This document shows positions 1 to 49,717 of a DNA stretch of 49,717 nucleotides, piece after piece. How positions within the stretch are numbered: the first letter of the stretch is position 1; the number at the start of each line of letters is the position of its first letter. The stretch spans positions 1 to 49,717 of the forward strand of contig JAIPKD010000015.1 in the NCBI GenBank assembly GCA_021733835.1, given 5' to 3'. The notes below the pieces were generated by a model that did not search any database, was not told where the DNA came from, and saw nothing but the letters and a program-made list of their open reading frames with translations. The stretch is from Verrucomicrobiota bacterium. GTDB taxonomy: Bacteria > Verrucomicrobiota > Verrucomicrobiia > Limisphaerales > JAIPKD01. A program made the position numbers and the translations under genes.

Positions 1-5
1 CCGAA

Positions 6-1013
6 TTGGACGGCAATAATGATGTTGTCCGATCGTATATGTGGGGCAAAGACCTTTCGGGGACACTGAACGGTGCAGGCCTGCCTGCCGCGTCGCCCGC
101 CTGTGCCGGCACGGCAGACAGGGACGCGGCGCAGGCAGGAGGCGTAGGCGGCTTACTCGGTGTGGATGATGCAGACCAGGGCTTTCACTTCGTTGCCTAT
201 GACGGGAATGGCAATGTAATGGCGCTGGTAGATGCGGATGACGGTACGGACTCGGCCGAGTACGAGTACGGTCCGTTCGGCGAGCTGATCCGCGTCACCG
301 GCCCGATGTCCGACAACCCCATCCGCTTCTCCACCAAGTACCACGACACCGAAACCGGCCTGGTTTATTACGGGTATAGGTATTATTGGCCAGCGATAGG
401 TCGGTGGTTGAATAGGGATCCGATTGGGGAGAGGGGTGGAATGAATTTGAATTGTATGCTTCGAAATAATTCTATAGGTCGAATTGACCGACTTGGATTT
501 TTAGAGAATAATACTCCGAGTGGCAATTTAACGATTTATTATTCGGCACAGCCATGCGGTAATGCAAAGGCATTATTAAACAGTACAGATGCTCAAGTAG
601 CAAAATCGATATCGATAAAAATCATTGTAGCGGCAACCGGGAAGGGGGGTAAAGTGAGAAGTGGTGAAATTGGTCCTTTTCCAATAGGCGCACGATGGCT
701 TCCTATGGCTGGCAATGAAGCCCCAAATGTAGCATGTAGAATGAAATACAAATGTGCGATAAAATGCTGTTGTAAATTCGGAAGTTTCAATCCTAAGTGG
801 AGTGGAAATAAGGAATGGGTGTATGGAAGGATAGTTTCAAGAATGAAAATTAATCAGAGAACAGGTCGTCAAAGGAAGGATATGGAAGGTAACTGGATGT
901 GGGCTGATTCTAAATGTGTTATAGATAACAAACAATTGACCAAAGCCAAAAAGGATTGCCAAAACACATCAAAAGGAAGATGCAAAATAGAAATTCAACT
1001 TCGAAGTTATTGA
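6..1013 (+). CDS. RHS repeat-associated core domain protein, C-terminal part (5' end at or beyond the window edge) with a variable C-terminal tip
   Basis: RHS core motifs YDGNGNVMALVDADDGTDSAEYEYGPFGE, NPIRFSTKYHDTETGLVYYGYRYYWPAIGRWLNRDPIGERGG, then unrelated tip sequence. Confidence 0.9.
   Translation: MDGNNDVVRSYMWGKDLSGTLNGAGLPAASPACAGTADRDAAQAGGVGGLLGVDDADQGFHFVAYDGNGNVMALVDADDGTDSAEYEYGPFGELIRVTGPMSDNPIRFSTKYHDTETGLVYYGYRYYWPAIGRWLNRDPIGERGGMNLNCMLRNNSIGRIDRLGFLENNTPSGNLTIYYSAQPCGNAKALLNSTDAQVAKSISIKIIVAATGKGGKVRSGEIGPFPIGARWLPMAGNEAPNVACRMKYKCAIKCCCKFGSFNPKWSGNKEWVYGRIVSRMKINQRTGRQRKDMEGNWMWADSKCVIDNKQLTKAKKDCQNTSKGRCKIEIQLRSY
78..137 (+). repeat. Palindromic protein-invading element, copy 1 (in frame inside RHS core)
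   Basis: ggcctgcctgccgcgtcgcccgcctgtgccggcacggcagacagggacgcggcgcaggca; exactly 60 nt absent from the paralogous core at 1861/1862; shared with 27021-27080 and 28911-28977. Confidence 0.88.
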
Positions 1014-1477
1014 GTTGTTCATATTCAAAGGCTATAAAACTTGGTTTTGAAATCATGTTTATGTGCGTTTTGATGGGTTGTGGTGATGTATCAAAGGAAG
1101 AATATCGACTTGTAAGTTGGCCTGAAGGAACGAATGATAATTACGCGATTGAAATATCACATAATAATGTATCTGATGTAGCAATTCCGGATGTACAGAG
1201 ATTATTGATAAGCAGTCAATATGTTATTGGATGCGCTTATTGGAAATACATAAATGGTTATTATAAAATGCCCTACGGACTGGTAAACACAAATGAATTT
1301 TGGTTTGTTTTGGATAAAAGTAAACGATACCCAAAGTGTTACACGTATATTTCAACTAATAAAGAATCGTGGCTCATATGGTGTGTATCAAATAATGTGC
1401 CAACAAATACAATAAATATAGATAAATATATTAAATTAAATACTAGTCCTAGCGGTGGTGGCGCCCCAAAAATATAA
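980..1477 (+). CDS. Putative lipoprotein, candidate partner/immunity of the upstream RHS tip
   Basis: Lipobox-like VLMGC near the N-terminus; immediately downstream of and overlapping the RHS tip ORF; start uncertain (track ORF starts at 956). Confidence 0.5.
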   Translation: MQNRNSTSKLLSCSYSKAIKLGFEIMFMCVLMGCGDVSKEEYRLVSWPEGTNDNYAIEISHNNVSDVAIPDVQRLLISSQYVIGCAYWKYINGYYKMPYGLVNTNEFWFVLDKSKRYPKCYTYISTNKESWLIWCVSNNVPTNTINIDKYIKLNTSPSGGGAPKI

Positions 1478-1492
1478 TCAATATACGCGAAC

Positions 1493-2785
1493 TTGTTAAA
1501 TCAATATACGAACGTAGTCACGGGAAGGCTGGCGACGAATCTGGTCTTCGACGCCGACGAGAATTTAACAGACGACGGAACATGGTCATATACGTGGGAC
1601 GGGGAGAACAGACTGGTTGAAATGGAGAAATCGAATAGAAAGATCGAATTCAAGTACGATTGGATGGGTAGGAGGATACAAAAAGAGATGTCTTCAGGTT
1701 ATCCTAGATATTGGGACTCCGAATACACAAACAAATTTGTCTACGACCTGTCCGGAGGTCAAGCAGGTTCATGGAACCTACTGGCGGAATTGAACGGTAG
1801 TAACGATGTTGTCCGGTCATACATGTGGGGGCTGGATATGAGTGGGACGTTACAAGGCGCTGGAGGCGTAGGCGGCTTACTCGGTGTGAACGACGCAAAC
1901 CAGGGCTTTCACTTCGTTGCATACGACGGGAATGGCAACGTCATGGCGCTGGTCGATGCGGATGACGGTACGGTCTCGGCCGAGTACGAGTACGGTCCGT
2001 TCGGCGAGTTGATCCGCGCCACCGGCCCGATGTCCGACAACCCCATCCGCTTCTCCACCAAGTATCACGACACCGAAACCGGCCTGGTTTATTACGGGTA
2101 TCGGTATTATTGGCCAGCGATGGGTCGGTGGATCAAACGGGATCCTATTGGGGAGAGGGGTGGGATGAATCTCTACAACTACGTCGGAAATGACCCACTA
2201 AACTGGATTGATACGCTGGGATTGGCTTATGGTAATCCTATTTCTGGTCCTAATGGCCCAGTTGGACCATCAAGTCCGTATAGCCCCGGTTTGCCGTATT
2301 ATCCAGACGGCTATCTATACACTCCAACTACTTCTAACTATTCGACGAGTTATGTTGAAGAGGAGCAGCACTTTATTATTGGTTCAGGATTTACACGGGT
2401 ATTCTGCTGCGACGAAAACTATAACAAGCGAATATTTTGGTATCGGAAAATATGTTTTGGTGCAGCCGTCGGGTTTAGTTCAGGGGGAGGAAAAATTGTC
2501 AGCGGCATGTCAGGAAAGGATTGCCGCGGGCAAAATTATGAAGGGTGGGTCTTCGAGGGAGGTGTCAGTCTTGGCCCCGTCGGCATTGGTGGTGACGTAG
2601 GTTACCAAGATTTTCCTGGAACTCAAGACTGGCTGCTTCCGCCTCCAGGAGATTATTCGGGCGTAAATGAGTTTGGTTTTGGAGCTGGTATGGGGCTTCC
2701 GAAGCCCGGCTTAATGGTTAAAGCGACTTGGTGTCGATACACGCTCTTTTATGAGAAGCGTGTTCCGTGTGGTTGTGTAAAGTAA
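1493..2785 (+). CDS. Truncated RHS cassette: core domain plus a second, different C-terminal tip
   Basis: LLNQYT...FDADENLTDDGTWSYTWDGENRL, YDGNGNVMALVDADDGTVSAEYEYGPFGE, RDPIGERGGMNLYNYVGNDPLNWIDTLGL; near-identical DNA to 138-430; TTG start uncertain. Confidence 0.85.
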   Translation: MLNQYTNVVTGRLATNLVFDADENLTDDGTWSYTWDGENRLVEMEKSNRKIEFKYDWMGRRIQKEMSSGYPRYWDSEYTNKFVYDLSGGQAGSWNLLAELNGSNDVVRSYMWGLDMSGTLQGAGGVGGLLGVNDANQGFHFVAYDGNGNVMALVDADDGTVSAEYEYGPFGELIRATGPMSDNPIRFSTKYHDTETGLVYYGYRYYWPAMGRWIKRDPIGERGGMNLYNYVGNDPLNWIDTLGLAYGNPISGPNGPVGPSSPYSPGLPYYPDGYLYTPTTSNYSTSYVEEEQHFIIGSGFTRVFCCDENYNKRIFWYRKICFGAAVGFSSGGGKIVSGMSGKDCRGQNYEGWVFEGGVSLGPVGIGGDVGYQDFPGTQDWLLPPPGDYSGVNEFGFGAGMGLPKPGLMVKATWCRYTLFYEKRVPCGCVK

Positions 2786-2796
2786 CGAGTGTCACC

Positions 2797-3285
2797 ATGA
2801 AAATGCGTTATATCGTTTATGCCATTGTTTTGGCAGGACTATTTGTGTTGGCGATTTGGCAAAGTAGAACGCCAACTGTGGCACAAAAGACATTCCTACA
2901 CACAATGCAAAATCTACCTACCTTGAGAAAAATGGTAATTCGACAAGATAGTGGTTCGGATAAGAGAGAAATAATTATCACAAATGTTGAAGTATTAAGT
3001 CGAGTACATAACTCGCTTCAGCAGTCTGACCTTAGACCAGTAAGCGGCCACAGCGGCGCAATATACGAGAGTGAAATCCGTATCTTTTCAGAGAATAATC
3101 AGGTAATTAAAGTCCGAGGGACAGTTCATAAATATGAGCCGGAAGATGTATATCTCTCACCAGACCTATTGCATGAAATGAAACCTGGAGAGTTTGTTTC
3201 TATTGGTATTCCGGATCGTATTCGAGTGCCAAGACTCGGAAAATGGATAATGAGCATAACAGCATCCACGAACGGCATTCGTTAA
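2797..3285 (+). CDS. Small membrane-anchored protein, candidate partner/immunity of the second RHS tip
   Basis: N-terminal TM/signal anchor YIVYAIVLAGLFVLAIW; follows the tip directly; start inferred at MKMRYIVY. Confidence 0.5.
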   Translation: MKMRYIVYAIVLAGLFVLAIWQSRTPTVAQKTFLHTMQNLPTLRKMVIRQDSGSDKREIIITNVEVLSRVHNSLQQSDLRPVSGHSGAIYESEIRIFSENNQVIKVRGTVHKYEPEDVYLSPDLLHEMKPGEFVSIGIPDRIRVPRLGKWIMSITASTNGIR

Positions 3286-3331
3286 TACAAGAGTTTCGCT
3301 GCCGATTGAATGCCAGCAGTCCTGGTTTGTT

Positions 3332-3691
3332 ATGCAGGTTCTAAAAAACGAGAAAGGATCGGGGATCAATTCTGCAAATCAGAGGACAAAAATGACCCTG
3401 GCAAACGGACAATACTGGGAATACGAATACGACGACCTGGGGCAGTTGGTATCGAGCAAGAAGTACTGGACGGATGGGACGCCGGTGGCTGGTCAGAAGT
3501 TTGAGTATACACATGACGATATAGGTAATCGCGAGCAGATCAAAAGAGGCGGAGATGCTGAGGGCGGCAGTCTTTGCACGTCAACATACAACGCGAATTT
3601 GCTGAATCAGTACACGAGCCGGACGGTGTCGGGTGTGGTCGATATTATTGGCATTGCAAGCGGCGAAGATACAGTTATTGTTAAAAAATGA
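3332..3691 (+). pseudogene. RHS core remnant (upstream module only), truncated
   Basis: MTLANGQYWEYEYDDLGQLVSSKKYWTDGTPVAGQKFEYTHDDIGNR...NANLLNQYTSRTVSGVVDIIGIAS then stops; lacks the DPIG core end and tip. Confidence 0.75.
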
Positions 3692-4932
3692 GTTATTTAG
3701 AGAAATTATATAAGGTGTTTTTGTGTTTCTGTCTCTGCATGGGTCATGGCCTTGGCGATTCAGCCTCAGCCAATGCGGTGGAAACACCGTGGGTGCGTCA
3801 TACAATCGATGATTCCTCAAGGGGTGCCGATGGTGTGAAGGTCCGTGATGTCAACGGCGACGGTTTATTGGACATTACAACCGGATGGGAAGAGGGCGGA
3901 GTGACACGGGTTTACATACATCCGGGTTATTCGGATGCGGGAACCAAGTGGCCGGCGGTTACAGTTGGTAAAACGCCCTCGGTTGAAGACGCCGTTTTTT
4001 GCGATCTGAACGCCGACGGCGCTGTCGATGTAGTAAGCAGTTGTGAGGGCAATACGCGTTGTATGTTTGTTCATTTGGCGCCTGAGGATTTTGATATGTA
4101 TCTGAATCCACAGGAATGGGAAACGGAACCGTTGCCAGATACCATGGGGCAGGCGCAATGGATGTTTGCAATACCATTACAGGTTGACAACCGGAATGGT
4201 CCGGACCTTGTCATCGGCTCAAAAGGTGAAAACGCATCGGTGGATTGGATAATGGCCCCTGGCAAACCGGAAAACCTCGACCAATGGCATCGGTATCCCA
4301 TAAGTCAGGCGGGCTGGATTATGTCATTGATAGGTTCGGACATAGATGCAGACGGGGATAACGACATAATCCTCTCCGACCGTCGGGGTCAACTCCGCGG
4401 TGTTCGCTGGCTTGAGAATCCCGGCGAAAACGGAAATCGGAGAACCCAATGGCAAAACCATTTCATAGGCGGCCGCGATCTTGAGGTAATGTTTATCGAT
4501 GTTGCCGACATGAACGCAGACGGCCTTGACGATGTCGTAGTCACAGCACGGCGGCGGCATTTGTTTTGGTTTGAACGCATCAGCCGCGAGGGAGCACGAT
4601 GGCGACGACATAATATCCCTTTTCCCGGGAACATGGGCTACGGAAAGGCGGTGGCAGTGGGTGATATTAATAAAGACGGGCTTCCGGATATTGTCATTAC
4701 CGGCGCTGAAGCTGCCGGCAAGTCAGGTGTAAAATGGCTTGAAAACGAGTCCGGCGGAAAATGGCGTCCCCATGAAATCAGTGGGATCAAAGGTATTAAA
4801 TTCGACAGAATAGAGCTCTTTGATTTGGATGGTGATATTGATTTGGACGTGTTGACCTGCGAGGAGCGTGAAGGGGGAGCCGGCCTGGGCGTGATTTGGT
4901 ATGAAAATCCGCTTACAACCAAATCACATTAA
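3688..4932 (+). CDS. FG-GAP/VCBS repeat secreted protein
   Basis: Signal peptide-like N-terminus; repeated DVNGDGLLDI, DLNADGAVDVV, DIDADGDNDII, DMNADGLDDVVV, DINKDGLPDIV motifs. Confidence 0.85.
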   Translation: MSYLEKLYKVFLCFCLCMGHGLGDSASANAVETPWVRHTIDDSSRGADGVKVRDVNGDGLLDITTGWEEGGVTRVYIHPGYSDAGTKWPAVTVGKTPSVEDAVFCDLNADGAVDVVSSCEGNTRCMFVHLAPEDFDMYLNPQEWETEPLPDTMGQAQWMFAIPLQVDNRNGPDLVIGSKGENASVDWIMAPGKPENLDQWHRYPISQAGWIMSLIGSDIDADGDNDIILSDRRGQLRGVRWLENPGENGNRRTQWQNHFIGGRDLEVMFIDVADMNADGLDDVVVTARRRHLFWFERISREGARWRRHNIPFPGNMGYGKAVAVGDINKDGLPDIVITGAEAAGKSGVKWLENESGGKWRPHEISGIKGIKFDRIELFDLDGDIDLDVLTCEEREGGAGLGVIWYENPLTTKSH

Positions 4933-5143
4933 ATTAAACAAGAGACTGAGTGGAAATACTTGACGGCCTTTCTTGGTTCCGTAACATCATCGGTGAGCAT
5001 AAACAACCGAAAGCAAGTTGAACCGGAGTGGTAATTCAATCCAGCAAGCCTAATGGTATGAATAGTTTTATGGAGTCTAACGGTTGAAATGCTGTTGAAT
5101 ACACGCGAGAGATGTAGATAATCCTTTTATTTAAGAATGCGAT

Positions 5144-5515
5144 ATGAGTACAAAATCTGGTTGGTTCCTTAATATTTTACCGCAACTGTTTCAAATTCTG
5201 CCAATTCTGTTGATAACAGTTGGATGCGTCTTATATCTGATCAAGACGAAGAGTGTCGATGCGATCCTGATGCTCTGCGGGAATGTGTTCTGGCTTCTTG
5301 CATCATTCATTTCAGTGGCGTGCGTGGCTGCCATGAGTGCCGGTGTCTTGGGTACACATGTTTTCGGTAAGATATCGATTGGACTAACGATTTTCTATTT
5401 TATAAGCGTAATGATCTTCGGGATTGGATTTCTTATGATGGCCATAGGTGTAAACAAGGCGAAGCCCGGCAGGGTGGACATGAAAGAAAACCGGGAGCCG
5501 GCGAAAAGCGAATAA
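5144..5515 (+). CDS. Small integral membrane protein
   Basis: Three hydrophobic segments in 123 aa. Confidence 0.55.
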   Translation: MSTKSGWFLNILPQLFQILPILLITVGCVLYLIKTKSVDAILMLCGNVFWLLASFISVACVAAMSAGVLGTHVFGKISIGLTIFYFISVMIFGIGFLMMAIGVNKAKPGRVDMKENREPAKSE

Positions 5516-5578
5516 GGCCTACCGACTGGATTTTCAGAGAATCCCGGTTGAATATCTCTAGGTGTGGGACTCAAGCGT

Positions 5579-6361
5579 TCATACGTTGTTCCGGGACGCG
5601 GTGTTTTTCTTATGAATGGCCGCTTGTGCGGTGGGCATGATGAGTATTTCGTCGATACAAACGTGCGGCGGTCTGCTTGCTGCCCAGACCATGGCCTCGG
5701 CTACATCGTCGGCGGTCAGCGGCTTGATTTCCTCGTATACTTCGTTTGCGCGTTCGGTATCGCCCTTGAAGCGCACCAGTGAGAATTCGGTTTCCGTCAT
5801 GCCGGGGTCTACGGTACCGACTCTGACGCCGGTTTCGCAGAGTTCGAGCCGGAGCGCTTTGGTTATATGGCGTTCGGCGGCCTTGGCGCCGCAGTAAACG
5901 GCGCCGCCTTCGTAAGCCTGGCGGCCTGCTATCGAACCGATGTTGAGGATTATGCCGGTATGTTGTGGCAGCAGCGGGAGAGTAGCGCGGGTCATTCTGA
6001 GGAGACCGAGGATGTTTGATTGGATCATTGCTTCCCAGTCGGCGTCTTTGCCTTCGGCAACCGTATCAAGGCCGTGAGCGCCGCCGGCATTGTTGATGAG
6101 GACATCGACGTGTTGTGTGAGGGTGCGAACCCAGGATATGAATGCCTCGACACTTTGGGTTGAAGTGACGTCCAGCTCGTGATGGTGAGTGGAAGCGGCG
6201 CCGGCTTTTTCGGCGGCTGCGGCGGTGTTTGCCAATTTATCCATCCTTCTGGCGCCTAGGATGACGTTAGCGCCGGCGGCGCCGAACTGTTCCGCGGCGG
6301 CGGCGCCGATTCCGCTTGATGCGCCGGTGATCAGTACCCATTTATTTTTTAATGACGAAAG
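5579..6361 (-). CDS. SDR family NAD(P)-dependent oxidoreductase
   Basis: WVLITGASSGIGAAAAEQFG, NNAGG, YCGAKAAERHITKALRLEL (YxxxK); start chosen at MLSSLKNK. Confidence 0.9.
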   Translation of the reverse strand, partial: LSSLKNKWVLITGASSGIGAAAAEQFGAAGANVILGARRMDKLANTAAAAEKAGAASTHHHELDVTSTQSVEAFISWVRTLTQHVDVLINNAGGAHGLDTVAEGKDADWEAMIQSNILGLLRMTRATLPLLPQHTGIILNIGSIAGRQAYEGGAVYCGAKAAERHITKALRLELCETGVRVGTVDPGMTETEFSLVRFKGDTERANEVYEEIKPLTADDVAEAMVWAASRPPHVCIDEILIMPTAQAAIHKKNTASRNNV

Positions 6362-6436
6362 CATAATAATTATATTAATACAGGTAAAAGGGCGTGATTT
6401 CAAGGAGGTAGCGGGGCGAATTCATGGATGCAGAAA

Positions 6437-8818
6437 TTACGGTTTCGAATGTTTATTACTCTCCCAAAAAGCGATTGCCGTTTCCTTGATTGGATGTGAT
6501 TTGGAGAGGAACTCGGGCCGCCACCACGGTGGGAGGAGGCGAAGGTAGCGTGATTGCCGGAAACGGTTATCGATGAGAACGATGATGCCGCGATCTTTTT
6601 CGGACCTGATAACGCGTCCGCAGGCCTGGAGCACACGATTTATGCCGGGAAACGTGTACGCGTAGTCGAAGCCGTGGCCGGTATGCTTCTCGAAGTATTC
6701 CGAGATCAAATTGCGTTCGATGCATATTTTTGGGAGGCCGACGCCGACGATTATTGCGCCTATGAGGCGTTCGCCTGTGAGGTCGACCGCTTCGCCGAAT
6801 ATGCCGCCCATGACCGCGAAGCCGACGAGCGTCCGGTTGTATTCGTGATCGAATTTAGAAAGGAACTCCAGGCGTTCGTCGTCGGTCATTCCGGGCGACT
6901 GGGCAATTACTTCGATCCGTGAATCGCGAACACGCTGGAATTTTTCGAGGATAAGTTCCAGATACTTATAGGATGGGAAGAAGGCTATATAATTACCACG
7001 GCGCGCGGTAATTGTGTCGCAGATAAGCCGCGTGACCGAGTCGCTGGTTTTTTCGCGTGATGTGAAGTTTGTTGAGATTCGCTGTTCGATAAGGACTGTT
7101 AAGTTATCGTGTGGGAAAGGCGAAGGTAGGCGTAGCTCAGGGTACGATGTATCGGCGCCGAGGATTTGTTTAAAGTAATGCGGCGGCGATAGTGTGGCTG
7201 AGAAGAAGACAGCGGAGCGCGCTTTCTTCAAGACGGCTTCAAGCGAGCTCGAAGGATCGCGACAGAAGAGACGAAACCGGCCGCCGTTTGGTTCGCTTTC
7301 AACAATAGTGACATACGAGGAATTGAAGCTACCGAGTACACGGATCATCGAGACCGTTTTGAAATATAGGTTAAGGAGCTCGTTTCTGAACTCTGTTTGG
7401 TGATTCTGAGCAAGCCATGCTTCGGCTGTGTTTGTAAAACGGCTTAACACCGGCAGCAGTTTTTCAGGTGGTGTCTCAGATGTCCACACGCGCGCTGGTT
7501 CACAGTCGGCGGCTTTTCTGAGCGTGGCGAACAGTCTGTCGACGGCCGACAGGGCTTTAACACAGTGCGGCAGTTCCTTTGAAACCGTCCTTTTCAGCGA
7601 GCGCAATTCCGCGCGCGTAAGCTCCGCGGAAAACATGTCGCGGGCGCGATCCGGCAGATTATGCGCTTCGTCTATGAGCAGTGTATAATCGGTTTTGGCT
7701 TCCTCGAAGTGCCGGCGCAATCTTGCTTGAGGATCGAATGCGTAGTTATAGTCGCAGATGATCATATCGACCCAGTTCGAAAGGTCGAGTGAGAACTCGA
7801 AGGGACACAGGCTGAATTCAAGGGCGGCGGTTTCGATGTCGGGTTTAATGAATCGGTCGCGTTCAAGCGCCTTTTCCAGCGCCGGCTTGAGCCGATCATA
7901 GTAACCGGCGGCAAACGGGCATGTGGACGCGTCGCACGGCGCAGCGTTACGTGGGCAGATATTCTCTTTGGCGGTTAGAGTGAGAGACTTCAATTTCAGC
8001 CCGGAACTTCTGAGGTTATCGAGCGTCTGTTCCGCGGCGGCTTTACCGGTGTTTTTTGATGTGAGATAAAAAATGCGATCGGTCAACCCCTTTCCGAGTG
8101 CCTTGACGGCGGGAAAAATTACGGAAACCGTCTTACCGATGCCCGTGGGCGCCTCAGCGAACAAGCGCTGTCCGGCCCGGATCGTCTTATAGACGGCGAC
8201 CGACAGCTCGCGCTGTCCTTTACGATACTTGGGAAAAGGAAAGGCCAATGTGAAGGTAGAAGCGTTTCGTTGTATTATCCAGTCATTGCGCCTTTTCAAC
8301 CATTGCGCGTACCGGTTGGTGACATCATTAAAAAAGGCCGCCAATTCAGTGCTCTCGTGAGTTTGGTGGTATTCATAGGCCATCCCGGTCTCGAGCTCGA
8401 GATATACAAGGCGCAGCCGTGCGCGGTCTGCCGGGTTGTCTATCAAGTACATGTGCGCGTATATCTTCAACTGCGCCCAGTGTAATGGATCGGGTTCATC
8501 GTTCCATACGCCGGAGACGGTCTTGATTTCTTCGATCAACGGGCATTCGGCGTCCGGTATGAGCCCGTCGATTCTACCTTGGATGAGTATTCCGGTATCG
8601 TGGCATTGGACATTTGCGGCGACCGTAAGTTCTTTTTGGTAACTACCGGGGCGCGAATTCTGGATGAAGCGATGGCCTTTGATCCCGTCGATTGCGCGGG
8701 TCGGTGAGGAGAAATCGCCGCTTGTACGGAGGTCGCCGGTCTTGAGGACGAATTCGACGAGTGAACGAACAGGGATTGAGGTTCCGTTTGTTGTGCTGTT
8801 GTCGTGTTTCATTTCCAA
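6437..8818 (-). CDS. DinG/Rad3 (XPD-type) superfamily 2 DNA helicase with an N-terminal PD-(D/E)XK nuclease-like domain
   Basis: Walker A FAEAPTGIGKT, DEAH, Cys-rich FeS region ENICPRNAAPCDASTCPFA, QACGRVIRSEKDRG; N-terminal GRIDGLIPDAECPLIEEIKTV. Confidence 0.85.
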   Translation of the reverse strand: MEMKHDNSTTNGTSIPVRSLVEFVLKTGDLRTSGDFSSPTRAIDGIKGHRFIQNSRPGSYQKELTVAANVQCHDTGILIQGRIDGLIPDAECPLIEEIKTVSGVWNDEPDPLHWAQLKIYAHMYLIDNPADRARLRLVYLELETGMAYEYHQTHESTELAAFFNDVTNRYAQWLKRRNDWIIQRNASTFTLAFPFPKYRKGQRELSVAVYKTIRAGQRLFAEAPTGIGKTVSVIFPAVKALGKGLTDRIFYLTSKNTGKAAAEQTLDNLRSSGLKLKSLTLTAKENICPRNAAPCDASTCPFAAGYYDRLKPALEKALERDRFIKPDIETAALEFSLCPFEFSLDLSNWVDMIICDYNYAFDPQARLRRHFEEAKTDYTLLIDEAHNLPDRARDMFSAELTRAELRSLKRTVSKELPHCVKALSAVDRLFATLRKAADCEPARVWTSETPPEKLLPVLSRFTNTAEAWLAQNHQTEFRNELLNLYFKTVSMIRVLGSFNSSYVTIVESEPNGGRFRLFCRDPSSSLEAVLKKARSAVFFSATLSPPHYFKQILGADTSYPELRLPSPFPHDNLTVLIEQRISTNFTSREKTSDSVTRLICDTITARRGNYIAFFPSYKYLELILEKFQRVRDSRIEVIAQSPGMTDDERLEFLSKFDHEYNRTLVGFAVMGGIFGEAVDLTGERLIGAIIVGVGLPKICIERNLISEYFEKHTGHGFDYAYTFPGINRVLQACGRVIRSEKDRGIIVLIDNRFRQSRYLRLLPPWWRPEFLSKSHPIKETAIAFWESNKHSKP

Positions 8819-9009
8819 ATCGGCGGCGGCCGTTATGCAGCGGGTATTCTGTCGATTTTCAGTTCTGCGTTAAAGTCAAATCGTGGTGTTTTGCGCTTGT
8901 GTAAATGTGAGTTAGTAGATTCGCGAATTACATTTGCTGAGAAGGACGGGCGATCGCCGGGGCGCAATGAGACCTTGCGTATATCGGAATTTACTTTTTA
9001 ATTGGGTGC

Positions 9010-10260
9010 ATGAATAAAGAGGCAAATGAAGCAATGATCGCAAAGAGGGTTGATAAGATAGTGTCAGAGGCGCGGGTATTGGATATTCATACGCATCTTT
9101 ATGCGCCGGCCTTTGGGAAGCTCCTTCTATGGGGTATCGACGAGTTATTGGTATACCACTATCTCTTGGCGGAGGCATTCCGGTATTTCAAGTTGCCGTA
9201 TGATAAGTTCCATGCCATGAGCAAGGCCGAACAGGCGGAGCTTGTGTGGGACGAATTATTCGTGAAGCGTTCTCCGGTTTCGGAGGCGTGCAGGGGGGTG
9301 ATAACATCGTTGAACAGACTGGGATTGGAGCCGCGGCAGAAGGATTTGAATTTGTTGAGGAAATGGTTCGCAGAGCAGGATACGGACGAATATGTATCAC
9401 GGTGCATGGAACTGGCGGGCGTGGACTCGCTTTGTATGACTAACTCGCCTTTTGACGATGCCGAGCGTCAGGTGTGGGATTCGGGATTTGATGGTGATGG
9501 AAGGTTCGTGGCGGCGTTACGGATAGACCCTCTGTTGGTGTCATGGCCGAAGACATGCGAATGGTTGAAGGAGAACGGTTATGATGTCGAACCGGAGATA
9601 AACGACAAGACCGCCGGTGAGGTGCGCCGATTCCTGGGGCATTGGAAGGACAAGATGCGCGCCGAATACGTGATGGTCTCGTTGCCACCGGACTTCGAGT
9701 ATCCTTCATCCACTGCGTGTTCGAAGCTGATCGATGCCGTTGTCGCACCGTTTTGCGCCGAGCACGGGATTCCGTTTGCGCTGATGATCGGTGTCAAGCG
9801 GGGAGTGAACAAGGAATTGAAGCTGGCCGGTGACGGCGTGGGCTGGAGTAAGCTCGAGGCGGTTGAGAACCTGTGCGGGGCGTATCCCGAGGTGAAGTTC
9901 ATGGTTACCGCGCTTTCGCGTGAGGTTCAACATACGCTCTGTGTCGTCGGAAGGAAGTTCAGGAATCTCCATATTTTCGGATGCTGGTGGTTTACGAATG
10001 TGCCGCATTTGATCGAGGAGATAACGCGGATGCGCCTCGAACTGTTGGGGACGAGTTTTACGGCGCAGCATTCGGATGCGCGGGTTATTGACCAGATAAT
10101 TTACAAGTGGGATCACTCGAGGTCTCTGATCGCCAAGGTGTTGGCGGACAAGTATATAGACCTGGCGCGCGCCGGATGGGAAGTGTCCGACGAGGAGATC
10201 AAGCGTGATGTGACGGCGCTGTTCGGCGGCGAGTTCAAGAGGTTCGCCGGTGGTCATTGA
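9010..10260 (+). CDS. Glucuronate/uronate isomerase-like amidohydrolase
   Basis: LDIHTHLYAPAFG HxH motif; overall uronate isomerase-like layout. Confidence 0.7.
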   Translation: MNKEANEAMIAKRVDKIVSEARVLDIHTHLYAPAFGKLLLWGIDELLVYHYLLAEAFRYFKLPYDKFHAMSKAEQAELVWDELFVKRSPVSEACRGVITSLNRLGLEPRQKDLNLLRKWFAEQDTDEYVSRCMELAGVDSLCMTNSPFDDAERQVWDSGFDGDGRFVAALRIDPLLVSWPKTCEWLKENGYDVEPEINDKTAGEVRRFLGHWKDKMRAEYVMVSLPPDFEYPSSTACSKLIDAVVAPFCAEHGIPFALMIGVKRGVNKELKLAGDGVGWSKLEAVENLCGAYPEVKFMVTALSREVQHTLCVVGRKFRNLHIFGCWWFTNVPHLIEEITRMRLELLGTSFTAQHSDARVIDQIIYKWDHSRSLIAKVLADKYIDLARAGWEVSDEEIKRDVTALFGGEFKRFAGGH

Positions 10261-11885
10261 CCGCGCTGTGCGATGGGGATTCTGCGGCCGATGCCGAAGG
10301 CCTTACTCGTGACCTTTAGTCCGGGTGCGGCTTGACGGCGCTTGTATTCGGAACGGTTAACCAGGTGGATAATGTGGCGGACGATTGCCTCGTCGATACC
10401 GCGGGCGGCTATTTGCCCCGGCGCCTTGCCATTGACTATGTAGTCGTCGAGGATGGTGTCCAAAGTGGAGTACGGCGGGAGCGAGTCTTGGTCTGTCTGT
10501 CCCGGTTTAAGCTCGGCTGAGGGCGGTTTCTCGATTGTCCGGTTGGGGATAATTTCGCCGTTGCGGTTAATCCATCGAGCGAGCTTGTATACGGTGGTCT
10601 TGGGCAAATCGCTTATCACGGAGAGCCCGCCGCACATGTCGCCGTATAGAGTACAATAACCGACGGCGAGCTCGCTTTTGTTTCCGGTGGCGAGGAGCAG
10701 GCATCCGAATTTATTGGATAAGGCCATCAGGAGGAGTCCGCGGAGGCGGGCCTGTATATTTTCTTCGGCAATATTTTCGGGGAGACCTTTGAAGAGCGGA
10801 TGAAGCTCGTTGGTAATCGTCTTAAAGGCCGCTTTAATGGGTAGTACGTCGTAACGGATGCCGAGGTTTTCGGCTAGCGCGCGTGCGTCTGTAAGGCTGC
10901 CGCTCGATGAGAACTCCGAGGGCAGCGATACGCCGTGGACGTTTTCGGGGCCCAATGCGCCGACGGCCAGGGTGGCGACCAATGCCGAATCAATGCCGCC
11001 GCTGAGGCCGAGCAGCGCCGATTTGAATCCGCACTTGGACAAGTAATCGGAGGTACCGAGGGTCAGGGCCTTATATAATTTTTCTTCATCGGCTGAATGC
11101 GTTTTTTGTATCGGCTGAGCGGTGGCGGTATCCACGACGACGAAGTCTTCTTCGAAGGATGCGGCTTGGGCGATGACTTCGCCATTGGCGTCGAGGACGA
11201 GGCTTGAACCGTCGAATATCAGCTCGTCGTTGCCGCCGACGAGGTTGCAATAGGCGATGGGCATACCGGTTTTGGCGGCTAGATCGGACAACATCGAGTG
11301 GCGCACGCGGTTTTTCCCGAGGTGCCACGGTGAGGCCGAGATATTGAACAGGATTCGAGCGCCCGCGTTTGACAGGGCGGTAACCGGGTTAAAGTGGTAT
11401 CGGCGCTCCGGCCAGAAGTCTTCGTCGTTCCAGACATCCTCACAGATAGTCAGGCCGATCGTTTCGTTATCGAGAACGCACGGCGAGTTTTGGTCGGCGG
11501 GTTCGAAGTAACGGTCTTCATCGAATACATCGTAGCTGGGCAGGAGTGATTTGTTCCTGATTTCGCGAATGCTCCCGTTTTGGAGTAAGGCGACCGAATT
11601 AGCGGCGTCGCGGCCGGGACGCGTTCGGCTTCTGTCGGCGAAGCCGATTATGATTGCGCACTTTGTTGTTACTTGAGCTATTTCGTTGAGCGCCGCCAGG
11701 TTTTGCTCGATGAATCCGGTCTTGAGGAGGAGGTCACGCGGCGGGTAACCAGTGAGGGCGAGCTCCGGGAAAACGACTACGTCGGCGTTATTCTCGAGGC
11801 CGCGGTAATAGTTCTCGATGATCTTGTTCTTGTTCCCCTGTATATCGCCGATGGTTGTGTTGATTTGTGCTAGAGCGATTTTCAT
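10254..11885 (-). CDS. nadE: Glutamine-dependent NAD+ synthetase
   Basis: N-terminal nitrilase domain (FPELALTGYPPRDLLL, TICEDVW) plus ATP-PPase LGLSGGIDSALVA and GNKSELAVGYCTLYGDMCGG. Confidence 0.96.
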   Translation of the reverse strand: MKIALAQINTTIGDIQGNKNKIIENYYRGLENNADVVVFPELALTGYPPRDLLLKTGFIEQNLAALNEIAQVTTKCAIIIGFADRSRTRPGRDAANSVALLQNGSIREIRNKSLLPSYDVFDEDRYFEPADQNSPCVLDNETIGLTICEDVWNDEDFWPERRYHFNPVTALSNAGARILFNISASPWHLGKNRVRHSMLSDLAAKTGMPIAYCNLVGGNDELIFDGSSLVLDANGEVIAQAASFEEDFVVVDTATAQPIQKTHSADEEKLYKALTLGTSDYLSKCGFKSALLGLSGGIDSALVATLAVGALGPENVHGVSLPSEFSSSGSLTDARALAENLGIRYDVLPIKAAFKTITNELHPLFKGLPENIAEENIQARLRGLLLMALSNKFGCLLLATGNKSELAVGYCTLYGDMCGGLSVISDLPKTTVYKLARWINRNGEIIPNRTIEKPPSAELKPGQTDQDSLPPYSTLDTILDDYIVNGKAPGQIAARGIDEAIVRHIIHLVNRSEYKRRQAAPGLKVTSKAFGIGRRIPIAQRGQ

Positions 11886-11943
11886 GTTCGGATGGTTTGA
11901 GATTGACGTCGATATAATCGGTTAAAAGGTTCTGACATTGTCG

Positions 11944-12564
11944 TTAACGCGTGGGGATAAATACGTCGGAGAGTGATCCGGAGTCCGCGGTGATGACGGC
12001 GCCGGTAGTGACGCCGTGGTTTGCGAACCAGTTTTGAGACATTTCCAGGACGAATTGGATGTTGTCGTGTTCGGCTGTAATCGGTTCTTCATTGAACGGT
12101 TGCATATCATGGATTTCGAGTATAACGCCCTCGGAATCGATGTATGCGCAGGTTAGCGGGATGGAGGTATTTTTCATGTAGAACGAGGCCCGGTGTGGTT
12201 GCGCGAAGACGAATAGCATGCCGTGATTTTCTTCGAGCTGTTTTCTGAACATAAGGCCGGTGCTTATTTGGATCGGCCTTTGAGCGATCTCGGCCGTTAC
12301 GGTGTTTGTTCCGACGTAGAGATTTTTTGTAGGTAAATGCGGTTGAGCTTTGTTGATGTGGAATTCGTTGCTGCTTCGTGTGGGCGGCGGCGTTTGCCGT
12401 GCCTGACCTCCGCATCCGACGCCGATGCACGCCGATATCAGGCATGTAATGATTGCCGTGAGGATATGATATGCATGGCGCCGGTCTGGCTTGTCGCCGG
12501 GGAATTTGTTAATGTTGCCCGAACGATCCGTTTCTTGGCGGTTGAGCTGGGGTAAGGTTTTCAT
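11944..12564 (-). CDS. DUF192 family protein, putative lipoprotein
   Basis: GLMFRKQLEENHGMLFVF...FYMKNTSIPLTCAYID..G.ILEIHDMQP; LISACIGVGC lipobox-like. Confidence 0.85.
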   Translation of the reverse strand: MKTLPQLNRQETDRSGNINKFPGDKPDRRHAYHILTAIITCLISACIGVGCGGQARQTPPPTRSSNEFHINKAQPHLPTKNLYVGTNTVTAEIAQRPIQISTGLMFRKQLEENHGMLFVFAQPHRASFYMKNTSIPLTCAYIDSEGVILEIHDMQPFNEEPITAEHDNIQFVLEMSQNWFANHGVTTGAVITADSGSLSDVFIPTR

Positions 12565-12565
12565 G

Positions 12566-14002
12566 TCAGGACGCAACCAGTTTGCGACAGGCTGATTTGA
12601 GTTTGCCGAGCTGCATCTTTGATTTTGCCTCGATGTAACAGCGGATAAGTGGTTCGGTGCCGCTGGCGCGGAAGGCTACCCATTGTCCGCCGGAGAGGAT
12701 AAATTTGAAACCGTCTTTAGTTATGATGTCCTCAACCTTGGAACCCGCGATTTTGCCGGGGCCTTCGGCGAGTTCTTCGAGGAAAGACGCTTTTTTATCG
12801 GGACTAAGGCGTAAGTTAATCCTATCCGTAAAGAACGAACCTACCTGTTTTTCTATTTTCTCGAGGATCTTGCCGAGAGACTTCTTCTCTGTGGCGACGA
12901 GTTCCGCCATGAGGAGGCAGGCGAGGATACCGTCTTTTTCGGGGATATGCCCTTTGACGCTGAGTCCGCCGGACTCCTCGCCGCCGACGATGACGGGTTC
13001 GGATTCCATGATAGCGCCGATATGTTTGAAGCCGACGGGAGTTTCGCGGATTTCTACGTTCAGCCAATCGGCGACGGCGTTGACCATATGGCTTGTGGGG
13101 ATTGTTCTAACAACGGAACCGGACCAGCCCCTGTTTTTTTTCAAGTGATAGAGGGCGAGCGGCAGTATTTGGTTCGGCGACAGCCAGGTGCCGGTCTTAT
13201 CGACTATCCCGAATCTGTCGGCGTCTCCGTCCAAGCCGAGACCTAGACTGGCTTTGCGTTTAAGGATGCTTTCGATAACTTGGCACATGCCCCCGGCGTC
13301 CGGCTCCGGATGGCGTCCGCCGAACAGCGGATTTATGTAATCATGGAATTTGATAACCTTTGCGCCGGCTTCCTCGAGGAGTGTATCGAGATAACCATGG
13401 CCTGTGCCGTACATAAATTCCAGGGCTGTTCTAAGGCCGGCCTTGCTTATGACATCGAAGTTAATCAGCTTCCGTATCTGTTTGAAGTAGGCCGGTTGGG
13501 GGTCAAATTCTTTGAATTTGATTGAATTATGGACGTTGTTATCGAAAGTCCATCCCTTTTGCAGGAGTGTATTAATTCGCGCCTCGATATCGTGTGTGAC
13601 CGATTCGGGCGCCGGCGCGCCATTGCTGGTGGAGAACTTTATGCCTTGGTACTCGGCGGGGTTATGGCTTGCGGTGAAATTAATGCCGCCGATGGCTTTT
13701 CTGGTTCTAATCGCATGCGAGATAACCGGCGTGGGTGTGTCCCTGTTGCAGAGGAGGGGTTGGATTTGGTTTGATTGGAGCACGGCGCAGGCGGCAAGGG
13801 CCAGGTCGCGCCCCAGAAAACGTGTGTCGTGACCGACGATGACAATTGGTTTGCGTCCGTGGATATCGGAGTTTTTATCTTTCAAATTATTCGAAAGATG
13901 ATCCGCAATCGCTTGAGTTACGAGTTGTGCTCTGTCAAACGTGAAATCACGGGCAATAAGCCCGCGCCAGCCTGAGGTGCCGAATTTAATTGATACGCTC
14001 AT
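12566..14002 (-). CDS. Phosphoglucomutase/phosphomannomutase family protein
   Basis: KFGTSGWRG, TASHNPAEYQGIK, DGDADRFGIVD, RASGTEPLIRCYIEA. Confidence 0.93.
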   Translation of the reverse strand: MSVSIKFGTSGWRGLIARDFTFDRAQLVTQAIADHLSNNLKDKNSDIHGRKPIVIVGHDTRFLGRDLALAACAVLQSNQIQPLLCNRDTPTPVISHAIRTRKAIGGINFTASHNPAEYQGIKFSTSNGAPAPESVTHDIEARINTLLQKGWTFDNNVHNSIKFKEFDPQPAYFKQIRKLINFDVISKAGLRTALEFMYGTGHGYLDTLLEEAGAKVIKFHDYINPLFGGRHPEPDAGGMCQVIESILKRKASLGLGLDGDADRFGIVDKTGTWLSPNQILPLALYHLKKNRGWSGSVVRTIPTSHMVNAVADWLNVEIRETPVGFKHIGAIMESEPVIVGGEESGGLSVKGHIPEKDGILACLLMAELVATEKKSLGKILEKIEKQVGSFFTDRINLRLSPDKKASFLEELAEGPGKIAGSKVEDIITKDGFKFILSGGQWVAFRASGTEPLIRCYIEAKSKMQLGKLKSACRKLVAS

Positions 14003-14053
14003 TATGTTTACAGATTAAGAAATTTTGCAGATTCGGAACTTTTTCGTCGATAA

Positions 14054-14079
14054 CGAGGGGGGCATTAATACGCCCCTCC
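14054..14079 (-). terminator. Stem-loop between nuoA and the phosphohexomutase gene
   Basis: cgaggggggcattaatacgcccctcc inverted repeat. Confidence 0.5.
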
Positions 14080-14092
14080 GATCATGGGCCGA

Positions 14093-14491
14093 TCATTTAT
14101 ACCAGCGCAATGCTCCTTTCTTCAGGGCGTAGATATAGCCAATAAAGAGCAAAACCAGGAAAGTGGTCATGCTTCCCAGGATCATCCCTGCGCCCGCATC
14201 CAGTTTATCCCTGTACACGACGGCCCAGGGAAAGAGGAATATCACTTCAATATCAAACAGAATAAAAAGGAGCGCCACGAGGTAAAATTTCACGGAAAAC
14301 CTTGGAATCTCACTGGTTTCAGGGATCATTCCGCACTCGTACGGAGTGTCCTTTATCTGATCCCGCTTTCCGGACTTACCTAGGATCACTGAAAAAACAA
14401 GCATACCCGCCACTATCCCGGTTGCGGCTATCAAAAGGAGCAGAACCGGTATGTATTGGATTAATTGCGAATCGATTGTTCCCAATATCAT
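14093..14491 (-). CDS. nuoA: NADH-quinone oxidoreductase subunit A
   Basis: YECGMIPETSEIPRFSVKFYLVALLFILFDIEVIFLFPWAV is the NuoA signature; start chosen at MILGTID. Confidence 0.92.
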   Translation of the reverse strand: MILGTIDSQLIQYIPVLLLLIAATGIVAGMLVFSVILGKSGKRDQIKDTPYECGMIPETSEIPRFSVKFYLVALLFILFDIEVIFLFPWAVVYRDKLDAGAGMILGSMTTFLVLLFIGYIYALKKGALRWYK

Positions 14492-14848
14492 TTTAGTTAA
14501 TTCTATTTGAGACGTCCGGATTTTCAAGATGAATCCGAATTATTCAGTGTATTCCTGTGCGCGACGAATAAAATCGGCTTGCTGAAAGCTGGTATGCTTG
14601 TATAAATAACGCAGCACAGGTTTGGCCCAAGACGAACGATGCCGGCGACGAGAGGGAGCAGAAAGCAAAGAAGGCGAATACACCGGCCGGAGAATAGCAA
14701 CGGGAGGCAGCTATTGCGCGGCGGTTCTTCATTCGAGAATATTGTGCGAGAGAGGAAAACGTACGCGCCGCATCAAGAGTTTGTTGAGTATTTGCTGAAT
14801 ATCTGCTCTTATAGTGCCAGGACTGATGTAGAATACTGAAGGTTTATC

Positions 14849-15202
14849 ATGTCGGAATCAGAAAAGGAAAGAATACAGGGTTCAGGTGAAGCGATGTCAG
14901 CTTCGGGATCGAGGCGCAAATCGACGCGTAAACGCACATCTCAAGGAGGCCGGCGTCCCGGGAAGAAACAGGCCAAGTCTCCTCAAAGGACCTCGGCATC
15001 AGATGCGGATCAAGTGCGCCGGATAGAACAGGCCGTTGAGGAGCTTAATCGAATTACCGCCGAACTGAAGGAGGTTCAAGAGGACTTGGAAAGTGTCGTG
15101 CGCCTCCTCGAGGCGGCCGATAGCCTAAGTGATACAAGACCGGAGGATGTGGATAGGCTAATGCATAAGATCAACGGACTCCGGAAGAAAGGCCATGCAT
15201 AG
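14849..15202 (+). CDS. Hypothetical protein with a Lys/Arg-rich N-terminus and C-terminal coiled coil
   Basis: Basic SRRKSTRKRTSQGGRRPGKKQ then heptad-like EQAVEELNRITAELKEVQEDLESVVRLLE. Confidence 0.5.
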   Translation: MSESEKERIQGSGEAMSASGSRRKSTRKRTSQGGRRPGKKQAKSPQRTSASDADQVRRIEQAVEELNRITAELKEVQEDLESVVRLLEAADSLSDTRPEDVDRLMHKINGLRKKGHA

Positions 15203-15260
15203 TGGTAAATTGCTTAAAAAACATAAAAGGCGACAATTATCATAATAAACTGTTCCTGTT

Positions 15261-15282
15261 TTTAAGCTGTTGAGCTGTTGAG
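15261..15282 (+). repeat. 22-nt intergenic repeat (tandem CTGTTGAG), copy A
   Basis: tttaagctgttgagctgttgag identical to 31531-31552. Confidence 0.85.
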
Positions 15283-15358
15283 TGGTTTGAGATCGGATGT
15301 CGTTTGCGTACACGTTCTCGTTCGCGATTCCGTTATTGGTTTAACCACGGCAGTCGGT

Positions 15359-15981
15359 TTAAATCTCCCGCTCGAACTCCTCGATTGACGGCACCAACAC
15401 CGCCTTGCGGTGTAGGCGCCGCAGTTCCTGCTCATCGGCGATGGCATCCACCTTCGCCTTCAGCTCGCCTGGTGCATCGCCAAACCGTGCCTCTAATACT
15501 TCCACTATATAGGCCCGCAGTGCTTCTAGCCTGCCTTTCTGCAGGCCTTCCTGTAGGCCTTCTTTACGGCCTAACCTTTCAATACTCGTTACGTATGGCA
15601 TAGTCTTCTCCTGTTCATACTCCACCAATTCCCTCCGGAATTCAACTTCTCCACAGACTCATCATACCGGTCGGCTATTCGGTGATGGTACCGGTACATC
15701 CGAAGGGGTAAGTCCTTTACCACCCAACTCTGTACCTCCACGTGGATTAATATACATTCCTTCCGGCCGTCCTTACGGATTACCCTTACCAATTTATCCA
15801 CTCGCTGCTTACCCAGTTTTGAGTTCCTGGTCACCTCTTGGAGTTCCTTATCCAAAAACTCGATCGGCTCGTGCCAGTTGATATTGTCGGCAACCTCCGG
15901 GAAGCAGAACTCCAGGAGCGGTTGCAGGTATAGCTCCAGCGCCTCCTTCCAAGCCCCGTCGTAATCTGTTTGTTTGTTCAT
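15359..15981 (-). pseudogene. Rpn/YhgA-like PD-(D/E)XK recombination-promoting nuclease, internally deleted and frameshifted
   Basis: N-terminal ORF 15589-15981 (HEPIEFLDKELQEVTRN...VDKLVRVIRKDGRKECILIHVEVQ...RMYRYHHRIADRYD) and C-terminal ORF 15359-15628 (YEQEKTMPYVTSIERLGRKEGLQEGLQKG) abut in different frames; the expected middle domain is missing. Confidence 0.8.
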
Positions 15982-16087
15982 AGCAATCTTGCGATGATAC
16001 TACATCGTCAAGTGCTAATAATGCAAAGATAATATTTGTAAATATAAATTAAATCTCACGCGAAGGACGCGAAGAAGTATCGATTTC

Positions 16088-16440
16088 GTCTTCGTTCCCG
16101 TTCACGTTCCCGTTCACGATTCCGATTATTCGCAGTCGATGATACTATATGAAAAACGCGTACGCGAACGTGAACGGGGGAGGCACGGAGCGCGGCTGTG
16201 TCCGAAGGATCAGCCGCAGCGGCATCAAGCGCTACGCCATCATCCGATTACCAGGAAGCAACGGCATTTTTGCACAGCCGGCGGAGCGCGACTGTGTCCG
16301 AAAATAGCGGCTGCGAATGCCGGAGTTTCAACCGATTATATTGCGAAAGCGCCTTTTAAACTGCTGCGGCTGGCCTTCCGGCACAGCCGCGCTCCGAAGA
16401 CAGCGACTTCGAATGCCCGGCTTCACTCGGTTACCGTGTG
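16088..16440 (+). repeat. Repeat island 1: stem-loop repeat units (GCGGCTG...CAGCCGC) and CGTTCCCGTTCACG direct repeats
   Basis: 16124-16222 resembles 31777-31875; hairpin GCGGCTG(16192-16198)/CAGCCGC(16211-16217); derivative units near 16281-16345 and 16391-16431. Confidence 0.8.
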
Positions 16441-16887
16441 CAACGATTTTTCCAGATTGCTGCGCTGACTTGATTTCATCAAAATTCTCGGATGAATTAA
16501 AATCCTATAGGCGGCACACAATCATTCTATCCAATAATGAGACGATAAGTGGGATCGATGTCTTAATATTGTGCATTTTTATAAGGATGAAGGGCGGTAA
16601 ATTCTTAAAACCGAGAATCGCGAGGTATAACTGTATTCAACAATAGACTTTTTGCCGATCATACGTTGAGCTCAAAATAGGCGAATTCAAAGTAATTATC
16701 TGTATAAGTACCTGTCATTCAGGACAATGCGAGGTATAATCTGATATTTGAATTTGAACTGTCTGGTATAGTATTGTTTCTTGAGAGGCGATTTCACGTC
16801 CAAGAAGAAGAAAATCCGTGCTCAGGTGTGATTTATGCTTAAGGGGAGAGGGTGGGGAAATAGGGTTATGCTCAATTAAGATAGGTA

Positions 16888-18192
16888 ATGAAGGTATTAC
16901 GTAATAGGAATGTAGCTGCCGGTAATGTTTTGGTGACGGCATTGATAATAACGGGAGTGCTCGGTATATCATTGTTTGGCTATCTATCATTGATCCAGAC
17001 GCAACAGAAGAACAATTACAGGTCGAGCGCCTGGAAGCTTGCGCTTGCGAACGCCGAGGCCGGGTTGGAAGAGGCGCTGGCGCATTTGAATCATAGCGGC
17101 ACGAATAATCTGGATGCCGATGGATGGACGCGCGTAAACAATAACTATACGAACGGGCGTTCGATAAACTCGGGGCGTTACGCGGTGACGATAGTCATGA
17201 CGAATTATTTGAAGCCTGCGATCAGGTCCTCAGGGTATATGCCGTTGCCGTTGAGTACGAATAATATCAAACGCACCATTTACGTCACCACAGAGCCTGT
17301 CGGCCTTTTTGTGAAGACGCTTCTCGCCATGAATATCATAGACATGAACGGGAATAACCTGAGAACCGATAGTTATGATTCCACAGACCCGAATTTCAGT
17401 GCGGGCGGGCGATATGATCCTGCAAAGTCCAAGGATAACGGAGATGTGGCATCAACGGCGGGTATAATCGGGATAATCGATATCGGCAACGCCGACATAT
17501 ACGGTCGTGTTGCAACGGGCCCCGGGGGAACCGTTGTTATCGGCCCAAAAGGCTCGGTCGGTGATAAGTCCTGGCAGGATGCCGGGAATTCGGGAATTCA
17601 GCCGGGCAAGTTTGCCGATGATGTTCAGGTCGAACTCGAGGATTTGGAATTTTCTTTAGGTGACAGCTATGTCTTCAATCCCGCCGGCGGCGTGGTAGGT
17701 GAGGTTGCCTACGATCATATTTTGGATAGTGGTGATTACAAAATAACGAACTTATCGGGATCGGTCTTAGTTCGGGGCGATGCCACTCTTTTAGTTACGG
17801 ATATATTCTCGATGAGTAGTAGTGATATTATTCAGATCGAACCGGATGCATCGTTGAAATTATACTTGGACACAGACGCCAAGATCAGTGGTCAGGGAAT
17901 TATGAATTCGGGAAGCCCGGAATATCTTCAGGTATACGGTTTATCCGGGTGTAATAACCTTGAATTCAGCGGGAATGCCTCGTTTTCCGGTGTGGTTTAT
18001 GCGCCCAATGCCCAGCTTTCGTTAAAAGGTGGCGGCAGCGATGTAGCGGATTTTCAGGGTGCCGCCATAGCTAATAACATCAGCCTATTCGGAAATTATA
18101 ATTTTCATTATGATGAAAGCCTAAAGGACAGGATCATAGGGCCTATTAAAGAATATGTTGTTACCTCATGGTCTGAATTAACTACCGAGTAG
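16888..18192 (+). CDS. PilX-like pilus assembly protein, likely DUF7305 C-terminus (paralog 1)
   Basis: N-terminal hydrophobic NVLVTALIITGVLGISLFGYLSLIQTQQ; C-terminal SGVVYAPNAQLSLKGGGSDVADFQGAAIAN; close paralog of 19330-20637. Confidence 0.75.
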   Translation: MKVLRNRNVAAGNVLVTALIITGVLGISLFGYLSLIQTQQKNNYRSSAWKLALANAEAGLEEALAHLNHSGTNNLDADGWTRVNNNYTNGRSINSGRYAVTIVMTNYLKPAIRSSGYMPLPLSTNNIKRTIYVTTEPVGLFVKTLLAMNIIDMNGNNLRTDSYDSTDPNFSAGGRYDPAKSKDNGDVASTAGIIGIIDIGNADIYGRVATGPGGTVVIGPKGSVGDKSWQDAGNSGIQPGKFADDVQVELEDLEFSLGDSYVFNPAGGVVGEVAYDHILDSGDYKITNLSGSVLVRGDATLLVTDIFSMSSSDIIQIEPDASLKLYLDTDAKISGQGIMNSGSPEYLQVYGLSGCNNLEFSGNASFSGVVYAPNAQLSLKGGGSDVADFQGAAIANNISLFGNYNFHYDESLKDRIIGPIKEYVVTSWSELTTE

Positions 18193-18321
18193 GAAACATA
18201 CAGCGTTGTCTTATTATTGTCGTTGCAAATAAAACTGGCTAAATGTCTGAAATTGCATAAATTTACTCGTAAAATACTGAGTTTATCCGGATCATAACAA
18301 ACGGTCTCGAATAGAATTGAA

Positions 18322-18813
18322 ATGAAGATAATCGTTAGCAATCTTGAGATACCCGGGAACCGGAAGACTAATAGGCATAAGAGACGCGAAACCGCCTTTT
18401 CGCTGGTTGAGATGCTGGTGGCCTCGGTAGTGACGCTGATAGTGTTTGTGGCGTTGTATACCGGATTGGCCCAGGGGTTTCGGATGATCGAGAATGCGAG
18501 GATCAATACGCGTTCTGTCGAAGTGATGACCAGCAAGATAGAATGGTTTCGGCTGCTGACGTGGGATCAGATAACCAACAGCGCGTTTGTGCCGGATACA
18601 TTTACCGAGCCGGTTTTTCCGGATGACGAACAGGGGGAGGGTCCGGTATTCAACGGGACGATAGACATCAACCCGGTTTCCTTTTCCACGAGTTATTCGA
18701 ACACCCTCAAGGAGGTGGTGATAACGCTCACGTGGAACGCCGGAGGACGCGCGTATACGAATCAATTCTCGACATTAGTGGCCAAAGATGGAATGCAAAA
18801 CTATATATACTGA
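18322..18813 (+). CDS. Type IV prepilin-like protein (minor pilin)
   Basis: ETAFSLVEMLVASVVTLIVFVALYTGL prepilin N-terminal methylation motif. Confidence 0.8.
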   Translation: MKIIVSNLEIPGNRKTNRHKRRETAFSLVEMLVASVVTLIVFVALYTGLAQGFRMIENARINTRSVEVMTSKIEWFRLLTWDQITNSAFVPDTFTEPVFPDDEQGEGPVFNGTIDINPVSFSTSYSNTLKEVVITLTWNAGGRAYTNQFSTLVAKDGMQNYIY

Positions 18814-19333
18814 GCGGGGACGACGTGGATTCACGCTGGTCGAGGTACTTATAGCGCTTGTTGTGGGTATGATCGTACTTGCCGGCGTGTTGAGTTTGAC
18901 GACGTTCATGGTTAGGAGTTTTGCGGGATTATTGAATTACGCGGATTTGGAGCAGCAGAGCCGGAGTGCGTTATCACGGATAACCGAAGAGGTTAGGCGT
19001 GCGCAGACGTTGGTGTCCTATGAAGTCGATAGTGTGGAATTTACCGGGGATGACGGGATAAATTTTGAGTATAGGTACGTACCGGATTCGGAGCGTCTGA
19101 TACGTATATCCGGTGGAAGTCAGGAGGTGTTGTTGAATGATTGCGAGGAATTGGAGTTCAACATATACCAGCGTAATGCGGTGAGTAACTCATTCGATTT
19201 GTATGTCGCCTCTTCGCCCAGTACGGCCAAGTTGTTTTCAGTCAGATGGCGGTGTGTTAAGGATGTGCTGGGGAACATACTGAACACGGAGATATCGCAA
19301 TCGGCGAGTATTGTGATAAGAAACAAGCAATGA
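18788..19333 (+). CDS. Type IV prepilin-like protein (PilW/J-like minor pilin)
   Basis: RRGFTLVEVLIALVVGMIVLAGVLSL; overlaps the upstream pilin ORF. Confidence 0.85.
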   Translation: MECKTIYTERGRRGFTLVEVLIALVVGMIVLAGVLSLTTFMVRSFAGLLNYADLEQQSRSALSRITEEVRRAQTLVSYEVDSVEFTGDDGINFEYRYVPDSERLIRISGGSQEVLLNDCEELEFNIYQRNAVSNSFDLYVASSPSTAKLFSVRWRCVKDVLGNILNTEISQSASIVIRNKQ

Positions 19334-20637
19334 AGACATTGCGTAAACAGAATGGAGCGGCCGGCAATGTGTTGGTGACGGCACTGGTAATGACGGGGAT
19401 ACTCGGCATTACGCTGTTCAGCTACCTCTCGTTGATTCAGACGCAGCAGAAGGTCAACTACAGGGTGCGCGCGTGGAAACTGGCGCTTGCGAACGCCGAA
19501 GCCGGTGTGGAGGAGGCGCTTGCGCATTTGAATCATAGCGGGACGAATAATCTTACACTGGATCAATGGTCGCAGTTTGACACCGAAGAATACGGGATGA
19601 CATTCACAAACAGACGTGTCATGAACTCGGGGCGTTACGACGTGTCGATTGTCATGACGAATTATTTGAAACCTGCCATCAAGTCCGTGGGTTATATGCC
19701 GGTACCGTTGAGTACGAATTATCTCGAGCGTACGGTGTTCGTTACCACGGAACCTGTCGGACTGTTTACAAAGGCGCTGTTGGCCGAGTATTTGATTGAT
19801 ATGAATGGGAATAATCTGAGGACCGACAGCTACGATTCCTCTGATCCGAATTATAGTACGGGCGGGCGGTACGACCCGGCCAAGGCCAAGGATAACGGGG
19901 ACATCGCGTCGACGGCCGGGATAGTCGGGATAATTAATGTCGGCAATGCCGACATCTACGGCCGCGTGGCAACCGGCCCCGGTGGTTCGGTGACTTTAGG
20001 CCCCAACGGCTCGGTAGGCGATGAGGATTGGCATAACGACGGCAACAATGGGATCAAACCCGGCTGGTTCAGCGACGACGTACAAATTTCACTGGACAAC
20101 ATGGATGAGCCGTTTACAAGCGGATATATTTTTAATCCCTCCGGCGGACGAGTGGGCCGTGTCAGGTATGATCATATACTTGATAGCGGGAATTACAAGA
20201 TTTCGAACCTATCGGGTTCAGTCCTTGTTCGTGGCGATGCCAATCTAATCGTGAGCGATAGGCTTCATATGAGCGGCCATGACATTATCGAGCTCGAGCC
20301 GAATGCTTCGTTGAACCTGTATCTCGAGACCGACGCTAAGATATCCGGCCAGGGAATCATGAATCCAAGCTCGCCGCAATATATGCAGGTTATCGGTTTG
20401 CCCGGGTGTGAAAGTATCGAGATGAGCGGAAACTCTTCGTTCTCAGGTGTCGTGTATGCGCCTGATGCGGTGCTTGAGTTAAAAGGCGGCGGTCGAGGAG
20501 TCGATGATTTTCAAGGCGCCGCTGTAGTGCATTCCATCGAAATGCGCGGGCATTATAACGTACACTTTGATGAGAATCTGAAGAAAGTCGGACCTATCAG
20601 GGCATACGTGGTTTCCTCATGGGCCGAATTACATTAA
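19330..20637 (+). CDS. PilX-like pilus assembly protein, likely DUF7305 C-terminus (paralog 2)
   Basis: Extensive identity to 16888-18192 (AWKLALANAEAG.EEALAHLNHSGTNNL, NNLRTDSYDS.DPN, GNADIYGRVATGPGG); ATGA overlap with the upstream gene. Confidence 0.75.
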   Translation: MKTLRKQNGAAGNVLVTALVMTGILGITLFSYLSLIQTQQKVNYRVRAWKLALANAEAGVEEALAHLNHSGTNNLTLDQWSQFDTEEYGMTFTNRRVMNSGRYDVSIVMTNYLKPAIKSVGYMPVPLSTNYLERTVFVTTEPVGLFTKALLAEYLIDMNGNNLRTDSYDSSDPNYSTGGRYDPAKAKDNGDIASTAGIVGIINVGNADIYGRVATGPGGSVTLGPNGSVGDEDWHNDGNNGIKPGWFSDDVQISLDNMDEPFTSGYIFNPSGGRVGRVRYDHILDSGNYKISNLSGSVLVRGDANLIVSDRLHMSGHDIIELEPNASLNLYLETDAKISGQGIMNPSSPQYMQVIGLPGCESIEMSGNSSFSGVVYAPDAVLELKGGGRGVDDFQGAAVVHSIEMRGHYNVHFDENLKKVGPIRAYVVSSWAELH

Positions 20638-20673
20638 TGATTTAACAAGGCCATCTAGGCCAAGTCCGTCTCC

Positions 20674-20696
20674 GGGCAACATCGCCCATTTTTTTT
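20674..20696 (+). terminator. Possible Rho-independent terminator after the pilin operon
   Basis: gggcaacatcgcccattttttttt: 4-bp stem followed by a T run. Confidence 0.5.
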
Positions 20697-20793
20697 ACCT
20701 TATGCATGTTTTCGGCTTGTAACGGCTGATTAACCCCGCTAAACTGCTTCTCATTCCAAGTAGATAATGTATCGAAAGCAGTGGATATAAACC

Positions 20794-23091
20794 ATGAATG
20801 CGAAGCATAAGGTACCTTCGATTATTGTAATCGTGGCGATCATAGCGGTAACCGGCGTATTCTTTAACTCGCGTTTTGCGTCCGATGAAAAGATCGCCGA
20901 CAAAATCTTGAATGCGTGCGAACGAAACGAGTCTCAGGGTACTCTTGACATCCTCCAACCATTGGATGGGACAGTGTACCCGCGTGACCTTGCGCCGCCG
21001 GTTTTTATGTGGAAGTCCAGCGACAACGCCGATGTATGGATGCTTCACATATCCGGAGACGCCGCAGGTGAAGAAATAACGTTTTTATGCGATTCAACAA
21101 GGTGGAGGCCCGACGCAGACCAGTGGCGCCGGATTAAATCAATTGCCGGCGATAGCTCGGCTCGGTTGCTTGTGGCAGGCGCGCTGCGCGATGATCCCGA
21201 GAATCCATTGGCCTCCACGTCTGTTACATTTTCTGTATCAGAGCATAGCGTCGAGGCGCCTATCTTCTATCGCGAGGTTAATCTACCGTTCAGAGAGGCC
21301 GTCAAAGACCCGTCAAAGATACGTTGGCGTTTTGGTTCCGTCTCAAGCGGCGAGCGGCCGCATGTTGTGTTGAAGGAACTGCCCGTTTGCGGCAACTGCC
21401 ATTCGTTTTCAGCTGACGGGACTCTACTCGGTATGGATGTAGATTATGCCAACAGTAAAGGATCCTATGCTATTGTGGAGACAGCAAAACAAATGGTTCT
21501 CACGAATGACAAAATAATCACTTGGGACGATTACCGTAAAGAAGACGGAAAGCAGACATTCGGACTTTTGAGCCGCGTTTCCCCGAGCGGGAGATACGCG
21601 GTCAGTACGGTAAAGGATCGTTCGGTTTTTGTCGCTACCGAGCCGCTCGCTTTTTCTCAACTATTTTTTCCGATCAAGGGTATATTGGCATTCTATGACC
21701 GTGAGACCGATACATTCCAAAGTCTATCGGGCGCTGATGATCCCGAATATGTTCAGAGCAATCCGGTATGGAGCCCGGACGGTAAATACATCGTGTTCGC
21801 TCGAACGCGAGCCAGGCAAATCAAGACATCGGATGAGAGCAGGGTACTATTAACTCCTGAAGAAGTACGCAGGTTCCTAGACGAGGAAAAGGATTTTAAA
21901 TATAATCTCTATAAAATACCTTTTAATAACGGAGAAGGCGGCGAGCCCGAGCCGCTGGCAGGCGCCTCACATAACGGGAAAAGCAATTACTTTCCCAAAT
22001 TCTCGCCGGACGGGAAATGGATCGTCTTTTGTAAGGCGGAAAACTATATGCTCCTTCAGTCCGACAGCGAGTTGTACGTTATTCCCGCAGACGGCGGTGA
22101 AGCCCGAAGGCTGCGGTGTAACACCATGCGCATGAATTCCTGGCATAGCTTTAGCCCCAACGGTAAGTGGCTCGTTTTTTCCTCAAAGGCATATTCCGAC
22201 TATACGCAACTCTGCATGACGTACTTCGATGAGCAGGGTCGTACAACACCGCCGGTGCTTCTGGATTGGTTTACCGCGACCAACCGCGCAGCGAATATAC
22301 CGGAATTCGTACGGTTACAGTCGGGATCAATCGTTCAAATTCGAGAGGAATTCATGGATGATGTCTCTTTTGTTCGTGCGGGCGATCAATTCTATCGCGG
22401 CGGCGATCCTAATGGGGCGATCGAGAATTACCGCAAGGCGCTAGAGCTGAATCCCGACAACGTTCGTGCGCATGTTAAGCTGGGATTTCTCCTCTATAAC
22501 GTCAAAAACAAACCGGAACAAGGTAAAGAACATTGCAGGCGGGCGCTGGAATTGGAGGCGGATAACGTATTCGCTTTATACGATCTCGGACATGCCATGC
22601 TTGTCGAAGGCGATGTAAACAAGGCAGTGACGCTGCTGGAGAAGGCCGTCGCTCTCGCGCCGGAAGGACTCAACATGCAATACAGCGCGGAGCGAATGCA
22701 TCATTCGCTTGCTCGCGCATACCTGGCGAGGGACGAGAATAAAAAAGCGTCGGCTCATCTGCGGGTTGCACTCGAACATGCTCCCAAGAATCCAAAATAC
22801 CATTACGACCTGGCGGTTGCCTTGTCCATGACCGGTAATATCGATGAGGCTATCGCGCACTATACGAAGGCGGTTACGAGTGATGCGTCTGTGGATAAAT
22901 CACCCGTTTTACATAAGCATCTGGCGGAGACCTTCGCCGTTAGGCAGCGTTTTTCGGAGGCAATTAAGCATGCGCAAAAAGCGATTACCATGGCGCGCAC
23001 CCTGGGGAAAACCGAACTCGAGTATCAGGTCATGGATCAACTTGAGCAATACCGCCTTGCAGTAATGCAAATGCAAATGTCCGGGAATTGA
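20794..23091 (+). CDS. PD40/TolB-like beta-propeller plus TPR protein with a CXXCH heme-c motif
   Basis: VCGNCHSFSADG; SPDGKYIVFAR, SPDGKWIVFCK, SPNGKWLVFSS propeller motifs; C-terminal TPRs. Confidence 0.8.
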   Translation: MNAKHKVPSIIVIVAIIAVTGVFFNSRFASDEKIADKILNACERNESQGTLDILQPLDGTVYPRDLAPPVFMWKSSDNADVWMLHISGDAAGEEITFLCDSTRWRPDADQWRRIKSIAGDSSARLLVAGALRDDPENPLASTSVTFSVSEHSVEAPIFYREVNLPFREAVKDPSKIRWRFGSVSSGERPHVVLKELPVCGNCHSFSADGTLLGMDVDYANSKGSYAIVETAKQMVLTNDKIITWDDYRKEDGKQTFGLLSRVSPSGRYAVSTVKDRSVFVATEPLAFSQLFFPIKGILAFYDRETDTFQSLSGADDPEYVQSNPVWSPDGKYIVFARTRARQIKTSDESRVLLTPEEVRRFLDEEKDFKYNLYKIPFNNGEGGEPEPLAGASHNGKSNYFPKFSPDGKWIVFCKAENYMLLQSDSELYVIPADGGEARRLRCNTMRMNSWHSFSPNGKWLVFSSKAYSDYTQLCMTYFDEQGRTTPPVLLDWFTATNRAANIPEFVRLQSGSIVQIREEFMDDVSFVRAGDQFYRGGDPNGAIENYRKALELNPDNVRAHVKLGFLLYNVKNKPEQGKEHCRRALELEADNVFALYDLGHAMLVEGDVNKAVTLLEKAVALAPEGLNMQYSAERMHHSLARAYLARDENKKASAHLRVALEHAPKNPKYHYDLAVALSMTGNIDEAIAHYTKAVTSDASVDKSPVLHKHLAETFAVRQRFSEAIKHAQKAITMARTLGKTELEYQVMDQLEQYRLAVMQMQMSGN

Positions 23092-23297
23092 ACGGTGTGC
23101 GCCAAGCGCCAAGTCCAAAACGCCGATAATCTTCATATTTAACTCTCAATACGTTATTGACCCGATAAATGTAAGATGTCAAACTTATCCAAGAAACTAC
23201 GGAACAGAGGGAAAATTTAATATTACGATCCTGAAGATTTGGTTCGGCTTAGTAGGCTGCCAATTGAGGTTTTTAAATTCAAATAGGAGTAAAGTAT

Positions 23298-24734
23298 ATG
23301 AATAAGAATGGAATGGATAGAAGGAGTTTCTTAAAAGGTACAATGGCCGCAACGGCGGGGTTTATGGCGATGCCCAGCCTGAACGTCCTGGGCGCTAACG
23401 AGCGGATTAATATTGCGGTCATAGGTACGGGCGGACGAGGCGGCGGACATGTACGTGATTTTAACGGTATTCCAAACTCAAGAGTGATCGCCGTGTGTGA
23501 CGCAGATGAGCATAGGATGCAGAATAGCGCCGAAGACGCCGCCGATAATGCAAAGATGTATCAGGATTACCGCAAAATCCTGGACATGAAGGATGTCGAC
23601 GCCGTGATCCTGGCAACCCCGAACCACTGGCATGCGGCGGGCACGATCTTCGCCTGCCAGGCCGGGAAACATGTCTATGTAGAAAAACCGGTCAGCCACA
23701 GCATCTGGGAAGGACAACAAATGGTCGCGGCCCGGCGCAAGTACAAGAAAATCGTTCAAGCCGGTACGCAGCAGCGTTCATGTCCGGCACCGAACGAAGC
23801 GGGCAAGGACATACGCGCCGGCAAGTACGGCAAGATAAAATGGGTTCATTGCATGAAATTGAACCGCCGCTCTTCGATTGGGAAGGTAACTAAGCCGCAA
23901 CCGGTGCCGGATTTCATCGATTACAATCTTTGGGCCGGTCCCGCACCGAAGACCCCGGTTATGCGGAAGAGTTTCCATTATGACTGGCATTGGCAATGGA
24001 CCTGGGGTGACGGTGAGATGGGTAATTGGGCCGTTCATTATACCGACGACCTTTGCAATATGCTTGACTGGAAAGAAGCGCCGTCGAGCGTCATAACCGG
24101 CGGCGGCCGGTTCGTATGGGACGATAACGCGAACACGCCGAACATGGAATTCGCGCTCATGGAGCATAAAGGTATGCCGCTGGTCGTTGAAATACGCGAC
24201 CTGCCATTATCATCCGATACAGACGCGCCCGGCAGCTATCTCGGCAGCCGCGGCGGTAATATTATTATGTGCGAGGACGCCGTTATCAAGATCAGCCGTG
24301 GCGGCGGCGCCGCATATAATCACAGTGGTGACAGGATCAAGTCGTACCGCGGCAACGGCGGCAGCGAACATGCCGAGAACTTCCTCAGCGCCATACGCAA
24401 CGAAGATTACGAGGAATTAAACGCCCCGATTGAGGGCGGCGTATTGAGTACGCTTATTTGTCACCTGGCCAATACTTCCTATAAACTCGGCGGCAAGGCG
24501 TCGATCGATGAAGTGCGCGAGAACATGAAACAACACGATGACGCGTTGAACACCGTCAAGTCCGTCGTCGAACAGATAAACGCCAACGGCGGAGACCTCG
24601 ATAAGATGCGCTTGGGGCCGAAATTGGCGTTTGATCCGAAGACACAAAAATTCACCGGGCCGCATTCCGACGAGGCGAACAAGATGCTCCGTTACGATAT
24701 GCGCAGCGAGTTCGCTATACCTGAAAAGGTATAG
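23298..24734 (+). CDS. Gfo/Idh/MocA family oxidoreductase with Tat-type signal
   Basis: DRRSFLKGTMAATAGFMAMP; INIAVIGTGGRGGGHV; EKPVSHSIWEGQQM. Confidence 0.92.
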   Translation: MNKNGMDRRSFLKGTMAATAGFMAMPSLNVLGANERINIAVIGTGGRGGGHVRDFNGIPNSRVIAVCDADEHRMQNSAEDAADNAKMYQDYRKILDMKDVDAVILATPNHWHAAGTIFACQAGKHVYVEKPVSHSIWEGQQMVAARRKYKKIVQAGTQQRSCPAPNEAGKDIRAGKYGKIKWVHCMKLNRRSSIGKVTKPQPVPDFIDYNLWAGPAPKTPVMRKSFHYDWHWQWTWGDGEMGNWAVHYTDDLCNMLDWKEAPSSVITGGGRFVWDDNANTPNMEFALMEHKGMPLVVEIRDLPLSSDTDAPGSYLGSRGGNIIMCEDAVIKISRGGGAAYNHSGDRIKSYRGNGGSEHAENFLSAIRNEDYEELNAPIEGGVLSTLICHLANTSYKLGGKASIDEVRENMKQHDDALNTVKSVVEQINANGGDLDKMRLGPKLAFDPKTQKFTGPHSDEANKMLRYDMRSEFAIPEKV

Positions 24735-24785
24735 TTTACATCCCGGCTTAAATCGTGTGACAACACGCACTAAGCGTGAAGTGAC

Positions 24786-24832
24786 GTGAAAGGCGCACAT
24801 TCGGATATTCACAGACGAATGTGCGCTTTCAC
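24786..24832 (+). terminator. Strong stem-loop downstream of the Gfo/Idh/MocA gene
   Basis: gtgaaaggcgcacattcg...cgaatgtgcgctttcac near-perfect 17-bp inverted repeat with one bulge. Confidence 0.65.
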
Positions 24833-24920
24833 ATGTTGGGCGGTAACGGAGGAGGGTGACTTCCGCCGGCGCTTACGAGGTTGAACAACACAAAGTTCTA
24901 CTTTTAACTGAGACTGGGAT

Positions 24921-25334
24921 ATGCCGGGTCAAGTTTCCAAAAGCAGAAAATGGTCGCGTGAGGTGATAATTCGCTACGCGCTCCTTCAATTACCTGAGCT
25001 GGCGGTTGTTGTTCTGGCGCTTTTCCTGATTCGGAATTGGATAGATGTTCCGGATTGGTGCTACATAGCGGTACCCGTTGCGTTTGTGATCAAGGACGTG
25101 GTGCTATACCATCTTACCTGGACGGCGTATGATAATAGCATCTCGACAAATCACCATCGCATGACGGGGAGGAAGGGGATCGCCGTCGAGCGTATCGCGC
25201 CCGTGGGTTACATCGAAATAAAGGGTGAGCTTTGGAAGGCGGAATTGGCCGATAACTCCGTCCCAATCGAAAAGGGTAGCGTTGTTTGTGTAAAAGATAT
25301 GAACGGTTTAACACTACGCATAATAGCCGAATGA
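24921..25334 (+). CDS. NfeD-like membrane protein with C-terminal OB-fold-like domain
   Basis: Two TM helices then GRKGIAVERIAPVGYIEIKGELWKAELADNSVPIEKGSVVCVKDMNGLTLRI. Confidence 0.65.
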   Translation: MPGQVSKSRKWSREVIIRYALLQLPELAVVVLALFLIRNWIDVPDWCYIAVPVAFVIKDVVLYHLTWTAYDNSISTNHHRMTGRKGIAVERIAPVGYIEIKGELWKAELADNSVPIEKGSVVCVKDMNGLTLRIIAE

Positions 25335-25433
25335 TTCGGCGTTATGAGGATAAACTGGAAAGCCGTCCGGACGCATACCGGCGGATGCAGCGGTATATGG
25401 AGGGATATCGCAACAAAGCGGACAAATGAGAGT

Positions 25434-26894
25434 TTACACCTGTTTGTCCCTGTTTCGCTTCGGCGCAATCGTCTTCGGTCGCGGTCGTGCCTTGATTACG
25501 ATAGGACACCCTTCGAATCCGAAGGCGTCACGGAGTCTTCCGGCTAGGTATTTTACGTAAGGTTGTGAGAACAATTCGTCGCGGTTGACGAATAGCATGA
25601 ACTGCGGCGGAGCGGTATGGGTCTGTACCGCATAGAAAAACTTGAGACGCTTACCGGTAGCGCTGAGCGGCTGACGGAATTCAATTGCGTCGTTTAATAC
25701 GCGATTCAATATGCCGGTCGAGACTTTTTGCCGGTATTGCTCGGAAACGAAATCAATGGCGCCGAGGAGTCTGTCGAGGTTAAATCCTGTTTTAGAAGAA
25801 GCGAAGATCACCGGCGCGAAATCGAGGAAGAAAAGCTTACTCTGAACCCACCTGCCGAAATCGTCGAGCGTCGGTTCCGGCTCGCTTCCGCCGGACGCCG
25901 CACTTGACTTCGAGCCGGTATCCACGGTCCCCTGATAGTGCGGTATAAGGTCCCACTTGGTAATCACCACTATACACGCCTTGCGCGCCTTTGCGATCAG
26001 GCCGGCAACCTTCTTGTCCTGTTCGAGGATGCCCTCCTCGGCGTCGACGACCAGGATCGCGATGTCGCATGCCTCGATCGAGTTTTCGGCGCGTTTGACG
26101 CTGAAGAATTCGACGGAGCTGCCGACGCTCCTCTTTTTTCTGATGCCCGCCGTATCGATCAAGTTGTAAGAACGCCGGATTCCATCGGTTTCGATTGTCA
26201 GCGGTACATGAACCGAGTCCCGGGTCGTACCCGGTATTGATGAGACTAGGACGCGTTCCGATTTGAGTAATGCGTTGATGATCGACGACTTGCCCGCGTT
26301 GGGTTTACCGACGAACGCGAGGTTGACCGGTCTTTCGGCGGATGAATCGGGGGTGTCCGTATTCGTTTTTATCTCCGCTTTACCGTGTTGAATCAAGAGC
26401 TTGGTTGCGTGATTCATTACAGCGGAAATACCACGATCGTGAATTGCGCTCACTGGATAGATGTAATCAAATCCGAGCGCGGCGAATTCGGAGGAGTTCA
26501 GCTCTATCCGTTCATTGTCTGCTTTATTGGAAACGAGGAGGACGGGCTTGTTTGACGCACGGAGTTGTGCGGCGATGTCTTCGTCCAAAGGCGTAATGCC
26601 TTCGTGAGTGTCGACCACGAACAGGATTACATCGGCTTCGTCGATGGCGAGATTGACTTGTTTGAGGGCTGCGTCGGCCAGTTCATCGCCGGTCTTTTCG
26701 CCGTGCCACATACCGATACCGCCCGTATCAACAAGCGTAAAACAGGCCTCATTCCAGTTAAGGTCAATGGCTATTCTGTCACGCGTAACGCCGGGTTCGG
26801 CATGAACAATAGCTATTCGCCTTTTGGATATGCGATTGAACAACGCCGACTTCCCGACATTTGGTCTGCCTACGATTGCGAGTAAACTCAACAT
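25434..26894 (-). CDS. der: Ribosome biogenesis GTPase Der (EngA)
   Basis: Two GTPase domains: AIVGRPNVGKSALFNRI/DTGGIG and AFVGKPNAGKSSIINALL/DTAGIRKK; KH-like C-terminus. Confidence 0.97.
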   Translation of the reverse strand: MLSLLAIVGRPNVGKSALFNRISKRRIAIVHAEPGVTRDRIAIDLNWNEACFTLVDTGGIGMWHGEKTGDELADAALKQVNLAIDEADVILFVVDTHEGITPLDEDIAAQLRASNKPVLLVSNKADNERIELNSSEFAALGFDYIYPVSAIHDRGISAVMNHATKLLIQHGKAEIKTNTDTPDSSAERPVNLAFVGKPNAGKSSIINALLKSERVLVSSIPGTTRDSVHVPLTIETDGIRRSYNLIDTAGIRKKRSVGSSVEFFSVKRAENSIEACDIAILVVDAEEGILEQDKKVAGLIAKARKACIVVITKWDLIPHYQGTVDTGSKSSAASGGSEPEPTLDDFGRWVQSKLFFLDFAPVIFASSKTGFNLDRLLGAIDFVSEQYRQKVSTGILNRVLNDAIEFRQPLSATGKRLKFFYAVQTHTAPPQFMLFVNRDELFSQPYVKYLAGRLRDAFGFEGCPIVIKARPRPKTIAPKRNRDKQV

Positions 26895-27020
26895 CCGATA
26901 TAAAATGGATTATTCTTCGGTGATTCGAAAGTTAAAAAGACATTCGAACACCCATTCAATTGTCTGACTCAGCCACACCTGTTATCTTCTCGTACCCCTC
27001 GGCACGGCAATTGAAGCCGT

Positions 27021-27080
27021 GCGCCTGCCTGCCGCGACGCCCGCCTGTGCCGGCACGGCAGACAGGGACGCGGCGCAGGG
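27021..27080 (+). repeat. Palindromic protein-invading element, copy 2 (intergenic, truncated right end)
   Basis: gcgcctgcctgccgcgacgcccgcctgtgccggcacggcagacagggacgcggcgcaggg; near identity to 78-137. Confidence 0.85.
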
Positions 27081-27088
27081 AGGTCGGC

Positions 27089-27136
27089 CTGATCCGTCAT
27101 GTCCCCCCCCTGATCCGTCATGTCCCCCCCCCCCCC
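27089..27136 (+). repeat. Two tandem copies of CTGATCCGTCATGTC(C)n ending in a C13 tract
   Basis: ctgatccgtcatgtccccccc|ctgatccgtcatgtccccccccccccc. Confidence 0.9.
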
Positions 27137-27145
27137 GTGCCCGGA

Positions 27146-29023
27146 TCAACGGTATATCATATCATCGACCGTGCCGTTGGCCTTGATGAACGGGAGCACG
27201 TGTTCGGTGTGTGGAACCACGATATCTAGCACATACGCCTCTCGTGCCTCGAGCATGCGTTCAAGGGCCGGTTTTAATTCATCTTTTCTGAAGATTCTCT
27301 CGCATTTGACGTTGAATCCCTTGGCAATGGTCACAAAGTCCGGGAATATATGTCCGCTGTTCTTCGGATCACCGATAAACGTATGCCCACGCCTGCCCGA
27401 GTAAAACCTGTCTTCCCATTGCATGACCATGCCGAGGTGCTGGTTATTGAGAATAACCGCCTTGGCCGCGATATTCTCGATGTGCGCGGTGGCAAGCTCC
27501 TGGACGTTCATTAGGAACGAGCCGTCGCCGTCGATGTCAATAACCTGTCGGTCGGGGAATGCGACCTTTGCCCCGAGCGCCGCGGGGAATCCGAAGCCCA
27601 TAGCACCCAGTCCTGCGCTGGTAAGAAACTGCCGCGGCCGCTCGAATTTGAAGAATTGCCCGGTCCACATCTGGTGTTGGCCGACGCCGGTTGCGATTAT
27701 GGCATCGCCGCCGGTCATCTCATGTATTGTTTCAATAACCATCTGTGGGAGGATGACCTGGCTGCCGTCGCCGTCGAGGAATTCATCGACGAATTTGGAC
27801 TTACGCGTTGGTTCATCGACTTCATACCTGAACGGCGCTTTGGCCTTCCATTCTTGTATTCGCTTTTGCCATTGGCTGAAGTCTTTCCTGACCGCCCGTT
27901 CCTTAACCAACTTGTTGAGTTGTTCAAGGGCGTATTTGATATCGCTGATAATCGGGAGATGCGCAGACCTGTTTTTATTAATCTCCGAGGGGTCTATATC
28001 GATGTGCACAATCGTTCCGTGCTCGCAGAATTTTTCGACCTTTCCCGTCACTCGGTCGTCGAACCGCACGCCGAAGGCCAAAAGCAAGTCCGCTTCGCTC
28101 ACCGCCCAATTGGCGTAGGCGCTGCCGTGCATTCCGAGCCATTTCAACGAAAGCGGATGCGAGTCGGGAAATCCGCCGATGCCCATAAGGGTAGTGGTCA
28201 CGGGTATACCCGTTGCTTCGGCAAATTGCATCAGCTCTTCATGTGCGCCGGAACTGATGATACCGCCGCCCGTATAAAGCACCGGACGCTCGGCTTTCTC
28301 GATTAATCCAATGATTTCATTCAAGGCGATGGTATCGACGCGTTTATCAGGATTATATCCGCGCGGTTTCGCCTCGGCTGGAAAGACCGGTTGGACGCGT
28401 TGTTGCTGGATGTTCTTGGGTACATCGATTACCACCGGTCCCGGTCGCCCTGTCTTGGCAAGATAAAAGGCCTCTTTGACGATATGCGGGATTTCGTTGA
28501 TATCGGTGATCAAGTAGCTCTGTTTGACGATGGGGAGGGTAAGACCAAAAACATCCGTCTCCTGAAACGCCGTCTTGCCGATCATGTTTTGCGGGACCTG
28601 ACCCGTTATCGCCACCATGGGAACTGAGTCCATGAACGCGTCGGCTATCCCCGTAATTAGATTAGTGGCGCCGGGGCCGCTGGTCGCCATACAGACGCCG
28701 ACCTTGCCGCTGGCACGGGCATAACCGTTTGCAGCAAACGCGCCGCCTTGCTCGTGACGGGGCAGCACCGTTCTGATCTTTTCGGAACGAACAAGCACCT
28801 GGTGAATCTCCATGCTCGCGCCGCCGGGATAGGCGAATATCGTATCCACTCCCTCGCGCTCGAGAGCGGCCACGAGTATCTCACTCCCGAGCATCGGTGG
28901 TCCAATCTCCGCGCCTGCCTGCGCCTTGTCCCTGTCTGCCGTGCTGGCACAGGCAGGCGTCGCGGCAGGCAGGCCGGACTGCTTCTTTATCCGGGTCTCT
29001 CGAGTACCTGTATCTTTACTCAT
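27146..29023 (-). CDS. ilvB: Acetolactate synthase large subunit
   Basis: GSEILVAALEREGVDTIFAYPGGASMEIHQ, ATSGPGATNLITGIADAFMDSVPMVAITGQV, DIDGDGSFLMNVQELATA; unusual N-terminal extension containing the repeat-encoded peptide. Confidence 0.96.
   Translation of the reverse strand: MSKDTGTRETRIKKQSGLPAATPACASTADRDKAQAGAEIGPPMLGSEILVAALEREGVDTIFAYPGGASMEIHQVLVRSEKIRTVLPRHEQGGAFAANGYARASGKVGVCMATSGPGATNLITGIADAFMDSVPMVAITGQVPQNMIGKTAFQETDVFGLTLPIVKQSYLITDINEIPHIVKEAFYLAKTGRPGPVVIDVPKNIQQQRVQPVFPAEAKPRGYNPDKRVDTIALNEIIGLIEKAERPVLYTGGGIISSGAHEELMQFAEATGIPVTTTLMGIGGFPDSHPLSLKWLGMHGSAYANWAVSEADLLLAFGVRFDDRVTGKVEKFCEHGTIVHIDIDPSEINKNRSAHLPIISDIKYALEQLNKLVKERAVRKDFSQWQKRIQEWKAKAPFRYEVDEPTRKSKFVDEFLDGDGSQVILPQMVIETIHEMTGGDAIIATGVGQHQMWTGQFFKFERPRQFLTSAGLGAMGFGFPAALGAKVAFPDRQVIDIDGDGSFLMNVQELATAHIENIAAKAVILNNQHLGMVMQWEDRFYSGRRGHTFIGDPKNSGHIFPDFVTIAKGFNVKCERIFRKDELKPALERMLEAREAYVLDIVVPHTEHVLPFIKANGTVDDMIYR
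28911..28977 (-). repeat. Palindromic protein-invading element, copy 3 (in frame in the ilvB N-terminus)
   Basis: Reverse complement ggcctgcctgccgcgacgcctgcctgtgccagcacggcagacagggacaaggcgcaggcaggc; encodes GLPAATPACASTADRDKAQAG. Confidence 0.88.
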
Positions 29024-29060
29024 AACTCATTCGATTTTTGGCCGGTGGTCATGGGATAAC

Positions 29061-29091
29061 AAAAAACCCACGACCTCCGCAGCCGTGGGTT
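29061..29091 (-). terminator. Attenuator terminator upstream of ilvB
   Basis: RNA-sense aacccacg-gctgcggaggt-cgtgggtttttt: 8-bp perfect stem ending in six U. Confidence 0.85.
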
Positions 29092-29137
29092 CTTGCCTTG
29101 AAAATTCTATCACTTCCTAACGGCAAGGACCGACGGC
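29082..29137 (-). promoter_or_regulatory. Predicted antiterminator helix of the ilvB attenuator
   Basis: 29137-29122 (gccgtcggtccttgcc) pairs with 29097-29082 (ggcaagaacccacggc) at 14 of 16 positions; overlaps the terminator 5' arm. Confidence 0.75.
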
Positions 29138-29185
29138 GCCGTTTCCTACAACGACTACCAGCAGTTCTACTTGCCGTAATTCCAT
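29117..29185 (-). CDS. ilvB leader peptide MELRQVELLVVVVGNGAVGPCR
   Basis: 23-codon ORF with Leu-Leu-Val-Val-Val-Val run ending inside the predicted attenuator; 9 of 22 residues are Leu/Val; an additional in-frame ATG lies directly upstream. Confidence 0.8.
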   Translation of the reverse strand: MELRQVELLVVVVGNGAVGPCR

Positions 29186-29284
29186 CATCACAGCGGAATT
29201 TAATTCAGTGGTAATTACAGGTCAAGCATGAAAAGTGTTTACGACGCATTTTTTTGGAAAAATTTTATGAACAAACGCCAACAA

Positions 29285-30181
29285 TCAGCTCCTGCTCCAA
29301 AGCCTTTTCATGACTCCCGGACTTGAAGCAACACCGACAACCATCCCCAGTATGAGGCCGGCAGCGTGTGCAGTGTTTGCAATATTCCCCGCAAATCCGG
29401 CGAGGCAGAAGAAAAACCATACTATCATCATAGTAACGACCGTGGAATGTAGGAACAATCCGGAGGCCGGATCAAATTTGCCCCGCATCCAGATGAATCC
29501 GAGAAGACCATACACGACGCCGGACATGCCGCCGAAAAGCGGCCCCGAAACGAGGAACTGGGCGATGTTCGATAAAAACCCAAGAGTAAGAACGAGCACA
29601 AGAAGATACCGCCCGCTTTTGCGTGATTCGATCATGCTCCCCAGGTCGTTGAGCCACAGCATATTAAACAGGATATGAAGAATGTTGAAGTGTATGAAGA
29701 TTGGCGTGAAAAGACGCCAAATCTGGAACTTCCCGATGACTTCAAGCAGTGCGGAAGCCCCGGCCTTACCATTGGTAATAAACAAGAATGATACGCTGCC
29801 CCTGCCGCCGGTCAGCATTATTATGTACACCAGAACACTTATCACCATAAGTGTCAGCGTAACTTTTCCCATCCTGTACGGAATGAGTGGATTCAGCTGT
29901 GTTCTATCGAAATGGCGTTTTTCGTATGATTTTTGTTCAGACTCGGCTTGTTTGCGTTTACGTCTGGCGATTTCGGAGTATTCATCGAATTCTTTCGAGT
30001 CGGGATTCTTTTTGAATTCACTCAACAACTCTTTGGCGTCTTCTAATTGCTCTTCGTCGTGGACCCATAACAAGATACGCCCGTCATCTTCTTCCACCTG
30101 GTTTTGAAACCCTTTGGCTAAAAGATAATCGCTGAATCTCCGGGCAATGGCTTCGGATTCTAATTGGCCGATTATTCGCAT
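29285..30181 (-). CDS. Rhomboid family intramembrane serine protease with GlpG-like N-terminal domain
   Basis: GPLFGGMSGVVYGLLGF (GxSG), HFNILHILFNMLWL, NTAHAAGLILGMVVG; N-terminal cytoplasmic domain similar in layout to GlpG. Confidence 0.88.
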   Translation of the reverse strand: MRIIGQLESEAIARRFSDYLLAKGFQNQVEEDDGRILLWVHDEEQLEDAKELLSEFKKNPDSKEFDEYSEIARRKRKQAESEQKSYEKRHFDRTQLNPLIPYRMGKVTLTLMVISVLVYIIMLTGGRGSVSFLFITNGKAGASALLEVIGKFQIWRLFTPIFIHFNILHILFNMLWLNDLGSMIESRKSGRYLLVLVLTLGFLSNIAQFLVSGPLFGGMSGVVYGLLGFIWMRGKFDPASGLFLHSTVVTMMIVWFFFCLAGFAGNIANTAHAAGLILGMVVGVASSPGVMKRLWSRS

Positions 30182-30417
30182 AATTCAAGAAATAATAGTA
30201 GAATCAAACAGGTGAGCAGTAAAATAACTTTTTCCAATAACATTTTGTCGTAGACCGACTGTATGAGTCGATAAATGAAGAAGACAATCCTCGCTCCATC
30301 TCATTTTCTTTGCATTAGCTCTAAAGCTGGGATTAAATACGGCATTATGTTTTTCACATCGCAATTCATATCGGAATTATGAATGCGCGATTTGATTGTA
30401 ATGAAAGGAAGCGCGAA

Positions 30418-31497
30418 ATGGAAAAGAACAACTCGATGGACTACGACGGTAAGATAATAAACAGTAATCAAGTCGGCGGCATAGAGACCGCGGTGCTCGA
30501 CAACGGCCCGGGCAAGGGCTGCCGTATCGCTTGGATAAACACCGGCGGCGGGCTGAGGTATAAGGTGAGTATGGATCGCGGACTCGATATCATGGACGCG
30601 TTTCACAACGACAAGGGCCTCGCGTTTTTAACCGATATGGGAGTTACACCGCCGCACTCGGAGGGAAACCACGGATTCGGTTGGCTTTATTATTTCGGCG
30701 GCGGCCTCGTCAAAACTTGCGGCCTCACGCATATCGGCGGGCCTGAGGTGGATGAGTCGGGCGATCGCGGGCTGCATGACCGGATAGGAAATGCAGTCGC
30801 AGAGGTTGAATCCATTGTCCAACCCGACATACGCGCCGGGGATTTGGATATGCGGATAACCGGCGTAATGCGTCAGTCCAAGTTGTTCGGGCCGAACCTA
30901 CAATTACGGCGTACGATATCCGGCAGGCTCGGCGAGCCAATTGTCAGGTTGCACGATGTAGTAACAAATGTCGGCCCCACCACAACACCGCACATGTACC
31001 TTTATCACTGTAATTTCGGTTGGCCGCTTGTCGATGAAGGCGCGAAGATTCTGTGGCACGGTGATTGGACGACACCCGGCAGGGATATGGACGCGGAGGT
31101 TTTTCACGGGACTCGTGATTTCCGTGTTGTCCCCGGCGTCATGGAAAGCCATTGCAAAGGCGCCGAAGCGAACGCGTTTATCGATATCGCCGCCGATGAA
31201 GACGGCATGTGCTCGGCCGGTGTGGCAAATGAAAACCTTGGAATAGCCGCGCGGTTGAGATTCCCCAAGGAGCAGTTCCAATGGCTGACCAACTGGCAAC
31301 ATTGGGGCAGGGGCGAGTACGTGACCGGACTCGAACCCGGTACAAATCCGCCTATAGGTCAAAATGCAGCCCATGAGCAGGGTTCATTGATAATGCTCGA
31401 ACCAGGTGAGAGCAGGACTTATGAACTGGAGATTTCAGTGTTGGACGACCGGGCCGAAATCGAACGGTTCGTTCGAACGATGGACCTTAAGAATTAA
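30418..31497 (+). CDS. DUF4432 family (aldose epimerase-like) protein
   Basis: GPGKGCRIAWINTGGGLRYKVSMDRGLDIMDA, HNFGWPLVDEGAKI-type layout, LMLEPGESRTYELEISVL; start inferred at MEKNNSMD. Confidence 0.75.
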   Translation: MEKNNSMDYDGKIINSNQVGGIETAVLDNGPGKGCRIAWINTGGGLRYKVSMDRGLDIMDAFHNDKGLAFLTDMGVTPPHSEGNHGFGWLYYFGGGLVKTCGLTHIGGPEVDESGDRGLHDRIGNAVAEVESIVQPDIRAGDLDMRITGVMRQSKLFGPNLQLRRTISGRLGEPIVRLHDVVTNVGPTTTPHMYLYHCNFGWPLVDEGAKILWHGDWTTPGRDMDAEVFHGTRDFRVVPGVMESHCKGAEANAFIDIAADEDGMCSAGVANENLGIAARLRFPKEQFQWLTNWQHWGRGEYVTGLEPGTNPPIGQNAAHEQGSLIMLEPGESRTYELEISVLDDRAEIERFVRTMDLKN

Positions 31498-31530
31498 TTT
31501 TTTTAACTCCGTTTGTCCTGATTGATGAAT

Positions 31531-31552
31531 TTTAAGCTGTTGAGCTGTTGAG
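31531..31552 (+). repeat. 22-nt intergenic repeat (tandem CTGTTGAG), copy B
   Basis: Identical to 15261-15282. Confidence 0.85.
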
Positions 31553-31574
31553 GTTTCTCTTGCGCGGAGGAAAA

Positions 31575-31645
31575 ACCCACCCCTACCCCTCCAAGGAGGG
31601 GAACTATACAAATCCCCTCCACCGGAGGGGATGAAAGGGGTGGGT
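31575..31645. repeat. Nested palindromic intergenic repeat
   Basis: Outer arms ACCCACCCCT/AGGGGTGGGT; inner hairpins CCCCTCCaaGGAGGGG and CCCCTCCaccGGAGGGG. Confidence 0.85.
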
Positions 31646-31776
31646 AACCATACTTAGCTCTCCTCCGTAATCCTGATGAATCCTTGCCCCATAATCCGAC
31701 ATTGCGCCTCTCCTTTCACAGTTCACAGCTCACAGTTCACTGTCGGCGTGCTTCGATATTCGAGATTCGGGTACAC

Positions 31777-31890
31777 GATTATTCGCAGTCGGTGATGCTA
31801 TACGAAGAACGCCTACGTGAACGGGAGAGGGGATTACGGAGCGCGGCTGTGTCCGAAGGATCAGCCGCAGCGGCTTCGAATGCCAGGGCT
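31777..31890 (+). repeat. Repeat island 2: copy of the island 1 stem-loop repeat
   Basis: cgattattcgcagtcggtgatgctata...gcggctgtgtccgaaggatcagccgcagcgg matching 16124-16222. Confidence 0.85.
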
Positions 31891-31923
31891 TTATTCAATT
31901 GCCAGACGCCTGCGCCTTTCAGA

Positions 31924-31993
31924 ATCCCGTAGGGATGAAATATCTATAGCAAGAATGCCCAACAAAAACATAAGTCCCGTAGGGACGGAATAT
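31924..31993 (+). repeat. Two copies of a TCCCGTAGGGA-YGRAATAT intergenic repeat
   Basis: atcccgtagggatgaaatat and gtcccgtagggacggaatat. Confidence 0.8.
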
Positions 31994-32067
31994 AATGGCA
32001 GCCTCCTTTCGCACTCGTTGCGGACATAACCTCTTGCCAAGGACATGAAGGACGTAGAGATATTCGA

Positions 32068-32203
32068 AAATTTATTCATGCGCGGATCATAGTGGTCCGT
32101 TCAAATGGATTTTAACGATACGGACTTAGGCCTCCAGGAATTCAAGGGGTATAATGACTGGGACAACACGATTTTATTTGAATCCGTGATGCGGGTGGTG
32201 TAA
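32068..32203 (+). pseudogene. Degenerate 3'-terminal fragment of a paralog of the adjacent metzincin gene
   Basis: ttcatgcgcgg...aaatggatttt...ctccaggaattcaaggggtataatgactgggacaaca resembles 34720-34815; carries a 1-nt deletion frameshift. Confidence 0.8.
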
Positions 32204-32319
32204 TATGCAATTAAATCAAGTTAATCGAGAAATTCGAAGCGGAATAGCTTTTAAAAATCAGCACAAGGAGGATTAGACCTTTTCATTCGGTCTGTATTAA
32301 CAATTAAACCATTAACGCC

Positions 32320-35163
32320 ATGAAAGCAAATAGCCTCTGTTCGGGTATGAAACGGAATGTGGTCCTTGGGATGGTTTTCGGTTATTGTTTGGTCTTCCAG
32401 GGCATTTTCATGCATGAAATACATGCGAATACCAATGCCGAGCTGGCGGCTCGCGTATTGGCATACGAAGGCGAGCCCGCCCCCGGCGGCGGTTTGTTCG
32501 CGCCGCGATGGGCGGGTGACCCGGTGTTTTCGGAGTATGGTACGTTTTTTATCGATGACGCCGGCAATGCGCTGTTTGCCTGTCATGTCGCGGGTGTGGC
32601 AGAGGAGCCGATCTCGGCGATATTCTATTATTCGGCCGAGACGGAAGAACTAAGCCGACTTATCGCCGAGGGCGAGCCCTGTCCGTACCCGTCGGCAGGG
32701 CCGTTTACTTGGGTTGGGGATGCGCGTTTAACTTCAAACGGAACGATATTGTTCCTTGGTGGCTTTAAGGTTGCCGTGGCTGGGGAGCCCTCATGGTCGC
32801 GCAGGGCATCGGGGGTGTTCGTTATTCGAGACGGGACGCCTGAGCCGTTGGTTACGTCCGAGGAGGTGGTGGATACAATGGTTGCTGAAGACGGTGTTTT
32901 GGAGGGACATTTCCAACTGCCTGGGCGGCTGGATATAAATCGTCATGGTGATTTAGTCTCTTTTAACTCTATCTATTATTATGATCCTGAAGATTTTGAT
33001 GATCGGTACGGCGATCCGGAGGTGATTGTAACCGGCGCATTTATAAAAAGGGCCGGTTCCGCGAGGTGGGAAAAGTGGTTTGTTAACGGTGACGCCGCGC
33101 CGGGAGGCGGAAGATTCGATGGGGGATACGGAATTCCCCTCGAGGTAGAGATTAGCGAGTATGGGCATCTGGTCGCACAGGTAAAGATTTCCGATGATCC
33201 GATTGGACGCCAGATATTGGGGCTCGTTTATCAGGCGCCCGGCGAAGCGACGGTTAGAATCGCAATGACCTCGTATCCACTGGAATTTATAAGCGCCGAA
33301 GGTGTTGATACAATCGATGTCCAGAGCATTGACCTAATAGGCATGAACGCTCATGGCCAGATCGGGATGGTTGTTAGGGATACAAGTTGGGAGAATTACC
33401 TATTCATATATTCTGAGGGTAAGATGTTTAAAGTCCTCGGTTATGGCGATGAATCGCCTATTTACAGGGAAGATGAATACGGGCAAATCGAAACTTACAT
33501 CAGCAGTGGTAACGTCATGACCGCCGCCATCAATGACAATCGGATTCCCGCCGGAGAACCCGATTCGTTCATGGCCGAAGCAGTCATACAAAGCCCGAGC
33601 AGCGGATTTGGATCCCAGTTTTTCGATGTATATGGATATCTGGGCGCGGGCCGATTGTATCCGATCGTAGTCGATGAAACCATAGCGCCGCCTCCGTTGG
33701 GCGGGGATATCAATTTGGAATTTGCCGATGTGGCTATCAATAATTCAGGTACAGTGGGTGTTATAGCTCGCGCCATGGATGAAGAGTCGAATACGGAAAA
33801 AGAAATCGTGTTTTTGACGAGCGTTGACAGTGACAGCGATGGGCTGCTGGATGTGTGGGAGGAGAATGGAATCGATGTCAATAGTGACGGGACGAACGAT
33901 TTCCCGTTGCACGAGATAGGTGCCGATCCATTGCACAAGGACTTGTTCGTCGAGATTGATTACATGGAAAGTCCTACATGCTCGCATAAACCGCTGGGCG
34001 ACGCCGTTACCAATGTAATGGCGGCGTTTGCAAACGCGCCTGTATCAAATCCCGACGGCACCAACGGTATTCGTCTGCATATCGAGATTGATGAGGCGCT
34101 GTCGCATGTCGAGTTTATCAAGTTCCCGGATGATTTCAGGGATTTAAAAGACGACCATTTCGGCTCGATCGAGGAACGCAAGAATTCGTTGTCTATTCAA
34201 GCCAAGCGGCTTGCTTACCGGTACGCAGTTTTTGCTCATCAATATAGTAAGAAAAAAGTAGGTACATGGACAAATACCACCTCCTCCGGGATTGCGGAGT
34301 GTCCCGGCGATGATTTGATAGTCTCGCTGGGCGGATTCTCGCGAACGAACCGCGTCGACAAACAAGCCGCCACATTAATGCACGAGTTCGGCCATAACCT
34401 GGGTCTGCGTCACGGCGGAGGTGATGATATCAATTGTAAACCGAATTACATTAGTATCATGAGTTATTCAAGGCAGTTTAACATGTTAGTGACCAACAGG
34501 GCGCTGGACTATTCGCGGATCGAATTGCCCTTGCTGTCGGAGAATGGATTGACAGAGATAAGTAATGTCGGCGGTGACGCCGGAGATGAAACCGTCTTTT
34601 TTGTGGATGACGACGGTGATGGTAAAAACGACCATTATGTACGGATTAAATGTGATCAACCGATCGACTGGAACAGGGACGGGGATACGAATGATGTGGG
34701 TGTCGTGAAGGATCTTAATTCATGCGCGGTTTATAGTGACCCATCCAAATGGATTTACAACGGAGATGATAAACAACTCCAGGAATTAAAGGGGTATAAT
34801 GACTGGGACAACATTATTTATTGTCCGCGCACAACCGCCGGATTCGGAAGAGGGTTCATGATAGATGATGTCCATGAAGAGATGACATGGGAATTGTATC
34901 AGGCGATATGCAAGATACCTTTGATCGACTCGACCGCGCTCGGGCCGGCGCTCGGAATTCGCCGGGCCGTGAATGGTCAGGTGGAACTGTATTGGGCCGA
35001 TAAATGGAACGGGTATATGCTTCAGTCAGGAACGATAAGTTTAGGCACACCGGATTGGCGTAATGAAACAGAAACGCCGAAGGTTATCGAGGGCGAGTAT
35101 CGCGTGACGGTTCCGGCGAGCTCAGGTAGCGCAATTTTCAGACTCATGCGCGACGCTCAATAA
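32320..35163 (+). CDS. Secreted metzincin-type zinc metallopeptidase with N-terminal NxxGxxAF-like (DUF7453-like) repeats
   Basis: HEFGHNLGLRHGG zinc motif with Met-turn SIMSYS; N-terminal AYEGEPAPGG.F/DDAGNALF-like repeats. Confidence 0.8.
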   Translation: MKANSLCSGMKRNVVLGMVFGYCLVFQGIFMHEIHANTNAELAARVLAYEGEPAPGGGLFAPRWAGDPVFSEYGTFFIDDAGNALFACHVAGVAEEPISAIFYYSAETEELSRLIAEGEPCPYPSAGPFTWVGDARLTSNGTILFLGGFKVAVAGEPSWSRRASGVFVIRDGTPEPLVTSEEVVDTMVAEDGVLEGHFQLPGRLDINRHGDLVSFNSIYYYDPEDFDDRYGDPEVIVTGAFIKRAGSARWEKWFVNGDAAPGGGRFDGGYGIPLEVEISEYGHLVAQVKISDDPIGRQILGLVYQAPGEATVRIAMTSYPLEFISAEGVDTIDVQSIDLIGMNAHGQIGMVVRDTSWENYLFIYSEGKMFKVLGYGDESPIYREDEYGQIETYISSGNVMTAAINDNRIPAGEPDSFMAEAVIQSPSSGFGSQFFDVYGYLGAGRLYPIVVDETIAPPPLGGDINLEFADVAINNSGTVGVIARAMDEESNTEKEIVFLTSVDSDSDGLLDVWEENGIDVNSDGTNDFPLHEIGADPLHKDLFVEIDYMESPTCSHKPLGDAVTNVMAAFANAPVSNPDGTNGIRLHIEIDEALSHVEFIKFPDDFRDLKDDHFGSIEERKNSLSIQAKRLAYRYAVFAHQYSKKKVGTWTNTTSSGIAECPGDDLIVSLGGFSRTNRVDKQAATLMHEFGHNLGLRHGGGDDINCKPNYISIMSYSRQFNMLVTNRALDYSRIELPLLSENGLTEISNVGGDAGDETVFFVDDDGDGKNDHYVRIKCDQPIDWNRDGDTNDVGVVKDLNSCAVYSDPSKWIYNGDDKQLQELKGYNDWDNIIYCPRTTAGFGRGFMIDDVHEEMTWELYQAICKIPLIDSTALGPALGIRRAVNGQVELYWADKWNGYMLQSGTISLGTPDWRNETETPKVIEGEYRVTVPASSGSAIFRLMRDAQ

Positions 35164-35190
35164 TCGCCGGCCGCCATTTGTCTGACTTTA

Positions 35191-35236
35191 ACGTTAACTT
35201 ATACAGATTATCTTCATATATAATCTAAGTTAACGT
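35191..35236. terminator. AT-rich stem-loop downstream of the metallopeptidase gene
   Basis: acgttaactt(35191-35200)/aagttaacgt(35227-35236) plus inner AGATTAT/ATAATCT. Confidence 0.6.
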
Positions 35237-35771
35237 AATAGTTGTTATATATTGTTTTTTATAAGGTTAATACGGCTTTTACTGAGAAGCGCGCTATTCG
35301 TGGAATATATACTATACCTTAGTATATTACTTCGGTTTAATCGCCCTCTTTTATCTTCCTTTGTTTTCGTATCGTATTTCTCCTGTTTCGCTAATTAAGG
35401 ATGCGTAATCCTTTTATCATTAAAAAAATTAATTCTACTCCATTTTACCCTTGTACACTTATTGAGGATGAGTTAATTTAATGACAAATAATCAATCATT
35501 ATTCATCTAGTCGAGTGCGTATGAGATTGATATGCAATGACTTAGGAATGCGAACTGACGATATCTCGTTATCGCGTACTGTCTCCTGCTCGATTAATAT
35601 AAATTATTCTTATATTACTGATAATATCACGAAATAAACCAACGGATTCTGAATAGTATCGCGAATGCAGGAATGCATCGAATAAGCAGTTGGATTTGAA
35701 GGATTCACCGGAAAGTGTCAGGTGGAAACAATGCCAGAAATATACAACGACAAAACGAAGGAGGTATACAA

Positions 35772-36560
35772 GTGAATATCATCGTTTTGATGAAGATGGT
35801 TCCGGATGTAGTGGAGCCGCTTGAGATCGCCGAAGACGGAAAAAACCTCGATAAAGAGGCCATAAGGATGATGGCAAGTGAATCGAGCGAGCACGCCTTG
35901 GAGCAGGCCCTAATATTGAAAGATAGCGTAGGCGCGGAAGTTACTGTTGCGGCTATCGAAGCGCCGGAGCTGGATGACGCCTTGTTTTCCGCAAGCGCGA
36001 AGGGCGCGGTCAGGGTTATTAAGATAACGCCGGAGCAAGATGGACTTCGCGCCGACATCAGCGCGTCCGTTTTAAAGGAGTTCATAAAGCAGGAATGCGG
36101 ATCGCCGGGTAGTGATACATTGATATTTACCGGTTCCCAGGCGATCGATGACCTTCAGGGCGAGCTCGGCCCAACTTTGGCGGAGCAGCTTGGATTACCG
36201 TTCATCGGCGTGGTCACAAGCATAAAGCCGGTCGAGGGCGAAGAAGGCAAGGTCACGGCAATAAAGGAATACTCCGGCGGTTTACGGGGCGAGTATGAGG
36301 TCGCCTTACCCGCGGTTGTAGGTATCCAGGCGGCGGAGCAACCATCGAGGTACGTGCCATTTGCAAAGATTCGCGCGGCCATGAAGTCGGGGTCAATAGA
36401 ATCGACCGAGATAACACCCGAAGTCGAAGGTCGCGGAGTCGAGATTGCGCGGATGTACGTGCCCGAGGTTACCGGTCGCGCCGAGATGATCGAGGGCGAT
36501 CCGGAAACGGTTGCCGCCAGGCTGATAGAGATATTCAAGCAGAACGGTATTCTTGGATAA
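35772..36560 (+). CDS. etfB: Electron transfer flavoprotein beta subunit
   Basis: MNIIVLMKMVPDVVEPLEIAEDGKNLDKEAIRMMASESSEHALEQAL; strong AAGGAGG upstream of the GTG start. Confidence 0.9.
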   Translation: MNIIVLMKMVPDVVEPLEIAEDGKNLDKEAIRMMASESSEHALEQALILKDSVGAEVTVAAIEAPELDDALFSASAKGAVRVIKITPEQDGLRADISASVLKEFIKQECGSPGSDTLIFTGSQAIDDLQGELGPTLAEQLGLPFIGVVTSIKPVEGEEGKVTAIKEYSGGLRGEYEVALPAVVGIQAAEQPSRYVPFAKIRAAMKSGSIESTEITPEVEGRGVEIARMYVPEVTGRAEMIEGDPETVAARLIEIFKQNGILG

Positions 36561-36588
36561 GTTATAATTCAAACTGAAGGAGGAGATA

Positions 36589-37563
36589 ATGAATGGTGGA
36601 ATTTTGGTTTTGGCCGAGCAATTGAAAGGCGAACCGACAGGTGTGGCGTTTGAGATGCTAGGTGTCGGACGAACCATAGCGGACGAACTGGGTGTACAGC
36701 TGGAAGCCGTCGTGATCGGCGGTGAAGGCGATGAGATTGCATCCGGCTTGGGCGCCGCGGACAAAGTGCTTAAAGTCGATATGGGGGACGATCAAATGCC
36801 GGTCTCGGATACGGTTGTGTCTATACTTGATCAGGTGTCGGATAAGAGGTCGCCGGCGCTGATTTTGATCGGGTGTACGAATGTTTCGCAAGGGATAGGT
36901 ACGAGACTTGCCGAGAGGCGGGGGCTGGCGCATCTGAATTTTTGCACGAAGGTAAATATCGAGGATGGGCGTCCAGTGTTCACGAGCCAATTATTCGGGG
37001 GCAAGATATTTGCGGATGCGACCCTGCCTGAAGACAAGGGTGTGGTAAGTATTTACCCGGGCGCGTTCCCTGCCGAGGCCGGCAAGTCCGAAAAGACGCC
37101 GGAGGTGGAAAAGATCGATGTGGAAGTCCCGGAGTCTCCCGTTGTGTTCAAGCGATTCATCGAGCCGGAGATCGGAGACGTGGATATAACGGGTTACGAC
37201 GTCCTCGTTTCGGTCGGACGCGGCATTCAGAATCCGGATAACATCGAGCTGGCCGAAGAGTTGGCTGCGGCGATGGGCGGTGCCGTTTCGGCCTCAAGAC
37301 CCGTTATCGATCAAGGATGGCTGCCGCTGACGCGCCAGGTTGGTAAGTCCGGCATGAACGTAAAGCCCAAGTTGTACCTGGCCCTCGGCATCAGCGGCGC
37401 ACCGGAGCATCAGGAGGGCATGAAGAACGCGTCGATGATCGTTGCCGTGAACACGGACGACAAAGCGCCGATCTTCGATATATCGCATTACGGAACCACG
37501 ATCGATTTATTCGATCTGGTGGAGGTTCTTAAGGACAAACTTGAAGAAGCGAAAGGAACCTGA
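36589..37563 (+). CDS. etfA: Electron transfer flavoprotein alpha subunit
   Basis: VLAEQLKGEPTGVAFEMLGVGRTIADEL; C-terminal VGKSGMNVKPKLYLALGISGAPEHQEGM...DDKAPIFDISHYG. Confidence 0.93.
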   Translation: MNGGILVLAEQLKGEPTGVAFEMLGVGRTIADELGVQLEAVVIGGEGDEIASGLGAADKVLKVDMGDDQMPVSDTVVSILDQVSDKRSPALILIGCTNVSQGIGTRLAERRGLAHLNFCTKVNIEDGRPVFTSQLFGGKIFADATLPEDKGVVSIYPGAFPAEAGKSEKTPEVEKIDVEVPESPVVFKRFIEPEIGDVDITGYDVLVSVGRGIQNPDNIELAEELAAAMGGAVSASRPVIDQGWLPLTRQVGKSGMNVKPKLYLALGISGAPEHQEGMKNASMIVAVNTDDKAPIFDISHYGTTIDLFDLVEVLKDKLEEAKGT

Positions 37564-37566
37564 TTC

Positions 37567-39609
37567 ATGGAAGAACCGGTTAGGCAGACGTTCTGGAATG
37601 TGCCGCACTGGGCGGAGATCGCTCAATACGCCGGCGGCGGATTGGCGGTGATTATATTCCTTTACGGCCTTTGGCGGCATATTAAGAGGTGGAAGTCCGG
37701 GCGTTCCGAGAAGCTCGAGGGGACGTTCGGACACAGGTTGACGCTGCTGGTCAAGTACGGTCTGTTCCAGGGCAGGCTTTCCAACGATGCGCAGTCGCTG
37801 CTCATGCATCTGTTTATTTTCTGGGGTATGGCGGTGCTTGCGTTGGCAACTGCGATAGCGACCGTGGACTGGGATGTCGCGCACCTGTTATTTGATTACC
37901 AGTTTTTGAAGGGGAACTTCTACCTGGTCTATGAGTTAGGGGCTGATTTGTTTGGTCTCTTTCTGGTGATAGGATTATGCATCGCCGTTATTCGCCGGTA
38001 CATTCAACGTCCCGAGAAGCTTGCCACGGAGAATCCGCCGACATTCAAGATAGATTCCGGTGCGCTGCTTTTGATGTTACTTGGTATTGCGATAACCGGA
38101 TTTATCGTAGAGGCGCTGCGATTGGCGTCGATGAAGCCGGACTGGGCCGAGTGGGCATTTATCGGTTACGCGTTGTCGGGATTATTCGGCGCAATGTCGA
38201 TCGACTCGATCGAGGCGTCGCATTTTGTCTTCTGGAGTGCGCATGCCGTTTTGTCGTTTGTCTTCATAGCGGCGATACCGTATTCGAAGGCGTTTCATAT
38301 GGTCTCCTCTGCGGTGAGTGTATACACGGGCAACAACATACCGCCGGGTAGGGTATCCGAGGACAACGAAGAAGGTGTCGTCGGAATAACGGATTTTACA
38401 TGGCGGCAACTGATTCAGTTCGACGGATGCACGTGGTGTGGACGATGTCAGGATGTATGCCCCGCGCATGCGGCAGGGTGGCGGCTTTCGCCCAAAAATG
38501 TCGTGCTGAAGCTCAACGCCGAGTCGGGGCGTAGCGCTGGGAGTTCGAAGCCTGAGAACAAGAGTGATAACGGAGGGACGCCGGAAGGCCTCGGGGATGT
38601 CGTTTCCGCCGAGGAGCTCTGGGGCTGTACCACGTGCGCCGCATGTGAGAATGAGTGTCCTGTGTTCATCCAGCAACCGAGGGCCTTGATTGACATGCGA
38701 CGGCATTTGGTGATTGAAGGTGAGCTGGGTGACACGCTGGGCGAGGTATTGATGAAAATAACCAGGTACGGCAATTCGTTCGGGCAGTCCGATCGCGCGC
38801 GCAGTAAATGGACTCAAGGCCTTGATTTCAAGTTAAAAGACGCGAGAAAAGAAGCAGTCGAGTATCTCTGGTTTGTCGGCGATTATGCATCCTACGATGC
38901 CAGGGTGCAGGAGGTATCGAGGGCGGTGGCGCGATTGTTTCATGCGGCCGGCCTGGACTTCGGTATCTTGAACGAATCCGAGAAGGGCACGGGAAACGAT
39001 ATTCGGCGTGTCGGTGAGGAAGGTCTCTTTGATATGCTGCGGGAGAAGAACCTCAAGGCATTGAGTAAAGCAAAATACAAAAAGATAGTCACTACCGATC
39101 CGCATACGTACAACGCGCTAAAGAACGACTATGCGCGCGACATGGACGGCGTAGAAGTGGTTCATTACACCGAGGTACTCGAGCAACTTGTTTCGGAACG
39201 TAAGCTCGAGCCGTCCAGGCCGTTGAATGCCAAGGTTACCTTCCATGATCCATGCTATTTGGGGCGATATAACGGCGTGTATGCCTCGCCGAGAAAGGTG
39301 CTTAGGGCGCTGGGCGCCGAAGTTGCCGAAATGCCGCGTACCAGGGAGCATAGCTTCTGTTGTGGTGCCGGTGGGGGCAGGATTTGGATGGAAGACTCAC
39401 CGGACACCAAGGAGCGTCCGGCTGATTCAAGGATTCGCGAGGCGGCCGCCGTTTCGGGCGTGCAGGTGCTTGCAGTAGCGTGCCCAAAGGATCTGGTCAT
39501 GTTCCAGGATGCCGCCAAGACCACCGGCTTCGAGGATAAAATTGCAGTGAAGGATATAGCGCAACTTTTCCTGGAAACACTAAATCAAGAGGTAAAGGAC
39601 GAGCAATGA
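37567..39609 (+). CDS. Membrane-bound Fe-S oxidoreductase (EtfAB:quinone oxidoreductase-like, with HdrD-like CCG domain)
   Basis: N-terminal TM helices; CTWCGRCQDVCP and CTTCAACENECP; CCG domain DPCYLGRYNGVY...HSFCCGAGGGRIW. Confidence 0.85.
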   Translation: MEEPVRQTFWNVPHWAEIAQYAGGGLAVIIFLYGLWRHIKRWKSGRSEKLEGTFGHRLTLLVKYGLFQGRLSNDAQSLLMHLFIFWGMAVLALATAIATVDWDVAHLLFDYQFLKGNFYLVYELGADLFGLFLVIGLCIAVIRRYIQRPEKLATENPPTFKIDSGALLLMLLGIAITGFIVEALRLASMKPDWAEWAFIGYALSGLFGAMSIDSIEASHFVFWSAHAVLSFVFIAAIPYSKAFHMVSSAVSVYTGNNIPPGRVSEDNEEGVVGITDFTWRQLIQFDGCTWCGRCQDVCPAHAAGWRLSPKNVVLKLNAESGRSAGSSKPENKSDNGGTPEGLGDVVSAEELWGCTTCAACENECPVFIQQPRALIDMRRHLVIEGELGDTLGEVLMKITRYGNSFGQSDRARSKWTQGLDFKLKDARKEAVEYLWFVGDYASYDARVQEVSRAVARLFHAAGLDFGILNESEKGTGNDIRRVGEEGLFDMLREKNLKALSKAKYKKIVTTDPHTYNALKNDYARDMDGVEVVHYTEVLEQLVSERKLEPSRPLNAKVTFHDPCYLGRYNGVYASPRKVLRALGAEVAEMPRTREHSFCCGAGGGRIWMEDSPDTKERPADSRIREAAAVSGVQVLAVACPKDLVMFQDAAKTTGFEDKIAVKDIAQLFLETLNQEVKDEQ

Positions 39610-40859
39610 TCACTAAACCAAGCGAACTTACGGGTTCTGAATATATTAAAGAAGAAGGATTGACGTGTCAGCTCGATACGGGCATTGACAATATTTTTGA
39701 CACGGAGGAGGGGAGAAAGATTCTCTCGTGCATTCAATGCGGCACGTGCGTGGGGACGTGTCCGTATGGCGAACACATGGAGTATCCGCCGCGCCGCATC
39801 ATAAGGATGCTCAGGGGGGGGATGATCGATGAGATATTTACAACCGATAGCCTGTTGAAATGCGTGGCGTGTTATGCCTGCATGGTGAAGTGCCCCCGGG
39901 GCATCCGGCTTTCGGACGTGCTCCTGCCGATTGTGAAGGAACAGACATTGGCGAACCTGAAACAGATACCGGCGGAGCTCCAGTCATCTCTCCAGAACAC
40001 CCTTCGATACGGCAATCCCATGGGTGAATCATCACGGCGGCGCGTGAACTGGATTAAATCGAGTCCGTCGCCGGTACCTGTTATGTCTGAAATCAAACGG
40101 CCGGTCGATGTCCTATGGTTCGTCGAGTGTTACACATCTTACTACTCTCGCGGACAGGACAACAGCAAGGCGTTGGCGCGGTTGATGAATGCTTTGGGAA
40201 TAGACTTCGCCGTACTCGGTAATGAAGAGAAATGCGCCGGCGATTGCGGTCAGCTCACATGGGAGTCCGGACTGTTCGAGACACTGACGGATTATAATAT
40301 GGAGATATTCCGGAAGTATAAGTTCAACCGGATAATCACGGGCGACACACATGCATTCAACGCCTTCAGGATTCGGTATCCGTTGTACGGATTCGATTAT
40401 AAGGTTGAGCACACCACCCCGTTCATTGCGCGGTATCTTGATCAGCTAAAGCCGAAGCTGAAAAAGAAACTGGACTACACAGTAACCTACCACGACGCAT
40501 GTTGTTTGGGCAGGCGCGCCGGTTTCTACGAAGAGGGTCGCGAGTTGTTAAAGGCGATACCGGGGGTGAACCTCGTCGAAATGACCCATAACAGAACCAA
40601 CTCCATCTGCTGCGGCGGCGGTGGTGGTGGTATGTGGTTGGATACGTACTTCAAGGAGAAAGGGATGGAACGGTTGTCCGAACGCCGTATCAAGGAAGCC
40701 ATAGCTACGGGCGCCGATGTACTGGCCGTTTCGTGTCCTTATGAAATCTACAGATTCGAGGACGCGCTGAAAACGGTCGACCACGATAAGCCGATGATTG
40801 TGAGAGATGTAGTGGAACTTCTAGCTGAATCACTGGAGGAGACTGATGATGAAAGGTAA
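39606..40859 (+). CDS. Fused HdrC/HdrB-like heterodisulfide reductase subunit
   Basis: CIQCGTCVGTCPYG, CVACYACMVKCPRG, then CCG domain DACCLGRRAGFYEEG...NSICCGGGGGGMW; ATGA overlap with neighbours. Confidence 0.88.
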   Translation: MITKPSELTGSEYIKEEGLTCQLDTGIDNIFDTEEGRKILSCIQCGTCVGTCPYGEHMEYPPRRIIRMLRGGMIDEIFTTDSLLKCVACYACMVKCPRGIRLSDVLLPIVKEQTLANLKQIPAELQSSLQNTLRYGNPMGESSRRRVNWIKSSPSPVPVMSEIKRPVDVLWFVECYTSYYSRGQDNSKALARLMNALGIDFAVLGNEEKCAGDCGQLTWESGLFETLTDYNMEIFRKYKFNRIITGDTHAFNAFRIRYPLYGFDYKVEHTTPFIARYLDQLKPKLKKKLDYTVTYHDACCLGRRAGFYEEGRELLKAIPGVNLVEMTHNRTNSICCGGGGGGMWLDTYFKEKGMERLSERRIKEAIATGADVLAVSCPYEIYRFEDALKTVDHDKPMIVRDVVELLAESLEETDDER

Positions 40860-42942
40860 TAATCACGAACCGTTACGAATTGGATTTTATATCTGCCATT
40901 GCGGAACGAATATCGCGAGTGTCGTTGACGTCGAGAAGGTAGCCGAGACGGTCAAGACATTGCCGAATGTAGTCGTTTCCCGCGACTACAAATACATGTG
41001 TTCGGACCCCGGACAGGATTTGATACAGAAGGACATCCGCGATAACAAGCTCAACCGCGTTGTAGTTGCTGCTTGCTCGCCTCTGCTTCACGAGGAAACA
41101 TTCCGAAAGGCCATCGGCCGGACAAATCTGAATCCGTACTTCTTCCACATGGTGAATATTCGTGAGCACAATGCATGGGTTCACGAGTCCCGCGAAGAAG
41201 CTACGTATAAGGCCATTGAGTTGTCCGTCGGCGCAATACGACGTGTTTCCGAGCATAAGTCGCTGGAACGTAAGAAAATCGATATCAACCAGAACGTCCT
41301 CATACTCGGCGGCGGCATAGCCGGTATCAACGCGGCGCTGACCATTGCCGACTCGGGGAAGAAGGTGTATTTGGTTGAGCGCGATCCTTCCATAGGCGGG
41401 CACATGGCGAAGTTTGATAAGACATTTCCGACTCTGGACTGTGCGGCCTGTATCCTCACACCGAAGATGTCCGCCGTGAAATCGCATCCGAATATCACAT
41501 TATGGACATATTCTGAGATGTTGGATGTGGATGGATTCATCGGCAATTACAATGTTAAGATTCGACGTAAACCGCGGTATGTAAACGAGGAACTCTGTAC
41601 CGGATGCCAGGAGTGTGTCGACGCCTGCGTATTCAAGAACCCGAAGTTTCCGGACGAGTTCAATCTCGGTTTGAGCAAGCGTAAACCCATCTACCTGCCT
41701 TTTCCACAAGCGACGCCGTTGGTCGCAGTGGTCGATCCCGAAAACTGCCTCGAGCTGAAGACGGGCAAATGCAAGAAAACATGTGTTGAGGCCTGCGGCG
41801 AGCGTAACGCCATTGATTTTGAACAAACGGAGAAAATCGAAGAGATAGAGGTCGGCGCCATCCTGGTGGCGACCGGATTCAAGACGTTCGATCCGGCGCG
41901 GGTGCCTTATTACGGATACGGTGTCTTCCCGAATGTCTATACAGCGCTTGAAATCGAACGAATGATAAATGCGGCTGGCCCCACAAACGGTGAGGTTCTG
42001 GGACGCGACGGCAAAAAACCGCGCCGAATAGGCATTATCCATTGCGTCGGTTCAAGGGATGAAAACACAAACAGATGGTGCTCGCGTGTGTGTTGTCTTT
42101 ATTCGCTTAAACTCGCGCATCTTTTAAAAGAGCGTACCGGTGCGGATATCTACAGTTTTTACATCGACATGCGTACCCCCGGCAAGTCTATGGAGGAATT
42201 CTACAATCGTATCGCTGAGGAGGGGATCAATCTCATACGCGGACGTGTAGCCGATATCTATCCCGAGAACGGTGAGAATAACGGCAACGGCGCACTGGTG
42301 CTTCAGGCCGAGGACACGCTTATCAGCCGCGTGCTCAAGGTACCGGTTGATATGGTTGTGCTCTCAACCGGTCTCGAACCACAAACCGACGCCCAGGAGA
42401 TACGGCGTAAGGTAAATATGAGCTGTTCGGCGGAAGGCTTCTATCTGGAAAAACATCCCAAGCTCGCCCCCGTAAGCACGTTTGCTGATGGCGTCTTCAT
42501 AGCCGGGTGTTGTCAAGGCCCGAAGGATATCCCCGACACGGTATCGCAATCCGGCGCTGCAGCTGCAGAAGCGATGAAGTTGATCGATAAGGGATACGTC
42601 GAGCTCGAACCGAACACCGCAGTAGTGGAGGAAGACTTCTGCTCGGGATGCAAATCCTGCATCCCGTTGTGTCCGTTTAACGCTATTTCCTTCGAGGAAG
42701 AACGTAGAAAGGCATTGATAAACGAAGCGCTCTGTAAAGGCTGCGGAACATGTACGGCGTCCTGTCCGTCCGGATCGATTAGACAGAACCTCTTCGAAGA
42801 CGACCAGATATTCAATGAGATCGATGGAATACTCCAGGACGGACTGTTTGAAAGGGGGCTGGTAACAAATGGCGATAATCCGTATAATATCGAGCGTAAT
42901 CAATCTTCGGAGCGCCGCTGCGCTGAAAGCCAATCGCAGTAG
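40846..42942 (+). CDS. CoB-CoM heterodisulfide reductase HdrA-like flavin/Fe-S protein
   Basis: GFYICHCGTNIASVVDV, ILGGGIAGINAALTIADSGKKVYLVERDPSIGGHMAKFDKTFPTLDCAACILTPKM; C-terminal 2x[4Fe-4S]. Confidence 0.93.
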   Translation: MMKGNNHEPLRIGFYICHCGTNIASVVDVEKVAETVKTLPNVVVSRDYKYMCSDPGQDLIQKDIRDNKLNRVVVAACSPLLHEETFRKAIGRTNLNPYFFHMVNIREHNAWVHESREEATYKAIELSVGAIRRVSEHKSLERKKIDINQNVLILGGGIAGINAALTIADSGKKVYLVERDPSIGGHMAKFDKTFPTLDCAACILTPKMSAVKSHPNITLWTYSEMLDVDGFIGNYNVKIRRKPRYVNEELCTGCQECVDACVFKNPKFPDEFNLGLSKRKPIYLPFPQATPLVAVVDPENCLELKTGKCKKTCVEACGERNAIDFEQTEKIEEIEVGAILVATGFKTFDPARVPYYGYGVFPNVYTALEIERMINAAGPTNGEVLGRDGKKPRRIGIIHCVGSRDENTNRWCSRVCCLYSLKLAHLLKERTGADIYSFYIDMRTPGKSMEEFYNRIAEEGINLIRGRVADIYPENGENNGNGALVLQAEDTLISRVLKVPVDMVVLSTGLEPQTDAQEIRRKVNMSCSAEGFYLEKHPKLAPVSTFADGVFIAGCCQGPKDIPDTVSQSGAAAAEAMKLIDKGYVELEPNTAVVEEDFCSGCKSCIPLCPFNAISFEEERRKALINEALCKGCGTCTASCPSGSIRQNLFEDDQIFNEIDGILQDGLFERGLVTNGDNPYNIERNQSSERRCAESQSQ

Positions 42943-43085
42943 TGAGGATAAGGCGTAGACGATTGGCAATCGGGTGAAGCTGTGGCATTTGGCGGCTGCT
43001 TTTTCGGAGCGCGGGTGTGTGTATCAGGGCCGGTTTGTTGCGGATGTTTCTTGACCTGTTGGAAGGAAACAGGGGTAATACCTGC

Positions 43086-44351
43086 ATGCATTCTATAAGG
43101 CGGCTTGGATTGTTGAGTGCAACGGCGCTTGTTATCGCCAACATGGTTGGCGCCGGCGTATTTGTAACAAGTGGGATATTGCTGGAGAACCTGGGATCGC
43201 CATGGTTGGTGCTTCTTGCTTGGGTTGTGGGCGGTGGTATAGCCGTTTTGGGTGCGATTAATTACGGCGCGCTGGCCCGGCGGCTTCCTGAGTCGGGAGG
43301 TGAATACCTTTTCCTTTCTAGGACGCTTCATCCGTCGCTTGGATACGTGGCGGGATGGATATCGTTTCTTGTCGGTTTCTCGGCGCCATTGGCGATGGTG
43401 GCCCATGGTTTCGGAGAGTATGTGAACGACTGGGTGCCGGGGGTTGGGCCGAAAGCCGCTGGGACGCTGCTGCTGTTTGTATTTACGGCATTGCATTCGG
43501 TTGATGTGAAGTCCGGGGCATGGGTACAGAATACGAGCGTGCTGCTGAAGTTGGGACTTGTTTTCGGGTTCGTTGGGTATGGACTTTTTAATCTTGTCGA
43601 ACCCGGTGAGCCGGTTGTGTCCAACTTTACAGTGTCCGTTTTCGGGTTGGCGTTGGTACAAATATTCTTCAGTTATTCGGGTTGGAACGCTGCGGTGTAT
43701 ATCGGCGGCGAAGTCCGGAATCCACGACGGAATTTACCGTTGTCATTGATCCTCGGCGCGTTGGTCGTTACGTTGCTTTATTTGGGGTTGAACGCCGTTT
43801 TCGTTTTTAGTGCGCCCGTAGACAAGCTCGTTGGCCAGGTCGACATAGCACGGGTGGCGGCCGGGTTTATCGGCGGTGAAGGATTGGCAAATGCGGTAAC
43901 GGCGTTAATCGCGTTCGCCTTCATAACCTCGGTTTCTTCATTGGTGATGGCGGGACCGCGTGTGTATTCGAAGATGGCGGAGGATGGCTTTATGCCTTCA
44001 TGCATGATTGCGCGGAGCGGCCCGCCGCGGATAGCGATTTTGGCGCAGTCGACGGCGGCATTGCTTTTGTTATGGACGACTGCGTTTGGTCAGCTTCTTA
44101 CATACATCGGCTTTACACTCGGGCTAAGCACCGCGTGTGTGGTCGTGGGGCTTGTTGTCATGAAGCTTCGCGAGGGCAAAGAATTCAAAGTACCGGGTTG
44201 GCCGTGGGTGCCCGGCTTGTTCCTCTTGATTATCATTGGGATAACGGTTTCGGGAATTGTCCAAAGTCCACTTATCAGCCTGGTGGGCATCGGAACGATC
44301 GTCCTTGCATGGTTTGCTTGGTACTTAACCGTTCAGCTTAAACGCCGTTGA
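43086..44351 (+). CDS. APC family amino acid permease
   Basis: LGLLSATALVIANMVGAGVFVTSG, YGALARRLPESGGEYLFLSRTLHPSLGYVAGW; about 12 TM segments. Confidence 0.9.
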   Translation: MHSIRRLGLLSATALVIANMVGAGVFVTSGILLENLGSPWLVLLAWVVGGGIAVLGAINYGALARRLPESGGEYLFLSRTLHPSLGYVAGWISFLVGFSAPLAMVAHGFGEYVNDWVPGVGPKAAGTLLLFVFTALHSVDVKSGAWVQNTSVLLKLGLVFGFVGYGLFNLVEPGEPVVSNFTVSVFGLALVQIFFSYSGWNAAVYIGGEVRNPRRNLPLSLILGALVVTLLYLGLNAVFVFSAPVDKLVGQVDIARVAAGFIGGEGLANAVTALIAFAFITSVSSLVMAGPRVYSKMAEDGFMPSCMIARSGPPRIAILAQSTAALLLLWTTAFGQLLTYIGFTLGLSTACVVVGLVVMKLREGKEFKVPGWPWVPGLFLLIIIGITVSGIVQSPLISLVGIGTIVLAWFAWYLTVQLKRR

Positions 44352-44472
44352 ATCAACCGAATAAAGGAATAGTTTTTGCTGTAATTAATTGTAAGTGACA
44401 CGGTTTTATGTAAACCTATATTCAAGTGAGAGGTAATCGGATTAACTGTGTTTATGGAGTAATAGATGATTT

Positions 44473-45867
44473 ATGTCGGAGAAAAGGTTGAATGATGTTT
44501 CTCATTCGTTACGTGAGCTTTATGAAAAGGGAAATGCCGCGTTTCAGAGGAAGAATTATGGATACGCCGTTGAGATATTCAATCAGATACTAAAATGCGA
44601 GCCGTCGTTTTATGCGGCGCGTGAGGCGTTGAGAGCGGTGCAATTCAAGATTGCGGGAGAGAAGCGCGGACTTTTCAAGAGAGTCTTCAGTACAGCGGCG
44701 AGTTCGCCGTTGATTGCAAAGGCGCAATTATCGGTGAGAAACAACCCGGTTCAGGCCATTAACGCCATGGAGCAAATACTGGAAAGAGACCCGTATAACA
44801 CGATGGCGCATAAGACGTTGGCCGATGCGGCTATGGTTGCGGGGTTTACCAAGACCGCTATACTTTCGCTGGAACTAGCGCTTAAGAACGATCCCGGCGC
44901 CAAGGATATACGGATGAAATTGGCGACGGCGCTTGCGGATGACGGGAAGATACCGCGCGCGGAAGAGATGCTCAGTGAGTTGAGCAGGGCGTATCCGAAT
45001 GACAACAAGATATCGCAGGCGCTCAAGGATCTAACCGTGAAACGCACGATGGTGGAAGGCGGGTACGAGGGGTTGAGTGGGGGCGAAGGTTCTTACCGTG
45101 ACATTCTTAAGGACAAGAAAGAGGCCGTCAGGATCGAGCAGGAACAGCGGGAAGTTAAGTCCGCGGATGTTACGACCGATTTATTAACCGAGTACGAGGA
45201 AAGGCTCAAGGAAGAACCCAAGAACTACAAGCTGATGCGGACGATTGCCGAGCTTTATGCGCAGCGCAACGATTATGATAAGTCCCTTGAATACTATGGG
45301 CGGTTACTTGAATCCGAGGTGGGGAATGATCCAAGCCTGGATAGGGCGTATTCCAATACCGTAGTGAGGAAGTTCAATTTCGATATCGAACAACTTGATT
45401 CGCAGGCGCCGGATTATGAGGAGACGGTTAAAGACCTTGAGCGACGGCGTGATGAATTCAAGCTTCAGGCCGGCAGGAATCGTGTGGAGAAATATCCGGC
45501 GGACTTACAGATCAGATTCGAGATGGGACAATTGTACTATGAGGCCGGGAAGGTTATGGAGGCGATTCAGGAATTTCAGAAATCACAGGCGAATCCGCAT
45601 CGGCGCATAGCGTCTCTTCACTACCTGGGCAGGTGTTTTGCGGCGCGGAACATGAACGACCTGGCCGTTCGCTCTTTTCAGAATGCGCTGAAAGAAAAAG
45701 AGCTTTTTGACGACGAAAAGAAGGGCATCATATACGACCTCGGTTGTGTTTTGGAGAAGATGGACAAGAAACAGGAGGCCATTGAATTGTTCAAGCAGAT
45801 ATTCGAAGTGGACATAGGCTACAAGGACGTGGCGGCGAGGGTCGACGACTTTTACGCGCAGCAGTGA
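44473..45867 (+). CDS. Tetratricopeptide repeat protein
   Basis: Multiple TPR units (AVEIFNQILKCEPSFYAAREAL, AINAMEQILERDPYNTMAHKTLADAA, SLEYYGRLLESEVGND). Confidence 0.85.
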   Translation: MSEKRLNDVSHSLRELYEKGNAAFQRKNYGYAVEIFNQILKCEPSFYAAREALRAVQFKIAGEKRGLFKRVFSTAASSPLIAKAQLSVRNNPVQAINAMEQILERDPYNTMAHKTLADAAMVAGFTKTAILSLELALKNDPGAKDIRMKLATALADDGKIPRAEEMLSELSRAYPNDNKISQALKDLTVKRTMVEGGYEGLSGGEGSYRDILKDKKEAVRIEQEQREVKSADVTTDLLTEYEERLKEEPKNYKLMRTIAELYAQRNDYDKSLEYYGRLLESEVGNDPSLDRAYSNTVVRKFNFDIEQLDSQAPDYEETVKDLERRRDEFKLQAGRNRVEKYPADLQIRFEMGQLYYEAGKVMEAIQEFQKSQANPHRRIASLHYLGRCFAARNMNDLAVRSFQNALKEKELFDDEKKGIIYDLGCVLEKMDKKQEAIELFKQIFEVDIGYKDVAARVDDFYAQQ

Positions 45868-46006
45868 TGGATGTGAGAATGGTTTTTTAGAAAAAACCGG
45901 CCGAAAATAGTTGTAATCGATCGCTGTGTGTGTATAGATTTGTATTGAACCGCCCGACGGGCGGCCCGTGAGGCCATTCCGGCCTCGATGGATAACATCT
46001 TGATGT

Positions 46007-46081
<75 letters not shown>

Positions 46082-46086
46082 CTTCT

Positions 46087-46686
46087 TCAGCTTCTTTTTC
46101 CTGTGATCGAGTCTAGGATTCTGAATATTTGCGTGCGCAGGAGCACCGGGCTCGATTCATTCCAGACGACGAAGTCCGACATCGTCATCTTATATTCGAT
46201 CGGTTTTTGCGCGGCGATCCGTCCGGAGATATCGGAATCCGTCATTCCCTTCAGCCGTAGCCTGTTTCGTTGCGTTTCTTTTGTGGTCGCCACGCAGATG
46301 ATGATATCGATTGCTTCATCTCCGCCTATTTCGAATAACAGTGGTATAACGACGGCGCAGGCACGGTGTTCCTCGTTTTCAAGTGTTTTGGTTCGCGTTA
46401 GCCATTCATGCCTTATTTTGGGGTGGAGGATGGACTCGAGCTTGCGGCGTTTCCCGGGGTTTGAAAAAATCGTCTTGGCGAGTTCCGTGCGCTTGAGTTC
46501 GCCTGATTCGTCTATTACTTGGGCGCCGAAAGTCTCGGTAATTTCCTGAAGGGCTGGAGCCCCGGGCATGACAAGTTCCCTAGCAATGGAATCGGTATCG
46601 ACCACCGGTATGCCATACTCAGATATGTACTTGGCGGCGGTGGATTTACCCATTCCGATTCCGCCGGTTAGTCCGATAACGTTCAT
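46087..46686 (-). CDS. coaE: Dephospho-CoA kinase
   Basis: MNVIGLTGGIGMGKSTAAKYISEYGIPVVDTDSIARELV. Confidence 0.95.
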   Translation of the reverse strand: MNVIGLTGGIGMGKSTAAKYISEYGIPVVDTDSIARELVMPGAPALQEITETFGAQVIDESGELKRTELAKTIFSNPGKRRKLESILHPKIRHEWLTRTKTLENEEHRACAVVIPLLFEIGGDEAIDIIICVATTKETQRNRLRLKGMTDSDISGRIAAQKPIEYKMTMSDFVVWNESSPVLLRTQIFRILDSITGKRS

Positions 46687-46759
46687 GAATGGATGTGTTT
46701 AGGGTTAATCAAGATTTTCGCCGGTTTTGGTTTTGCTTGTTCCTATCGATTTCTGGGCA

Positions 46760-48034
46760 TTAGACTTCGGCCATGAGTTTCTTCCACATTTTTTCGTTCA
46801 TAATCAGTTTTTCTATGAACGCCTTTTGCTCGAACACGGTTCTGTTTTCAGGATTAACGGGGAATCGGAGGTGAAACGAGGTGCCTTGTTCGGGGTTTTG
46901 GGATGTCCGGTCAATATACTTGATCGAACCTTCATGGTAGTGGATAAGCAGGTAGCTGAGCAGGAGACCGATACTACAATTGTATGGCTTTGTCGCCTCC
47001 GTGAAGAAGGGGTCGAATGCAGATTGCAAAGATTCTTCCGGAATCCCCGGGCCGTTGTCTTCTATGAAGACATCGATGTATTCTCTGTTTTGCTTTCTAT
47101 CGATGGAATGTTTCGCATATATACTTACACGATTGTTATCTTCGAGAAACGAGAATTCGTCTTGGAAGAAGAGCTTAAAGAGCTGTTTGAATTTCGAGTA
47201 ATCCACGTGTAATTGCGGTAGATCATCGGGTATTTTCAGATCGATCCGGAGATGCTTGGAATCGATCGTGTCCTGAAATGCCGCTATTGAGCTTTGGATA
47301 GTATCTTTTAATTGAATCTCATCGTTGAAGCCGTTTGAATGGGTTTCGCTAAACAGTCCAAGGTCTTCCATGAGATCGGTTATATGTGAGATTTGATTCT
47401 GTGCGTGTTTATAGAATGTATTCCAGAAGCTCGATTCATTTATCTTTTTCAAATCCATGTAATCCTCGCGCAGCTGTATTGGCGTAAGGTCTAAGAATGA
47501 GCGAATAGCGACCAAGGAGTTGCAGACGTGATGACTTAGGCCCGAGGCGAGGACGCCCATGGTGAACACCCTATCCTTTATCATCATGTAATGAATGCCT
47601 TTGAGTTTCTGGCGGAGCAATTCATCACGCTCATGTTGGACGATGAAGAACTCCATGGCGCGCCGAAGGAGTTGTTCGAACACCGGCATTTCCCATGGCT
47701 TGGATATGAACTTGTAAATGGCCCCCGAATTAACCGCCTCGATAACTGTAGACAAGTCCGAATAGGCGGTTATCAAAATTCTGAGGATTGACGGATTTAT
47801 CTTCCTCGCTTTTTCCAGGAGCTGCACCCCTTTTTCGCCGGGCATCCTCTGGTCGGTTATCAGAATTCCGATATCGTCTTTATGTTCGCGGAGGATTTTG
47901 TATCCTTCTTCCGCGTTTTCGGCTGTAAGAATCCGGAAGGTTTTGCCGAACGCCTTTTTGAACAGGCGCAGAGATTTCTCTTCGTCGTCGACATAGAGGA
48001 TCGCGAACTCTTTATAATCGTATCCGGCATCCAT
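46760..48034 (-). CDS. Hybrid signalling protein: N-terminal receiver domain plus histidine kinase
   Basis: REC: ILYVDDEEKSLRLF, LITDQRMPG, LITAYSD, KPW; kinase: LSHHVCNSLVAIRSFLDL, DVFIEDNGPGIPEE, SIGLLLSYLLI. Confidence 0.88.
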   Translation of the reverse strand: MDAGYDYKEFAILYVDDEEKSLRLFKKAFGKTFRILTAENAEEGYKILREHKDDIGILITDQRMPGEKGVQLLEKARKINPSILRILITAYSDLSTVIEAVNSGAIYKFISKPWEMPVFEQLLRRAMEFFIVQHERDELLRQKLKGIHYMMIKDRVFTMGVLASGLSHHVCNSLVAIRSFLDLTPIQLREDYMDLKKINESSFWNTFYKHAQNQISHITDLMEDLGLFSETHSNGFNDEIQLKDTIQSSIAAFQDTIDSKHLRIDLKIPDDLPQLHVDYSKFKQLFKLFFQDEFSFLEDNNRVSIYAKHSIDRKQNREYIDVFIEDNGPGIPEESLQSAFDPFFTEATKPYNCSIGLLLSYLLIHYHEGSIKYIDRTSQNPEQGTSFHLRFPVNPENRTVFEQKAFIEKLIMNEKMWKKLMAEV

Positions 48035-48181
48035 AATAGCAGTGTCGGAAGTTCTTTTTTTTGGCTGTTATTGAATATGGCGAATTAATGCATATTCGTT
48101 GTTAGTATATTTGATGTTACCCATCGAAGATGAATTCAATGTTTGCGAAAGAATTTTGACAAATCAGTATAAATAATCGCT

Positions 48182-49450
48182 TCAGGCGCCTGCGCAGTAT
48201 GGTATTGTCAACGGCCCCTGAGGTAGCACCGCTAATGTGGCCGAAGGGCCGAGTTCGTCCAGTTTGTTTCTTACATATTCCTCAATATTCTTGCACGGCT
48301 TGAGATGCGCCGCTGTTACCAATTCATCGGGCAGCGAGCTGTATAGGAGGACTTCGGCTTTTTGTTGTACAAGCGCCTGCATGTGAACCTCCCATTGTTC
48401 AGGCCAGGTGAAACCGGGCGTATGCAGTTTTTCGAGCGCTTCCTCGGGAGACGCCACGCTTCTGAGAAACTTATCCATGTGACTGTCAGTCGGGACGCCT
48501 TCGCGGCATTCGGCGGCGAGGATTATCGTGCCGCCTTTTTTTACGATCCTTTCTGCGGCGCGCATGCCCTTGACGCCCTGGTAGAGATTGAGATCAAGCG
48601 GGTACCCGCTGTTTGTAGTGATAACGATATCGAATGGGGCTTCGACCTTCTGCATAGCGGAGGCGCGCACGAATTCGGTTCCCGCTTTATGCGCTTCGAT
48701 GAGGTCGCCGGCGAACACACCGGTTATCCGTCGCTTGTTATTGAGGGCTACGTTCAGAAGAAAGCTCGGCCCCGGCTTGAGCGCGATGTCGCGTAATTCT
48801 TCCCAGAGCGGATTCCCTTCGGTAATCCCGAAATTCGCGTCCGGATGCCCCACGTTTTCGGCGCCATGATTGCTTATGACTGTGTCCAGGCCGGCCACAC
48901 CCGGGATTATTCCCTTGGGTCCGCCGCTGAACCCGGCGAAAAAGTGGGGTTCGATGAACCCCGTGATTATTCGTATATCCGCTTCAACTAAATGTTTGTT
49001 CAACAACGCCTGCGTGCCGTTACGCATTTGACCGACTTGGACGAGGGCGGCGGGATTTTCCGGTTCGTGATTGATTACTTGATATTGCTCTACGACCGCC
49101 GGTGTAAGCATTTTTTCGAGCTCCTCTTTCGTATTGGGTCTGTGCGTGCCGAGCGCGTTCAAGAGCGTGATCCGTTCCGGATCGACATCACTCAGGTACT
49201 CCATAAGCCAAGGGATGAGACGCTCGTTCGGCGTAGCACGGGTGATATCGGTGAACACGATACATATCTTGCCGTCCGATCCGGCCACCTCACGCAGCGG
49301 CGCAACGGTGATGGGATTGTCCAACGCGTCGAAAACAGCCGCACGCTCATCGGGTAATCCCGGTGAATCGAGAGGTTCGATAACCGTAAGCCGGTCTTTC
49401 GGTAGTTCCACTGTTACATAACCGTCACCGTATGCGAGATTCACTTTCAT
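48182..49450 (-). CDS. LarA-like nickel-dependent lactate racemase family protein (DUF2088)
   Basis: FTDITRATPNERLIPWLMEYL, NALGTHRPNTKEELEKML, GFIEPHFFAGFSGGPKGIIPGVAG. Confidence 0.88.
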   Translation of the reverse strand: MKVNLAYGDGYVTVELPKDRLTVIEPLDSPGLPDERAAVFDALDNPITVAPLREVAGSDGKICIVFTDITRATPNERLIPWLMEYLSDVDPERITLLNALGTHRPNTKEELEKMLTPAVVEQYQVINHEPENPAALVQVGQMRNGTQALLNKHLVEADIRIITGFIEPHFFAGFSGGPKGIIPGVAGLDTVISNHGAENVGHPDANFGITEGNPLWEELRDIALKPGPSFLLNVALNNKRRITGVFAGDLIEAHKAGTEFVRASAMQKVEAPFDIVITTNSGYPLDLNLYQGVKGMRAAERIVKKGGTIILAAECREGVPTDSHMDKFLRSVASPEEALEKLHTPGFTWPEQWEVHMQALVQQKAEVLLYSSLPDELVTAAHLKPCKNIEEYVRNKLDELGPSATLAVLPQGPLTIPYCAGA

Positions 49451-49717
49451 GATAAAAAAGTATTATATCAGTAACCGGATTTGAACACGCGGCCACGGAT
49501 AATACAAGCGGTTTTGCGGAAGGAGAAATAGAGAATTTAATCTCTAATGCATTATCATGTAAAATAAGGGCGAAACCGATCGGGCGCATCTGCAAGTTGT
49601 TGCCGATTGTTCTGGACTACAGCGAAATTTTGAGTTCAACTGCAATGCGTGAGTAAAAAGAAGTGTATACAAGGTAGATGGGTCGACGATGAACAGATCC
49701 GATGGTTGCGTGATTGG

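Follow-up and report, generated by a model that had tools for sequence, protein, structure and literature searches.

Palindromes that invade protein genes have been known since the Rickettsia RPEs, and protein-coding palindromes were reportedly described from Methanocaldococcus jannaschii by Suyama in 2005. For REPs, the usual mobilizer is the Y1_Tnp transposase (RAYT). Intragenic copies of both REPs and RPEs are on record (PMC3733652, PMC2229807), and the kind of element considered below is therefore a known one; RPE-type repeats, typified by the tag CGTC, are apparently without a dedicated transposase (PMC3733652). The family itself appears to be new. A literature search with the element's own sequence retrieved no matching paper.

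The window, i.e., the whole 49,717-nt stretch of a Verrucomicrobiota genome (hereinafter G000) that was analyzed, starts with an RHS ORF (3-1013) whose core contains 60 nt absent from a second RHS copy (ORF 1493-2785). This insert (80-139) consists of CCTGCCTGCCGCGTCG, CCCGCCTGTGCCGGCACGGCAGACAGG, and GACGCGGCGCAGGCAGG in succession. A preliminary description of this DNA had placed the 60 extra nucleotides at 78-137, had recognized the empty site in the second RHS copy by a junction near 1861/1862, and had reported two further copies in the window. We recovered all of these: the two placements of the insert are one event, since the GG at either end slides, and the further copies are now placed as given in Table 1. 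A search of the window with the 24-nt core, allowing up to three mismatches, returned three matches as against none in any of 100 shuffles, which excludes chance. The copy on the minus strand lies in the 5′ part of the ilvB-like ORF, before the first Pfam domain; the true start codon may be situated downstream of it, and we therefore do not count this copy as a demonstrated insertion into a protein. The intergenic copy is immediately followed by poly-C runs and a repeated CTGATCCGTCATGTCCCCCC motif (window positions 27100-27140).

Table 1. Positions of the insert, its component units, its further copies, and the empty site in the window.
Feature	Position	Strand	Context or basis
60-nt composite element	80..139	+	inside RHS ORF 3-1013; encodes GLPAASPACAGTADRDAAQA between NGA and GGVGG
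Inner 27-nt element CCCGCCTGTGCCGGCACGGCAGACAGG	96..122	+	one mismatch relative to the cross-phylum 27-mer
Outer 33-nt element, left half	80..95	+	bare 33-nt form on G000 contig C12; fold
Outer 33-nt element, right half	123..139	+	bare 33-nt form; fold
Empty site, RHS copy 2 (QGA/GGVGG)	1841..1882	+	comparison with the filled RHS copy
Second 60-nt copy	27024..27083	+	intergenic
Third 60-nt copy	28914..28973	-	N-terminal extension of ilvB-like ORF 27146-29023

The insert had been taken for one palindrome; it is indeed an inserted unit, but the 60-mer is a composite, in which a 27-nt element sits in the loop of a 33-nt element. The 27-mer has the consensus CCTGCCTGTGCCGGCACGGCAGACAGG, from which the window copies at 96 and 27040 deviate by one mismatch, and the 33-nt element occurs bare on contig C12 of G000 as CCTGCCTGCCGCGACGGACGCGGCGCAGGCAGG; nesting in hairpin loops was also seen at two other loci (L058 and L094). 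The predicted folds have energies of -24.5 kcal/mol for the 60-nt form (z -3.9) and -15.7 kcal/mol for the bare 33-nt form (z -5.0). Each unit forms an imperfect stem whose 3′ side has a 2-nt bulge, the first CCTG of the 27-nt form remaining unpaired as a 5′ tag, and unit lengths in the family range from 24 to 39 nt. All six frames are open in every form tested; this is weak evidence, since the same holds for 30-64% of shuffles. We read the insert as a small, non-autonomous mobile hairpin of the REP type, in which a 27-nt unit would have landed in the loop of a 33-nt unit.

The preliminary description had conceded that a lack of further copies in the genome would refute mobility; more copies were found. 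A fourth full 60-nt copy lies in another RHS fragment (G000:C100:1988-2062), and since it shares its right-hand flank with the RHS copy of the window, it probably stems from the same insertion event rather than an independent one. G000 has about three independent 60-nt insertions, in addition to shorter forms on contigs C12 and C34. The shared flank is what one would also see if an ancestral peptide of RHS and other proteins had been lost elsewhere without any mobility, a view to which we give next to no credence: it is refuted by the presence of the same DNA in unrelated genes, in differing frames and orientations, and in intergenic DNA, and empty paralogous sites exist as well. Three other contigs of G000 (C5, C74, and C83; L011, L019, and L021) carry intergenic repeats with GCGCAGGCAGG ends and ATGCCGATTTATCCGCC units, which probably belong to a different repeat family of this genome.

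Copies of the element stay open inside long, domain-supported ORFs. The best-tested host is an intact 1129-aa HsdR reading frame on contig C12 of G000, which holds five in-frame elements (30, 33, 39, 33, and 39 nt). Compared with four uninterrupted homologs of about 50% identity (Ketogulonicigenium, Deinococcus, Rhizobium, and Priestia plasmid HsdRs), all five are in-frame gaps; orthologs sharing the peptide would have undone the case for insertion, and these homologs are without the peptides at the sites concerned. Likewise, the 27-mer is inserted in a nucleoside hydrolase and in a phosphoglycerate mutase at gaps relative to solved structures, and in an FtsQ ORF both Pfam domains are preserved around the insert. 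Other interrupted ORFs code for a glycosyltransferase, HsdM, PglZ, the BrxH helicase, PglX, and a type IIG enzyme. Defense genes stand out among the hosts with domain support, in a sample that was not drawn to measure enrichment and in which the host-embedded cases were partly ascertained by their long open frames.

Insertion is clean, with no target duplication and a preference for an upstream G. At two sites, three Desulfobacteraceae paralogs from one genome (L062, L067, and L073) differ in the presence or absence of exactly 27 nt, without any duplication. Among 83 distinct flank pairs, G occupies position -1 in 68 and A position -2 in only one, indicating a target of G, usually YG, just upstream of the element; target-site duplications showed no excess in these pairs and were absent from the two empty sites. 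Lengths of 27 and 30 nt are the commonest both inside and outside clear ORFs, and 38 of the 43 copies from three genomes are multiples of three. Selection for open frames was nonetheless rejected as a general explanation of this periodicity, because 27 and 30 nt dominate the non-ORF copies too and families of 29 and 23 nt also exist.

We used the 23-nt core of the 27-mer as a query against a collection of genomes from 84,980 species and retrieved 49 stretches from many phyla, nearly always with the full 27-mer, letter-identical and in variable flanks. The carriers, mostly metagenome-assembled genomes (MAGs), include Desulfobacterota, Bipolaricaulota, Neomarinimicrobiota, Anaerolineales, Verrucomicrobia, Planctomycetota, NC10/Methylomirabilota, Nitrospira, Betaproteobacteria, Atribacteria, and others; the 60-nt element has no match in E. 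coli genomes. The core also occurs in three IMG/VR viral contigs (L043, L044, and L045), which possibly mark a route of the 27-mer between hosts. The family as a whole was found in 5 of the 38 genomes of the window's order, counting G000, and in 61 of 395 sampled from one other phylum, with up to 80-107 copies per genome; reversed-pattern controls gave zero throughout. Since nearly all carriers are MAGs, and copies lie at contig ends in some genomes, an assembly or library artifact has to be considered; we regard it as scarcely credible, given that most copies lie mid-contig and are not the same from genome to genome, that many projects contributed them, and that they are also present on contigs of at least 2 Mb (G563:C1, G500:C1), and given the empty controls. 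In the Atribacteria and Bipolaricaulota genomes sampled, the majority of copies lie outside clear ORFs, and the family is therefore not purely protein-invading. These many copies, along with the stable folds, are also compatible with a palindrome maintained by selection for a function in the host, e.g., that of a transcript hairpin or a regulatory site; we consider this very improbable in light of the sporadic occurrence documented by the above counts and of the insertion into coding sequence. What was first proposed as an independent, RPE-like family of ORF-invading palindromes hence holds as to its mobile, in-frame, and open nature, but is neither private to G000 nor confined to proteins.

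In about ten genomes, we detected a form in which the family's palindromic arms flank a GIY-YIG nuclease domain, in frame in genes for HsdR, HsdS, a DNA methylase, or a helicase. In G000 itself, a DUF1156 DNA methylase on contig C34 contains, in frame, an 83-aa GIY-YIG domain that separates the 33-nt arms. A protein search of the carriers recovered armed domains in an SNF2 helicase (L137, and L141 with one stop), HsdS (L138), and HsdR (L139, L140), and the window's own phylum furnished a case with one diverged arm (L158) and one with a hairpin upstream only (L157). The independent sample of 395 genomes contained armed cases (L240, L241, L243) as well as L245 and a partial L242 with degraded or one-sided arms; the association of arms and nuclease was thereby seen in one set and repeated in a second, both found by similarity to the same proteins. 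A 1239-aa DUF1156 methylase ORF on a 2.0-Mb contig (L298) combines the nuclease form with four solo hairpins, all in frame. As a separate observation, the 1235-aa HsdR of another genome (L198, G070) has a GIY-YIG element together with at least three solo hairpins (DLSACNAQAG, DLSACDAQAG, HLSACGALAQA).

In the well-armed cases, the host frame runs into the nuclease and out again, generally with neither a start nor a stop codon at the nuclease ends, and the nuclease would therefore be made solely as part of the host protein. Paired arms were found at none of the 30 stand-alone GIY-YIG ORFs inspected, and the armed domains fall into one clade (13/13, support 0.96). The eight armed domains that were aligned all have Tyr17, Arg27, His31, and Glu64, and thus possess the catalytic Tyr, Arg, and Glu that mark GIY-YIG homing endonucleases. 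The Hint splicing domain diagnostic of inteins is absent, Pfam detecting only GIY-YIG and host domains. One HsdR site, between MFH and G, is filled in L139, L140, L158, and L241 and empty in G000 and the plasmid HsdRs. For the pair L139 and L140, dN/dS is 0.12 in the nuclease as against 0.02-0.09 in the flanking host sequence; the low nuclease value may simply reflect the constraint to keep the host protein intact. In the 395-genome sample, armed GIY-YIG domains occur in 4 of 61 element carriers versus 4 of 334 other genomes (p=0.02; phylogeny ignored). At the thresholds used, they are missing from many element-rich genomes (G042, G574, G790, G620), so the nuclease is not the cis mobilizer of every 27/30-nt copy. 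The viral-contig search disclosed no relatives of the nuclease, and we found no literature linking GIY-YIG domains with bacterial palindromes, subscription journals being largely uncovered.

An alternative is a classical REP/REPIN arrangement, in which a RAYT (Y1_Tnp of the HUH type) moves all forms in trans and the GIY-YIG domain is a passenger that landed in the hairpin loop. A tag with a bulged hairpin, insertion without target duplication, and a constant base just upstream do resemble a RAYT substrate, and Y1_Tnp is present in 18/18 element-rich as against 11/18 element-free genomes (p=0.008; a genome-level test ignoring phylogeny), such that an HUH transposase acting in trans is not excluded; moreover, other bacteria have Y1_Tnp ORFs that themselves lie in frame within restriction genes. 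However, 58 of the 59 Y1_Tnp loci inspected (47 of the 59 from element-bearing genomes) are without an intact element within 1.5 kb, whereas RAYTs often lie near REPs (PMC3733652), and we accordingly rejected RAYT as a cis partner. Further, the tag is CCTG and not GTAG, and G000 has just one Y1_Tnp remnant (G000:C100:44-244; L102), which has two in-frame stops and lies about 1.7 kb away from that contig's RHS copy. We therefore hold mobilization of all forms by RAYT to be unlikely, if too substantial to be set aside. Independently of this question, Y1_Tnp/RAYT-like ORFs were observed in frame in large HsdR, SNF2 helicase, Eco57I-type, DUF1156, or PglX genes (L193, L194, L195, L196 [G067]; L197 [G044]; L199 [G064]; L293 [G790]; L084), and at L084 REP-like peptide repeats (ARPSRSG...PDRDGLATP) flank such an ORF on both sides; these are a parallel case with a different enzyme.

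We favor, with reasonable though far from firm confidence, a REP/RPE-like family of protein-invading hairpins, with a nuclease-coding, homing-like form in the 33-nt branch. The nuclease is a good candidate mobilizer for the 33-nt branch and remains unproven for the 27/30-nt branch, neither mobility nor cleavage having been observed. By inference, it would cut either an empty target site or the arms of the hairpin, after which repair might copy the element in, much as in homing. The solo hairpins of 33 and 39 nt could be internally deleted derivatives of the nuclease form or, alternatively, its landing pads, and those of 27 and 30 nt might be moved in trans by an unidentified enzyme. Genic copies would persist because those that survive preserve the reading frame and can be accommodated in loops; restriction and other anti-phage genes offer the most conspicuous cases. 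A more far-reaching possibility, which we advance only tentatively and lean against for now, is a new class of homing-like element: a hairpin-armed GIY-YIG nuclease with no start, stop, intron, or intein of its own, made only as a translated insert, typically in a restriction or anti-phage enzyme, which spreads between phyla and gives rise to small protein-invading hairpins. The reading frames of restriction and BREX-type enzymes can, in any event, remain open after several in-frame insertions, five of them in a single protein; this amounts to a natural experiment on how proteins evolve and may also be a hidden record of genes passing from phylum to phylum.

Among described systems, MITEs resemble the element in being small, with palindromic ends, and presumably non-autonomous, but here there is no target-site duplication and the units are of 24-39 nt rather than 70-300. 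The repeats of M. jannaschii are reportedly likewise palindromic with coding potential, a likeness of description rather than of compared sequences. GTAG REPs and REPINs with their RAYTs, on record also for a verrucomicrobium with the species epithet terrae (PMC3733652), differ in the tag, CCTG here occupying the position of the defining GTAG, in that RAYT adjacency is almost lacking here (1/59 loci), and in that here one 27-mer is letter-identical across phyla. With GIY-YIG homing endonucleases, the nuclease form shares the conserved catalytic residues and a site filled or empty among orthologs; unlike them, it is neither in an intron or intein nor free-standing, being translated inside the host protein between REP-like palindromic arms. 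The RPEs and the Wolbachia WPEs are likewise short palindromes in frame in open protein genes and also intergenic (PMC2229807, PMC3733652). The hallmark of RPEs, a palindrome in frame in conserved genes, is met here in HsdR, the nucleoside hydrolase, and the phosphoglycerate mutase; RPEs, however, have the terminal tag CGTC (RPE-4/RPE-6) or measure 105-146 bp, as opposed to CCTG and 24-39 nt (PMC3733652, PMC2229807). Unlike RPEs and WPEs, the present family occurs in many free-living phyla, has restriction genes frequently among the genic hosts seen, and includes a form with a nuclease enclosed by the same arms, so that the mechanism can be tested directly.
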